A stretch of DNA of 64,000 nt, taken from the NCBI GenBank assembly GCA_900095095.1, contig FMBT01000392.1:91313-155312 (forward strand), given 5' to 3'. The stretch is from Fragilariopsis cylindrus CCMP1102. Its lineage: Eukaryota > Bacillariophyta > Bacillariophyceae > Bacillariales > Bacillariaceae. This document shows, piece by piece, positions 1 to 64,000 of the stretch (position 1 is the first letter of the stretch; the number at the start of each line of letters is the position of its first letter). The notes under the pieces were generated by a model, which did no database searches, was not told where the DNA came from, and was given only the letters and a program-made list of their open reading frames with translations. A program made the translations under genes and the position numbers.

Positions 1-1215
1 AAAAGAGCACAACTGCTAATTTATATAACTGAACAAGTACGTCGCACAGTATGCATAAATTATTAGTTATTACCTTCTGTGTGTATTCATACGATGCATC
101 TATTACATCGGGGATCTTTTCTGTAACTTTTCGTGCTATATCCTCCTTCATTTGTAAGAATTTTTCTGAACCCATAGCAGCAACAGCTAACGGTTCAATT
201 TCTACCACGAGCTTCTCTGTGAAGACCAACGTATGCGCTCGAAGCATAGCTCTGAAATTTTTGCTTTTGCTCCCTTTAAATATTGCAGTCCAAATAGCTT
301 GATGTGTAATATTTCTGTACAGACAACTCGAGCAAAAATCCCCGATACTTCCTTTTGACGTCTTAGAAAAATTCCATGGAATGTTATACCGCAAATTTTC
401 CTGGGTCGAATAGGGCTGAAAATAACTTTAAGAGCTACCCAATTTGTCGCACAGCCGACAACGAAACCGAAAACAGGCATTACCCAATTCGCAGGGTAGA
501 ACATATAAACAACCATATGGAAAATACCAAATATTGTTCCAAAGTAAAACCCGCTCTGTCTGATGAAGTTAAATTCCTTATTTCCACATTCTTGGAATAT
601 CTTAACCATCAGATGTTTATTTTGCACGCAGGCATTAACACACATTTCTTTAATATCTACAACGTCGTGAATATGATCTTGCATATCTTTCATAAAGGAG
701 GCCATGAACACACCACTCTCGTTGTCAGCAGTAACAACAATGTCATCCTTAACAGCTTGTGGAATATTCGACCATGTCCGTGGCATTGTCTCCATAGCCA
801 CCTCGTTGATAACTTTATCCATTAGTAATAAAATAGCATCATCCATAACTTCTGCGAATTGTACCGGATCTACCTGGCTGAAAATAACTTGTATATCTAA
901 CAACTTCGTTGTTATTAAATCGAATGATATGTATGCCATCTTTCTAGCTTTCGTAGGGATTATCCCTTGCCAACCAAATAGAAACCATGGTTGATTCGTG
1001 ACCCGAAAGAGCATACAACCCAAAGGTTCGATTGGCCAGAATGTCAACTGAAGTGCTAAAACGTTGGTAATGTAACCTGTAAATCCATCGATCCATGGGA
1101 TCAAAAAATATGTCCACCACGGCGATTCAAGAACCATCGTATTTGTATCAAAATGTAACAGGAAAATTGTCGCTACGCTGATGGAGTCGGAAGCAAATAT
1201 TGTACACAGTATCAC
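1..1215 (-). CDS. DUF445-family membrane protein, 3'-incomplete and frameshifted
   Basis: The N-terminal half reads WWTYFLIPWIDGFTGYITNV, then a QGIIPTKARKMA motif. A second hydrophobic block (WVMPVFGFVVGCATNWVALK) follows. This two-copy arrangement is typical of DUF445 (YheB-like) membrane proteins, whose molecular role is unknown. The main frame stops at 202-204. From about position 300 down to 74, however, a different frame carries the obvious family continuation (AIWTAIFKG... EKLVVEIEPLAVAAMGSEKF...). One missing base near 297-302 explains this. After the codon ending at 74 there is a GT (73-72) that may be a splice donor, so the gene probably continues beyond the left edge. The start used is the ATG at 1215; the conserved part begins about 27 residues in, and a further upstream exon is possible. 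Either a real frameshift or a consensus error is present. Confidence 0.6.
297..302 (-). other. frameshift site in the DUF445 gene
   Basis: On the minus strand the codons for T-E-I-L-H-I-K are followed by out-of-family residues and a stop 33 codons later. Shifting by one base at the 'aagct' here restores family-like sequence (I-W-T-A-I-F-K-G) that stays open for about 75 codons. A single lost base (aaggct to aagct) would account for it. Confidence 0.6.
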
Positions 1216-2126
1216 TTCTCACCATGGTTGGTGGCACTGACACTGTTGTTGAATTGTTCGCATCCGAGCAATATCAAATTGAAAATAGAATTCAAATAAT
1301 CTAGCAGACATACGGGAAATTACAATATTTCATTCTATTTTTTAATATTTCGAATTGTTGTGTAAATGTTGTGTTTGATCGTAAGTAAAATATATCACTA
1401 ATACTAACCAGTAAAAGTCTATCCACACATATTCATTTGGTGATCAAGCCCCCAATTCTTTGTAACATTCAATCTGTAAAAATGTGTTACTTCTTGTCAT
1501 GTGTTACTTCTTGTCATGTGTTGCCTGTGACACTATGTAAGCAATAATACCCCACCAGGCAAGGAATGGCTTTAAATTAACAACGTGGATGGATGGATGA
1601 TGTGTTTATTGATAGATGATAATGTGTGGATATATATATGTATATATTTATATATATATTTGTCCAACGCAGAATCCAAATATGATCATGGTTTTTACGT
1701 TGTGATTGAGCAAAAAAATCTACACTACTATGAACTACTATTACGGTACAAATTTTCACTCTCATCACCCTGTTAACCAGCATCAGCACTGCTCTACCCA
1801 GAATAAATATCCTGGAAATGTAAAAGGACTTACAACAGTTATATATACAAATTTTTATCATATCAATCTACATCAAACGTACAGTAGATCCTTGGTGTAA
1901 GATTTAAAGAAACTTCTCTCGAAATTGGAAATTTTTTCTCAAAAAGCAGGAGCAAATTGTGGAGAAATTAAACTATGTCTAGAGTACCATTCCAATCCTC
2001 TACAAGGTCTTCTATAAAAATATTCTAAGAAAAGTACTATATGTATCGTCTATCACCCAAAAGACAGGCTTTCTCTCCGCAGCAAATTGAAAATCGTACA
2101 ATGCAATAAGATTATATGATCTAATC
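1216..2126. other. intergenic region with AT microsatellite and a short tandem repeat
   Basis: No convincing gene is seen. It holds a (TA)-rich microsatellite around 1630-1662. It also holds a 17-bp tandem duplication (gtgttacttcttgtcat, twice) at about 1484-1517. Small open frames overlap these repeats on both strands and have no coding character. Confidence 0.6.
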
Positions 2127-2205
2127 TTAAGGAATATCCCCATACGCAAGAAGCTGTATCTTTTCTTTCACAGGAATCTCTTTCTCCTTGTTCGTTGTTG
2201 CTGTT

Positions 2206-2238
<33 letters not shown>

Positions 2239-2813
2239 ATTATCCCGTTATCATTATCACGATCCCATAATGATGGTCGATCATATCTTCTTCGTTTCGT
2301 AAATTTAATCGGCCTTTGTTTGATCCGTACTTGATCTATTGAAACCATCCAATTTTGACCAAATTTATTGTAGTGTTTGCATCGACCTTTTAATAAGGCA
2401 CGAGGAGGAGCCACCGCCAGCAAGTCTTGTTGTTGTTGATCGGCTTCGGCTTCGCATCCGGCGGAACTACTACTCCCTATTATTCGACTACTTTCTGCAA
2501 CTGCATCTCCAAATGATTTTACTATTTTATCCATACTATGAGCATCCATACGGACATGAATTTTCTTGTCATCTTTCTTCTTCTGAAAAGATGTTGTGGT
2601 CTGCTGCTGATCATCATCATCGTCGTCATCATCATCATCGTCGTCGTTATCGTCTCCTGGTGGTTGAATCGATTGGTCCTTCTCATCTTCCCGACTTAAA
2701 TAGTATAATGCATCCTGTAGGCTTCTTCCAATTACTGTGCCCGAAAGAACTGCCGACGCGAATTCTCTGGCAGCTAGATGATTGCTATTATTTCCCGACG
2801 ACGCGGACGACAT
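2127..2813 (-). CDS. small disordered protein with a conserved-looking basic C-terminal motif
   Basis: 228 residues, one exon, product not recognised. Residues ~1-50 are ordered-looking (AREFASAVLSGTVIGRSLQDALYYL). They are followed by a poly-Asp run at ~55-68 and a Gln/Thr stretch. A compact basic block at ~140-185 (GRCKHYNKFGQNWMVSID, then Q/R/K-rich, ending RPSLWD) looks like a small folded motif. The tail is a Thr/Ala run and a short KEKIQLLAYGDIP end. The Asp and Thr runs are encoded by GTC/GTT/TTG-type microsatellites (2200-2250, 2608-2650). The start ATG at 2813 is the first in frame. Function unknown; nuclear or cytosolic by absence of a signal peptide. Confidence 0.6.
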
Positions 2814-3431
2814 TTCTCTCGTACAGTAGTGAGTTAGTTGGTAGTTAGTAGAGTATTATTTACCGGATATAGTATGTTTGAACAATTTGACTTGACTCGT
2901 CTTTACTAGTACTGATATTGCGGATCCTATTGCTGAACTGTGTTATCATTACTACTATAGTAGCTACGGAACGCAAAGCTTACGGAGAGTACTGTACTAT
3001 GCATTTTTAATTTTGTGCTTGTTGAGTTCTTTCATGGTCGTTAATTTTCAATTTACATATTTAGTTGATAGCAGGGGTAATAATATATTATTACCCCTGG
3101 TTGATAGCCTCTTTGTATGGTCTCATTTTACGCGCGTGCATTCCTCGTCACAATCTCATCGATATCGTGCGTCAATCTTATGCGGTTCTTCATCTACTAC
3201 TCAGTACTTCATCTCTACGGTATTCAGGATTACATCACTACTTCATATTTATAATCATTCTTTAAATGTAGTACGAGCACAATCAATGCATATGTAATGC
3301 TATTTGTCATGCTGTTGCCACTGATCTACCGTACGTAGTCACCAATCGCAATAAAGTCGCTTAGTTTACTATATAATCGAAGAGGTTCTCAGACTGTGCT
3401 AGTGTTGTACCTTTCAGGAAGAGAAGACGCA
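2814..3431. other. intergenic region between divergent genes
   Basis: This stretch separates a minus-strand gene ending upstream at 2813 from a plus-strand gene starting at 3432, so it probably holds both promoters. A short inverted sequence (aggggtaataatatattattacccct, 3075-3100) can form a perfect hairpin. No gene is seen. Confidence 0.5.
3075..3100. repeat. perfect 26-bp palindrome
   Basis: aggggtaataata followed directly by its reverse complement, in the shared promoter interval of two divergent genes. It could be a protein-binding site, a hairpin-forming element or chance in AT-rich DNA. Confidence 0.55.
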
Positions 3432-4151
3432 ATGACATTATTATTATTCGCACGTGCAATTTCGACTTGGTCTACTATTTTCGTCGTGATTATCTTTTTT
3501 GGTCTACATATTATTGACTGCTCGAGTTTTGTCTTATTGCGACATACAACAAATTATGTTCATGTTGCACAAAGAAATTTTGGCGCTTCCGATCAACAAG
3601 TTGGTATGAGGATAAAAAATAAAAATAAAAATAATAATAATAAATCCGACAAAACTAGTACAGTCGCTCTTACTGCGTCTTTTTCGGATAATATCGAGGC
3701 AACCGCTAATCAGATATATCATAATTATGGCATCGATTCGACGACTTATATACTATCATCTACTAAGGAGGATTCCAGTAGTTTTGGTTTTGGGTTTGGT
3801 ACTTTTGGGATTATTCTATCTACTGCTGCAGTGGGAGCATTTATTTTTGCAAATATCGTTTATACACCTGAAATCGTGAAGGGAGCACAACAACTTAGAC
3901 AATCTAATAGAGAAATTGAGATACGAAAACTACTAGCAGCGGTGCATATTCATTGTCAGGAAGATGGGAATGAATTAGGAGAATTAAGATTACCTATGGA
4001 AACTGCATTAGGAACTACTCTAGAAGAGTATATCACGGCAGTGGAATCAGAGTCGAACTTGAACTTATCGACGGAAGAGAGCACAGATCGACGAGCATTT
4101 ACCATAGCTGATCAAGATTTGGTTAATATATTGAAGAAGAATAAACTATGA
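3432..4151 (+). CDS. signal-peptide protein with one internal membrane segment
   Basis: About 239 residues from the preferred ATG at 3432; an upstream start would add 12 residues and bury the signal peptide. The N terminus (MTLLLFARAISTWSTIFVVIIFFGL) is a strong signal peptide or anchor. A Lys/Asn-rich low-complexity stretch follows. A Gly/Phe-rich lead-in then runs into a membrane span (FGIILSTAAVGAFIFANIVY, residues ~135-155). The last ~95 residues are soluble and helical (QQLRQSNREIEIRKLLAAVH...). The arrangement suits a plastid or secretory-pathway membrane protein, but no family was recognised and a plastid location is inference. Confidence 0.6.
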   Translation: MTLLLFARAISTWSTIFVVIIFFGLHIIDCSSFVLLRHTTNYVHVAQRNFGASDQQVGMRIKNKNKNNNNKSDKTSTVALTASFSDNIEATANQIYHNYGIDSTTYILSSTKEDSSSFGFGFGTFGIILSTAAVGAFIFANIVYTPEIVKGAQQLRQSNREIEIRKLLAAVHIHCQEDGNELGELRLPMETALGTTLEEYITAVESESNLNLSTEESTDRRAFTIADQDLVNILKKNKL

Positions 4152-4553
4152 TTGAATTGCTATTGTATAGGTTGGATTGCAATTGTATAGATTGTACATA
4201 ATATCAAATTAGATAAATGCAAAAATTCAAGAACTAGATATGCCTTTTCTGCTACCTACTTCTATTGTTTGAAATCTCAGCACTATATACTATAACTTCA
4301 AGATTGTTGGATGACTATCTACAAGTAGTACCTATCCCCATTATTATTACTTGTTGAAACTTCCATGACAATATAATATAGCTCAAATAGTCTTCTAATA
4401 TTTTTTCATTTCTTTCTATATAGAATGATAGTTAAATTTTACTTTGATAATCGATCTTCATTCATTTTATCTAATAATCTACTAATCTAATCAGTAATAG
4501 TTTATAGCTCTTTTCTAGCTGCTGCTTAAGGTTCTATATTTTAAAACATTCTA
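4152..4553. other. intergenic region between convergent genes
   Basis: AT-rich 3' flanks of two convergent genes. No gene, RNA or repeat was recognised. Confidence 0.5.
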
Positions 4554-7500
4554 TCATGCCGTTGTATTACTTACTCCTTGGGATTCCTGTTTTTGGACCT
4601 CGGCTTGGTCAGTAAAAGTTTTACGTGTTTCATCATTACATTCCCTCCACATCTGCGCTAAAACCTTTGTCGTTTCGGGTAGGTTCATTTTTTCGCCGTT
4701 TTCGTCCAATACCTGACTTCGATGCGAGGCACAGAAAAGCATATATGCAGAAGGAGGGCGCTTTTTCTCGATGTTTCCCTCTGCTTTTGGTGAAGACTTC
4801 TTTTTTGGTTTTGGTAAAGGCTTTTTTCTATTTAGATTTGACGTTATCGTCGAAGAAGATCCCTTCGCCTCACCCTTCTCCCTCGTATATCGTAATTTGT
4901 CTTCTGCTGACATAGTTTCGTATTCGCTCTTGGTGGCAGCATCAAGATTTTTCCAGCGTCTGCCGAGCTCCTTCGATATTTCCCCCAAGCTATTATGATC
5001 CTTTGACACTTCAGCTCGATTTGAGCCGCAAAAGTATATGTACGCTGAACGTGGTCGTTTTGGAAGTGTTGTCGACGAGCCCTTCACAACTGTCTTGCCT
5101 CTCTTCGACTGACGCATATCCTTGGTCTCTTCCTCCCATTTTCCTTTTTCCATGTCATATGCTGATTTCAGAGTCGCTGCCATTTCGATATAGGGCTGTT
5201 TGTCGTCGTCAGTGATTTCACTCCACAAGCGAGATAATTCTTTGGAAACTTCACCGAGAGAAGAAAATTTGGTTGCTGCTTCTGGACGTTTTTCAGCACA
5301 AAATATAAGATAAGAAGACTTGGGTCTCTTGGGTGCTGGTGGAAGGTCAGAGTCAGGCGTTTTCTTATTTCTACTGCTCTTTCCAGGTTTCGTTGCCGCT
5401 TTTTCTTGGATGAGTGACCATGCTTCCTCGAGTGGAAGCTCTGATGGGTCCACTAAATAATCACTGGGCAATTTAGCGTTAATTTTTTTCCAATTGATGT
5501 ATTCGCCGAACCTTCCTTGCTTAACACTTATCATGCTTCCATCCATTTCTCCAATTTCCGCGAGAACACCAGCGGAAAATTTTGATCCCTGATTTACTAT
5601 CGTATCAGTCACTAATTCTTTTGCTTTGTCTGCGTCGATTGTTAATATATCACCATCCTTTGGCTTCAACGATATAAACGTAGCGTTGTACTTCAGGTAC
5701 GGTCCATACGGTCCAAGGTTTGCCTCGATAGGCAAGTCATCCATCAGACAAACTGTCCTAGGAAGGCCGACATACTGAATAGCTTCTTCTAGAGTGGGTC
5801 CGATCATATCAGCTAAGGGTTCATCTTTTTGGTTTTGATCCAAAGATTCCATTTCAGATTTCTTGAAGCTTCTAAGCTCACGGGGAAGAGTATGTGTACT
5901 GGTTCCGTCCTCACCATCGTCTCCCCACTGAAGATATCCGCCATATGGTCCTACTTTCAGGCGAATGCTTCTACCATCTTCCGGATGCTGACCAAGGTTT
6001 AAACCACCCTGCTCTTTCGTCTTCAATAAAGCATTCAAAGTACTATGTGTAATGGTTGAGATGTCAGAGGCCATCCCGGGCGGTAGACTTGCTGTGATTG
6101 ATTTTTCCTTTTCGTTATCATTTTCCGTGGTAGAAGTCTTCTTTATATAAGGACCCCATGGGCCAATAAAAAGGCCAATTTCATCAACATTGTCTATAGA
6201 ATTCGAAGCAAGAGCAGGCAAATTTGCTCGTCGTGCGACATCTGCATCAACAAACTGGTCGATGTGATTAATTTTGGCAGCAAGTCCTTCTTCTCCTTGA
6301 TAAAACTCGTTGAGATATGACAGACGTTCACTTTTGCCGATTTCTTTCTCAGAGTTTGCAATCTTGTCGAGTCTTTCTTCCATTTTTGCTGTAAAAGTGG
6401 GGTCGACATACATCTCGCAATGCTGTTCCAATAACGACGTCACAACGAATGCTGTGAGCGATGGAACAAGGGGCCCTCGTGCATTATTAGACCCAGTGAA
6501 ATCTTCTCCTCCCGCAGCTCTCTGTGCGATTATTGCAGGTCCCGAGACTTCCTTTGGTCCTCCTCTACGATTGGAGTCGCTAGTGACGGGAGAACCAATG
6601 TATGCTCGATCTCTAAGAATTTGTACAGTGCCAGCATATGTGCTAGGACGACCAACTCCAAGCTTTTCTAACTCTTGAACAAATGAAGCCTCCGTATATC
6701 TAGCTGGTGGTTGTGTCATGTGGACCAGCCCTTCAACGTCATCACAATGAAGATTTTGACCTTCCTCAAAACAGGGCAAGATTGTTGATTTTGAGTCGAC
6801 CTGACGAGGATAAGCAATCGTATAACCCGGATCAACGACTACACTTCCACTCGTACGAAACAAAACTTCAGTGTTGTCTTCATCTTCATAGTCACTTTCA
6901 CCCGAAATAATAATAGATGTCTGACTAGAAATTTGAGGTGTCATGTGAGATGCAACCGTTCGTTGATAGATTAATTTATAAACTTCAGTTGCCGCTTTAT
7001 CAAAACTAGGTGGCAAGTCGTCCGGTTTTAGAAATCGTCCATCTTCCTGAACTGCTGGTCGAATAGCTTCGTGTGCTGCTTGTGGTTCAGGCTTTTGGTC
7101 CTGAGATGATTTTTTCTTTTTTTCTCCACGAATTTCCATCGAAGAAACATACTTTCCACGACCACCAAATTCCTTTGTAATTTCCGTTTCAATGGCATGT
7201 TGAGCGTCTTGTGACAGATGGGTGGAATCTGTTCGCATGTAACTGATGAAACCTTTCTCGTATAGTTGCTGAGCTATTCGCATACTTCCACTCACTGATA
7301 ATCCCAACCGTCGATTTGCTTCTTGTTGGAAACTAGACGTAATGAATGGTGGTGATGGCTTTTGTTTGCGCTGACTAGAAGTGACTTTTTGAATAGTCCA
7401 CACCCAATTTTGTGTGTGTGTGTGAATAAGATTAATAAGTTCTGCAGCTGATTTTTCTTTCAAGTGTATCTTATCTTGTGATGCAGATGTGAGGTCATCG

Positions 7501-9064
7501 GTCTGTTTGGGATTGAAATCTGCCGTACCCGATGCTAACGTTTGCCCATTAATAGAAATCAATTGTGTTTCTAGTAACCGATCGATATCTTCCTTGTTGT
7601 TGTTATTGTTGACTACTGTCGCACTAAAATTACCTTTGACGCTCCAATATTCAGTTTCTTGAAATGTCAAACGCTCTCGTTCTCGTCGGACGGTCATTGC
7701 CATACCCACTGACTGAACTCTTCCAGCCGACAACCCTGGAGCCTGGATCAAGTTAATGTAGATGAAAAATTCCAAATGAAATTAGTGACGAATTTACTCG
7801 GCATTTTATAGATTCATGTTCTTCGGTGTTTCAAATAAGAAATAAAAAAGGATAAAAATCAGTTTCACTTTTAACTTACAATTTTTTTCCACAAGATAGG
7901 AGAGACAGTAAAACCGGCCAACCGGTCCAGTACACGTCGAGTCTCCTGTGCCTGGACAAGATTATCACGGAGGGACGTCTCTGGATGTTCAATCGCATCG
8001 ACAATTGCTTTTCGAGTGATTTCGGTAAACCGGACTCGGAGTGGAGCTTCTTTCGTAGTATTTTTGGTGGTGGTGGTTCTGGTTATGGTGTTGATGTCAT
8101 TACCGTCTCCTTCTAATAGCTGCAGCAAATGCCATGCCATAGCCTCTCCCTCACGATCATCATCAGTGGCTAAGACTAGCTGTTGAGCCGATGCACTTAA
8201 TTCTTGAAGTTCTCGTGTCAAATTTTCTTTCCCTTCAATAATTGTATACGATGGTTGATAATCATTATCAAGATCGATTCCTGCAATAAGTTGATCCTTG
8301 GAGGTTTTACCTTTGGGGATATTTCGTATATGTCCCATGGAAGATGTAATCACAAAATCATAATTCAACTCATTTTCTTGGACGTATTGTTGTAAAATTT
8401 TGGATATAGTAAGACATTTCGAAGGCGATTCGACAATGACTAATTTGAACGGACGTTTTTGTTGTTGTGTTGACATGTCTTTTTTCTTTGGGAATGGGAA
8501 TACGAATCCTGGTGGTCCATGGACTACTAGTGAGTAATTTTTGCTGAAACTCTTCTTGGATCGTCTACTAACGCTAGTTGCAGTTGCAGTTGCTGCTGCT
8601 GCTGCCAAAGAAGTAGTAGATTGTGTATATGATTGTTGTTGCTGTTGTTGTATCGAATGAGGATGATTATTTATCGAGAACGATCGATGATGATGATGAT
8701 GATGATGCTGTTGTCGACTAATTCTTATAGAAGATGAGCGTGTATTTGCTATTGGTATTGATATGGCTGTTAGTTGATGCTTGCTACTGTGGGAAATCGA
8801 AATCATACTCGTATGACGGTGATGATTCCTCGTCTTCATCCTCGACGAAAGAAAAGCATTTGAAAATAATACATTTCGTCTCATCATCGATGACATAGAC
8901 ATTAATGTCACCGTGATCATAATCAGGAAGCATCGAAAAATAGATCGACGTATCTTTGTTGTTGTTGTCGTTATCGTTGTCCTTATCGTTGTCGTTGTCG
9001 TTGAAGGTGATTGTAGTCGTTTCTTGCAGTTTGGATTTGAAAAATTTCGTCTGGATTGCCACAT
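4554..9064 (-). CDS. type IA DNA topoisomerase with three C-terminal HMG boxes (two exons)
   Basis: Exon 1 is 9064-7880 and exon 2 is 7742-4554; the 137-bp intron (GTAAGT...CAG) closes the frame exactly, giving about 1457 residues. Residues ~1-190 are low complexity, with a hydrophobic stretch and an SNAFLSS motif that suggest organelle targeting. A TOPRIM domain follows (VIVESPSK; catalytic DDDREGEAMAW). The central domain has GLSAGRVQSV, and the nucleophile tyrosine lies in the FISYMRTDS motif (~residue 559). Several 'GPYGPYLK'-type glycine repeats come next. The tail carries three HMG boxes starting near residues 1203, 1286 and 1388 (KRPKSSYLIFC, KRPRSAYIYFC, KRPPSAYMLFC). Type IA enzymes relax negative supercoils by single-strand passage; the bacterial-type form usually serves organelles. 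HMG boxes bend or package DNA, as in mtDNA nucleoids, so an organellar nucleoid enzyme is a reasonable inference. Confidence 0.9.
7743..7879 (-). other. intron of the topoisomerase gene
   Basis: 137 bp with donor GTAAGT after the codon of ...LWKKI and acceptor ...TGATCCAG before APGLSAGRVQSV. Removal joins the conserved topoisomerase core exactly in phase 0. Confidence 0.85.
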
Positions 9065-9663
9065 TTTTCAGTTTAAAAAAATCTGCTATACAATATATAT
9101 AAGTTTGATTTCTGGTTAATCTTCACTATAGCAACTTAGGATTGAATGATGGAGCTACTGATCCGTCGAATTTGAAATGTCGACGAAATTATTCTCTTAA
9201 GTAAGAAAGAAGAATTATTTAATTAAAAAATGAAGAGAAATGAAATTTTGTGTTGATTTTCAGGATATGAGCTTAAGTTCAAACGTGCGCTTTCCTTCGA
9301 TCCTGAAATTATTACTGTCTTGATCGTCTTTTCTCTCTTTTAACTTTCTTTTTCTGCCTCATCAATTCATTCATTTTTTATTTGCCATTCCGAACGACAC
9401 ACATCGTATTATTACCGCCGTACAGTAGTAGTGTCAGCCAACAACAATGATTATAAAGTCACGACAAGAGTCTCCTATTAGCCCACTAATAGATAACAGC
9501 AACCGAAATCTTCTTATCTCTTGCGGAGTGAATTAATTCCAGACGATATTTGTAAAGGAAATATCTAGGTTTCGACGAACTGTAGGAGTAGTAGTAGTAG
9601 TAGTACTTGTATTTGTCTTAAACAAAAAAATATCAGTTTGTAATCAAGCGGTGTCAAGATCGA
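9065..9663. other. intergenic region between divergent genes
   Basis: Lies between the 5' end of the minus-strand topoisomerase gene and the plus-strand E2 gene, so it should contain both promoters. A (GTA)n microsatellite sits at about 9583-9606. No gene is seen. Confidence 0.5.
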
Positions 9664-11194
9664 ATGAATCAAGCGCTAAGAATAGTATTATTATTATTGA
9701 GAATAGTTGCGTTGATCACGATTATTATTTCGACTACTACTACTACCTCTGTCGTCGATGCGATATCGAAGAATTCTTCACCACACAGCATACCACCACC
9801 AACATCAGTACAGTCTGAAAATAATATCTCTGCAGCAGCAAATACAATTAAGAAAAGAGACAACACAACCAGCAATGACGACGACAATATAATAATTGAA
9901 ATAACATAAAAGGGGAATTGCAATTACAATCAAAATCAAAAATAATAAAAAGTAGTAGGCCCAAAATATCAAAATCTACTTATAATAGACGTACAAGTAG
10001 TATAATACGGTCCTCTTCCTCGACGACGAAAACGACGACGACGAGTACGTCAACATTACTTAACGTTGGGGCAGTATCATCTCAATCATCTTCCACGTCG
10101 CTTCGAAGAATAAAAAAGGAATATAAGGATGCAGTGAATATGGGAATAGCCTACGATTGGGTGAACCAACGTCGTATTGTGAGTAAAAAAAATAGGAAAA
10201 CGATGGAGGAAGAGTCTTCTTCGGATGTTTCTACTAGTCCTACTACTACTACTACTACTTATAATAATAATAACAATAATACAATTGCTCCAGATCCTGT
10301 ATCGACACTACTAGGATGATGATCAACAGATACTTTGTCTTGGTCCCCTCACAAGTAACTTACGTCATTGGCACTTTTCCTTTCGTGGAGCTGGAGGAAA
10401 AGGTGGAATGTACAACAATGGTATATATCATGGATTGATCAAATTAAGTAAGGATTATCCGATGTCACCGCCAGAGTAAGTTTTTCTTTTTTTATTTGCT
10501 ATGCTATTTTTCAAACAATCTCTTTTTAATGCTCAGGTGGAAGATTTACCTGTGGGTACGTGTTACATACTATTGTACTCAAGTGATGTGTGTTTCTTCT
10601 ATTTTTCGTTCTCTCGAAAGTATACAAGTTTGGACTCCTTCGGGTCGTTTTAAACCTGGAAGGGATATATGCTTGAGTGCCAGCGCTTACCATCCGGAGG
10701 CATGGACACCACGTTGGTCCATCTTTGGTATGGTCCACGCCCTGCGATTGCATATGCTTAGCGCTCCCAACGAAATAGGAGCAATGACAAGTACGACAGC
10801 CGAGACGTTAGAATTCGCTCGTTTAAGTTTGACCTGGAAGAAGACCTGGGTGGATGGTACTGGATCAAAAAAAAAGTATATTACTGCTGATCATCGATTG
10901 TTGCTGTCGCAGGGTGTATTAAGTTTGGAAAGTGATAACGATGATGATGATGTAGAAAAGATCGTACTAGAACAAGAAGACAATACACCATTACCAACTG
11001 AGGACAATTTGAAAGGGTTGGTTATGGAAAAAGAAGGAGACGATATATTTAGCATCGATGATGTAGACAGCCTCGACAACAATGAAAGCAACAACAACAG
11101 TATCAGGACCAAGTTATTTACTACGTTATCATCGCTATTACAAATTGTATGCCTCTTTTTAGTGACTCGTATATTACTCTCGCTTTTCTCATAA
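9664..11194 (+). CDS. UBC6/UBE2J-like membrane-anchored ubiquitin-conjugating enzyme
   Basis: Secure exons end at 10178, then 10315-10475 and 10621-11194. Introns 10179-10314 (GTGAGT...CTAG) and 10476-10620 (GTAAGT...AAAG) close the frame and rebuild a UBC6-type fold: RRIKKEYKDAV... LGPLTSNLRHWHFSFRG... YHG...YPMSPPDIQVWTPSGRFKPG, then the active-site cysteine in DICLSASAYHPEAWTPRWS. The C terminus ends in a membrane anchor (LLQIVCLFLVTRILLSLFS), as in ER-associated-degradation E2s. Unusually, the 5' part at 9664 encodes a clear signal peptide (MNQALRIVLLLLRIVALITII) and a Ser/Thr/Lys-rich leader. A further intron or shift somewhere in ~9800-9960 must link this to the E2 frame, and I could not place it. 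If linked, the protein would be secretory or plastid-complex targeted. The first secure codon region is ~9960. Confidence 0.75.
10179..10314 (+). other. intron encoding a poly-Thr/poly-Asn open frame (E2 gene)
   Basis: The intron starts GTGAGT, ends CTACTAG and is 136 bp. It stays open in the upstream frame almost to its end, reading Thr then Asn runs, so it could be mistaken for exon. Removing it joins ...YDWVNQRRI to DDDQQILCLGP in frame; keeping it leads to an immediate stop (TGATGA). Confidence 0.7.
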
Positions 11195-11197
11195 CAT

Positions 11198-11674
11198 AAC
11201 ATAACCAAAACTAAATCATAAAATAGAGCACGAAACTAATACGGGATATAAAATAAATAGACTCTACTACTACTTCAAGTAATATATTATATACAATACA
11301 ACTTTGAGTCATAGAACTTCAAAGTATTCTCATCATACAACATCAAGTCAAAGCATACATGCATAAATCAGCCATTGCCAAACTACCTTGTGGGAGAAAA
11401 ATCCACTGTTGTTGGGATTGGTTTTAGCCAATATATGATTGTTACTGCATGCGTAGTTACTTAGTAGGAAGTTGAACAGGAGCGTCCGGTGATTTCGAGA
11501 TTACCTCTAATTTTGTTCGCGAAGCGCGACCAAAAATTAAAATAAATCACAAAATTCAACAATGATACTTGAAGTACAAATTCGACAATTAGGATAAAAA
11601 ATGCTTGTTACAATTTTGTATTTCCCATGTAAGCAAATCCGAAGAAAGTAGACAAATAATACAAGATTATTAGA
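11198..11674. other. intergenic region
   Basis: AT-rich spacer between two plus-strand genes. No gene, repeat or RNA was recognised. Confidence 0.5.
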
Positions 11675-14145
11675 ATGATTTTGCTGCTCCGTCTTCCTAC
11701 TTTGATGGCGGCGACGGCGGCCGTTTTATTTCTTCTTACCATTCTCGAAGGACTGCCCGACGTTATTACTACTGTGGTAGCGGCCGCATCAACAGCATCG
11801 GCATCGGCATCGGAGTTGGATAAACAAGATGACGTCGTAAAGATCGCGTACTGTGCCGTTCAAATCTGTTCGGATGTTCCGTGGTATTATCCACTGTTCA
11901 CTCACACATTCCGTAGCGCAACGGTGTCATCATTAAGAGCCAACGAGAACAAAAATATCGAAATCGATTTTTATATGCTCCGGGTCCTTCCCGATAAGAC
12001 AATAAGCAAAAAGAAGAACGCCACAGCCACTAATTTGCTCGAGGAACAAAGGAAGACAATGTGTGGGAACGTCGGTGAAAATTGGGAGGCAAGTGATAAC
12101 GGGGAAGTTTCCGATCAAAATTTAACATCGATCGATGGTATCGAGAAGGTACATAAGAATGACATACAAAAATCTGAATTTCGTAGACAAAACGTTTTTT
12201 ACAAGGAGGTTACGGACGAATGGTTCAGAGCAGCGCTCGAGGAACGTGTTGCCGGATCCGGTGCGTGTGGTGACCACAACGATGGTAGAGACAGCAGTAG
12301 CGAGGATGATGATGATGCTGATGATGATGAGGATGGTGATTTGTTTTCTGAGAATGAATCGAAACCTTTGAGAAACCAAGCGTACTGGGTGTATCGATTG
12401 TTTGGTCCACAATTGTTTCGAGAGGAATGGTTCGATGAGGTAACGATCGACGACGATGCCGATACAAAATACAATGACGACGATGACGATGATGATGATA
12501 TTATCGTTTCCATGATGTCCGGAAGAGGAAATAAATATTACAAACCGAAATATACGCATTGGTACGTAAAGTAAAGTGTCTTGTTTTCATCATTGTTTCC
12601 TTCTTCTGTCCTACTTAATGTTGAGTTTTGTATACTTCGTTTTCTATTTTACTCAGGGGATATCTCGATTACGACATGGTCTTTTCGAACAATTTTCCAG
12701 ATCGGATATACGATCTATACAAAGATTCGAAACGCAGGTTCGTGGGTAATTTGCCACCCGACGTGATGTCCTTTCCTGACCAACAGGGCGCGCAATTGTT
12801 TTTGGCGGGTCAAAACACGGTATATGCTATGACGAGACCACCAGAACCGGAACAACCACAAGAAGAAGAAGAAAAAAATACTAGCAATTCGAATAATGAT
12901 AGAACAAATTCGAACAATGATGAAAAAATCAATACTACAAAACAAGAAAATCCCAACAGCAGCGGTAGTATTCTTAGGAAGATATACCGTCCGCTTGCAC
13001 CGACAAGACCGAAATTAAGAAAATCGAGGAGAAAACAACAACGTCCTAACACTAAAAGTAGTAGTAGCAGCACTATCAGAGAACTGTACCGTCCGTTCCG
13101 GTTGTCGAAATGTTCGTCGTTGTTCGATTCAGATACGGATTCACTCGACGAAGTTCAAGCATCGTTGTCGGCGATCGCGGGGTTGGGGGAATCTCCACGA
13201 TTGGCATTTGATTTCGGTGCACAACGAGAGGCATATGACATCAGTCACGGTCGATGGAATCTCAAATTGATGCTGTCACGAACCCGTGATGGTAAAAAAA
13301 AGAAGGGTGGAGGAGGAAGAAAAATAAAAGATGAAAGTACAAAGATAATCTTTGAACGAACAGAAAAAGCAGAGGACAGTACATTAAGTCCGCCAAGAAA
13401 TTTTACATTTGATATGTTACGGAAAATAGATATTAACCGCGAACAGCATTTCTGGAAAGATGTTGCCATACAAATGATGAAAGCATATTCAACATCCTCG
13501 ACGTATTGTCACGAGGTCAAAATTAGAAACGAAGTAAGCAACGACGAATACGTTCGGAAGGAATTGAATCGGTTATACTGCCATTATCCGATAGAATTGG
13601 GAGCTGCGACGTGGTTCGGTTCTAGGTACGTTGTAGGTCCTTTGGCGGACGACAAACGAAACAATAATAATGCTGATGGTGAGGACCTATTCGATGCCAA
13701 GAAGGAACTTGATTTGATCGTTACAAGGAAGCTCATTCCTCCTCCTACTACCAAAGATGATGGTAATGATTACGACAAAGCGTTAAAACGAACTGAAGAC
13801 TGGCCGTCGTTTTTTCATTGGCATCGCAATTTGAAATCGTGGATGCCGAGAGAATATTGTAGTCCCCAATTTGAAGCCGTTCTGTATCGTCTCAACGGGT
13901 ACATAAACGACGACTATAATTTTCGTTTGACGGGTAGAAACGAGGCGGTCAATATCACTGTTGGTTGGTACGACGATATATACAACAACTCACAGAAATG
14001 TCCAATGTTATCCATGAGAGAAGTTGTAGAAGGAGAGACATACCAAAATAATCAAAAAAAAAGAAAAAGGCATAAGAGACAGTTTGGAGAAACTAGTAAC
14101 GATGATGATGATGATGATGATTACTATGATAAAGACGAGCTGTAA
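11675..14145 (+). CDS. secretory glycosyltransferase-like protein (DUF6625-like), two exons
   Basis: Exon 1 is 11675-12561 and exon 2 is 12657-14145; the 95-bp intron (GTACGT...CTCAG) closes the frame and restores HWGYLDYDMVFS. The N terminus is a signal peptide or anchor (LLRLPTLMAATAAVLFLLTIL). A domain at ~55-100 (VVKIAYCAVQICSDVPWYYPLFTHTF... IEIDFYML) and the WGYLDYDMVFS motif resemble the DUF6625 group of glycosyltransferase-like proteins, where an aromatic-D-x-D motif follows a 'W/YxxLF..T' start; this match is by eye only. Several Asp/Glu/Asn runs interrupt the domain. A C-terminal folded region (~440-485) contains WPSFFHWHRNLKSWMPREYC and YNFRLTGRNEAVNITVGWYDD. A Golgi role is likely given the signal anchor. 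The family call is tentative; the gene model is solid. Confidence 0.6.
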
Positions 14146-14360
14146 CAACGCTGTACGAAAAAAAATGTTTCAACAATGAAAACTATAATACACTACTTCA
14201 GTATTAACAAAGTTTCGTTTTTATCACATATTATGTAAAAACGTTCAACAAAAGATACAATTTAACGGGACTGGGAATTTATTTATCTAACGGGTTGAGT
14301 AAGTTTCTAAATAACATCAAATTCTGCGATCTGTTTGACGTGCTTTTCAAAAGAATAAAA

Positions 14361-14455
14361 ATACCATGTGTCTCTGTAAAATTTGACTCCAAATAATTAA
14401 ATAATAGCCACACCTCCATGCAGCTCGGTGGACCACCATGATATCCATTATTCCC
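14361..14455 (+). repeat. direct repeat, copy A
   Basis: Shares an ordered series of blocks with copy B: ATaCCATGT..CTCT.TGTA, GACTCCAA, ATA.CAGC/ATAGCC, CACCTC.ATGC.GCT, GGTGGACCA, CATGAT.TCCAT. Overall similarity by eye is roughly three quarters, with small indels. Confidence 0.6.
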
Positions 14456-15164
14456 CTAGCATATTAAACTATAATGGTTTATATTAATCTAACTGATTGA
14501 TCTATCGTCGATTGATTAATCGATTGATCCATTGATACATTGATCAATTCTTGTTGTTATTGTTGTTGTTGTCTTGATTGTTATTGTTGTTTCAAGTACA
14601 GGTTCTGCTAACTGCGCGTGTGTAGAATGCAATATTTATTTATAAATTATAAACCTAAACTATGTTTTAATCTCTAAGAGTAACTTCTGATTGTTTACAA
14701 CGGCAAACTTGAGTTCGATACTGGACATTGGTTCAGTACTTATGTGGGAAGGGTTGATGGGCTAGCTTTAGCTACTCTATCAAGTGCAATACTTTTGTCT
14801 TAATTCTTTTTTAATTCAAAAAATCAACTCGTTGTTTTGCTAGTGAAAGAAACAGTCCGCGAAACTCCAATTTCTTATGACAGGAAAGCTGTTAAAAGGA
14901 GGAAGAGGTACGGTTCTATTTGGTCATCCAGGGAAAATTCTGTGAGGTTGTATAGAGTTGGTAGGCAAATCTTGAATTGCCACAAGAGGTGCATAAGAGA
15001 GGAGGATTACGAATCGAATAATAGAGTATGAGCAAATGAATAACAATATAGTGTATTCTATGATTGTTATATTAATGAACCGTCTTGTTGGTTTTATCAT
15101 GAGAGTGTTAAAAGGGGATCCATCATCAACAGGTATGTCTGACCTATTTTTATATAGAAAATTA

Positions 15165-15257
15165 ATATCATGTCTCTTTGTAGAATAGACTCCAACCAAA
15201 TAGATAACAGCTGCACCTCTATGCCGCTTACTGGGTGGACCATGATCTCCATCTTTC
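15165..15257 (+). repeat. direct repeat, copy B
   Basis: Second copy of the ~95-bp repeat, same orientation, about 800 bp downstream of copy A. The two could be ends or internal copies of an old insertion. Confidence 0.6.
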
Positions 15258-15659
15258 CATTTACATTATCTTGTGATCATCCTATTATTTGATTCATTTT
15301 GTTGTTTAAAAGAATAGTAATAGTGGAATTTAATGGATTTATGGATTTGGATTTACAGATTATACTGTGTACAGTGCGCGTTGTTTTTGAGAGTATGAAT
15401 ACCCCAAAATTTGCTCTATTGTTAACAAGCGGCTCTGTCTTAGCACAGTGGTCCCACGTTATGAATACACAACTGTCAGTCGTTAGTTGGACTCTGAAAG
15501 AAGTGCGCATTCCTCTTGTCCAGTATCGATTGGTTGTTGAAATGCTGACCATCAAATAAGACTGGCTATGTGATAATTGCAGAACAAGTAGCAAGGCTTC
15601 CTTTTGACTCTTTCATATCTGTCGTACCTTTCATTACAACTTGTTTTTAATAATGGTAG

Positions 15660-16419
15660 CTATATTTGTTCCGTACTATCTAAGCACATGCTATTGATCA
15701 ACTTGTCATCACTAAGCGCGAATTGCTCCCTAAAGTTGCCAGGGACTAGCAGTTTTGCGTTTGGTCCTTCTCCACCGACACTGTTTTTCTTCATTTCCGC
15801 CATCTTTGTTGTTTCATTAAAGGGCGACGGTTTCAAGCCATCACTGTGAACTGGTGATTTACCTGAAGTAATATCCAATAACAATCCGCTCAAGGTGTTA
15901 TTATTTAAGGGCATTTCCTTCGAATTCATATCGTTAAGTGTTCACTCACCCGAATTGATTATCTTTGGAAGTTCCCATATTTGTTGTAACCACTAAAAAA
16001 GACTCTTCATCATCTCCAGAAGAAGCCTTGTTACCGTAATCTATATCAGAAGTCTGTTTATTTTTCTCCTTCGAAACAAAAGAATAAGCCACCATATTCT
16101 TGTCGAATGTATTGTTTTCACTATTGGTATCTGTGGTAGATCGTTTTCTCTTGGTGCCAGCACGCTTGATCATGTGTGAAGGAGGGAAACAACTCGTCAT
16201 ATTTCCTCTAGAATAGTGCTTACTCTCCTAGAAGACTAAATCAGACTTGTGTAAAGGGAGAGAACTAGCCCCCGCGGTTTCCTCAGAAGAAGAATTTATA
16301 CTCCTGATGTCTACATCAGTAGCAGGTTGATTCTGAATGAAAGTAGGCTCATGCATAACTGTCACACCCTTGAGAGGAATACGATTATTCTTATTTCTAC
16401 TACAATTCGCTTTGTCAGC
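15660..16419 (-). other. coding-like 3' extension of the DUF6824 gene behind two in-frame stops
   Basis: After the TAA at 16422-16420 the same frame continues for 63 codons with composition like the gene upstream (NRIPLKGVTVMHEPTFIQNQ... SSSEETAGASSLPL). It then meets TAG at 16230-16228 and runs another ~90 codons (MTSCFPPSHMIKRAGTKRKR... DEESFLVVTTNMG) to a GTGAGT donor at 15949. A plausible acceptor at 15845-15844 joins ~60 more codons ending at 15660. It could be a decayed 3' end, stop-codon readthrough, or a consensus error. Chance is also possible, because disordered coding sequence is hard to judge. Confidence 0.35.
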
Positions 16420-17453
16420 TTAGCACATCTTATGGTCTCCATCAACTATTGTGTCAGAAAGAGATAATTCTGACGCCGCAGCTGCTAATGCTGCAGACGA
16501 AGCGATATCAGATCCTTCCCTGTTGGTTGTTACCGACATCTTTCGAGGACAATCATGAATGGACTCAAAGGCTTCGTTTCCAGTTGCTGTTGACTGCTGC
16601 GAATCATCCGGCATCACGGAGAGTGGAATTGGCTGTCCTTCATCACAATGTCCTACATCATTATCATCATCATTATCATCATCACCATTATCGACGCGTC
16701 CTTCGTTGTTATCGGCGTGTCCTTCGTCATCGTCGTCAATGCCATCGCCAATGCCATCATTGTCGTCGTCAAGATTCTTAGGTGAATTCGTGTAGTTTTC
16801 GTCATTCATCTCGCTCTTATCTTCCATCGTCTGTTTGAATGTATTGTGGTGTGGCGTATGAATATCACTGTTCGGATTCGTCACAGCATGATTGCGTACA
16901 AAACGATCGTTTTCCTGTGCATCCATAGTAAGTTGTTGTTGTTGTTGTTGTTGCTTCATCATATGTTGTTGCTGATTCATCATATTTTCACCATATTGGT
17001 CGATTCCGAGGGAATTAGATGCTTGCATCGTCCCTGTTGCTCCACAGCCTGCTGCTGCCATCATATTATTATTATTATTATTAGATCGAGGTTGTTGATA
17101 CTGTTTATACATCATCATTCTAGCAGCTTGCCGTTTTTTCATCATCATCATTTTCATCAGCATCGCTTGTTTTCTCATCATCTCTTGTTGCTGTTGCCTC
17201 GTACTCATATTGGTATGTGCATGTGGATACGTGTGTATATTATTATTTCCAGATTGGGCTTTCGTCGTATTTAATATATAGGCATTTTGAATAGCTCGTC
17301 GTTTCATAGCCATGTGCATCTGTGCTTGTGCTTGCAGGTAGTTAAGACTAGTGGGCACGGGGCTGTTAATATTCATAATGTTACCTCCCAACGACGTCGT
17401 TGCCATGTTAGGTCGCTGATGTGGGTACATTCCCATCATAGTAGAAGGCATAA

Positions 17454-17490
<37 letters not shown>

Positions 17491-18369
17491 GCTGTTGTTA
17501 TTATTATGTCTTTGGTGATTTGAAGCTGCAGCACTACTAGCACTTGTAGACGCCCCCATCATTACATTTCCCACCTCCATGCGTTGTAGGTAGGGAAGAA
17601 CACCATCAGTTCTCTCCCGTAGACACTGCGAAGCTTTGGCCTGTGATCTCTTTTCTGTCACTTCACGCCAAACGTAGGGACGGTATTTTGGGGTTGCAGT
17701 ATCAATATCAATATCAATATTATTAGATCCGGTTGTTGTTGATGTTGTTGATGTTGTTGTTGTTGTTGTTGTTAGAGCTTTGTCAACCCTCCGAAGGAAT
17801 CTACCAGGTGGCGATTGGTTACGCCACATCTTAACAACAAGTTTTGATACCCATGGTTTATCATTTTTGCCACAAGCCAAATACTGGATCTTATAACGGC
17901 TCACTAACTTTCGAAAGTTGACATTTCCCTGATGGTTGGAAGACCATCCACCACGTCCCAGGATGATATCGTTATCGCCAGGTTCTTCGATTTCCTCTTC
18001 TCCTTCGATCCAGTCGCATTTGTTGTTGTTGTTGTTGTTGTCTTCATCCTTTTTAAAAACGGTGGTAGAACCATGCTTGACGACGACAGCTTCTTGTTCG
18101 TAGGTGACACCTAATCCTGCATGGGCCGAATCATGAAAAGACATATCTTCATTATGATAATTTCGACGTTTAATACTTGGATCAACATTGTCTTGTTGAT
18201 ACGACATTAAATTACAGATCTTCTTTGAACCAGCTGCTTCTGAATCATCCACGATCCAGTCGCATTTGTTGTTGTTGTCGGAAGCGTTGCCTCCATCCTT
18301 ATCATCATCATCCTCATCATTGTTATCGCCGCTGTTACAATTAGCAATATGAATCGAATCCTTCTCCAT
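16420..18369 (-). CDS. DUF6824-domain protein with long Gln/Asn/Met-rich tail
   Basis: 649 residues, one exon. The recognisable part is DUF6824 at residues ~133-250: NDIILGRGGWSSNHQGN, then FRKLVSRYK, WVSKLVVKMWRNQSPPGRFL and WREVTEKRSQAKASQCLRER. This domain is greatly expanded in diatoms and its function is unknown; it is often supposed to be regulatory. Upstream is an acidic region with a duplicated peptide (NNNKCDWI at ~34 and ~117). Downstream are poly-Asn (GTT/ATT microsatellite near 17460-17500), Met/Lys-rich and poly-Gln tracts, and then an acidic Asp/Gly region. No signal peptide is seen, so it is probably nuclear or cytosolic. The frame stays coding-like past the stop (see the 15660-16419 entry). 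Confidence 0.85.
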
Positions 18370-19027
18370 CTCTTTGATATGGATCTAAATTACTGGTACC
18401 GGTATGATAATTGATAAATAATGTAAGAAGTATATGTGCTACTTTAATCTTACTATATTCCGTTTCTTCTGGTCTACAGTCGAGAGAGGCAGGATTCTTA
18501 ACGAATTATTCCTTCAAATTCGTTTGTCTTTGACAAAGTGGCAAGTGGGTATATTGGATGGAGCGATACGGTACTTTGTGCATGACTTCATTATTCTTAT
18601 GTAAAAGTACAGTAAGGAATGATGCTGTTGTTCTTTATTTATCATGCGCGCGCGATGAAAATAATATAAAAGGCAAATGCCAAAAAAAGGGCGCGCCATT
18701 ATATTTCCGGCGGGAACTTCCTCACATTATCAATTGTATAGTATACAGTATTGTTTCAATCTAAAGTACTGTACTAGTTTCAAGGGTTTGAGGGTGTACT
18801 ACTGTAGATTCTAAATTCTATACCCATAAAATCATCATAATCCCGTAATATATTCCTTCTACCAACTTTCCCAAAATTTAAAAAAAACATGACACATGAC
18901 AAATGACATATGACATATGACAAACGACAATGAACTGATAATCTATCTGATAATAAGCCCGAGCATATAAGTACCAGTAGGCCCCACAATATCTTGATAA
19001 GCAACAACAAACATAGAATAACGAAGA
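18370..19027. other. divergent promoter interval with TGAC cluster and GC-rich box
   Basis: Separates the minus-strand DUF6824 gene from the plus-strand SpoU-like gene. It contains a GC-rich box (gggcgcgccatt, ~18689-18700) in AT-rich surroundings and a run of TGAC motifs (~18889-18932). No gene is seen; an open frame at 18558-18764 has no coding features. Confidence 0.5.
18889..18932 (+). promoter_or_regulatory. cluster of TGAC motifs upstream of the SpoU-like gene
   Basis: Five ATGAC units spaced 7-8 bp apart (atgacac, atgacaa, atgacat, atgacat, atgacaa), about 100-140 bp upstream of the start at 19028. TGAC is the core of many bZIP sites; regulatory use is inference, and it may simply be a short tandem repeat. 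Confidence 0.35.
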
Positions 19028-20647
19028 ATGACTTGCACACATATAATGAATCCAGGAATTGGAGAGCGTTTAGAGAAGGATACTTCTTGTTTTGAATCTT
19101 ATGGATTTACGTTTCACAGAGATACTACTTGTAGTAATAGTAGCAGTAATGAGCAAAACAATAATGATAATAGTAATTATCATGGTATCTTTCATTCAAT
19201 TGATGATCCAATTATACCTTTCGCCAGTTTATATATTCAAGTTTCTACTGTATCATTGATTGCGTCCATCGGTCCATATTTACGTACTCTGGTACGATTG
19301 TGCGTACATCCTATAAATCCAAGGTCACTACAAGCCATTGTAGTGATTGGCGATGAGGTTGAAAGGAAGATGACGAAGAAGAAGAAGAAAAACAACAACA
19401 ATGACGATGACGCTAGCAGATCCATTGCCCATGCGATACATATGTTGATTCGAAATAGTATGGGAGCAGCATTGTTTCTTAATTTACATGTGGTATTGCC
19501 TACAGGGACAAGTCGTGAGAAGGTACTAGAAAAAATGGAACAAAATGATGATGGTTGTTACGAATATCCATCTGTGGTTGTACACGAACATGAACATAAA
19601 TATGAACATGAAAATAAATATGAACATGAACATGACTCAGACAGCTCCATCATCAGAAGTAACGGTGGTGATTATAATAGTATGATAGGATCGAAGCAAC
19701 CTTTTATTATTGACTTGGGACTTGTACAGGAATCGGATGGTGTACCTCCATCGATAAACAAACCACTTTCACACGATTGTCTTCATAGATTCGATCCGAT
19801 ACGACATTTCTTATCTTTGCAAGTAACAACTCGCATGTGTACAATCCGTCTAACTCCACTGATATATCATCTATCTCAACGATTATTGTTACTAGTAGAG
19901 CAGAACCACGACGAAAGAATAACAGCACCATCCGCATCATCGTCATCATCAGAAGGAGAAGAAGAAGAAGAAGAAGAAGAAGAAGGAATACCAATAATAT
20001 TATCAAAATCAGAACAACAACCACAAAAAAATCATCAACATCAACCTATGATATTGGTTTGTTTGGAGAAAATATCCAATCTGTATCGTGTACTAATGCT
20101 TGTGCGGGATTATGGTGGTATTGAAACCATCGGACGGCAACTTGTAGTGGTGTGTAAACTTGATTCAACAGTGGAACGTTTTCGATTAGAAGCTATCAAT
20201 TTTATATCCAAAAACTTTTTAAAACAAAAAAAGGAGAAATCCTGTAGTAGTCATGCCAACAAAAACGAAGACGAAGACGAAGACGAAGACGAAGACGAAT
20301 CATTACTATCATCATCATCATTGTATTTTCCACGTGTAGTGTCGATCGAAGAAGCAAGGGAACTGATAGTCAAAGATATTATTGATAGCTCGTGTTCATC
20401 CTCGTCTTCTTTTCCTGACATAATTGGATTCGATTTACATGAAAACGCTATGACATTGAGTGGAAACAATAAAGATGCAAAACGTATTCTTGAATCTGCT
20501 AGAGCCGTTATATTGGGTTATGAAAGCGATGGGATACCACAGCCGATAAATGAAATTATTTCCCACTATGTACAAATTCAATCAAGAACGAGTATCAATA
20601 TTGTTGCTGCTTTTTCGATTGTTCTGCATGCAATCATGGCACAATGA
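19028..20647 (+). CDS. SpoU/TrmH-family RNA 2'-O-methyltransferase-like protein
   Basis: 539 residues, one exon. The C terminus is the diagnostic part: ARAVILGYESDGIPQPINEI, then VQIQSRTSINIVAAFSIVLH. This matches SpoU motifs 2 and 3 (G.E..G.......... I.....S.N...A..I.L). The usual motif-3 serine/asparagine pair is seen as SINI. An earlier segment (QPMILVCLEKISNLYRVLMLVRDYGG, ~345-370) corresponds to the family's 'N.GaiiRta..fG' start. The N-terminal 330 residues are divergent, with Ser/Glu runs and an EH-Y repeat (~190-205; EHEHKYEHE). SpoU enzymes form knotted dimers and methylate ribose 2'-OH in rRNA or tRNA using SAM. A diverged, possibly trypanosomatid/algal-type member is likely; activity is not certain. 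Confidence 0.6.
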   Translation: MTCTHIMNPGIGERLEKDTSCFESYGFTFHRDTTCSNSSSNEQNNNDNSNYHGIFHSIDDPIIPFASLYIQVSTVSLIASIGPYLRTLVRLCVHPINPRSLQAIVVIGDEVERKMTKKKKKNNNNDDDASRSIAHAIHMLIRNSMGAALFLNLHVVLPTGTSREKVLEKMEQNDDGCYEYPSVVVHEHEHKYEHENKYEHEHDSDSSIIRSNGGDYNSMIGSKQPFIIDLGLVQESDGVPPSINKPLSHDCLHRFDPIRHFLSLQVTTRMCTIRLTPLIYHLSQRLLLLVEQNHDERITAPSASSSSSEGEEEEEEEEEGIPIILSKSEQQPQKNHQHQPMILVCLEKISNLYRVLMLVRDYGGIETIGRQLVVVCKLDSTVERFRLEAINFISKNFLKQKKEKSCSSHANKNEDEDEDEDEDESLLSSSSLYFPRVVSIEEARELIVKDIIDSSCSSSSSFPDIIGFDLHENAMTLSGNNKDAKRILESARAVILGYESDGIPQPINEIISHYVQIQSRTSINIVAAFSIVLHAIMAQ

Positions 20648-21774
20648 ATTCACACACACACATACACACATACTCACACACACATTTTTGTGGCAAGCAT
20701 AGACATTCCCCACCCACTAAGTTATGGACCAACTTGTAATAAACTATACTCTCATAAAAGTTGTTTCTGTTCATATTATATACATTTCTACTGTATCCAT
20801 CCATGGTCTATTTTATTTGACTCATATGATAGGATCAATGCGGCCCTTCAATTCATATGGAAATTAGGATATGGAAAAAAGTATGCATTCAAATAGAAAA
20901 TGCATGCATTGATCATGACATTGTGTACCTTTTCTGGATAGAGAGTATGTGTTTTTAGATAACTCCCCTGAACAAACTGTTCCGTAATGTACCCTAGGGA
21001 TTTACTAGTAGTGGAGAATGAAAGTATTTATAATGGTAAACTAGATATTGGTAGATATGCTACATTATACATTGAATTGTGATATAGTGTATGTATAATA
21101 CAAGAGCTATATCCAACTGTGACTGACAGATAGTATAGTCCCGGTACATGGCATATTATAAAATTGTACCATACTTATCTGATAGTTCACTATATGGAAA
21201 GAATTTTTCCTACTCCATCCTCATAGACAGGAATATCATTAGTCCATTGATATTGGTCTGTATTTTGATAAGGTGCTGATATATAATAATGTCATTCCAC
21301 GCAAATAACCAAAGAAGCTCAATATGATTTGGTCCTGTATATGTACTATCTTTTTTTGGTTTAGGTGATGGCATTAATTCACACTATTTTTTCATACCGG
21401 TACTGTTATGACGTCATCTTCGGCCAATTTGATGTTGTTGTTCAAAAACATCCTAAAATGAAGCTACTATTGTGAAATTGGAATGAAGTCAGAAGGAATG
21501 AAGAAGGAAGTTTGACTTGGGGGATCCGAGCGATTTATTCTATTATATTTCTCGATTTTTTTTACAGTGTCATTGTGTCGTCGTGCGCCATTGGATATTA
21601 ATGGTCGAGAGATACGACTGAGGGATGGGATGATGTAACGACGATAGCGAGAAAGATCCAGGATCTAAAAATAATCAGCACGAACCGGTATAATACCGTA
21701 TGAATGATGAATGTAGAACGCGTTATAATACACTTTTCGCCTTCTCGATTGATTGATTCAATCTCACATTCGAC
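20648..21774. other. intergenic region with CA repeat and a CRE palindrome
   Basis: No gene seen. It includes a (CA)n tract (20651-20683) just after the stop codon of the upstream gene and a perfect CRE sequence at 21409-21416, listed separately. Confidence 0.5.
21409..21416. promoter_or_regulatory. CRE palindrome TGACGTCA
   Basis: Perfect 8-bp cAMP-response-type palindrome 359 bp upstream of the ribokinase-ITPase start. In Phaeodactylum, TGACGT/ACGTCA elements bound by bZIP factors mediate CO2/cAMP responses of carbonic anhydrase genes. Function here is not shown. Confidence 0.35.
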
Positions 21775-23732
21775 ATGAGGAGTACATTTATCCCAACATT
21801 CCTACTTACAACATCATTCCGCACTCCCTTCACCGTCAGCTCCTTTTGCATACCTTCGTCGTTTTTCAAATCCTCCAAAGTCCATAACGTAAAAACTCAA
21901 ATCAAAATGTCATCAACAGAAATCGATAAGCAGAACGAAAAAAACTTAATTCTGGTAGTCGGTAGTGCGAACCAAGATTTGACTAGTACTTCGGATGTTT
22001 TACCCACGCTTGGCGAGACTATAATGGGAAAGGATTTCGCAATTGCATGTGGCGGAAAAGGAGCAAACCAAGCCGTAGCAGCAGCGTCACTAGGAATGGC
22101 ACCGGTTGCAATGGTAACTAGAGTCGGTGACGATTTATTTGGAAGAAACCTTCTGGATAACTTTCGACGCGTTGGGGTGAATTATTTTAGTGAAGCAGAA
22201 ACTGTACTCAATGCAACACCGTCGGGAGTTGCCAGTATTGTGGTCGACGCAAAATCCGGTGACAATCAAATTATAGTAACTCCGGGAGCCAATTACAAAT
22301 TGACGCAAGAGGACGTGCGACAGAAAATTATGGATATAAAACCATCCCAAGTTTTGGTCCAGCTAGAAATCCTACCAAGAGTTGCATTTGAGGCCCTAAA
22401 AGCGGGAAAAGATGTTGGAGCGACGACAATTTTAAACAGCGCTCCGGCTCCTTTTGGATGGAGTTTAGAAGAACCCGAGATGCAATTCTATAAATACGTT
22501 GATATTCTCATATTAAACGAGACCGAGTTGGAAAAGGTGGCATACAACGGTAAAGAATCAGGTGACGAAGAGACTCTTGCAAAGTCACTGATAACGAAAG
22601 GGGTTGGGAATGCTGTGATTGTGACGTTAGGAGCTAGGGGAGCGATGATTGTCGAAAAGAATGATCAAGGAGGAATTGAGACCGTCATCGTCGATGCTCC
22701 CGAGGATCTTCCAGCACGAAAGCTTCCTGTTAAAAACACGGTTGGGGCAGGAGACTCTTTTTGTGGAGCATTAGCAGCCTATCGATCGACTGGCCTCTCT
22801 CTAGCAGATGCTGCCAGATATGCATGCGGAGTAGCGAGCATGACTATTCGAAAGGATGGAGCACAAACTTCATATCCACTTTATGACGAGTTACCGGATT
22901 GTCTGAAACTGAAAGATAGGCCTGCAAAACGTTCAAAGACATCGCTTAAACCTATCATCACTTTTGTAACCGGAAACAAGAAAAAACTGGAAGAAGTAAA
23001 ACAGATCCTTTCTTCTTCGGAAGGGGATGCTGCGTTTGAGTTAACTAACGTTAAGCTGGATTTACCCGGTGAGTCATTCTTCTCGATCTCCAATACCACA
23101 GATACTTTTTTCCATTCGTATTTTGACTTCTCACTTTCATTCTTTCTCCTCTATGCCAGAACTGCAAGGAGATCCAGTTGAAATTGCGACAGAAAAATGT
23201 CGCCTGGCTGCAGAGAAAGTAAAGGGTGCTGTGTTTACCGAAGACACGTCTCTTTGCTTCAATGCTCTCAATGGACTACCCGGGTGAGCCATTCTTCTCG
23301 ATCTTCAATACCACAAACACCTTTTTGTTCTTGTTCTTTCATTCGTATTTTGACTTCTCACTTTCATTATCTCTCCGCTATGCGAAATCTAAAAATAGAC
23401 CTTACATTAAGTGGTTCTTAGATAATTGCGGTCATACAGGGTTGAACAAAATGTTAGATGGCTTCGAAGATCGGACTGCATACGCCCAAACAATTGTGGC
23501 TTATACAACTGGTCCCGATGCAGAAATTCATGTTTTCGATGGTAGAACCGACGGGAAAATCGTGACGGCTCGCGGTCCAACTGACTTTGGCTGGGATCCT
23601 GTATTCGAACCTAATGAGGGTCATGGAAAGACCTACGCAGAAATGAGCAAGGATTTCAAAAACACTATTAGTCATAGGGGTCGTTCGTTTGAAAAGTTTC
23701 GAACCTTTTTACATGAAAGCTTAAAGTCGTAA
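21775..23732 (+). CDS. ribokinase (PfkB) - inosine triphosphate pyrophosphatase fusion, three exons
   Basis: Exons 21775-23068, 23160-23283 and 23399-23732 close the frame exactly, giving 583 residues. Residues ~57-375 are a complete PfkB sugar kinase of ribokinase type: [15 protein letters not shown] substrate motif, NETELEK, and the catalytic/anion-hole motif [14 protein letters not shown]. It phosphorylates ribose, or possibly a nucleoside or deoxyribose. After a short basic linker ([10 protein letters not shown]), residues ~396-583 are an ITPA/Ham1/RdgB pyrophosphatase: [59 protein letters not shown]. That enzyme removes ITP, dITP and XTP from nucleotide pools. An internal ATG at 21907 (MSSTEIDK) would drop a Ser/Phe-rich presequence, so mitochondrial and cytosolic forms are both possible. 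Both introns fall in the ITPase part and are sisters. Confidence 0.92.
23069..23159 (+). repeat. intron 1 of the ribokinase-ITPase gene, sister of intron 2
   Basis: 91 bp, GTGAGTCATTC...TATGCCAG. Nearly the whole length aligns with intron 2 (23284-23398), with about 90% identity by eye apart from one ~12-bp gap. Confidence 0.9.
23284..23398 (+). repeat. intron 2 of the ribokinase-ITPase gene, sister of intron 1
   Basis: 115 bp, GTGAGCCATTC...AAAATAG. It shares the 5' splice region and the blocks CATTCTTCTCGATC, CAATACCACA, CATTCGTATTTTGACTTCTC and ACTTTCATT with intron 1. Where intron 1 ends CTATGCCAG, this one reads CTATGCGAA and splices at an AG about 12 bp further on. Confidence 0.9.
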
Positions 23733-24941
23733 TAAAAGAAAGATCATCTACTTGCTAGCATAAGACTGCCAGGGAAGCCAAAGCGATATATTGTTATCTC
23801 AGATCTACGAAATGAAGCACGATAGTACATGTATGTTGTTGTATGAATAACTCAAATTAATTTTAAACTATTATCGCTTCGTCCACACTATACTTTTATC
23901 AAACTGATTCAGAAATTTAGGGGTCAGGTGTGAGTAATCTATTTTTGGTTACAAACACAAACACCTCATTATGTACCATCGAAACGTAAGACAACGCTTC
24001 ATGGATCACGGAGTGTTGGAATTTCAATCGGTACTTTAACGAACAAAATGAGAAATTATCCATTTCCTATGCTATTGTAAGGATGTTGCTAATAATGTAA
24101 AAAGTGAAGTAAGAGATGATCAGAAGTCACTGGGTGCTTTTACTGGTACTTGTATCATCTTCATATTAGCAAATAATTTTAGATTTATTTGTTTTATATT
24201 ATTCTTAATGTACTACTGGGTGTTTCATTTTGGGAGAGCTGTGCTAGCTAGTCTACTCTTCTCTTCTCATTTTGACGAAACTTACATATACCAGACTAAT
24301 ATAAGAGGAAAAAGAAGATTACTCCTGCCCAAGGGACAAGGTGTTTGTGGGAGTGATGCTATTTTCTGCAACAAGAAGGAGACGACTACAGAGGTAGGTG
24401 TGGCCTCATTTTCTATTATTGGTGGTATGTTTTGACGTGTTTTTATAGGATTTTAAACACATTATATCATAATGCCTGTAAACTTAAGACGACATCTTAA
24501 TTCCAGAAACAACTGAGTCCCTTCCAATAACTTACTCTTACAATATAGGTGAGCTTGCTATTAGTTTATTGTAGTTTTCACATAAAGTGAACGGTTGACG
24601 TAAGGGCCGGTTTCTGTGTTTTTTATAACGGGTGTGAACAACATAATCCGGCGTCCGTCCACCCATCGGCCACAAAGGAAATTAAGCCATCACTTTTATT
24701 TTCTATCCATCACAACACATCAATCCAGCAGCTACTATAATAGTACAAGTAACTAGAGCAAGGGAGTGTGCCAAGATAACGACGACGACCATAAATACAA
24801 TATAGTATTTCAACACGGCTAGAAATAATTGGAATTTTCACCATAGACATCGACATCTATCACATCTGCCCAACACATTTTCCTGTACGAAGTAATACTA
24901 ATAAGTACATAATAGAAAAGAAAAAGAAAAATTGCCATATA
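23733..24941. other. intergenic region, nothing recognised
   Basis: 1.2 kb of AT-rich sequence between two plus-strand genes. Short open frames (for example 24208-24435) lack any coding signature. No RNA gene or clear repeat was seen. Confidence 0.5.
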
Positions 24942-26496
24942 ATGACGATGTGTTCACGAAGTATAGTTCAGCGGAGTAGCACAGCAGTTGCTTTATTTTG
25001 GATTTTCTTCAATAGCAGTACACATGCATTCTCTGGTCAAAATCAATTGCCTGCTGCGGCTTCCACCAATCCACTACAACAACAATTATTGACGAAAACG
25101 ACAACTACTACGACATCATCATCATCATGCTTGTGGCTGGTCCCTCCCCCTGGTTCAGGTTATGCTGGTCCAGAATTAGAAATCAATGAAATGCCTGATA
25201 CGTATGATCCTATGATGGAATATCCAGGAACGATGCGACCTGGACGGACACCCGAAAATATGCCTTTTCATGATTTACCAATTGGTGATGATGATCCAGA
25301 TCCAGTACCGTGGCCACATTTTCAACAAATTGAGGTATGTATGATGTATACTGTCATACAAGTAGTACTGAATATATTGTGATTTTTTTTCTCTCTTGCT
25401 CTTCCTTTTTGTGTATTCGTTCTACTTTATTCTAATTTCGAAACCCTTTTTGTTGTTTATCCATTCAGTGGCATCATCGATGGGCGCCACCACATCCTCA
25501 TCCAATACCAATGGAAGATTTTATTGAACAACAGGGCCGATGGTACGTTCGCAGCAAAATAAATAGAAGTTCTTTCTTACTTTAGATACTATGTTCTTTT
25601 GTTTTTTTTAACTCTTTTCGGGTTCCATCTCACTCACACATACTCGCACTCATCCAATCAAACAAACACAATATTAATAATGAAATGCCAGGGCGACACC
25701 GGAAATGGAAGCAGAAATGAGAGCGGGAAGTCGTCGGGCCTCGAGGACACGACGAGAAATGGAAGAAGAGCAAAAGAGAGACACACTTATTATGGATGAT
25801 GACGACGACGATGATGATATGGCAGAGGAATTACCGCAGGACTTAGGTGAGGGTATGTTCGGACAATTGGGTTCAACTGATGACGCAAAGATTATTGCGG
25901 ATGCAACCTCCCCAGAAATGATGGATAAGGAAAAAGAAACTAAATCGGCAGATGACGAAGAAGATGGAGAAGATGATGCTGGTCTCGATGACTTCTTATT
26001 AGATCTAGGATTGGATTCATTGGGTGACGATGACGATGATGATGATGATTCAGGCATCGTGGACGATGATGACGACGACGACGATGATGATGACGACGAT
26101 ACAGCTATCGTGAACGTTGAAGAAAGTGCAGACGAATTTGTAGATGACGTAGAACCAAGTAGAGTTTCAATTAAAGTCCCTACTAAGAAATCATCACCGG
26201 GGATAACACGGGGATTAGAAGATGTCATGTTAATTGATGACGACGACGATGATAACTCTACAGAAGAAGAGAGTGCCAATCCCGACGTTACAGCTTCGAT
26301 TGATGTCGACGATGATGATGATCTAGAACTTGGATTAGACGAAGACGATGACTTAGATGATTCCATGGAAGTACCATTAGAGGACGACTTCGACGATAGC
26401 AACGAACTAGAGGGTGAGAACTTTTTTGATGACGGAGGATTTGATTATGACGATGGAGATGGAGGAGGGGATTTCGATGGCGGTGGTTTTGATTGA
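24942..26496 (+). CDS. plastid-targeted protein with conserved Pro/Trp-rich domain and long acidic tail, three exons
   Basis: Exons 24942-25334, 25469-25542 and 25692-26496; the introns (GTATGT...CAG, GTACGT...CAG) close the frame to ~423 residues. The signal peptide (STAVALFWIFFNSSTHAF|SGQ) ends in an AF junction typical of diatom plastid bipartite signals. The mature N-terminal part is compact and looks conserved (PPPGSGYAGPELEINEMPD, DPMMEYPGTMRPGRTPENMP, DPVPWPHFQQIEWHHRW, PHPHPIPMEDF, QGRWATPEMEAEMR). The remaining ~230 residues are extremely acidic, with several poly-Asp runs from (GAY)n microsatellites, and end in a Gly/Asp/Phe repeat (GGDFDGGGFD). I do not recognise the family. It is probably a stromal protein; the acidic tail could bind cations or basic partners (inference). 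Confidence 0.8.
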
Positions 26497-26564
26497 TCAA
26501 ATTTTACATCTTAATTTGCTTTATTATAATTTATACATAAATAGTATTTATGATATTACGAAAT

Positions 26565-28075
26565 TTATAGTTCACCAATATAATCACTACTCAATGTTTC
26601 CATGGCCTCAAGATCAGTTGAGTCCAAAAATACTGGACTAGTCAATAGTCTTGATAGCTCTTCAATATGACCTTTTTTACTAGATCGTGGAATGACACTA
26701 ACAAATTCCGAGTAGAGAGAGAGAGAGAGAAAAGAAAGAAACGGGATATTAATTTATGCTGGTCCACAAGATCAGTTATTACATAAATTTTAGCAGATAC
26801 TCCATATCCTGATTTTGACGTACCTCATATCATTTTGCAAAGCCCAACTCAGTACAACCTCAGCAACACTTCTTGAATGTTTTTCGGCAATATGAGCGAC
26901 AACGGTTGAAGTCAATACGGGATTCTCTGGAACGTTTCTGTGTTGGGTACCTAAAGTTGAATATGAAACAAACTCAATATTGTACTCTAGACAGAGTTCT
27001 CTCAGCTCACGAGATGTATCAATTGGGTCACTGTGAGCCTGTACAGCATCCGGTAATCGAGGAGTTGGGTTGTTCTCTCCACCTTCGATACGCTCATTTA
27101 CAAATTGAATGATATCCAATAGCTCATTAGGATGGATATTAGACAAGCCTATTCGCTTTGATGTGTAATCTAGACCAACAACGGCTTCCATGGCTTTCCA
27201 CGCATCACGTAAATCCAATGTTGATGGTGGATTATCACATCTTGGATGCCATCCTAAGTTAAATTATTAGGTTTAAGTTACACAAAGATAATCACAAGCA
27301 ACAAAACAGAAAAATGTCAGGAATAAGAATGAGATACACAATATAACAGTAGCAAGTCTTGAACAAAGCATGCCCGTGCGATACATCGTCGTAAAAGTAA
27401 ATCACCTTTCCAGCATTGTGGTGCATGTATATAGTAGACATCTAACGGGAACGGGACTCCTTCCTGTGATTCTTCCGGATAAATATCTTCGCACGATCCT
27501 ACAAGTTCTTGTCGACTATTAGAGGCATGGAGACGGATATCGGAGAAAGATGTCAACGACCAGGGTGGTATCTTAGTAGAAATTTCAAGATTATCACAAT
27601 TTAAATCCTTTTTGGTAAAAAAATCGGTCAGAGATCTTCCTACTTCACCCTGATCGTACCACCATTCAGCTGTTACATATCGTTCCCATGGAAATTATAA
27701 AAGGAAAAGAAGAAAAAAACAGCGACGATGATTGATGATAAGTCAGTCAGTCGTCACAACAACAACTAAAGCACGAATATATAAAATATGTATGACACGC
27801 ACCTTCTGCCGTATCGAATTTTCTAAAGCCGGATTCCAAAGCCATTGTAACTACATCGTACGTGTTTCCTCCCAGTGCCCTACAATTATGACGAAGCAAC
27901 AGCATGACACCATTAAGTTAGATCTCATACGAAAAGAAGAAGAAAAGCATGCGGTGTTATATAACAGCATCACATTGATGAATATAAAATTCAAATAAAA
28001 GAAGAGGAATTAGACTCACGCAGTCCCAAATCCAACGCCGATGGAGGAATTTGAAAGTTGCCATGCATAGCTCAT
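26565..28075 (-). CDS. aldo/keto reductase, five exons
   Basis: Exons 28075-28020, 27879-27803, 27669-27406, 27253-26824 and 26697-26565 close the frame exactly to 319 residues, the usual size for this family. The sequence follows the AKR fold in order: SSIGVGFGTAALGG; catalytic Asp in FRKFDTAE; Tyr in WWYDQGEVG; Lys in ISTKIPPW; His in VYYIHAPQCW; then DAWKAMEAVV, IGLSNIHPNEL, ELCLEYNIEFVSYSTLG, VVLSWALQNDM and the NADPH-binding VIPRSSKKGH. Two extra residues separate the Asp and Tyr blocks compared with the usual DTAxxYGNE. The enzyme should reduce aldehydes or ketones with NADPH in the cytosol; the substrate is unknown. The last intron has a (CT)n polypyrimidine tract before its acceptor. 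Confidence 0.9.
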
Positions 28076-29057
28076 GTTGCTTAATCAGAAAGACAGATAA
28101 GTTCAAAATTATTGTACACCAGAAAAAAAACTCAGAGATGAAAGTCAATGCAACTAGAATCTTATTTCTGTTGTGCTAGAAAATGCTTCTCGTTGCTTTT
28201 TACACAACATGCATATTATTCATTTTCGAATATTTCTCTCGTATCTTATTGGAAACGGGACTCGAATACTTCATTCACGGGAAAATTTAAAAAGATTTTA
28301 CGATAAAAGAAAATTGGACAGCTATCTTTCTCTCTCAGTTCCAAGTATAGTAGATCAGCACATTGATGTTTGCAAGACAATGCATATAGCAGTATCGTCA
28401 TACTGTAATAAAAGTCGATTTGGTGGGTCACAATTTGGTAGAAAACTCAAAATTGCTACCGTAGTAGGGCAGGTAGGGCAATCCGAAGTAGAGCGTGCGT
28501 TCGAAGGAATCGAATCAAGTAGTCTCCTAAAGTCAAAGAAGGAGATTCCATTAGAAGGGATGACAATATATTGAAACGACGACGAAAGACGAAGAGGACA
28601 GCAGCATCGAAAAAGGACAAAAGTAGTACTTATAACTTCAGCTTCGTCTCCTTACAGTACATAAAATTTATAATAGATCACTCAATACTCAATCACCGGA
28701 TGACAGCAGTAGAATGTACTGTATACAATCTGAGAAAAAGATCCGAATGGATCCATATCTCTCTCACAATAAATATGTAGAAACGTAGTATTCACATATA
28801 TATATATATATCGATTATCTTTTATGCAGATATGTCATCATTGGATTTCTTTTTTAAATTTTATTCCTCATTGATTGTTTTATTTATTAAATTTCTTCCC
28901 ATTGTAATACAGTAGCGTTAAGTGTTGCAGATGACGTTTTGCCATATTGTTATTGTTATTATTATTATAATTACATTTTCATATCACTTGAATTGACTTT
29001 AAACTTTTTCAAATAAAATCATTTTCTTTTTCTCAAAATTCTCAAATTCTAAATTCT
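28076..29057. other. intergenic region with an orphan open frame
   Basis: Between the 5' end of the minus-strand AKR gene and the 3' end of the next minus-strand gene. A plus-strand frame at 28173-28574 is open for 133 codons and ends in a plausible helical stretch (VGQSEVERAFEGIES), but it lacks a good ATG and similarity, so it is not called. A (TA)n microsatellite lies at 28798-28811. Confidence 0.45.
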
Positions 29058-29659
29058 TTACTCTTGTTGATTCGTCATTCGTGTAGGAACTGAGGATCCA
29101 ACTCCATTACCATTAGCATCAATTTGATCTAATCTTAAATCATTCCAACCCTCTTCTCTTCTTCGTCTTTCCGCAGCTAGTAGTAATAGTATTATATATC
29201 ACATATATATATGTATGTATGTATGTATATATATTATTCGGTTGTTGTCAAAAGAAAAGATAAACGAAAGAAGGAAAAAAAAGAAAATTAAAAAATATAA
29301 ACCTATTTTGAATTTAAAGATATATATACATATAACTTATATATATATATATCTATAACTTGTATAAAGATTAACTTACCATTATTAGCAGCCGATGCAG
29401 AATTACCAGTAGGTGAAACAACAATAGCATCCGCATCGAGTTCACCTTCTTCTAGTAATGGTGCAACAGCTGCCTCGTGTCGTGCAATTTCAACTTCATC
29501 ATCACTCAATGTATCAGCAGCCCATGCTTCATCCACGATGTGTAATGCAACCGGTACAGTACTACTACTGCTACTACCCGCTGATGATGATGATGATGAT
29601 GATGTAAATGGTCGACGTGTATACCTCGTCACAGAAGAATAATTACTATCGGATGGCAT
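29058..29659 (-). CDS. probable anaphase-promoting complex subunit 13 (APC13-like), two exons
   Basis: Exons 29659-29380 and 29176-29058; the intron (GTAAGT...CTAG) closes the frame to 132 residues. After a Ser-rich start, residues ~38-65 read LHIVDEAWAADTLSDDEVEI. This resembles the APC13 signature, in which an acidic 'DxxW..D.L..d.V' motif is followed by a short acidic stretch and a 'W.DL.L' motif. Here the second exon supplies EEGWNDLRLDQID. APC13 is a tiny scaffold subunit that steadies TPR subunits of the APC/C ubiquitin ligase. The length is somewhat above the ~75-130 usual range because of Ser and Asn/Ala inserts. No other candidate family came to mind; the match is by eye and short. 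Confidence 0.5.
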
Positions 29660-30330
29660 TGTTATTGTTGTTATTGTTATTGTTGTTGTTTAATGTTTAG
29701 TTTTCTTTTCCGATTTAATGGATTCAACTACAGTAGCTAGTTATAAGGATTACTGTTGTTATGCTCTTTATTTGTAGTGTCGTGAGATGTTCTCTATTAT
29801 TTGATCTCGTTCTAGTCACATATTGTACTGATGATCAGTTCTTGCTTCTTGTATTCTTGAACTTGTTTATCGAAGTTGTGGTAACAGTTGTAAGTTTAGT
29901 TTTTTTTCTTTTTATTGTCATTTTGATTTCGAATTTGGGGGATCGAGGCGAGAGGGAGGTTTCATTTTATATTGATACGATTCATTCGAATCAAATTATC
30001 CGTGACTGAATTTTATTGAATGACCTTGCTCTCAAAAAAATGAGCATGACTGAAAATTATTTTTAATTCGTGCTTCATTATTTGGATCTTACTCAAAGAT
30101 TGATTTTCAAATTTCTGAAAATTTTTATTGCCTTCGATTTTGAGATTTCTCCATCTTACTTCTGAAGTTACTGTATTATATTGTGTTGTGCTTATTGTCG
30201 ATACAATATAGAAGAAAAAGCTAAACTAAAGGAGTACTCTGCCTCTGTCAGCTTGACTACTCCTTCGAAGTAAGTTATTAATAATAGCGAATTCTAAGAA
30301 GTGTTCTATTTTATTTGATTTGATTTGAAG
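29660..30330. other. intergenic region between divergent genes
   Basis: Shared 5' interval of a minus-strand and a plus-strand gene. A (GTT)n tract lies immediately upstream of 29659. A hydrophobic open frame at 29761-30009 is probably spurious. Confidence 0.45.
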
Positions 30331-31485
30331 ATGGAATCTCCTGACGACGGCGACGTCAACGATAATAAGCACAATAATAACAACAGTAACAATAACAATA
30401 ACAATAATAACAATAACAATGGTAACAATAATAACAATAACAATAACAATTCATACAATGAATCTGTGAAAACTTTTATAGAATATAAAATGTCCTCAGA
30501 TCCAGGATATTTTGCAAAAGGATTAGAACAACGTCATTATGAACTTTGTCAAGTATGTCCATTACGACGACAACGACAAGAAGAAGAAGAAGAAGAAATT
30601 GCGCAAATTAAAAACACATCATCATCATCATCATCATCATCATCATTATCATCATTAGCAGTAGGAGTACCAATACTTTTATTGCCACTACGGATTAATT
30701 TAATACGAAGCACTATACTTGGTTGTTCTCAATCATTGAATATTAATTCTATAAAGTCTATAGTGGAACAAATAAATAATAGATATTGGATAAAACAAGC
30801 GGGGATGCAATTTAATTTAATTGATGTGAAAGAACGATATTGTACATTAGGACCAACAATTGAAAATGAGATACAACATTTTATTACACATCAATTAAAA
30901 CGTGGTACTGATGGGAAAATGATGTATAAGAAAGAAAGACGACATAAATTTTGTAATGTATTACTTTCATCTTTTTTGGATAATAGTAGCTGTAGTAATA
31001 ATAATAAGAATAATAAGAATAATAATAATAGTAAAAATGATTTATTAGAAACAACATCAAATATATATGACATTTGGTTTATTGATATGGTCGGACAACA
31101 ATCTCAAGGACAATGTATTGATCGTACGTCACGTACAATAATTATGGGTGAACGTAGTACAAAGGGATATAATGAACCAACGAAACGACCACATGATTGT
31201 ATAGCAAAGACAGCTGCTCATGAATTAGGTCATGCCTTATCATTAAATCATCCACAAAAGGGAATGAAATTTGATGATGGACGAAATCAAATTTTATCAT
31301 CAGCATCATCATCATCATCATCATCGAAATCGAAATATAATAACAAGGATAATAGTAATAGTAATAAAAATTTAATGAGTGGTGGTTCAGATATTAAGGG
31401 TGGTGGTGGATCATATTTAGAACAATGGCAATGTAGTATTGCAAGAGAAGCTGCACAAACATTTCTAAACAAACACAGATACTAG
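30331..31485 (+). CDS. metzincin-like zinc metalloprotease
   Basis: About 384 residues from the ATG at 30331 (MESPDDGDV). No signal peptide is visible. Residues ~12-45 are almost pure Asn from an (AAY)n microsatellite, and a Ser run and further Asn/Ser/Lys inserts break up the domain. The core is clear: AAHELGHALSLNHP at ~295-308 gives the zinc ligands His-Glu-x-x-His...His. NLMSGGSD at ~345 supplies the Met-turn of metzincins. The third ligand spacing HExxHxxxxxH is right, but the usual Gly before the last His is Ser. The preceding part (LPLRINLIRS... IKSIVEQINNRYWIKQAGMQFNL) resembles the start of matrixin-like catalytic domains. It is presumably an intracellular or unconventionally secreted protease; substrate unknown. 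Confidence 0.7.
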   Translation: MESPDDGDVNDNKHNNNNSNNNNNNNNNNNGNNNNNNNNNSYNESVKTFIEYKMSSDPGYFAKGLEQRHYELCQVCPLRRQRQEEEEEEIAQIKNTSSSSSSSSSLSSLAVGVPILLLPLRINLIRSTILGCSQSLNINSIKSIVEQINNRYWIKQAGMQFNLIDVKERYCTLGPTIENEIQHFITHQLKRGTDGKMMYKKERRHKFCNVLLSSFLDNSSCSNNNKNNKNNNNSKNDLLETTSNIYDIWFIDMVGQQSQGQCIDRTSRTIIMGERSTKGYNEPTKRPHDCIAKTAAHELGHALSLNHPQKGMKFDDGRNQILSSASSSSSSSKSKYNNKDNSNSNKNLMSGGSDIKGGGGSYLEQWQCSIAREAAQTFLNKHRY

Positions 31486-31803
31486 CTTCACTCAATAAAG
31501 ATAAATTAAATAGATAAATAAATTCGTTCGAACTGTAGTAAAAAATAGTTTGAATTTTGTTTTAGAAAGTAGTATTGTATATAATATAACCTTATGATAT
31601 ATTGGTATGTTAAATTGATCTTTCTTGTTGTTCATATATCAGGGATTTATATTAAGATTAGCTTTTGGATCATAATACTGCTGTACTACAAATGCTTGTT
31701 TTTTTTGGTTTATATTTTATATATTCCGTTTCGTGTAGTGCCATAGCTACTTTTATTCAATAATATTTCACATGAACGGCGTTTTATTGTAATGCGTGCC
31801 AAG

Positions 31804-31837
31804 TCAAATCAAATCAAATCAAATCAAATCAAATCAA
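31804..31837 (+). repeat. (AAATC)n pentamer tandem repeat
   Basis: About seven perfect copies of aaatc, followed at once by three copies of ggaca. Confidence 0.85.
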
Positions 31838-32247
31838 GCAGGACAGGACAGGACATTCAGGATATTGTACTGTAGAAGCACTAAATATTCCATATTACTT
31901 ACAGTATCATTAAATCGTTGGTGAACAAGTATGGTATTGTTGCAGATTAATGCAGATTTTTTTTCTTAAAAAGGAGTATTATGAGCGATGAAAAGGCAGG
32001 CATCATACAGTAGTACAGCCAAAAAATACCCTTTCAATATGCAATATACAATATGCAAGTAATTTAATTGATCGTCCAATTATTTGCTCTAGTCATTGAC
32101 TGAATCCTGAACCCTGAATCCTGAATCCTGGATCAATATTCATCGTTGCCGTTATAGTTGTTGCTATAGTTATAGTTGCTGTTGTTGCTGTTGCTGTTGT
32201 TGATGTTATTGTTAATCGCGTATATTTCATCAGAAAAGGAGGAGGAG

Positions 32248-32345
32248 CTGAGCTGAGCTGAGCTGAGCTGAGCTGAGCTGAGCTGAGCTGAGCTGAGCTG
32301 AGCTGAGCTGAGCTGAGCTGAGCTGAGCTGAGCTGAGCTGAGCTG
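32248..32345 (+). repeat. (GAGCT)n pentamer array of about 19-20 perfect units
   Basis: Uninterrupted gagct repeats over ~98 bp. Each unit junction contains the palindrome AGCT, so both strands carry a regular AGCT ladder. The array is GC-richer than its surroundings and perfectly homogeneous, indicating recent expansion. Confidence 0.95.
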
Positions 32346-32420
32346 TTGTTATGATGATGTTCGACTGTGATGTATTTTACAGGGTAGAATACTAGTTTTT
32401 TTTTTGGGTATGAGAATTAA

Positions 32421-33251
32421 TTAATTAATTATTGTTGATTGATTGGTTTCTTGTAATATTTCATCTGTTGATAAAATTCGACAGAAACCTTTCATACCAG
32501 ATAAACCTCTTTGATGTTGTTCATTGGTATGTGCTGCACATGCATCTTCTGCAACTGTTACTAGGTACCCCAAGTCAGCAGCATCACGTACCGTCGATTC
32601 GACACATTGATCTGTTAGTTGACCACAAATAACTAATTGTTCCACAAACAAATTACGTAATAACATATCTAAATTAGTATTCGTAGAAGAAAATGCACTA
32701 CAGGCAGTTTTTGGAACAACAATATCACCACGTCCTTTACTACAATTTGGTTTTAAACATCCATCGTAGTCATCTAAGAATATTTCATCATATGTCATAG
32801 TAACATTCGGTATAGTACGAAAATATTGGCCTGATAACTTGTAATCGATACTCATATCTCGACCATCTTTCGTCATAGATTGGATCATCACAAATATAAC
32901 TTCAGGGAAACCAGTTTCGTTGATATTAGTAGTAATAGTAGTAGTAGTAGTAGTAGTAGGATCGTCCATAGTACAGTTGTAGGAACAATCACGTTGTTCA
33001 CGAAATTGATTCAGTAAGTCTCGAATGTTTTGTTTCATTCGTGGGAGTGCTTCATCTTTATAGTGATATTTATCCTTTGATGGATTTGGATCATCATCAT
33101 CATCACCTTCATCTATAACAACAACAACATCACCATCGCAACAATACTTCTGTACGTCAATAATCAACAATGCTGATTTTGACAAAACTAACGGGAAATC
33201 ATATCGATTAGAAACTCCAGCACGGATCGATTCTCTTAATGAAAAGGACAT
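32421..33251 (-). CDS. isochorismatase-like cysteine hydrolase
   Basis: 276 residues, one exon. The family's catalytic triad is visible: Asp in ALLIIDVQ (~residue 32), Lys in VVPKTACSAF (~180) and Cys in ICGQLTDQCVESTVRDA (~217), followed by VTVAEDACAAHT. Members hydrolyse isochorismate, nicotinamide, N-carbamoyl amines or related small amides; the exact substrate cannot be read here. Compared with bacterial proteins it has an extra acidic insert (~45-60) and a Thr run (~100-112, from a (GTA)n tract at 32930-32958). A segment LDDYDGCLKPNCSKGRGD before the Lys motif is unusual and Cys-bearing. There is no targeting signal, so it is probably cytosolic. Confidence 0.88.
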   Translation of the reverse strand: MSFSLRESIRAGVSNRYDFPLVLSKSALLIIDVQKYCCDGDVVVVIDEGDDDDDPNPSKDKYHYKDEALPRMKQNIRDLLNQFREQRDCSYNCTMDDPTTTTTTTITTNINETGFPEVIFVMIQSMTKDGRDMSIDYKLSGQYFRTIPNVTMTYDEIFLDDYDGCLKPNCSKGRGDIVVPKTACSAFSSTNTNLDMLLRNLFVEQLVICGQLTDQCVESTVRDAADLGYLVTVAEDACAAHTNEQHQRGLSGMKGFCRILSTDEILQETNQSTIIN

Positions 33252-33707
33252 ACTGTATGTAATGACATATCATATGTCTACTACAAGATATAATACTGTA
33301 TTGATGATTGTTATAGTTTGAAGTTAGATGTTGTTAGATGTTGGTGGTGCGGGTTTTTGGTTCCTTATTGTTCTTTGGACGATAAGATAGATGATTGATT
33401 CTATATTGATTCGATTCGATCTTCGTCCTTCTAGGTTTCTTCTATAAAAATTAATTCAGTCCTGCTTAAATTGTATCCATCATACCTGCTTGCTGGACCA
33501 TCTTCCGTTCATACGTGGATAAACACTCGGCATGCATCACGGAAAAAATTTCCTAGTTTACATGACCCCGGACCGCCCCTCAATTATTGACGAGTTCTGT
33601 AATGAGTAATCATTTCAAACCTTCACAATACTAGTACTTTATTTTGTGTCGCTCTGTATGCATGATATGCAACCATACTACAGTAGCTAGAACCAATAAA
33701 CACAACC
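33252..33707. other. divergent promoter interval
   Basis: Between the minus-strand hydrolase and the plus-strand SRR1-like gene. No gene or strong repeat was seen. Confidence 0.5.
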
Positions 33708-34988
33708 ATGACATTAGGTCCACCATCAACAGGCACAGGTTCTCAGAAAGAAAAAGAAGAAAGAACAGAAACAGGAATAGGAACAGAGACGACGACGACG
33801 AACGTTCCGGATGATGAATGGACGAGCGTGCACAAAGTACCACGGCGTCGTCGTCCACAAAGAGGGCGTCGTCGCAACCACCAAATGAAAGAAAACACTA
33901 CTTCGTCGGTACAAATTCCAAGTAAATCTGTAAAAGCAGGGTATGGGTCCTCCTCAGTATATACACAGAATAATAATAATAATAATAGTGACTCGATCGC
34001 GAATGAAGAAATATACAATTCATTAAATATTTGTCTCCGAGAATTGAAAGAGAGCGAATATTGGCGTAATATCAAACAATTGCTGTTAAAAATGCGATTG
34101 GACGACGACGACGACCGCAGATACAGCAATAGCAACAGCAATTGTAAATTATTTCAATCTATTGTCTGTTACGGAATTGGAAATTTTGGTACGACGCGGT
34201 CGTCGGCTCCTTTGTGGCAATTAGCGTTGGCAGTTACGATTCGAGATTATATTAGAACTCTGCATACACATAACGACAACGACGACGACGATGAGACATC
34301 GTTAGAGGATGATGATCATGATTCGTCTTCTTCTTCTTTGAGTTCAACACTGAAATCTACATCAAATAAAAACAACGACGACGATCATCGTCGACGACGA
34401 CAACTACGACGACTTCCCACTATGTACTACTTTGAACCTCTCATGACGGTAGAAGAATCAATTGTACTTGAAAAATTAGACATAAATATTATCGCAGAAA
34501 ATGAACGCGGTGGACGTTCGGTGATCGATGAAGGAGGTTGCCTCTTTTTCATGCCACATTGTCCAATGATATTGTATACCAATTTACTACACGCCAACTG
34601 GGATTGCTTAAGAGAAAATAATATACTTATATTTGGAAACTCTTTAAGTAGTTATATTGACGGTGGCGGCAACAATAGTAATAACAATAATATTGATATA
34701 ACGAATAATAATAATCCACAAAAACGGCAGGCACTCGATATCTTAAATGACCTACAACCTCATTGGGAAGAAGAGAGATTGGATATAAGTAAGAATGATA
34801 TTTTCGACAGACCAGCATATTTCGAACGAGCTTTCAATGATTCTAGTTTCACATCCTTTCGAAGAACAGTTAATATTGCTGCTACTTCTGCTACCGAAAC
34901 CGAAACCAAAACCCAAAACTCTTGTTGGCCAAAGCGGCCACAATTACTCGATACTTCACAAAGTGATGACGGAGGCGAGGTACTGTAG
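33708..34988 (+). CDS. SRR1-domain protein
   Basis: 426 residues, one exon. Residues ~145-310 carry the SRR1 signature: FQSIVCYGIGNFG, PLWQLALAV, TMYYFEPLMTVEE, LEKLDINIIAENERG, CLFFMPHCPMILYTNLLHANW and NILIFGNSLSSY. SRR1 is known from Arabidopsis as a regulator of phytochrome-B signalling and the circadian clock, with homologues in yeast and animals; its biochemical activity is unclear. The N-terminal ~70 residues are basic and Arg/Thr-rich (RRRRPQRGRRR), which may be a nuclear signal. Asp/Ser and Asn inserts interrupt the domain, as in many genes of this window. It converges on the REV1-REV7 gene, whose 3' end is ~200 bp away. Confidence 0.85.
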   Translation: MTLGPPSTGTGSQKEKEERTETGIGTETTTTNVPDDEWTSVHKVPRRRRPQRGRRRNHQMKENTTSSVQIPSKSVKAGYGSSSVYTQNNNNNNSDSIANEEIYNSLNICLRELKESEYWRNIKQLLLKMRLDDDDDRRYSNSNSNCKLFQSIVCYGIGNFGTTRSSAPLWQLALAVTIRDYIRTLHTHNDNDDDDETSLEDDDHDSSSSSLSSTLKSTSNKNNDDDHRRRRQLRRLPTMYYFEPLMTVEESIVLEKLDINIIAENERGGRSVIDEGGCLFFMPHCPMILYTNLLHANWDCLRENNILIFGNSLSSYIDGGGNNSNNNNIDITNNNNPQKRQALDILNDLQPHWEEERLDISKNDIFDRPAYFERAFNDSSFTSFRRTVNIAATSATETETKTQNSCWPKRPQLLDTSQSDDGGEVL

Positions 34989-35189
34989 ATATATGAAATA
35001 ACTAACTCTCAATTAACAACTTGATGAATAAATAAATAGTATGGACAATACTCTAGCTAGTCTCAGTGCATCCTTCAGATTACGAATTTCGTGCAATGTA
35101 TGGTGCATAGACTCACTTCTTCTACGAGCCTACTTTCTCTTAATAATGAAAGAAAAATACGCGCGCTGTCGCTCGTTTTTAATAATGGT

Positions 35190-35835
35190 CTATATATGTT
35201 TTCTATGAGAGTTTTCTGTCAGATTTTGGTCTGGCCTGTGCAAGAGTCTATATTGAAATTGACAGCCAGAGCTTGGAACATGGTGCACAACACAGTTTTC
35301 AATCTGGTGATCAGCTATCGAATCTGATCTAAACCATCTTGTATTGTCCAGCGTACTATTCCCCGCTTCCGTTGACTCTGGAATAGTTGTAGGATGCACC
35401 AGAAGTATGATTCTGAACGACATTGAGTCAGTCCAATTATACGATTGTAGCCCCTCGAGTTTACCTGAACTACAAATCATATCCCGTAGCTCTCTTTTCA
35501 ATACCGAAGACACAACATCGAAAGCGTTTTTACCCGAAGAAAACGAGAGCGAAAACTGTTCAAATGTGATCATCTTGGTCTGGTCATAAATTTCAACCAA
35601 TAGCTCATCCGACCGTCTACCCCCGCAATCGTCGTCGTTGTTGTCAAAAATAGCCGGTACGATGACTTGCAATGCTTCTCTAATGTAAGCTGCAACACCA
35701 GGATGGCGATTAATTTTGCATTGAGCACCAATGTACCGCGTCGAGCAAAATGTATCACCTGGATAAACTCTTCGACGGTAAAGTATTTGATGGATGAAAA
35801 TCTCTAATGTGTCTTTCCAGAGAGTCCGTACCGCC
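35190..35835 (-). other. REV7/MAD2L2-type HORMA domain at the C terminus of REV1
   Basis: About 213 residues. The segment from TLWKDTLEIFIHQILY to AIFDN lines up residue for residue with the first half of REV7, including the ILY-x-R-x-VYP and HP...YI motifs. The later 'LVHP' strand also fits, and the final ~50 residues could form the HORMA safety belt. It lies in the same exon and frame as the polymerase core, with no stop or splice pair between them. Confidence 0.85.
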
Positions 35836-38800
35836 GATATCTCGTTGGCCGTAACTCCTTTCAAGTCTTTTCTATCTATTATTTGATTATTTTCTAAATT
35901 CGTGTTCGAATCCTCTTCCCCGAGGATTTGTTTATTGATACTGACGCTTTGTATTCCTTCATCCTTTCCTTCATTTGTATTCCTTGCATAGGTAGATTTT
36001 CTTCGTTTCGTTTTCAAATGCGAATTATATAGCTCCGATGTCGATTTTCTTGATCGTCGATGGTTGAAATTTTTTGTTCGCGACGTGCGTTGTGATAAAA
36101 CGCCTACCTGTCGGGTGTCTTGATTAACCACCTGAAGTTTGATTTCAAGCGGAAGTTTTTCCAGCTGCGTGAGGGATATGCCTGTTCTCTCTTGACCCGA
36201 TTTTACTGCCGCTAGCTTCATCATTCTTTTCAAGTCGGTTTGCAGAAACCGATTGACATAATTGGTCTCACTATTCACGACGTGGCTGATGTGTGCGTTG
36301 TTCATATTAATGCTTTCTTCTATGTCACCAGACTCCGCTTTCTTCATTCTGGAAACGATTTGTCGCTGGAGTTCGATAGGTAGCGCCTCAACCTGACTCA
36401 TATGTATTTGGCTCATTGGAGGTAATTCAATGAGTGGTGGATCATCATCTCTAAAAATTGCGTCACCCGTGACGTCTTGTTCAATGTCGATTTCATCTAT
36501 CTCGTTGTTCGATTCTTCTATAAATGACAGCGTATCATTTATTACGGGAGACTCGTACACGGCTTCATCGGTTTTTTCACTTTGCTTACTCGACCTGATG
36601 TTGTGATCAACATTTCCCATATCAATACTTTTCTGTAACCAATGTTGCATCCCAGTGACATTCATTTGATTCTCGGTGGCATTATCATTTTCAAGGCTAC
36701 TTATTATAATACCCATACCACGAATATCGTTAATATCTCCAATATCGAATTCTTGTAATAGACTCAGACCAACTTTCTTGAATATTTTAGCATCTCTTGT
36801 AGCTACATTCCCTGAAAGACCCCTGATTTTGGAAAGGCTGTTACAGGAGCCATGACCCAGAAATTTCGACGGCTCTGTAGACCCTTTCTTCCGCTGCTTG
36901 ATCTTTAGTGTTAGTCGTTTCCCTCTGACAGAAATTCCTTCCATGCGCTTTTCAACTTCCCTAGCAAGACCTTCCATGAAATGGTCAATTCCATACGGTC
37001 CATCAAATCTCACTCCGTAGTTGCATTCTGCTCCTATTGTCTTTCGTTCTACAGGTGTAATAGACCTATTATCCTTGCCTTGAGTGAAATCATAAATTTT
37101 CTTACCAGTGCCGGATCCTAAGATTCGAATCAATTCGCTTTCTCCTCTCGATCCCAAATCCCATATATCCTGAACAGTCACAAGTCCTTCTTTTTCTAAT
37201 TTGGTTTCTGTTCGCCGACCAATTCCATGCAAATCTCGCAGTTTCAATTCTTTTAACAGTTCTTCGTAGTCCCGGACGCAATAGGATTTATTTGGTTTAA
37301 CTTTATCCGTTCCCAACTTCGCCAAAAACTTGTTACATCCAATACCAATAGACGCAGTACATTGTGTTGCGTTAAAAATTTCAGTCCGAACCGATTCTGC
37401 TAATTGAAATGCGTAGTCGTAGAGATTCTCCAAAATATTAGGATCATCAAAATACAGTTCTACATAAGCTTCGTCGCAGGAAACAACTTCGACATTACCT
37501 CGATGGTTTTCTGAAGTGATCAAGCGATCTAGAATCTCTAAAACTTGCTGACTGACTTCTTCGTACCCCTTAAAGTCGTAGCTCAAGACAATAACTTCAG
37601 GACAGAGTTCCTTCGCTCGTCCTAGAAACATTCCTTTTTTGATTCCATAATTTCGGGCTACATAATTACACGTTGCACATTCTGAGGAAGAGTTCTTGGG
37701 AACATGAGTTGCCTTCTCATAGGAGAGATCAAGCATGGCATTGCCATGACCATCGTCGTTATTTTGCTCATCGTTGCCACGTTTTCCGTGATGTGAAATG
37801 ACAACAGGTTTATCACGGTATTGAGGATAGTTTCGAAGGGCAACTGCCGCAAAGAAACAATCCATATCGACGTGGAAGATGAGCCGCTTTGTATTAGAGG
37901 AATGCTTATGAGACATATTGTTGGGATGATGCGTGGATGATGTTCGTTGTTTGAAACTCCCAATGAAACTCAATCGAGAGGAAGCAAAATAAGAATCAAG
38001 AAAATTTGGATCAGTACCTACGTTTCTGACTTTGCCATCGATGTATCTATTGTCCTTCTTGTCTGTCGTGTCTAGCTGCTTGAGTGTCCCTTTCTCAATA
38101 ACATTACCATGACCAACTTTGATTGGAGATTGATGACGAGTTGGTTCCTTCGATGAATATGGACTAAGGTAATCATTTTGATGATGTTGCTGATTATTAC
38201 GTTCCATCCCTGACTTTTCTGGTGACGAAGTTTTTGAGTATCTTTGTGAGTCTTTTTGTTTTTGAAATATCGATTGTATCCCCATCTGTAGCTGATCCTT
38301 ATGTTCAACGAGAAGATAATTCCCATATGGCAACAGCTTCCCCTCACGAACACTATCGACAATCCATGTTGGACGACACACTGGTCTCGGTTGTTTTTGT
38401 CTCTTATAGGCCTCGGCCTTAGCCATCTTAATATAAAAATTGGTAGTTCAATTCGCGTTGAAAGGTAGGACAATTAGTTTCAAAAAAGTGACTAAAATGA
38501 AATTAAATAAATTGAAGATATCATACTACCGTAGTAGCGCAAAACCTTTTTCGTGCCAACTTACCGACAGTTGTTCTGCAATGATATGTGTAACACGCAC
38601 AGTTTCGTATGTCTCGTAGTCACCACCATGCTTTTGTAGAAGACGTTTAATTGTTTCTGTATCAGGATTTGTGTAGCCAGCAATTTTCACGACGACCCCA
38701 TAAAAGAATAAATCTGGTCGTGATTTTCGTAGACTTTTTGGTGTAGAAGAAGGAGAGGTGATTATTTTTGTTGTCATTTTTTCTTCTTCGTCGATCGGAG

Positions 38801-39569
38801 AGGCTATGGTAGATTTTATATGCGGTGCCTGTTGTTGTACGGAAAGATCTTTCATATATTGAACATCATGATTAGAAGAATCCTTATCATTATCATCTGC
38901 CATTGAAAACATTCTAGCCAGTTCTGTTATGCTATCTTCCTCCACTGATGGTGGGATACATGCATCATGTTTTTGGTTTTCTTCCTGACCATTAAGTTTT
39001 GTTTTCATTCTCTTTTTTCTCTCCAACCTTTTATTTCCTCGTCCATGACGTCTTTCTAATCGATGTATAATAGATTCCATCTTCGTTCTTTTCTTTTTCG
39101 GTTGTGAGTTTTCTATAGACTTAACACCCTCCACAAAACGTACAGTAGCAGCAGTACCATTCGTTCGACTTCTTTTGTTATTGATATCACTAGCCGGAAA
39201 CGAAGAAATTAGATTTGAAGTTTGTGCATATTTTGCAGTAATTTCTGTTGCTGTTGCTGTTTGTGCCACCGGTGTGGGCTTCATAGATCGTGATGATGTC
39301 GGAGACGACGAGATCGTTCGGTTTGCGTCCGACGAGTCCTTAACTTTTCCTGGTATTGGTGGTGGAGGAAGTACCAGTCCAAATTGTTCTCGTTGTCCCG
39401 CGATTTTTAAGGCCATGTAATTATGAAACGAATCTTCTCCAAAGGAACTACCACTGCCCGTCTTTCGACCAGCCTTTACAAGGTCGACATTCTCCGGTTG
39501 CATCGATTTTGAGGGTTTTACCATATTGCTATAATTATAAAATGTATCCAGGTAATTCCAGCACTTCAT
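35190..39569 (-). CDS. REV1: REV1 translesion DNA polymerase fused to a REV7/MAD2B HORMA domain
   Basis: Exon 1 is 39569-38565 and exon 2 is 38426-35190; the 138-bp intron (GTAAGT...TTAAG) lies inside the BRCT domain and closes the frame, giving 1413 residues. Order: SFHNYMALKI motif (~50); BRCT (~285-380, PDLFFYGVVVKIAGYTNP ... CRPTWIVDSVREGKLLPYGNYL); Y-family polymerase core (~510-910) with FHVDMDCFFA, VVSCDEAYVEL, SIGIGCNKFLAKLGTDK and LRDLHGIGRR; two ubiquitin-binding motifs (~1010 MSQVEALPIELQRQI, ~1085 ISLTQLEKLPLEIKLQV); then, from ~1200, a REV7 HORMA domain (LEIFIHQILYRRRVYPGDTF, NRHPGVAAYIREALQVIVPA, ELLVEIYDQ, FRIILLVHP). REV1 inserts dCMP opposite lesions and scaffolds other polymerases; REV7 normally bridges REV1 and Pol zeta as a separate protein. 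The helical REV1 C-terminal domain was not seen. Confidence 0.9.
38427..38564 (-). other. intron splitting the REV1 BRCT domain
   Basis: 138 bp, phase 0, GTAAGT donor after ...THIIAEQLS and TTAAG acceptor before MAKAEAYKRQ. Splicing gives a continuous BRCT fold. Confidence 0.8.
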
Positions 39570-39908
39570 GTCCCTATAAATCCTACTACTACTACTAGCG
39601 GAGGATGATATAGTCCATCATTGATTCCATTTGTACTGATAATCGAAACTAACTTGTTTCTTTTTCATTGTTTGAAAAACAAAACAAAAAACAGAAATTG
39701 AAAAATGTAAATAATTTTAACACTGGGCCAGTTTGATCAGAGTACTGATATAGCTCTTTATAAATTTGTGATGCTTTGATTGCCAATGATCATCAAGAAT
39801 GATAGATAATATTCGAATAGAAGCATATTAAATAATATTGAAATATGGAGAAAAAAAGTTATTCACAATAATATATACTAAACTTGTCGTTTTCACGACG
39901 CAAGTATC
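39570..39908. other. divergent promoter interval
   Basis: AT-rich sequence between the REV1-REV7 gene and the plastid methyltransferase gene. No gene seen. Confidence 0.5.
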
Positions 39909-41055
39909 ATGTCATCACCAACGGCAAAACAATCCCCAACCTTCCAACTTTTCTCATCTAGCCGACTTGTTGTCGCAGCACTTATATTGTTACTCTACAA
40001 CTCCTTATTGACGCCGACGTCGACGTCGACGTATTTTATCACTGCGTTCACCCACCCATCGAAGTTGTCGTCGTCATCGTCGTCGTGCAAAATAAGATGC
40101 AGGATACGTAAATCATTATCATCCTGCAGTTCCGATCTTGATTCTACATTCGTCATCGATAACGACCAAGATAAAATTGTGGTTGTGGTGGGGTTGCTCG
40201 ACAAGGATGATACCGAATATATTAATTACTTGGTGGAAGAACGATCACAAGCTCGATGGCAGGGGAATTATACAGGTGCTGATGTTTTGAGACATCAGAT
40301 AACAAATTTTACCGGTATTCCCTCCGGATATGAAATATTCCTTCAAGATTTTCCTCGTAGTGTTGGTGGAAATTCAAAATGGAGTTTAGTACGTACAATG
40401 ACAGGAAACGACGACGGACGACAAAACTACGACGAACAATATTTAGCGGGTCCGACCGTCTTACAACTAGCTCATGCTGCAATGGGATTTGTGATAGAAG
40501 AAAATCAACAAAAAGTAGAGATAAATAATACTAAGCAACAACATCAACAACAGCTCAATAGAAATGAATCGCTTGAGGCACTGGTGCAACAGGCAAAGAA
40601 CCGATTAGAAAAGATCGAACAAGAAATGATCACTCAATCGACTGATGACGATGATGACAATGATAATGATCTATATATAGGTTTTGGACGATCAACAAAG
40701 AAAACAATGATCCAGTATGAATTAGGAGGAAGAAAGGCGGCCGATGCAGCGTTTTGGTTTGCCTTATCAGGCATCAAGGATAAGGATCTATTTCATCGAT
40801 TAGCTGAAATTGCCAAATGTGAGCTAAATCGTTTCGGACAACGACCATCTTGTCGAAGTAAGGATGTGCATCAGATTTTAGAACGTTTTGCCGCAGCTGG
40901 ATTAAAAAGCCACGAGGGTTTGGAAGCAGTTGCCCAAAAATGTCTGTTGCAGAAACAACAACAACAACAACAACAACAAGATGATGATGATGGGCTATCG
41001 AAGATTGATAATGATATCAATGAAGTTAATCATCGAGACAGTGCCGCTGATACCG

Positions 41056-41096
<41 letters not shown>

Positions 41097-42337
41097 CAGA
41101 TCAAACAACACCAACATCAGCTAGAACACAATTACCTAAACTTGCACTCAGATCGATCCCTACTACTACTTTGGAAGTTCTCTACGAAGCAAAAGAAACA
41201 GCGAGCCTTTCTACACTCAGCTCAAAAACATTGGGAACAGTACCAAGAAACGACTACGGCTACAACACAAAAAATAGAATCAATAAGCTCAAACAAATAT
41301 GAGGATGAAATACAAACCCTTTCCTCTGTTTCGCCTATCAAAGTTGGATCAAATGAAACTAACGTCGCCATGTCTTCTTATGACTGGAATGGAATATTTG
41401 AAGACGCATCCCGTCCCTTGGTCATCGATGTCGGTTGTGGAATGGGTGTATCACTTTTGGGGTTGGCGTCTGCTTCTGATCAATCGGGTATAGAGTCGTC
41501 TCGTTTAATGTTGGGAGAAAACAATAATGGGGACGATCAAATAGAATTCTTGAAATGGTCTGATTGCAACTTTGTCGGTGTCGATTTAGGTGCATTGGGG
41601 ATTGGATATGGTCGTGGAGTAGCTCATCGCTGGAATTTGCATGGGCATCTTCATTATGCTGTTGATGCCGCCGAAGATTTCTTTCGGCATCTGCATTCAT
41701 ATCCAGGAGAGATTCGCTGCTGTATGGTTCAGTTTCCGACGTGAGTAAAAAAAGGAAAAGAAAGAAAAACTCGTTCTAGCGCTGCTTTGATATATAATGT
41801 CGTTCCCTTCCTTATCTGTCGTATTTTTGTTCACTGCGTCTTCTTTACAATGAAATAAAACGATATAGACCATTTCGATTGCAAACAAACAAAGACGGAG
41901 GTAATACTCAGCTCCCTACATCAAAATATAATGGCTTTATGGTGACAGAGAAACTTTTAGAATTGATCCATTCCAATTTACATCCCAAAAGAGGGAAGTT
42001 GCTCCTACAGAGCAACTGTGAAGATGTCGCGGTGTGGATGCGGAATCTTGCTTGCCAGAAAGCAGGATTTGCTGCTATAAACGACATCGATATTGACGAT
42101 AATGACATCGATGTTGTGTCATCCTATACAGACAAAGAAAGCGACTTTGTGTCGTCTCAACAAAGGATCCCCCAAAGAACCGTAGATTACGTAGCAATGG
42201 GTGGAGAACGAGCCGAAGGGGGAGGTTGGTTCCAGAGGGAAATCTTGCACAGTGAAGGAGCAACTGAAACAGAAGTAGCATGTGCCATAAATGGTACTCC
42301 TGTACATCGTTGTCTGTTAAAGGTGCAAAACAAATGA
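39909..42337 (+). CDS. plastid-targeted TrmB-like SAM-dependent methyltransferase, two exons
   Basis: Exons 39909-41740 and 41869-42337; the 128-bp intron (GTGAGT...ATAG) closes the frame to 766 residues. The N terminus is a signal peptide (LVVAALILLLYNSLL) running into a YFITAFTHP junction, a diatom plastid-targeting pattern. Residues ~90-125 carry YLVEERSQARWQGNYTGADVL, resembling the 'ER..AR...dy..AD.LR' motif at the end of cysteinyl-tRNA synthetases. A Gln/Asn/Ser-rich middle follows. SAM motif I is PLVIDVGCGMGVSLLGL (~500), then NFVGVDLGALGIGYG, CMVQFPTPFRL, YNGFMVTEKLLELI and GKLLLQSNCEDVAVWM. This order fits tRNA (guanine-46-N7) methyltransferase, with QFPTP in place of FPDPW. Likely a plastid tRNA-modifying enzyme; the variant motif leaves the substrate open. 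Confidence 0.75.
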
Positions 42338-42394
42338 CAACTTTTAAAACTTTCAGAAGAGTCAGCCTAATTTTAAAAAAATTCGCTAGAAATT

Positions 42395-43924
42395 TTACTC
42401 TGCATCGTCTATTAAGTCGGATTGGGAATCTCTTCCCTTAGAATGGCTCAAGGATGTGAAAAAATCTCCATTTTTCAACATGGGTACAAGACCTGGAGAT
42501 CCACTAAATAGACCTCCTATCGGTTTTCCTCCAATAAATACATGTGGTAACGAAGATTGGCCAGTCATTTTCAATAACGCCGCTCTTTTTATGGGACCAT
42601 TTTCTGAAATTAGACCTGGTATCCATTCTTTTCCTAGGGAAATTTCCTTATAGTCCACATCGAGTCTATCTAATAGATCTTTCGTTTCAGATGAAAATGG
42701 TGACAGTTCATACGTGTATACTACTACAGGATCAGTATCGACTTCAGTTTTGATGACACGGATTGCTTCTTCGACGTTTTGTTGAAAATTATTATCAGCA
42801 TTTTTTTCTCCTGCCTGTAGGGGGGCTATAGTTGAAAATATTGGTTTGAATAATGACATAACATTCGTTGACGTCCATTCTAGTATTTCATTTGGTGGAG
42901 TCCAAAGAGCATAATTCTTGTACAAGTACTCAACAATATCTTTACTATCTGGTATAGAAACTCCTGTATTAGGATCAATCAGATACGGACATTGTGTTGA
43001 TCCACCAGTTATTGAAGCCAATTCATCACGACGGGGAGATTTTTTTCCGGCGCTGCGTAGTTCGTAATTAATATCCAATTCCGTTAAAACCTCACGAACA
43101 ATTCTACAAAATTGATTCCCTTCATACGAATATAATATTAATGTTTTTTCGGGACGATTTACTGTATTGGGAGATGATGTAACAGATGATGATACCTGAC
43201 TTCCTTTACCTAATCGTATCCATTCAGTGAGATACATTCCAGCAAGTTGAAGGTACTCTTTGAAAGTGTCAAGTTGGTCGTTGCTGTTGTTGTTAGCATC
43301 GAGGATTTGTTGTTGTTCTTGATCAACAAAAGATTCATCCAAAAACTTCAGGATATCTTCAGTCCCTTCAATCGTCAGATACTCTTCTTCTTCTGATACT
43401 GCTGCTACCAAAACAGGAATCAAAAATCTTTTACAATTAATTGGTAAAACTGAAGCAATCGAATTGGTGGCTGATGGGATGACTTGTTCTACTACAAGAT
43501 CCAATTCGGTAATTTTTTCTCGTACTGGACGACATTCCTTCGAATTTTCTACGTCGTATAATTTGACGAGTCGAACGTTATTGTTGCTAATAATATTGCT
43601 GGAAACGGTCACTCCATTAGGAAGACGAAAAATTGATGCTAATCCAGAAGTGAAAACATCAAAAGAATTCGGAACACTCATATAAAGTCGGCGGCGACGT
43701 GTAGTAGTAGTAGTAGTAGTAGTACTACTTTGTCTGTTGTAGTGCAGTGCTCGTGATTTTGCATTTATAATTGCTTTGCTTGAAAAGTCAATCGTTGAAA
43801 AGGCCGTTGTCACTGTCATCATCTTCATCGGCACAGGGCAATAACTGCTACTTCCGAGAATAATGATAATGATATTTGTTATAAAAAAGAAATTCATAGT
43901 AGTGTGGTGGAAATGTTGCATCAT
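42395..43924 (-). CDS. plastid-targeted protein with three glutaredoxin/GST N-terminal-like domains
   Basis: 509 residues, one exon, converging on the preceding gene with a 57-bp gap. The start MMQHFHHTTMNFFFITNIIII is a signal peptide, and VTTAFST gives the AF plastid junction. Three thioredoxin-fold repeats follow: ~115-215 (VRLVKLYDVENSKECRPVRE), ~272-350 (KTLILYSYEGNQFCRIVRE, CPYLIDPNTG, DIVEYL) and ~392-490 (DPVVVYTYELSPFSSETKD, LPHVFIGGKPIGG). The middle repeat keeps one cysteine, the first has a displaced one, and the third reads SPFSS where glutaredoxins have CPFC. The cis-proline motifs (CPYL, LPHV) are kept. Related plastid 'tandem GST-N' proteins exist in plants. The role is probably glutathione binding or redox-related rather than classic dithiol catalysis. 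Confidence 0.8.
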   Translation of the reverse strand: MMQHFHHTTMNFFFITNIIIIILGSSSYCPVPMKMMTVTTAFSTIDFSSKAIINAKSRALHYNRQSSTTTTTTTTRRRRLYMSVPNSFDVFTSGLASIFRLPNGVTVSSNIISNNNVRLVKLYDVENSKECRPVREKITELDLVVEQVIPSATNSIASVLPINCKRFLIPVLVAAVSEEEEYLTIEGTEDILKFLDESFVDQEQQQILDANNNSNDQLDTFKEYLQLAGMYLTEWIRLGKGSQVSSSVTSSPNTVNRPEKTLILYSYEGNQFCRIVREVLTELDINYELRSAGKKSPRRDELASITGGSTQCPYLIDPNTGVSIPDSKDIVEYLYKNYALWTPPNEILEWTSTNVMSLFKPIFSTIAPLQAGEKNADNNFQQNVEEAIRVIKTEVDTDPVVVYTYELSPFSSETKDLLDRLDVDYKEISLGKEWIPGLISENGPIKRAALLKMTGQSSLPHVFIGGKPIGGLFSGSPGLVPMLKNGDFFTSLSHSKGRDSQSDLIDDAE

Positions 43925-44480
43925 CTTTCGAATTAATAAGAGTCGCGTATTATATGATTACTGTGAAGTAACAAGCAACTATTACTCCATATTTCTATCC
44001 CTTCGATTATATCAGTATATACTTTGATCTTGTTGTTACGTTGCTTCAACAAGAGTGATTAAATTGAAATGAGAAATCTCGAAGCTCCACAAGATACCAT
44101 ATTTCGGGGGAGATACTGTAGAGGCAATGCTTTCTAACAAAAATAAAGGGTGCAAAAGTTTAAGCATCATCATGCTTGAAGCTACTGTCCGTATTTACTC
44201 GATACACTGAACAGTATGCGAAGTATTTGAATAATAGAATATTTGAATCTCCCCCGAACCATTACCCCATTTTGTCATAAAATTGTATCTTTCTTTTACA
44301 TCAATTTTTTAAAAGAGTGAAGAGGCGACGAGAGGCAGATCAAATTATAAGAGATAGCTACCGGTTAAGACAAAAAAAAAACGACGCCGAATAAAATTGT
44401 GAGCCCTTCTCATAGTCATATTTGAGAAACCGGTATATTATTATCACCAAAATCCTATAACAACGATAACATAAACGATC
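43925..44480. other. divergent promoter interval
   Basis: Between the Grx/GST-like gene and MPDU1. No gene or clear repeat was seen. Confidence 0.5.
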
Positions 44481-45550
44481 ATGGTTGAACTAACAGACAT
44501 TCCCTTTGTAAAGGAGTTGGCAGAATGGATATGGGGAATAGATGCAACAAAATGTCTCTCGGAGGTACCTTTCATCAGCTCGTCGTGTTTTTCACAATTA
44601 TTAACAAAGGCTGTTGGAGTTGCAATCATTTTTGGATCAATGTTGAATAAAGTTCCTATTATGCGCAATATGATCAATTCACAATCGGCGGAAGGGATGT
44701 CTCGTAATTCTTTATACGGGGAATTGATAGTGTATGCAAATGTTGCTATGTACAGTCATCTGTTGGGTCATCCCTTTACTGCCTAGTGAGTTTTAATGCT
44801 AGTGTTCTGTTATTGTTGTGTGATGAACTTGTTATAATGAACACGAAAAAGGATACTCACAAACTCTCTCTTTATATTTTTGTTTTAATCATAATGTATT
44901 TTCAATTTGCGACTCGTAATTATAAAATTATACAAATTAAATCTGAATACACAAAAAAAACGACATTTACAACGACAACGACAACGACGACGACGACTTC
45001 AAATAATGATCACCACCTGACCTGCTGATTCTACTACTACTACTACGTAATAAAAATTAGCGGAGAAAATGTTTCATTGCTGATACAAAATACTGCTCTG
45101 ATCGTCATGACGTGGAATTTTCTAAGTAAGACGGATAGTCCTGTTCAATTAAAAGAAAAGTTCATGATAATAATCGGTTTCGTATTGTATTGTATAGGTT
45201 CATTAAATTTTCTTCCAAACGAATATCGACATTTATTAATGAGTACAACATGGCCTGTTATGCTGTTTTCACGTGGAAGTCAAATATATGAAACCTATAC
45301 TGTTAAACATACAGGAAATTTATCCATCGTCACAACAAGTATGAGTTTAGTTGGAGCAGCAATTCGTATATTAACTACACTAAAAGAAACTGGTGATATG
45401 GTAGTTTTATCAGGATATATTCTATCAGGATCACTTAGTTTGATGATGTTTATCCAATATTGGATGTACCTGGTACGAACTAACGAACTTGCAAATAAGA
45501 AAACAACAGCAATGAAAGAGGACGAAAAGGAGTCCAAGAAAGATAAATAG
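44481..45550 (+). CDS. MPDU1-like PQ-loop protein (mannose-P-dolichol utilisation), two exons
   Basis: Exons 44481-44785 and 45061-45550; the 275-bp intron (GTGAGT...TTAG) closes the frame to 264 residues, the usual MPDU1 size. The sequence shows repeated membrane helices and the PQ-loop-like LNKVPIMRNMINSQSAEGMS and LFSRGSQIYETYTVKHTGNLS motifs. MPDU1 sits in the ER membrane and is needed for use of dolichol-phosphate mannose and glucose in N-glycan and GPI assembly. The charged C-terminal tail (KKTTAMKEDEKESKKDK) ends in a lysine-rich sequence that could act in ER retention. The intron is long for this window and carries (ACG)n and (CTA)n tracts. Confidence 0.88.
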
Positions 45551-46733
45551 TAGTAGACATACATATATAATATAAACAATATATGAAATAATGTACACAT
45601 CATAAATAATGATTAACTTCAGATCACATCACAAAAAGTGTCTTTGTTTGTTTAGGAAACAACAAGAATAGTGTGACACGATATGAACAATAACTACCTG
45701 TAAGTGTAAATAAAATATCTTCTCTATTAGTTGAAGGAGAGGGAATGGAATATTCTTGTACTATATAGGAATAAGAATAGCATTACAAACTGAATATTTA
45801 GCATAACATAGAATATAATTGCCTTAAGTAGTGTCAATTCTCTTCATCATGAGTATCAGGATGTTCATATTCAATATACTTCTGGCATTTGACAGCAGCA
45901 GCATTTAAACAGACATATTTATACATAATACTACACTAGAAGGATGCTATCATTTTCCCTAACGATTCACTTTGTGGAAACTGCATATTGACATTAGGTG
46001 TAGCAAGCAGAATAAAGGAATGTTGCAGTCTGTTACTCTTTCTCGTCAAAATTGATGATGAGGATAGAGATAAAATAAACAGAGAAGCTGGGGAGGGGAC
46101 AAAGAAAACTTTCTCTATCTTTATAATCATTATATCAGATCTACTAGTGCAGTGTAGTTTACTTATATTATCATATAAGCATGTGATATTATATTCCTAT
46201 TATGTCTATATCCTGACTGATTAAATAGTGCATGAAAAATTGTTTCTTAAGCTTGATGATACTTGTGCTGTTTTGGAGTTTTTCAGGACATATCAGTAGA
46301 TTGAAGATATGAATTCCTTGCTCTATTGCTATATTTTTTATGTAGCCTAGTTATGGTATACTATTATTGTTATTAAACACATTGGTATAGTGTTATAGCA
46401 ATTGCGCACTACATTTTCGGAAGCTTAATATCCCACTGTATCATAATATGATTTATTGTTATCATGAGTACCTTCATATCGTAGATTGAAGTTACTTTAT
46501 CGGATACCGTCATTTTTTAACCGATAAACACTGTAAATGACTGGCCTTGGGCTCACATACGTTTTGTTTTCATTTTAGTACAGCACTGACAAGAAATGGG
46601 GGCGCCATTGAATTTTGTACGTACTACTCTCTCACCTCCGGTATTTCCAATTGCTATTGCTTGTAATCCCTACAAACATTCTTTAAACTCATCACTTTTT
46701 CATTTCTCTCGCAGATAATATACTTATTCGACC
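45551..46733. other. intergenic region with a GC-rich box near its end
   Basis: No gene recognised; the open frame at 45988-46224 is hydrophobic by chance. A GC-rich box (gggggcgccattg, ~46597-46609) sits ~130 bp upstream of the next gene and resembles the one at ~18689. Confidence 0.5.
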
Positions 46734-47555
46734 ATGGCGCCTCTAAAATTAGTTTTCCTAGCTATCACAGCAAGTGTTGCTGTTGCATTCACACCGTCGA
46801 CATCTCGAGTACAAAAGGTTACATCGTCGACACAATTATATGAAGATTTTGGATTTGATTTTGCTGAACAAACATACGAAAATCAACCAGATCTTCTTAA
46901 GGGAGAACAAGAATACAAACAATATATGAATATTGTCAAAGAAGACAACATGCTTAATAAGAAGGTGCGAAATTCTCTCGTTATATATGTATCGGGATTT
47001 TTGAACTAACTATCTCCAGTTTATTTTCCAAGACTTGGAGAAATAAAATTGTTTCTTCCGTCGATGGCTAACCTGAACTCTTTCTCTTTTGTTGTCCTAT
47101 GAATTTCCTTTACACTTCACCAGTACAATGCTATCGGCAGAGTACGTGAACTTGAACTTCTTCAGGCAACCATTGATAATGGTTTATTGTCTAAGCTTGA
47201 GAAGAATGGACTTGATTTGAAAACTATCGAACAACTTTTACCTCTTCTTGAACAATACGGTCTATTGAGTGTTGCTGCTAACAACCAACAATTGATTGTG
47301 AACTTGGCAGCACCATTACTTATCGAGGGTGCCCCTATTCTCTTACCTGTTGTTGCTGGAGCACTCGATATTGGCCCAACTGCATTCTTCGCTGCTGCTG
47401 CTGCCCTTGCCGGAGCCGACTATGCCTTATTCGCAAATAACGTAAATATTCCATTTGTGGGTCTTTCTGCTGGTTTTTACCTCGGTCTTCTTCTTGTCCC
47501 ATTATCTGCTGTATTAGCTGGTGCAGGAATTGCTTTGGGAAGCTTGAAAAAGTAA
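46734..47555 (+). CDS. plastid-targeted hydrophobic protein, DUF1118-like, two exons
   Basis: Exons 46734-46964 and 47124-47555; the intron (GTGCGA...CACCAG) closes the frame to 220 residues. The start MAPLKLVFLAITASVAVAFTPS is a textbook diatom plastid bipartite signal (VAF|TP). Exon 2 begins with RVRELELLQATIDNGLLSKLEKNGLDLKTIEQLLPLLEQYGLLSVAANN, a repeated 'LLSK.E..GL' pattern like plant DUF1118 proteins. It continues with three hydrophobic spans rich in Ala/Leu/Gly (IEGAPILLPVVAGAL, FFAAAAALAGADYALF, GFYLGLLLVPLSAVLAGAGIAL). A thylakoid or envelope membrane location is likely. Codon use is visibly more GC-rich (GCC, GTC, CTT) than in neighbours, suggesting high expression. Function unknown. 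Confidence 0.78.
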
Positions 47556-48581
47556 ATTGATCATATTATTCAATACAGAACATAGATTTTTTTAATGAAA
47601 GATGAAAGTTATTCAATTTATTCAATACCCGTATGATGCGATGGAAATGAAAAGGTCGATGGAAGTCCATTTGAGTAATTACAGCGATGCGATTGTATTT
47701 ATTATATATTATAGATTATGTTACACGATTTTTGAACAAATATGAATAGACTACTGAAAATATGAACATTTCTTTTTTGTTGCCTTATATTACAATGTTA
47801 CTCAAGCCGTCATGATATTGATCCTACGTTGCAGTAGCTTCCTGATATCATATTCTATATCCCATCACCACATGTTGAACTTCTTTAGAGCTGAGCGTTT
47901 TTAATCCTGTAGGTAAAAGTAGTGCAGTATATCTTCCGGTAAAATGTTTTAGTAGAGTAGAGAATATATCATTGTATTCAAAAGTAGGTAAATATCTACT
48001 ATTTGATGGTTATCTAAATTTTAGATGAATGATACGATATGTTCCTCCCGAGCCAATTTTATTGGTATTGAATGGCGAATTATGCAAGAACTTGGTGCAT
48101 ATCATGGTTACTTTGTGTGTGGAGTGAAGAAGATTATTATTATTGGTGTTGTTGGTGTTGGCCTGTCAAACTTGCTTTCTTTTGCACTACTAACCATTCA
48201 GCATCTCTACTACTAAACCTCCCTCTCTCTCTCTCTCTCTTATATATATTTCTTCTTCCTTCTCCCTCACAAGTATAGAGACAGTGAATCGAAATATAAT
48301 TGCAGAAAACCTTCAGAGCAGCAGCAACTAAGATGAGAGAGACCTCTCTCGCTCCTATTAAGTGTCGTCTGTCCGCTATCCGTTCCGCCTTTTACCACAG
48401 AAATCATCTCTTTTCTCGAATAATAAAAGAACAAAATTTACAAATAAAAAGAGATACCGTTGATCCTCTTTTGAATTTCGAATTCAGACTGATACGATAG
48501 ATAATACTGTACTGTAGATAAAATCGTTACACAGACAAAAAAAACTGACAGTTGTAATTAACTTCTTTCTTGAACACAACG
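47556..48581. other. intergenic region with CT/TA microsatellite
   Basis: No gene called. (TC)n then (TA)n lies at ~48221-48250. Open frames at 48025-48216 and 48300-48500 lack ATG starts or coding character. Confidence 0.5.
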
Positions 48582-49745
48582 ATGGCGATTCGCATGTTGG
48601 ATTCCTCCGCTGTTTTTCTGTTGGTAACAATATATTATTACTATACCACTGATGCTTACATGCCCGCTTACAAGAACGTTAAGCACAACAACAGCATAAG
48701 ACGACACAATTTTCCTACATTTATCTCAGCCGTCCCTCGGTACGGTCCTACAGATAGTAGCAGCAATAATGATAGCTCAGATAATGATTCTCTAAACTCA
48801 CCTGAAGAAGGAGCACCGTCACCGAATAGTGACAATAATAATGCTAACGACGTCAAAATAATAAAAATAAAAGAAGACTTTCGAGATCTTGTAGAAAGTG
48901 TAATGCAAATATCTCAAGCAGAACTTATACCAAGACTACTGGTGAATAACATTGAATTGATTATGGGATTACAAGGAGAAGAAGGAACACAAGTTATTTC
49001 TAGCTTATTGGAAGATGCCAAGAAGACGAAGGAAACGGCGACGACGATGACAACAATTATAAATAATGATGACGACGACGATGATGATGATGATGATGAT
49101 GATAGTTACTACTCTCAAACTATTCAGACTGTAGAGATGATATTAACATTTGCAGAAGACTTTGTTAAGGAAGCACAGAATATGGATAAAAATAATAAAA
49201 GTCTTCTGGGTAAAATATTGAAGGCTATGGTTAATTCAGATAATGACACATCCATTTCTGGAGGAGAAGGAAACAAAGAAGAGTTGTCAGCAATAGGTGC
49301 TAGAAGTAGAGAAGAAGCATTAGATAAAGTTATGAAAGAAGAAAAGGCAAATTTTACAACAGGATTTCTTCGACATCTCGAAGGGGAATGTAATCGAATT
49401 GAAAATGCACAAGGAATGACACCAGAAAGTACAAAATTACTTGAAATTTTACGATTGGTCCAAACTCGCGTATTAGAGGAATTAGGTCAAGATCTCGGAG
49501 AAGCTGCCTTAGTCTTAGGACAGCTTATGGGATACGATAAGGAAGAAGAATTATTAGGTGTCCTTGAGGCAGGTTTAACAGTTCAGGGTAGAGATTTTGC
49601 ACTAGAGATGGCAAGTCTAACCGAAGAAGCATTAGATGGGTTCAAAAGAATACCGGGTGGAGCTGATCCAGAATTAGTGGAAAAAGTGAACTTTATTAAC
49701 AAAAGATTACAAGAATATCTGAACGAAACAAGTGAATTCCAATAG
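48582..49745 (+). CDS. plastid-targeted helical protein of unknown function
   Basis: About 387 residues from the ATG at 48582, one exon. The start MAIRMLDSSAVFLLVTIYYYYTTDAYMP is a signal peptide with an AY junction (Y in place of the usual F) and an Arg/Lys/His-rich transit-like stretch after it. A Ser/Asn spacer and a poly-Asp run (~165-175) surround a helical domain (FRDLVESVMQISQAELIPRLL, GTQVISSLLEDAKK). A longer C-terminal helical domain (~235-385) includes FLRHLEGECNRIENAQGMTPE, LLEILRLVQTRVLEELGQDL, LGQLMGYDKEEELLGVLEAGL and FALEMASLTEEALDGF. It looks like an all-alpha soluble stromal protein with a probable plant-plastid relative, but I do not recognise the family. Confidence 0.7.
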   Translation: MAIRMLDSSAVFLLVTIYYYYTTDAYMPAYKNVKHNNSIRRHNFPTFISAVPRYGPTDSSSNNDSSDNDSLNSPEEGAPSPNSDNNNANDVKIIKIKEDFRDLVESVMQISQAELIPRLLVNNIELIMGLQGEEGTQVISSLLEDAKKTKETATTMTTIINNDDDDDDDDDDDDSYYSQTIQTVEMILTFAEDFVKEAQNMDKNNKSLLGKILKAMVNSDNDTSISGGEGNKEELSAIGARSREEALDKVMKEEKANFTTGFLRHLEGECNRIENAQGMTPESTKLLEILRLVQTRVLEELGQDLGEAALVLGQLMGYDKEEELLGVLEAGLTVQGRDFALEMASLTEEALDGFKRIPGGADPELVEKVNFINKRLQEYLNETSEFQ

Positions 49746-49860
49746 GGAGAGGGCTTTTCTGAATGATCGCGAATTCCGAATTTGTACTATAAACAACATA
49801 CATGAATCGAATCGAATCAAATCATAAAGTAAATTTTCAATAATTAATTACTATTATGCT

Positions 49861-50649
49861 TTATATTTCTTCATTCTTCCCCAAGATCTCTTTCACGACA
49901 TTATTCGCATTGTCTTCAATAGGATCATTACCATCGAGGATGATATGGGGGAATGTAACAGGATTAAATTCCCAGTCACTCATATCTTTTTCTTCGTTGG
50001 TGGTAGTGTCAACCTCCTCCTCCTTCTTCTTCTTATCAGGTGTATCTCCCTTATAAAAATGACCTTCTCGTTCATTAATCCGTTTCGTACATTCTTCCTC
50101 AGTTGTATCAATTAAGATCCATTCTGCTTTAGGAAATCGTTCTCTAAATATATCTCGTAAGTCTGTATTAACAAAGCTGAATGATATAATAGCCGATAAA
50201 TTAAAATCTTTCTGCTGTTGTTTTTGTTGTTGACACTTTAATAGTTTCTCATCTAATTGCTTTTCAACGTAATCACACGCACCTGATGCAAATACATTCC
50301 GTTCCTTCAAAGATGGATATATGCCCCTGCCGAAGTTATCTTTCATTTCTTGTGAGATGCATACGTCAAGATCCAACTCAATACATTGTTGATGTTTATT
50401 GTTTTTGTTATTATCGAGAGATAGAGATTCAAAAGCTTTATTAGCTACGGTTGTTTTACCAGAACCTGGTCTTCCAAATACGATAAATAACGACGAACTT
50501 TTCATGGGTTGTAAAGCGTCAATTGTTTTAATTTGGTGTGATAAATTAAAAATTGTTCCACAAATAATGAAAATACGTATTATGAACGACGACGACGACG
50601 ACGACGACATTATTAATGGCGATGACGACGATCGCAAGAAGATATCCAT
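49861..50649 (-). CDS. gluconokinase-like P-loop kinase
   Basis: 262 residues, one exon. A hydrophobic N-terminal stretch (FIIRIFIICGTIFNLSHQI) could be a signal anchor or targeting signal. The Walker A motif GRPGSGKTTVANKAF is at ~59-72. The order of elements (LDLDVCISQEMK, LKERNVFASGACDYVEKQL, IISFSFVNTDLRDIFRERFPKAEWILIDT, TKRINEREGHFYKG) is that of gluconate/shikimate-type small-molecule kinases. The 'R..R.GHF' element near ~200 is the lid and resembles gluconokinase. It would phosphorylate gluconate or another small hydroxyl compound with ATP. An acidic/Lys insert (~212-228) is low complexity. Small-molecule specificity is inferred only. Confidence 0.7.
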   Translation of the reverse strand: MDIFLRSSSSPLIMSSSSSSSFIIRIFIICGTIFNLSHQIKTIDALQPMKSSSLFIVFGRPGSGKTTVANKAFESLSLDNNKNNKHQQCIELDLDVCISQEMKDNFGRGIYPSLKERNVFASGACDYVEKQLDEKLLKCQQQKQQQKDFNLSAIISFSFVNTDLRDIFRERFPKAEWILIDTTEEECTKRINEREGHFYKGDTPDKKKKEEEVDTTTNEEKDMSDWEFNPVTFPHIILDGNDPIEDNANNVVKEILGKNEEI

Positions 50650-51174
50650 TTCGTTTTATACAGACGAGTGAAGCGTACACAAAATAGATTCACGGAAGAT
50701 CCCGAGAGTTGGCTACTGATAGCTACTGCTACGTGTGTAATGCAATATGATATCTAATAATACTCTACAATTGTAGCCAGAATAACTTAATCAAATAACG
50801 TTATTAGCATCACTATCATTCAATAATTCAAAGCAATGGATTTTTTTGCAGGCCGGCACCCGGAATTAGAATGGCGAAAAGGGGGCGCTCGGCGAAAGAA
50901 AGAAGGAAATAAGGGGGTCAAATAATGCGAAGGTATTTAGTATTGATGTATTTATAATTTATACATTCATATTCAATATTATGTATGCTGCATAAATGCA
51001 TTTATTGAATCCACCAGACAGTACAATTAGCAACTGTAAAAAAAAATCGGGAATTCACTCCATCGGATAGTTAAAAGAACACATTATTCTATTGATATAT
51101 ATTTTTAAAGTACTACCAACACCACTAACTATTACTCAAAAGTTTGTATGTGTGTGTGTGTATATATATATGTA

Positions 51175-51221
<47 letters not shown>

Positions 51222-51743
51222 TATTATTAATCTACCTACTATTGAAAGGAAGGTGGACTTTCTCCTGCTAGCTAACAAGCAAGATATTCGTGTCTATTAT
51301 AGACAGGTATGAAGGGGAAGTAATACCAATAAAACGTTGATAAAGTTTTAGGGCATAAAAGAAAAAATCCACCATAACTATGGAATATCAGCAAGATCCA
51401 ATGCTGCTGAATTAGATTTGTTGCGTAGCCATAAAAGGCAAGTATCTTCTCACGGCATTCCACCTCTAGTGGAAGTTAATTTAATGCTAGCTAGGGATGG
51501 AATATTATTTAAAGAGGAACGATATTATGTTAGGGTAGCGATTTACTTGGAATGCTAAAGATCTAATTGTGAAACAATCTATATGGTATTTTTAATGTTG
51601 AAAATCTGGTGGCAGAGGTTTCTATAATCATAGTACTGAATAATGACAACGACAACGACGAGACTCGAATCAATATCACAATCAATCGCATAACAGCCAT
51701 CGACAGCAACCATCAAAAGAAATTGGAGGGCCACCGTCCTCCT
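50650..51743. other. intergenic region with TG/TA microsatellite and GC-rich pocket
   Basis: No gene seen. A GC-rich pocket (ggccggcacccgg ... ggggggcgctcgg-like, 50851-50898) lies in otherwise AT-rich DNA. A compound (TG)n(TA)n microsatellite spans ~51147-51222. Confidence 0.5.
51147..51222. repeat. compound (TG)n/(TA)n microsatellite
   Basis: Alternating tgtg and tata blocks over about 75 bp. Alternating purine-pyrimidine DNA of this kind can adopt Z or cruciform forms and is expected to be length-variable. Confidence 0.9.
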
Positions 51744-52358
51744 CTACGCCGTATAACGATGACGAGTTAACCGATACCATTTCTCATAATCCAATGGGAA
51801 CTTCAAAACTTGAAGCCGTTTCCATCTACCTTCTTCCCTTGGATTCGCTATCCTATAACCGGAATGTATTTCTCGAAATAGCTGGCGTTGGCGGGAGACC
51901 CAATCGGCAAATTTTGGTTCGGTACTCCAATTGATCGGAACACCTGAATGTCCATGAGTCGAATGGAATTCTTGAAGTCGGCGATAATTTTCATTCCAAC
52001 ATGCATTACTCTCACTCCTTTCACTGTTTTGATCGTATATTTCCCACATTTCGTCTTCATTATTCGCATCATCTTCCGAGAATTCTCCCGTATCGTCCTC
52101 GCTGGGTACGGGAGACCATTCTTCTCCGTTGGTGTTGATGTTGTTGATATTATTTCGATTTTTGTCGCTGCGTTTGCCGCTGGTTTTACTATTGCCGACA
52201 TTCGATTTTTCTTGAGGAGGAGCGACGACTTTCTTCACAGTTTTCTTCTTCGTAGAAGTGGTTTTCTTCGCCCTTTTTTTCGCCGCAGCCTTCTTAGTTT
52301 TCGCTTTCACCGTCATAGTCTTCTTGGCATCAGCAGCCGATAATTTATACGAAGTCAT
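51744..52358 (-). CDS. helicase-associated (HA) domain protein with histone-H1-like tail
   Basis: 204 residues, one exon. The N-terminal ~60 residues are Lys/Ala/Thr-rich (KAKTKKAAAKKRAKKTTSTKK), like a histone H1 tail. An acidic Ser/Glu/Asp linker follows. The C-terminal ~75 residues form one HA domain: WNENYRRLQEFHSTHGHSGVP, FADWVSRQRQLFREIHSG, EEGRWKRLQVLKFPLDY. In bacteria HA repeats flank helicases; in diatoms and other algae they occur in stand-alone proteins, often many copies per genome, and may bind nucleic acid. The combination of a basic tail and a single HA domain suggests a small DNA-binding nuclear protein. Confidence is good for the domain, low for the role. Confidence 0.85.
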   Translation of the reverse strand: MTSYKLSAADAKKTMTVKAKTKKAAAKKRAKKTTSTKKKTVKKVVAPPQEKSNVGNSKTSGKRSDKNRNNINNINTNGEEWSPVPSEDDTGEFSEDDANNEDEMWEIYDQNSERSESNACWNENYRRLQEFHSTHGHSGVPINWSTEPKFADWVSRQRQLFREIHSGYRIANPREEGRWKRLQVLKFPLDYEKWYRLTRHRYTA

Positions 52359-52817
52359 CTACTAGTATGTAATCAATTGAATGCTTTTAAAAAATCTTTA
52401 GAGAGATACAATATATATGTATTGAATATTGAATGATCTTGAATGATATGTTCCGAATTCCTAAGAAGCGTCGTTCGTTAGCAAAAATCTATGAATTGCT
52501 GTCAGCTTTGAAAGTGCAGGGTCCTCCCACTAAAATAATTTAAGTCGAGTCCAAGTCCCGTTTATAATTTCGATGACTCACTCAATCAGCATAATTTTTT
52601 CAAAGAGGAAGAAGAACAGCAAAAATAATCTTATCATCATCATCAACAATCACCCATATTACCATCTCTATCTCCGTCGCGGCTGCTGCTAGCTTCCTTA
52701 TACTACTCGTGCACATAAACTGACTAGAGTGGAGATGGAAAGGGAAAAGGAAACAATACAATACACTACAATAGTTTATCATATAGCCTAATATAACATA
52801 ATATAATATAGAGCATC
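52359..52817. other. divergent promoter interval
   Basis: Between the HA-domain gene and the NDC1-like gene. No gene or notable repeat beyond short AT tracts. Confidence 0.5.
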
Positions 52818-54446
52818 ATGATTCTACCGATTCTTCAAATTTTCACTTTACTGACAACAGCAACTGCCTTCGTCGGCAGAAGTTCCGGATTTAGACAAGA
52901 CGTTGTCTTATCGGGGACACACAATGATCAATGCGATGTTGCAATTATGGGAGGAGGATTTGGAGGTCTATATACAGCTTTAGCTATTTCTCGAGAAGCA
53001 AAAAAAAAGGGACGAAAGGTAGATATTGCGTTAGTTGATAATTCCGACCGTTTTGTTTTTTTACCATTACTATATGATTTGACGATGGGAACTGCATCAG
53101 AAGGGGAAGTATGCCCTACCTACGATGAACTCTTAGAAGGTACTGGAATTCGTTTTATCAAGGCTTCATTCGATAGTTTTAATGGCGAGTCGGGATCAGT
53201 TCTGAAAACCGGCGGCTCGGAAAAGGAGGATGATGATGATAACAGCGATACTATTAACTTATCTTTTCAAGCCTCTGTAGTTTCTGTAGGTGCTACACCT
53301 CAGTCTATACTATCTTCGATACCTGGCGCTACAGAATACGTCCAACCGTTCTACACCCGTGAAGATGCTTATGCAACTCGTGAATTATTGTTTCGAATGG
53401 ATCAAAAGATACGACAAGGACATTTTCCTAGGTTAGCTATAGTAGGAGGAGGGTATGGTGGTGTAGAATTGGCAGCATGCGTCGCTCGACGACTGCCCAA
53501 AGCAAAGGTAACATTGTTAAGTCGTGGACGACCAATGAGTGGCACGCGAGCTGAACCACTAGTAGACCAGGCCTTGAAAAAGTTAGGTGTCGCCGTCGAG
53601 ATATGTAGCGTCGACGAGATTAAAAAGAATACCAATGGTCAGACTACAATCCAAAGAACATCCAATTCGAATGACAGTAGTCTCACGATAGACGCAGAAG
53701 ATGAATGGGACGCTGTTTTGTGGACTGCCGGAAGTCTACCGGCCTACCCTGTGACAAAAGGTGAGAATATGGATGGACTTGCGTTATCATCATCGGGACG
53801 TTTAATAGTAGATAAGACACTTCGGTGTTCTTCCAGCACGGAAAATAGTAAAGTCATGCCATCGGTATGGGCTCTTGGCGATTGTTGTGAAATTACACCG
53901 GTTGTACTACCTGTCCCTCCGAAGACCGCTCAAGCTGCGATGCAACAGGCAGATGTTGTTGCATCCAATGTTCTCTCGAAAATTTTAAATCAAGAAAGTG
54001 AAACTGAAGTTTTCAAATTTCAAGACCTTGGTACTGTGCTTTCGCTTGGTGGACCGAACGGAGCTATACTTGGACCTACAGAGGATACCCAACTCACTTC
54101 TTTACTGATACCACTGCTAGATACAGCAAGAATTGGTTTTGGCATTGCAGATAGCCTGTTCGCAACAATCATAGATTCCTCTGATATTGATAAAAAGGCC
54201 GTGGAAAGTTTAGGTCTGAGTATTGGTGGTTACGGTCTGGGTGTAGATCCAGAGTCAACACCTGGGACTCTTTCCGGTACTCTCAGTGGTGCTTCAAGAA
54301 GAGCTATCTATGCATTACGTATGCCGACGAATAAACAACGAGCTGTCGCGGGTGCTTCGGCCTTTATATCTTCCGCTGCTGCCTTAGCAAAGGAGGCTTC
54401 GGATCAGATTCAAAGTAGTAACAGTAACAATGGCGAAAAACGATAA
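52818..54446 (+). CDS. NDC1-like plastid type II NAD(P)H dehydrogenase
   Basis: 542 residues, one exon. The signal peptide MILPILQIFTLLTTATAFVGR ends in the AF plastid junction. FAD-binding GGGFGGLYTALA (~45) and NAD(P)H-binding IVGGGYGGVELAA (~212) motifs, the FLPLLYDLTMGTAS motif, AVLWTAGSLPAYP and the FAD motif VWALGDCCEI are all present. Together they match the NDC1 branch of type II NADH dehydrogenases. NDC1 in plants oxidises NAD(P)H and reduces plastoquinone and plastoglobule quinones, affecting vitamin K1 and tocopherol chemistry. The C terminus (LLIPLLDTARIGFGIADSLFATI) is hydrophobic and may dock on the thylakoid or plastoglobule surface. A short acidic insert (~140-150) is the only oddity. 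Confidence 0.9.
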   Translation: MILPILQIFTLLTTATAFVGRSSGFRQDVVLSGTHNDQCDVAIMGGGFGGLYTALAISREAKKKGRKVDIALVDNSDRFVFLPLLYDLTMGTASEGEVCPTYDELLEGTGIRFIKASFDSFNGESGSVLKTGGSEKEDDDDNSDTINLSFQASVVSVGATPQSILSSIPGATEYVQPFYTREDAYATRELLFRMDQKIRQGHFPRLAIVGGGYGGVELAACVARRLPKAKVTLLSRGRPMSGTRAEPLVDQALKKLGVAVEICSVDEIKKNTNGQTTIQRTSNSNDSSLTIDAEDEWDAVLWTAGSLPAYPVTKGENMDGLALSSSGRLIVDKTLRCSSSTENSKVMPSVWALGDCCEITPVVLPVPPKTAQAAMQQADVVASNVLSKILNQESETEVFKFQDLGTVLSLGGPNGAILGPTEDTQLTSLLIPLLDTARIGFGIADSLFATIIDSSDIDKKAVESLGLSIGGYGLGVDPESTPGTLSGTLSGASRRAIYALRMPTNKQRAVAGASAFISSAAALAKEASDQIQSSNSNNGEKR

Positions 54447-54648
54447 ATTATTTCAAAAAAATAAATCAAATTACAAAATTGTGAATAGTAATTGCAAAAA
54501 ATTGTGTTATACATACCCATATAGAGAGAGTAATAGATATAGATAGGCTGAATTGTATGGGTTCAATAAGCAAATGCATGTAAAAGAAAGCATACAAGCA
54601 CTACTATTAATTCATTCACAGAGTTTTTTTTAAAGATTTTTTGTTACA

Positions 54649-56073
54649 CTATTGTACTTGCGGTTGCTTTAGGCTTAGTTTGTATGCGTCGAGAATCCCT
54701 CCAACATTTTGTTTCCACAAATGAAGTCTTGATTGGAGTGCCTTCCATTGTTCCATATCAAATTTTCTAACTACGCTCCGTTCGACCATAACCTTCTCTT
54801 GCAATTGATCCATTTTAGCCGACAATAGTCCTGAGGAAACGGCAGCGATGACCCACTTTTCAACGTCTCCGGATGTTGTTTGTAGCGTTTTTGCTACAAC
54901 CGTATATGGGATTTCTTCATGTTCTGCGGCTAAACTGCAGAGACTCAAAATACGCATGTGTCGGGAGCAATCATCAGCTGATAATTCCCATTGAGTTAGA
55001 ACCTTATCACCGCCATTGGATTTAATGTAAGAATGATAGTCTTCTAATTTCCCCTCTTGAAAGACCTTCAAAAGTGCTAATAATGATGCTACAGGAAGGA
55101 AGATAACGAAGAAAAAAAAACAATGCGACAAAGAGTTATTTGGGAGCGGTGGTGTTGGTGTGAGAGAAGAAGGAGAAAAAGAATGGAACGGCTAACTACA
55201 GGAAACAACCTAGGTCAAATCAAATTGGTTGAACATTGCAATATAAATAAAAATATAAATAAGACAAAAGAAAAAAAACGCACCATCTTTTTTTTCCAGT
55301 GCCTGTATGACCGGAAGAGAAAGAATCTTTCGTTGTTGCACAAACAACGAAACGGGATCACGAATCGCTCCGATGGCAGCTTGTTTGGCCGCATCCAAAC
55401 CAGAGGAATCAATGTCCGATTTGGAATATGTTTCAACCACCAATAAAGTAAATTGCTGCTTGGTATTTGATGACTTTTTCGACCCATCCGCAGCGGCCCG
55501 GTACAATTCTCGACGGCCAGCAGCTTTTACCTTCCATTCATCTAACATAGTAACGAGTCGGGTTGGGTCCATCCATTTTCCAAGGACGGAATTATCTGCT
55601 TCCAACAAAGACGATGTTTTATTCGAGGATGCCAATCGAATCATTTTTACCAAAAGTGCTACCTTTTCTGTCGGATCAGATCTCATGTTGTATAGGGTTG
55701 CTAATAATGAAATTGCCTTAGCGGTGGAATCGGCATTGTCGGCAGAAGTAGCAATCGATATGATCGAATCGGCAAGTTCGTTTAACATTGTTTCACTATC
55801 AGTATCCTCTACTTGATCTAAACAGGCAGCAAGAAGAGAAATTGCTGACACAGCTTCTTCCTCTAACGAAACGAGGGCCGCGATAGCACCTTGTTCGGCA
55901 ACGATTGTTTTGAGCAACTGAGTGGCATCACTGTGGGCGATATTAGCCTCACAATCGGGAATAAAATTCGGTCGGATCGATCCAGGAGCAGCAGAATCGG
56001 CAAGGAGTCGTACCAAACAAAGTTCGGAACCATCCACAACATTGACTAGAGCAGAGGAAGCTGTAGTGGTCAT
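54649..56073 (-). CDS. translation initiation factor eIF3 subunit M, two exons
   Basis: Exon 1 is 56073-55284; exon 2 starts at 55076 or 55088 and ends at 54649. Both acceptors (TTAG and GTAG, 12 bp apart) keep the frame and give 405 or 409 residues, the family size. The start chosen is MTTTASSALVN at 56073; an upstream ATG at 56130 would add 19 residues without support. The N-terminal two thirds are helical repeats (LDQVEDTDSETMLNELADSI, AKAISLLATLYNMRSDPTEK). The C-terminal PCI/winged-helix part reads LLKVFQEGKLEDYHSY, MRILSLCSLAAEHEEIPYTVV, VEKWVIAAVSSGLLSAKMDQ and VVRKFDMEQWKALQSRLHLWKQNV. eIF3m is part of the eIF3 PCI/MPN octamer that organises 40S recruitment of mRNA. Confidence 0.85.
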
Positions 56074-57471
56074 ATTACGATTATATATATATTTTCTTGT
56101 TAATGTAGTAAAGAATAAGATCGGTTTCACTTGGGTTTATTTAGCTGACTAGATGCGATTTCTTGACTATATTGTGGCTAGTCTATTCGTGTGCTTTTTA
56201 ATTCTTTCTATCTTCTTCTCTTTTGTTCAAACCAAGGTGTACCGTAGCTATTGATTCTGAAACTGCTAATAACGATGCTGTATCCATTCCAAACCTTGCT
56301 AAATATGCAAAAAAAGCACCGCATTTTATTTGTTATCGTTGTACTCCCGCGTTCGGGTCTTGTGGTGGAAAATAAATACAAACAAAGGCTCATAACCTAC
56401 CAGAGCATAAAATAGTTTCTTCCACTACTGTATTCTCATAATTCAATTCATCAGTACCAGGTAGTTAGTTGTTAAAAGTAAAACAAAATGTACAAAATAT
56501 CAACATGATGATATCAAAATAATATTAGATGAAACACTGAAGGTTTGGAAAGGTGTGGTACGTGCATGTACTGTATTGTTTTGATGAGATTTGATTAATT
56601 GGATGGACACACACTACACATCAAACACACACAGACACATTATGAGAATGTGATTTTTAGTTGGACAGTGCTGGGACTGATCTAATAGACTCACTACTAT
56701 CCAGGATAACTCCTCACTAGTTGTTTATCATTTATTATATTGTCATCTATGCATTAATGTTACTGTGATTACATTTTACACAGTGGACTTAAGCTACTAT
56801 ATAACTTGTTATTTAAAAGCTGCCGCTTTGTTCCTCAATGTCCTAGAAAGACAGAAGAGTCAGCAGTCAACCCGCCTATTATTCTATATTATTTAATATT
56901 ACATTGGTTCATCCCCGAATTGATCATCAATTGTTTGTAACTCTACTTCTAATACTGTTGGACTTGAGCTACTAATACATTAGACGACAACAATGATCCC
57001 TATCTCTCTCTCTCTCTCTCTCTCCTCTAAAAACGCATGCTGCAACCAGATGCATCAGATATAAAAGCCTCAAGAGAGCAGCATGTGATAACTTATGGCT
57101 ATACAATTGATTGCATCAATCACACCTGATCAAAAGCATTATTTCTTTCCATCACAAGCACACACTTTCCCCAAACGAACACTGTTTGTTAGTAAAGAAA
57201 AATATAGGAACTTGTGAAGCAAGAAGGAAGGGTTGTTACTTGTGAAGCAAGAAGGGTTATTGTTATGAAGAACAAAGATAATCAAACTTCAGCCAGAACC
57301 AAGTAAAGTTTATTCGTCCATCATTTATCCTACTCAGTGCCACAGTAAATGTTCCCCCCCTCCAAACCCATCATTATCTAAGGAAAAATAGAAAGATAAA
57401 ACTCCCACACTCGTTCCTATTGAATTTATAATAATACACTGTTATATTCTTATACATAAACTAGAATGTTA
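56074..57471. other. intergenic region with a CT microsatellite
   Basis: No gene recognised in 1.4 kb. A (TC)n tract lies at 57004-57025. A near-duplicate phrase (cttgtgaagcaagaaggaagggtt / cttgtgaagcaagaagggttatt) is seen at 57210-57260. Confidence 0.5.
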
Positions 57472-60411
57472 CTATGAGTTTTGTATACTATCCCCAATTC
57501 CTAAAGCTGTATCCTCCAGACCTGTTTCACTGGGCGAAGGAACATTGTTGTCTGGTACGGAACCCGTACAATGAAAGAGGTGGGATGGATTCGCCAGTAT
57601 ATTTTTAAGACCATCAGGGTATAATCCATTAGATCTTTTGGTGAAGTTAAGATTGAATAAAGTGCACTGAGCGTTGCTATTTGTATTTCGTGGCATAAAA
57701 TTCTCGCCACTTTTGTTACTCTTGTTGTTACCTCTGCCATTGACCATATTGTAAAGATACGATGACGCGTTGAATTTGGGGAGACCGAGGATATTATCAG
57801 AAATCTTGTTACATTCGTTATTCCTGTTATCGGTAGTGATGACCTCAGAAGGTTCCTCATCTTGTGCTCGAACTGTATTTTCTACATCCTCATTCTCCAT
57901 AATGACCTTGCTTGGTTCGGATAAAATTGACGGAGCAGTAAAATTGTGGTCGACTACAATGATCTCGCATGGAACGGGTGGTTTAGATTCGGAATCTTCG
58001 TCAGAATCACCACTCTCTACAGAAGAAGCTGATGGCAAAGCTGGTGGGGAAGCTGATGGTGAAGCTGGTGGTGAAGATGTGGGATCGTCGTCACTAAAAG
58101 TACTATCACTGAGGTAGCTTGTCACTCCGAAACTGTCCTGCAAAACATAGTTACCACAAAAATCATCACCTGCAGAGAAATGCTTTTTTTGGATATTCGA
58201 TACCTGTGGAGTTTCCAAGTTGGCGGCATGATTTCCGGTCAAATTATCACCTGCAGCAAAATGTTGTGTTGAGATATTCGATACCCGTGAGGGTGAAATA
58301 TGATCTATACTGCTCCCAGTCCTTTGCCATGATTCAACCTCGTCTTCTTTTATCTTTCGAATGGGTTTACTTCTCTCATCAACTGCATTATGTGGACTAC
58401 AAGTAAAGCATTTAAAAGGAGTATCAGCATTATTTGATACAGAGCTTCCAACATTGCACTGTTCGTCAATATTCCTGTTATCACCTGAATCGCTCTCTTT
58501 GTTGACCATCTCAATCGCATCTTCACAAAATATGGGATCGTCTTTTGAACCAAAGACTATCTCAGTCGTATCTTCCCAAAATTTGGGATCGTCTTTTGAA
58601 CCAAATCGTTCCTTTTCGTTGTTGCTGTTTTCACTGTGAAAGTTAGGACTAGTTATGACTATGAGATCAGGCACATTGATTGGGCATGCTTTCACTGTTG
58701 AGGGTAACTTTCCAACTTCTACCATAGATACCTTGCCCTCAAACGAAATTTGTGTTAGTGCTTTCTGCCATAAAGGTTTCTCCGTCATCATCATTTCAAG
58801 TTGTTCTTCCAAAGTTTTGCTACTATCATTCAACGGCTTGGCGTTGCCCTTTACGACACTTGACTTCGCACCCTCTAAATTGGTTGTTACACTTCTCTCG
58901 ACTTCAGATTTCAAGGTTTGACGACCCTGTATAAATTTCTTCATGGGTGAATCTTTATCATTATGCGTACTACGTTCGGTTTTTGCGGGCATCATTTCAC
59001 CAAATTCTTTCGTAGATGATTCATCAACCGATGTAATCCATATCTTCGAGAATTGATTCTCAACTTCATTATCGCAACTGTTTTTGTGATCGCATTTATT
59101 CTCGTTCGTTGCTATGCTTTCCCCTACAGTATAATCAGCTTCGATAACAGTATTTTATTTTGTACATGTAACGATGAAGCACCAGTTCTCCCCGCCTGGA
59201 GATTCAAGCACTCATTATACTCCGACTTTAAATAACTTAGATCAATTTGACATTTAGACGTATTGCAAGCTGACTTTCGCTGAGTGGTTTCGAATTTTTG
59301 TTTTCGGTGTTAGAGGTATTGAGTATAGAATAGTTGTTTTTAATTTCCGATAAGACAACAGCTTCACTCTCATCTCTGGTAGTACAATCGTTTTCAGAAA
59401 TATTTATGTTGGTCACATTTCCCAGGGATGTATGAGACAATGTTCGTTCATCATCTTCAGTAGTCTTTTTCTAAGGAGTATCTGTCGCCGTCTTTCTAAC
59501 GACTGGTTCTGATTTCTTGTAGAAAAGGTCCTAATACCTTCATCTTCTAGACTTGGGGACGTATCGTCGTCGGTGCTGTCATAATCCCAACCCTTATCCC
59601 CTCCTGATGGTATATCGCTCTCAAAAGACATAAGACTATGAAAGAAGTCTTTTGTATCCTCTCGACTATCATTAGTAGTATTATTTAGTGTGGAGTTCAT
59701 CGTCCTGTCGATTTCGTAACGCTGACTGCTATTGTTTTCGGTATAAGTAGTCGATTTGTGAGCTTGTTGGTCGGGTAAGACAAATAATGATTGCTTGAGC
59801 GAGGATTGCCGTATAGGAGTAGATCCATGGGCTAAATCAATTCCTTTCGTTATAGGATTTATATTCTCTTCAAGAACTGTCTGCTTCGTATCAGGTGTCG
59901 AGTGACGCTTACTATAGGACAACCGTTTCAGTCGTGCGTTCCTGAGTATAACTGCAGATTTATCTTCCGAAGAAACAGTAGGTCGTTTCACATTACCCCC
60001 ACTCTTGATGCAGTGCGTTGACAATGATGCATTTGTCTCGTCAAATTTATGTGATGTACTAGATCCCATTGTTGCTAATTGTTCGGTTTCAAAATCATTA
60101 TCTGCCATAGGATTAGCATCTGGTAATAAAGGAGACGAGCATAGTAGCGGTCGGAAATTTTGAGCTTTTCCTATCTGTTTGGTGGATTGATTTCCTACTT
60201 GTGTACGACTATTTGTACCAGTATGCAGAGATTTTTTCGGTTGCTGTGTGCTGTCGTCGTCGTCGTCGTGATTATTATTCATGACCTGAAACAATTCTGA
60301 CTCGTTTTCTCCTCCTTGAGTTTTCGATATGTCCATCAGGGGTGTATTACGACGACTCTCCATCTCATGTCTTGTCTCCAAATAGGAAATTTCCTCCTCT
60401 CTAGAACCCAT
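57472..60411 (-). CDS. long disordered acidic protein with internal duplications, three exons
   Basis: Exons 60411-59538, 59454-59260 and 59123-57472. Introns of 83 bp (GTATTAGG...GAAG) and 136 bp (GTCTAA...TGTAG) close the frame exactly to 906 residues, though the second donor is weak. No known domain is recognised; almost the whole chain is Ser/Asn/Asp/Glu-rich and looks disordered. The first exon ends in LTGWDYDSTDDDTSP-like acidic sequence (KGWDYDSTDDDTSPSLEDE). The third exon contains two tandem duplications: FGSKDDPKFWEDTTEIV / FGSKDDPIFCEDAIEMV, and VSNISTQHFAAGDNLTGNH / VSNIQKKHFSAGDDFCGNY. A Pro/Ser/Ala repeat (PPASPSASPPALPSASS) follows. It is probably a nuclear or scaffold protein. 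Function unknown; the gene model is moderately sure. Confidence 0.55.
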
Positions 60412-61363
60412 CGCTGCCTCTACACTTCAAATCTGCTTCCATCTAATCTTCAATGTACATACAATACTACTAAAACCGGATGAAGACGAATCAAACAATC
60501 ACATCCGTCGCAGAAAAAAGAGGACAGCCGTTAAAAAAATAATTCAACGATAAAAATTTGAAATGCGCAAGGCAGTCACTCGTGAATTAATAACGTAAAA
60601 AGAGTGCACGCACTAAAAAACGTTTCTAGTATTTACCTAAAATATAATATAATATAATATATACTATAATATAATATAATAACATAATATGATAGTTAGG
60701 GAGTTTACAGTGTACAGATAGTAGAGCTTAGGTAGCTCGACGCATTTACAGTTTATGAGGCAATTTTCTTTCATTACTTTGGAAAGATAATAATAATATA
60801 ATAAGACATCACAGGGTACCAATCACACTAACCAGTATAAAATTCAGAAATACTTATATATATATATATATATATATTGTTAGCTGCTGTAATTTCATTT
60901 ATTCCTTGTATAGATATATGTATACGCATATTTCCTAACAAAGAATGCACATATAATGTAGTGTCTTGTATTTTCGATGCACGCAATAAAGAAACAGGAA
61001 GAAGATCAGTCTTACTTGTACTTCAAAAGAAAAGGAATTGACTCTAGTAGCTCTAACTATTGATGAAGAAAGAGCTAGAGCTACTAGGTAGCTCACATGT
61101 ATTAAAAACAACAATAGTACCGTGACTATAGTTTTTAAGATTTTTTGCGTACAGGGCATACAGGTACTATCAGACCTACTTAAGTTTGAAGATTTAGAGT
61201 TTAATAGAGAGAGAAATAAAGATAATTGCACTGGAATGGCGTAATTATGAACATATTGGATAAACAAACAATCTTACTATTTCTAACAAAGGTAACGTCC
61301 GGCACAGTTTTGGACTGGTAATTTTTGTATGTTCTATAGGTACAATATTGGCGACTATCGTCT
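60412..61363. other. intergenic region with AT microsatellites
   Basis: No gene. (TAATA)n at ~60640-60685 and (TA)n at ~60856-60878. An open frame at 60935-61267 is hydrophobic and shows no family likeness. Confidence 0.5.
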
Positions 61364-64000
61364 CTAACCATAGTAACTTGCTATCTCATCATCGATTGTG
61401 TCTTCGTCTAACCAATTTGTCTCTTCGTTTTCATTTCTCTTTTTAGAAGAAAAAGTTGAATAGGCCTTTTTCAATACACCATAGGATTTTGATGAAGGGG
61501 AAGACAACGACGACATTGAAGTATGCGCGGTGGCGATTTTCCACGTAGCCATTTTTCCATCACGCTCATTGGGATAATGAGTATCCGGGACTATTGATTC
61601 AACACATGTGCCAACTTCGTCTGCATCATCATCTATGTAACATTTGGGCGCAGGTGGCTTCATTATCATTGTTGTTGTATAGTGTTCCTGTTGCTCGTGT
61701 CCATGGTCAAGATATGGGCGGCGATGATGTTGTTGTTGATAGGTATTGGTCTGGTGTATAAGGCTGTCCATGCTACGATCTTGGATTTCTTCTCGTCTGA
61801 GTGATCGATCTGGTTGCAATGCAAATTGAGTGGGCGCACATTCAATCTTGGTTGGTCGTTTTCTACCCATAGTACTCGCAAGATGTTTGAGCCATGCGAA
61901 GACAAATAATATGATCGAAAAAAATACTCGTTTTCCCAAAGATATAGTCCATGACAGGACGGAAAGCCGTGGTTCTGGTTCTTTATTACTTCTCTTTGTT
62001 GTCCGCAATGAAGATGTTACGGAAGTTACAACTGGACGTATTCGATGTGAATAACTCGTTAATGAAACGACGCTTTCATCTGTTGATTTGTGTCTACCGA
62101 GGCTACATTGTCCGGAATACACGGTATCTTGATCAAAGGTTTGCAAGGTACTCATGGTGGATAGAACTGCCATGGGCATATCCGCTGTATAAGATGATTT
62201 CAACATTTGTGAATTTGGTTCGTCCGTTAGATATCTTCTTTGCAAATTCTTCAGTTTTGATCTAGCGGACATTGATGCGGTAGACTCTAGCGATGTGTCT
62301 CTTGTCAACAACGATTGTACTGTTTCATCCATGGTGGCTACGGATTTTGATTGTGTGTAATTCGTGTTAACAGTCGCTCCACTAGAAAAGTGATGATCAT
62401 CCGGACAATTGTGCTTACTGCGGTACTTATCGATTTGGTTTCGACGGCTATTGTTAACATGCATACGCGGTAGAAGATCAGCTGATCTACTATTCGACAT
62501 CATTTCTGAAACCGTATCAGCTTCTTCAAAATCTTCAACATATGAAGTTGTATCAGTATATATGTCCGACTCCTCGCTACTGCTGCTGCTACCAGTGTCA
62601 ATCAAATTGGACCTCTCGGTCTCTGTACTTGCTTCTTCGTCACCTATTGATAGGGAAGGATTGTCGACGGAGTAGCTTGAACCTACCATTTCGTTATATT
62701 CTTGTGTATCTGAACGTGACTGTTCTTCAGCTTATAGCTATCTGCATCTCGAGTGTCAATATCGTCCACTTCCAAATTTCTGTAGCCGACTTCACTGTCT
62801 CTTACATCGGACGCATAACTCCTACCGACGGACACGGGCAACTTTCTTAGTGTAGCTTCGTTGCGTTCAACACCTGCTTGAGTGGTTGATAAGCTCTTGC
62901 AATAGTCATCAAATCCTTGCATTTGGTATAGGGAAGCACGATCCCCAGATTTTAGAGAATATTCTGCCACAGAGTTCTTCGAGTCAATGTCGTCTTTCCC
63001 TTGCTTTACTGCATTCTTTCCATTTCTAGAACCAGGCAAAGATATCTCTTCCGCATTGCGTCTTTCCTCACTAGAAACATCTTCAACTGAGGTTCCCTCC
63101 GTGTGGATGTCGGTTATATGGGCTGAAGCCTCGGCCTTTCTTTTTTCTTCTACTTATCTGCTGCTTGCTTGCTTTCTTTCCTCCTCAATCTTCGCGTCTG
63201 CTTCTAGTTTTTTCTTCAGTTCTTCCTCATCTTCGATTCGTTTTTTTCGTTCTTTATCTTCTTTACTTCTAGTTCCCTCTGTGCTGCTTTCTGAGCTTCA
63301 CATCGTTTCTTTTCTTCCTTTGCCTTCGTATCCTCTAGATCCTTCTGTATCTTGACTTCTTCTAGTTTTCTTTCAGTCATTTTTGCTTTCGCTTTGGCAT
63401 TTTCCTCTTCCATTTCAGCGTTTTTCTCTTTCGTCCAGCTTACTGTTTCTCGATGAAATATCAAATGGCTCGTCGTCTTCAGGTTGGTCGTTATTATGTA
63501 AGTCGCTATTATCTGAGCACCACCGTTTTCACTGTTCAGTTCATCATCGAGCTTCTTGTTTATAACATCTTTCTCCGGACTTCGCACCATCTTTTGTTTG
63601 GGCTCTGTTTCGGTCAAACCTCCTAGCTCAACTTTTGGATCTTTAGAAATCGCTGTTCAATAATTCATCATCAGGAGCTTCCTCATCGTCGTTCAACGTC
63701 TTTTGCAGGTCCGCTTTTTCCATGATCTCGTCTTCCTCACAAACGACGATCTTCTGAGCGTCTACGGACTTATCTTCTTGTGTATACGACCGAAAACCAG
63801 GCAATGGATCTGGCTTCGAGAAAATTTGCTCCGTATCAGTCTCGTCTCCGCCTGGCGCACTTGGTTTAACCACATTCCTTTTTTCCTTGTGGGAACTTTG
63901 AGAAACTGGTTGCACGGATTTCGTATGAACCTTCGATTCCTGGTCAAAAAGAGTTTCTTTATTTATGCTATTCCGTTGGAAGGAAGCTTTGCTGCATCCC
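61364..64000 (-). CDS. coiled-coil / disordered protein with one membrane segment, 5'-partial and disrupted
   Basis: The 3' exon (62730-61364) encodes ~450 residues, mostly disordered, with one membrane span (VFFSIILFVFAWLKHLA) and an acidic end (EETNWLDEDTIDDEIASYYG). A 95-bp intron (62825-62731, GTAGGA...ATAAG) joins it in frame to an upstream exon. Upstream, a charged coiled coil (EMEEENAKAKAKMTERKLEE ... EKKRCEAQKAAQRELE ... EEELKKKLEADAKIEEERKQ) is read only by changing frame: near 63648 (one extra base in a T run) and near 63241 (one missing base in an A run). The two shifts cancel. A single in-frame TAA follows at about 63155-63153. The frame is open to the right edge, so the start lies outside. 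It is either a decaying gene or consensus errors in homopolymers. Confidence 0.5.

Follow-up and report, generated by a model that had tools for sequence, protein, structure and literature searches.

A probable fusion of REV1 and REV7 in a single gene of the diatom Fragilariopsis cylindrus

Introduction

In other eukaryotes, the helical C-terminal domain (CTD) of REV1 binds REV7 as well as the RIR motifs of other polymerases, and this domain is regarded as the central switchboard of translesion synthesis. The same hub role is the tenor of an excerpt of PMC8468184. The locus described here lies in a window of 64,000 nucleotides (the whole stretch of DNA that was analysed) from Fragilariopsis cylindrus CCMP1102, and it raises the question of whether REV1 and REV7 can be encoded as one polypeptide rather than as two proteins that meet through the CTD. 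Such a fusion, with the CTD missing, had been proposed in a first-pass annotation of the DNA.

Gene structure and domain content

The reverse strand of the window contains an open reading frame (ORF) of 1078 amino acids with no internal stops (38426..35190), which runs from the REV1 polymerase core through a C-terminal REV7 of 217 residues; the core and the tail are indeed located in a single coding exon. A further ORF upstream (38526-39569, also on the reverse strand, as are all features below) encodes the first part of a BRCT domain (Pfam, 4.1e-6). In the relative P0004, which lies on a contig of 4203 nt, both window ORFs align to a single ORF of 1375 amino acids with no intron. Because P0004 aligns as one ORF, a 138-nt phase-0 GT..AG intron (38427..38564; GTAAGT...TTAAG), which is absent in P0004 and splits the BRCT domain, is predicted in the window gene, giving a protein of 1398 amino acids with a predicted start at 39524. 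Exon 1 (38565..39524) would thus comprise 320 codons from the Met common to P0004, in an ORF that opens at 39569, based on the P0004 alignment and the Pfam BRCT match. Exon 2 (35190..38426), with 1078 codons and the stop, encodes the end of the BRCT domain, the Y-family core, the UBM-like motifs, a linker and REV7.

The N-terminal BRCT domain of REV1 is confirmed by both Pfam and the P0004 alignment. Its exon 1 part is found at 38568..38714 (PF00533, 4.1e-6) and the remainder, which reaches about 38316, falls in exon 2, where residues 9-37 give a weak match to PF16589 (0.051). The polymerase core corresponds to residues 186-584 of the exon 2 protein (36675..37871) and contains DMDCFF and SCDEAYV, with SSRLSFIG just N-terminal to it; Pfam assigns IMS (3.8e-40), IMS_C and IMS_HHH to the 1078-aa ORF. 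Among Y-family polymerases this core is closest to REV1, which accounts for the top seven of the eight PDB sequences at E ≤ 1e-30 (from 1.8e-68 for the best, REV1 chain 3gqc, to 1.1e-38), the remaining one being Pol IV.

Two ubiquitin-binding motifs had also been claimed, and two motif-like stretches are recognizable from sequence and alignment, i.e., motif 1 (ELPPMSQIHMSQVEALPIELQRQIVSRMKK; 36339..36428) and motif 2 (TGISLTQLEKLPLEIKLQVVNQ...; 36102..36185). However, the Pfam UBM model gives weak matches in three relatives only (0.0087, 0.013 and 0.079), with no entry at E ≤ 1 for the window protein, so that this part of the claim stands at the level of motif likeness. The motifs are followed by a linker (35844..36101), Met-free in the window protein, which aligns loosely with the pre-CTD linker of Pseudo-nitzschia-type REV1s, and then by the REV7 (HORMA) domain (35193..35843; residues 862-1078), which is full length including the safety-belt end according to PDB and profile searches. 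BRCT, the Y-family core, the SRL stretch before the core and the UBM-like motifs occur in the same order in REV1 of other diatoms and of yeast and human, whereas the C-terminus of the window protein is REV7 rather than the REV1 CTD.

Identity of the C-terminal domain

The Pfam HORMA match in the 1078-aa ORF is sub-threshold (residues 870-965, E 0.017, 15 bits with a cut-off of 24). A search of the PDB with the tail (residues 862-1078) at E ≤ 1 returned 18 sequences, 16 of which are REV7 (best 8.9e-5) and two MAD2 (0.58 and 0.83). A profile built from four fused tails reached 1.1e-7, with the best MAD2 at 0.23, and a 28-row profile, consisting of the window tail and 27 stand-alone REV7s, reached 1.6e-15, aligned over chain residues 8-194, with the best MAD2 at 2.2e-5. 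Against a profile of stand-alone REV7s only, the window tail scores 259 bits vs. 24.5 bits for the MAD2 of this genome, and the highest-scoring shuffled tail reaches 2.0 bits (200 shuffles, 95 reported). MAD2 belongs to the same HORMA family, but it scores far lower than the window tail, and the PDB and profile scores together with the shuffles rule out the tail as a MAD2 or as a chance ORF. The assignment of the tail to the REV7/MAD2B family, as first proposed, is therefore upheld.

When the tail is aligned with REV7 chain 5o8k, the residues corresponding to Y63, F146, R124 and W171, the last of which we take to have a role in REV3 binding, are invariant in the 28 rows, and the one corresponding to Y37 is at least 90% conserved. 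An excerpt of PMC8468184 places Y37, Y63 and F146 in the REV3 pocket of REV7, and excerpts of PMC7181697 describe R124 as part of the REV7 dimer face and report that REV7 mutants at Y63/W171 were assayed. The tail thus resembles REV7/MAD2B (MAD2L2), the Pol zeta subunit, in its full-length HORMA match and in its REV3-pocket and dimer residues; however, the window REV7 is not a separate protein and lacks an immediately preceding start codon.

Absence of the REV1 CTD

A diatom CTD profile, which is positive in 80 of the best 120 of 501 REV1 relatives, finds no match in P0001 to P0005. Pfam REV1_C likewise gives no match, a negative that says little because this model is insensitive and misses six of the seven diatom REV1s scanned. 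Two more queries were therefore run against the genome, the CTD of a close relative and the complete REV1 of that relative, the latter matching outside the CTD. The Pseudo-nitzschia-type CTD query gave no match across this genome at E ≤ 10, which taken alone shows little; the whole of P0013, the REV1 relative from which this query was taken and whose CTD lies at 957-1047, aligns to this genome no further than residue 923. With the profile, the CTD query and the whole-P0013 search all lacking a CTD match, the proposed lack of this domain is borne out. The CTDs of the relatives show weak sequence likeness to solved REV1 CTDs (best 0.037), and 10 of the 14 matches are REV1 CTDs.

Distribution and origin of the fusion

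The architecture of the window protein is repeated in P0002 to P0005, the tails of which are 100, 89, 75 and 58% identical to the window tail, respectively. P0002 may be from this same species, and one of the three clearly different fused sequences is named as from a Bacillariaceae MAG. P0004 looks like a cDNA, though it may be genomic. Among the best 120 of the 501 REV1 relatives at E ≤ 1e-20, 80 have a CTD, four have a REV7 tail, none has both and 36 have neither (34 of these 36 are under 950 amino acids); the protein searches detect only relatives that have short exact words in common, and fusions elsewhere are possible.

Stand-alone REV7 proteins and CTD-ending REV1s of the Pseudo-nitzschia type also exist among the relatives, and the possession of a separate REV7 and a CTD-bearing REV1 by these relatives shows, as far as sequence comparison goes, that REV7 took the place of the CTD in the fused lineage as a derived state. 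In the REV7 tree, the fused tails cluster as a single clade with 100/99 and have 16 stand-alone rows as their sister group, the position expected of the lineage's own REV7. A split with 99/98 divides the fused REV1 bodies from 10 Pseudo-nitzschia-type rows, and the fused bodies form a clade of their own at 92/91. In a 58-row tree the fused group receives only 82/29. Since the fused REV1s fall together with those of Pseudo-nitzschia, which have the CTD, the CTD appears to have been replaced by the partner that it binds; in terms of domain content and trees, the replacement by REV7 itself is shown. With one open frame and a junction that is repeated in a second genomic copy and in relatives, the proposed fusion holds, and we regard a true REV1-REV7 gene fusion, present in several members of one diatom lineage grouping with Pseudo-nitzschia and yielding one protein that does both jobs, as the probable explanation.

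Alternative explanations

It is unlikely that the gene is fused while its parts are released, with internal initiation, an alternative transcript or proteolysis supplying a separate REV7 and leaving the cell with free REV7. A Met at 842 in P0003 (REV7 start at 862) and at 1158/1162 in P0004 (REV7 start at 1161) would suit such a release, as would the runs of at least three basic residues in the linkers of P0001, P0003 and P0005. However, the stretch before REV7 is Met-free over 125 residues in the window protein and 112 in P0005, none of the four fused proteins checked has a 2A-like motif, and P0004 consists of a single long ORF that fills nearly all of its contig. One mRNA presumably spans REV1 and REV7, and the fused protein is presumably functional.

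Even less likely is that the HORMA tail is a captured REV7 copy which binds something else, with the working REV7 residing in a genomic region that is missing from the assembly. The completeness of the assembly is not stated, and REV3, although present in the genome (303 bits against Pol zeta vs. 164 against Pol delta), has no clear REV7-binding motif: a strict search yielded only LIDPDTLAP at residue 480, and with 0.36 such matches expected from shuffling this is not significant. Pfam HORMA is a poor detector here, finding only a separate MAD2-like gene (contig C537) in the whole genome and missing the window's own REV7 tail; the absence of another REV7 was therefore judged with two stand-alone REV7 queries, both of which, at E ≤ 10, match nothing but the fusion loci. 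This result, together with the conserved REV3-pocket residues and the position of the fused tails as expected of the lineage's own REV7, argues against a captured copy and for the tail being the working REV7 of a fused protein.

A misassembly or chimera of two adjacent genes is close to refuted: REV1 and REV7 are separate in relatives, a pattern which the first-pass annotation had linked to misassembly, but two contigs of this genome carry the same junction, as do three more sequences that are clearly distinct, and the linkers of all four fused proteins align. The second genomic copy, on the other contig, is 97% identical and differs in the tail by six synonymous changes in 145 sites and three non-synonymous changes in 506; upstream of the tail, single-base gaps break its reading frame.

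Proposed mechanism and comparison with other fusions

In the mechanism proposed for the fused protein, the BRCT and UBM-like parts would bring it to the damaged fork, where the REV1 core would insert dCMP and the C-terminal HORMA domain would close its safety belt on REV3. The inserter (REV1) and the extender (REV3) would then be joined covalently, in place of the REV1-CTD/REV7 contact. A fixed 1:1 ratio and an altered recruitment of Pol zeta would follow logically from such a fusion. We lean slightly towards the reading that REV1 is here obligately and covalently tethered within Pol zeta, with every REV7 carrying REV1 and the CTD hub for inserter choice given up.

If this is true, translesion synthesis would proceed via a fixed REV1-REV3 inserter/extender unit, and REV1 would be dragged into every other REV7 task, e.g., end joining. 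The replacement would separate two functions of the CTD, with the tie to Pol zeta retained in its strongest form and the tie to other inserter polymerases given up, and it would thus be a natural experiment on which of these functions is essential. Structural studies would gain a REV1-Pol zeta assembly that is already joined, and any other need for free REV7 could be tested in this lineage.

Searches of open-licence PubMed Central listed no report of a REV1-REV7 fusion. In chytrid fungi, an excerpt of PMC11061109 describes a fused Fanconi-pathway protein, apparently FANCM and XPF, with one supporting transcript, which likewise places two DNA repair proteins of the same pathway in one polypeptide but involves other proteins. 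By their molecule names, PDB entries 6nif (hREV7-RAN-hREV3) and 6c59 (Pol kappa RIR-REV1 CTD) also hold pathway partners in one chain; however, both are laboratory-made, and neither joins REV1 to REV7.

The fusion would come at a cost, namely that Pol eta, Pol kappa and POLD3-type partners no longer have a CTD-RIR hub. The other Y-family genes of this genome, checked for loss of RIR motifs, retain the FF stretches IEKFF, IQSFF and IDTFF, which are equally readable as PCNA-binding motifs.

Gene structure and the REV1 part

The REV1–REV7 gene lies on the minus strand, and its second exon is an ORF of 1078 codons (38426..35190), preceded on the same strand by an upstream ORF (39569..38526) in which Pfam detects the first part of the BRCT domain. 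In P0004, a database protein with the same fusion, BRCT, core and REV7 tail all fall within a single 1375-aa ORF. Alignment of P0004 with the window predicts a phase-0 intron of 138 nt (38564-38427, minus strand) with GTAAGT..TTAAG ends, giving a spliced window protein of 1398 aa that starts at 39524. The P0004 contig (4203 nt) is barely longer than its frame (4128 nt) and lacks the intron, suggesting that it may be a cDNA contig.

The exon 2 protein contains a Y-family core according to Pfam (IMS, 3.8e-40; IMS_C, 1.1e-10; IMS_HHH) and, at residues 870-965, a sub-threshold HORMA match (0.017). When the core was compared with the PDB, REV1 accounted for 7 of the 8 sequences listed at E <= 1e-30 (best chain 3gqc, 1.8e-68); judged by sequence, this polymerase core is that of REV1. 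The stretches DMDCFF, SCDEAYV and SSRLSFIG are all found in the window protein, the last holding what we take to be the arginine used for dCMP insertion.

Identity of the tail

Of the 18 PDB matches (E <= 1) obtained with the tail alone (residues 862-1078 of the exon 2 protein, window 35193-35843), 16 are REV7 (best 8.9e-5) and two MAD2 (0.58 and 0.83). A profile of four fused tails gave 1.1e-7 for the best REV7 and 0.23 for MAD2, and a 28-row profile 1.6e-15 and 2.2e-5, respectively; in the 28-row search the top match, 5o8k, aligned across residues 8-194, and the next two matches shown cover the N-terminal half only. Specificity was assessed using a profile built from 27 stand-alone REV7 proteins, without any fused tail, which scored the window tail at 259 bits vs. 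24.5 for the MAD2 of the same genome. The same profile reported three of seven CTD-bearing REV1s (CTD, the REV1 C-terminal domain), all at -1.4 or below, and the window protein without its tail gave no reported match; the highest score among 200 shuffled tails was 2.0.

The pocket of REV7 that receives the REV3 motif is described as Y37, Y63 and F146 (PMC8468184); Y63A and W171A have been assayed, and R124 sits in the REV7 dimer interface (PMC7181697). The 28-row alignment shows invariant equivalents of Y63, F146, W171 and R124; at the Y37 position, conservation is 90% or more. The tail is thus a full-length REV7 that appears capable of holding REV3.

Second copy and relatives

A second genomic copy on contig C564 has the same arrangement at 97% identity over 4.7 kb, its exon 2 (L003, G000:C564:30806-38460) being 97-99% identical to the window gene. 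In this copy, a 344-aa frame is intact, starting shortly upstream of the second UBM-like motif and taking in REV7. Five single-base gap columns, every one of them upstream of the tail, break the frame in exon 2; they represent either assembly errors or a decaying allele. Between the two copies, the tail shows 6 synonymous differences over 144.8 sites and 3 non-synonymous differences over 506.2 sites, which is what constraint would give, although the counts are small. Four long proteins among 443 candidates share the tail (E <= 0.01). P0002, which has 24 member sequences and may come from the same species, has an identical tail (100%); in P0003, a protein named as a Bacillariaceae MAG REV1, the tail is 89% identical. 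The tails of P0004 and P0005 reach 75% and 58%, respectively, and P0005 (689 aa) has only the later part of the polymerase. The polymerase part and the tail share one frame in all four. On sequence grounds, the fusion is not an artefact.

Replacement of the CTD

The best 120 of 501 REV1 relatives were examined with a CTD profile built from 11 of these REV1s and widened once: 80 carry the CTD (weakest match 1.2e-10), four the REV7 tail, none both and 36 neither. Of the last group, 34 are under 950 aa, and the other two are the models P0011 (Pseudo-nitzschia multistriata) and P0044 (Phaeodactylum). Three observations support identification of the profile-defined domain as the REV1 CTD: Pfam REV1_C reaches its cut-off in P0090, it is listed in precomputed Pfam annotation for five further REV1 rows, and the best PDB matches of the profile are REV1 CTDs (10 of 14 matches), though weak (0.037). 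Against this identification, Pfam REV1_C was found in just one of seven scanned REV1s, and the three that adjoin the fused group gave no match to it. The profile finds the CTD in Pseudo-nitzschia australis REV1 (P0006), half of it in the Psemu1 model (P0010), and the domain again in six unnamed rows next to these two. A CTD from this Pseudo-nitzschia group, searched against the window's genome at E <= 10, matches nothing, and the REV1 that supplied it (CTD at 957-1047) matches this genome only up to residue 923. In the fused REV1s, the CTD has been replaced by REV7.

A core tree of 58 rows unites the fused and Pseudo-nitzschia rows in one clade (100/99) that lies within the CTD-bearing REV1s; support for the fused group as such is only 82/29. 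In a second REV1 tree, of 15 rows over a longer shared region, the split between the fused group and the ten Pseudo-nitzschia-type rows, three of them named and seven unnamed, has 99/98, and the fused group is a clade at 92/91. The fused tails form one clade in the REV7 tree (100/99), sister to 16 stand-alone rows, which have no species names and whose tree position suggests pairing with Pseudo-nitzschia. The simplest account is one fusion and one CTD loss on a single branch.

Pathway partners and proposed mechanism

Queries with two kinds of stand-alone REV7 hit nothing in the genome at E <= 10 beyond the two fusion loci, and Pfam HORMA finds only a MAD2-like gene on contig C537. REV3 is encoded by a 1845-aa ORF on contig C324, the 1116-aa C-terminal part of which scores 303 bits to Pol zeta vs. 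164 to Pol delta. The REV7-binding consensus, two-aliphatic-x-P-x4-P (PMC8468184), has a single match in REV3, LIDPDTLAP at residue 480, where shuffling expects 0.36; it is a lead only.

REV7 bridges REV3 and the REV1 CTD in other eukaryotes (PMC8468184). Here, a single reading frame with REV1 and REV7 identity and conserved pocket residues occurs in a genome where no other REV7 was found, and we propose that the fusion is one protein in the cell, whose tail would hold REV3 and tether REV1 and Pol zeta together. The bridge would be built into REV1, and therefore the REV1-CTD/REV7 contact would no longer be needed; the CTD site for RIR-bearing polymerases would also be gone. Two further Y-family loci, L030 (955-3369, plus strand; IEKFF) and L031 (743-3115, minus strand; IQSFF and IDTFF), keep FF-containing motifs although no RIR-binding REV1 CTD was found; these may be PCNA-binding motifs. 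In known assemblies of Pol zeta, REV7 is present twice; if this is true here too, there would be two REV1s per REV3, unless only one motif is used. Separate translation of REV7 is unlikely, since methionine is absent from the last 125 residues before REV7 in the window protein and the last 112 in P0005, yet in P0003 and P0004 a methionine lies near the start of REV7.

No report of a REV1–REV7 fusion was found in the open-licence literature; the closest case found there is a fused Fanconi-pathway protein of chytrids, apparently FANCM with XPF, as presented in PMC11061109. Both families are known, and what is new is the joined form, in which a docking domain is replaced by its own ligand. Fused sequences are already public, P0003 being named REV1 in a database, where no remark on the tail was noticed.

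Other genes in the window

An SRR1-domain gene (1.2e-28; 33708-34988, plus strand) ends about 200 bases from the REV1–REV7 3′ end, tail to tail, and the C564 copy is also flanked by a near-identical ORF of this gene. At 4554-9064 (minus strand), a bacterial-type topoisomerase spans two adjoining ORFs (Toprim and Topoisom_bac) and ends in topoisomerase C-terminal repeats and three HMG-box stretches, an unusual combination. A 509-aa ORF at 42395-43924 (minus strand) contains two GST N-terminal and two glutaredoxin stretches.
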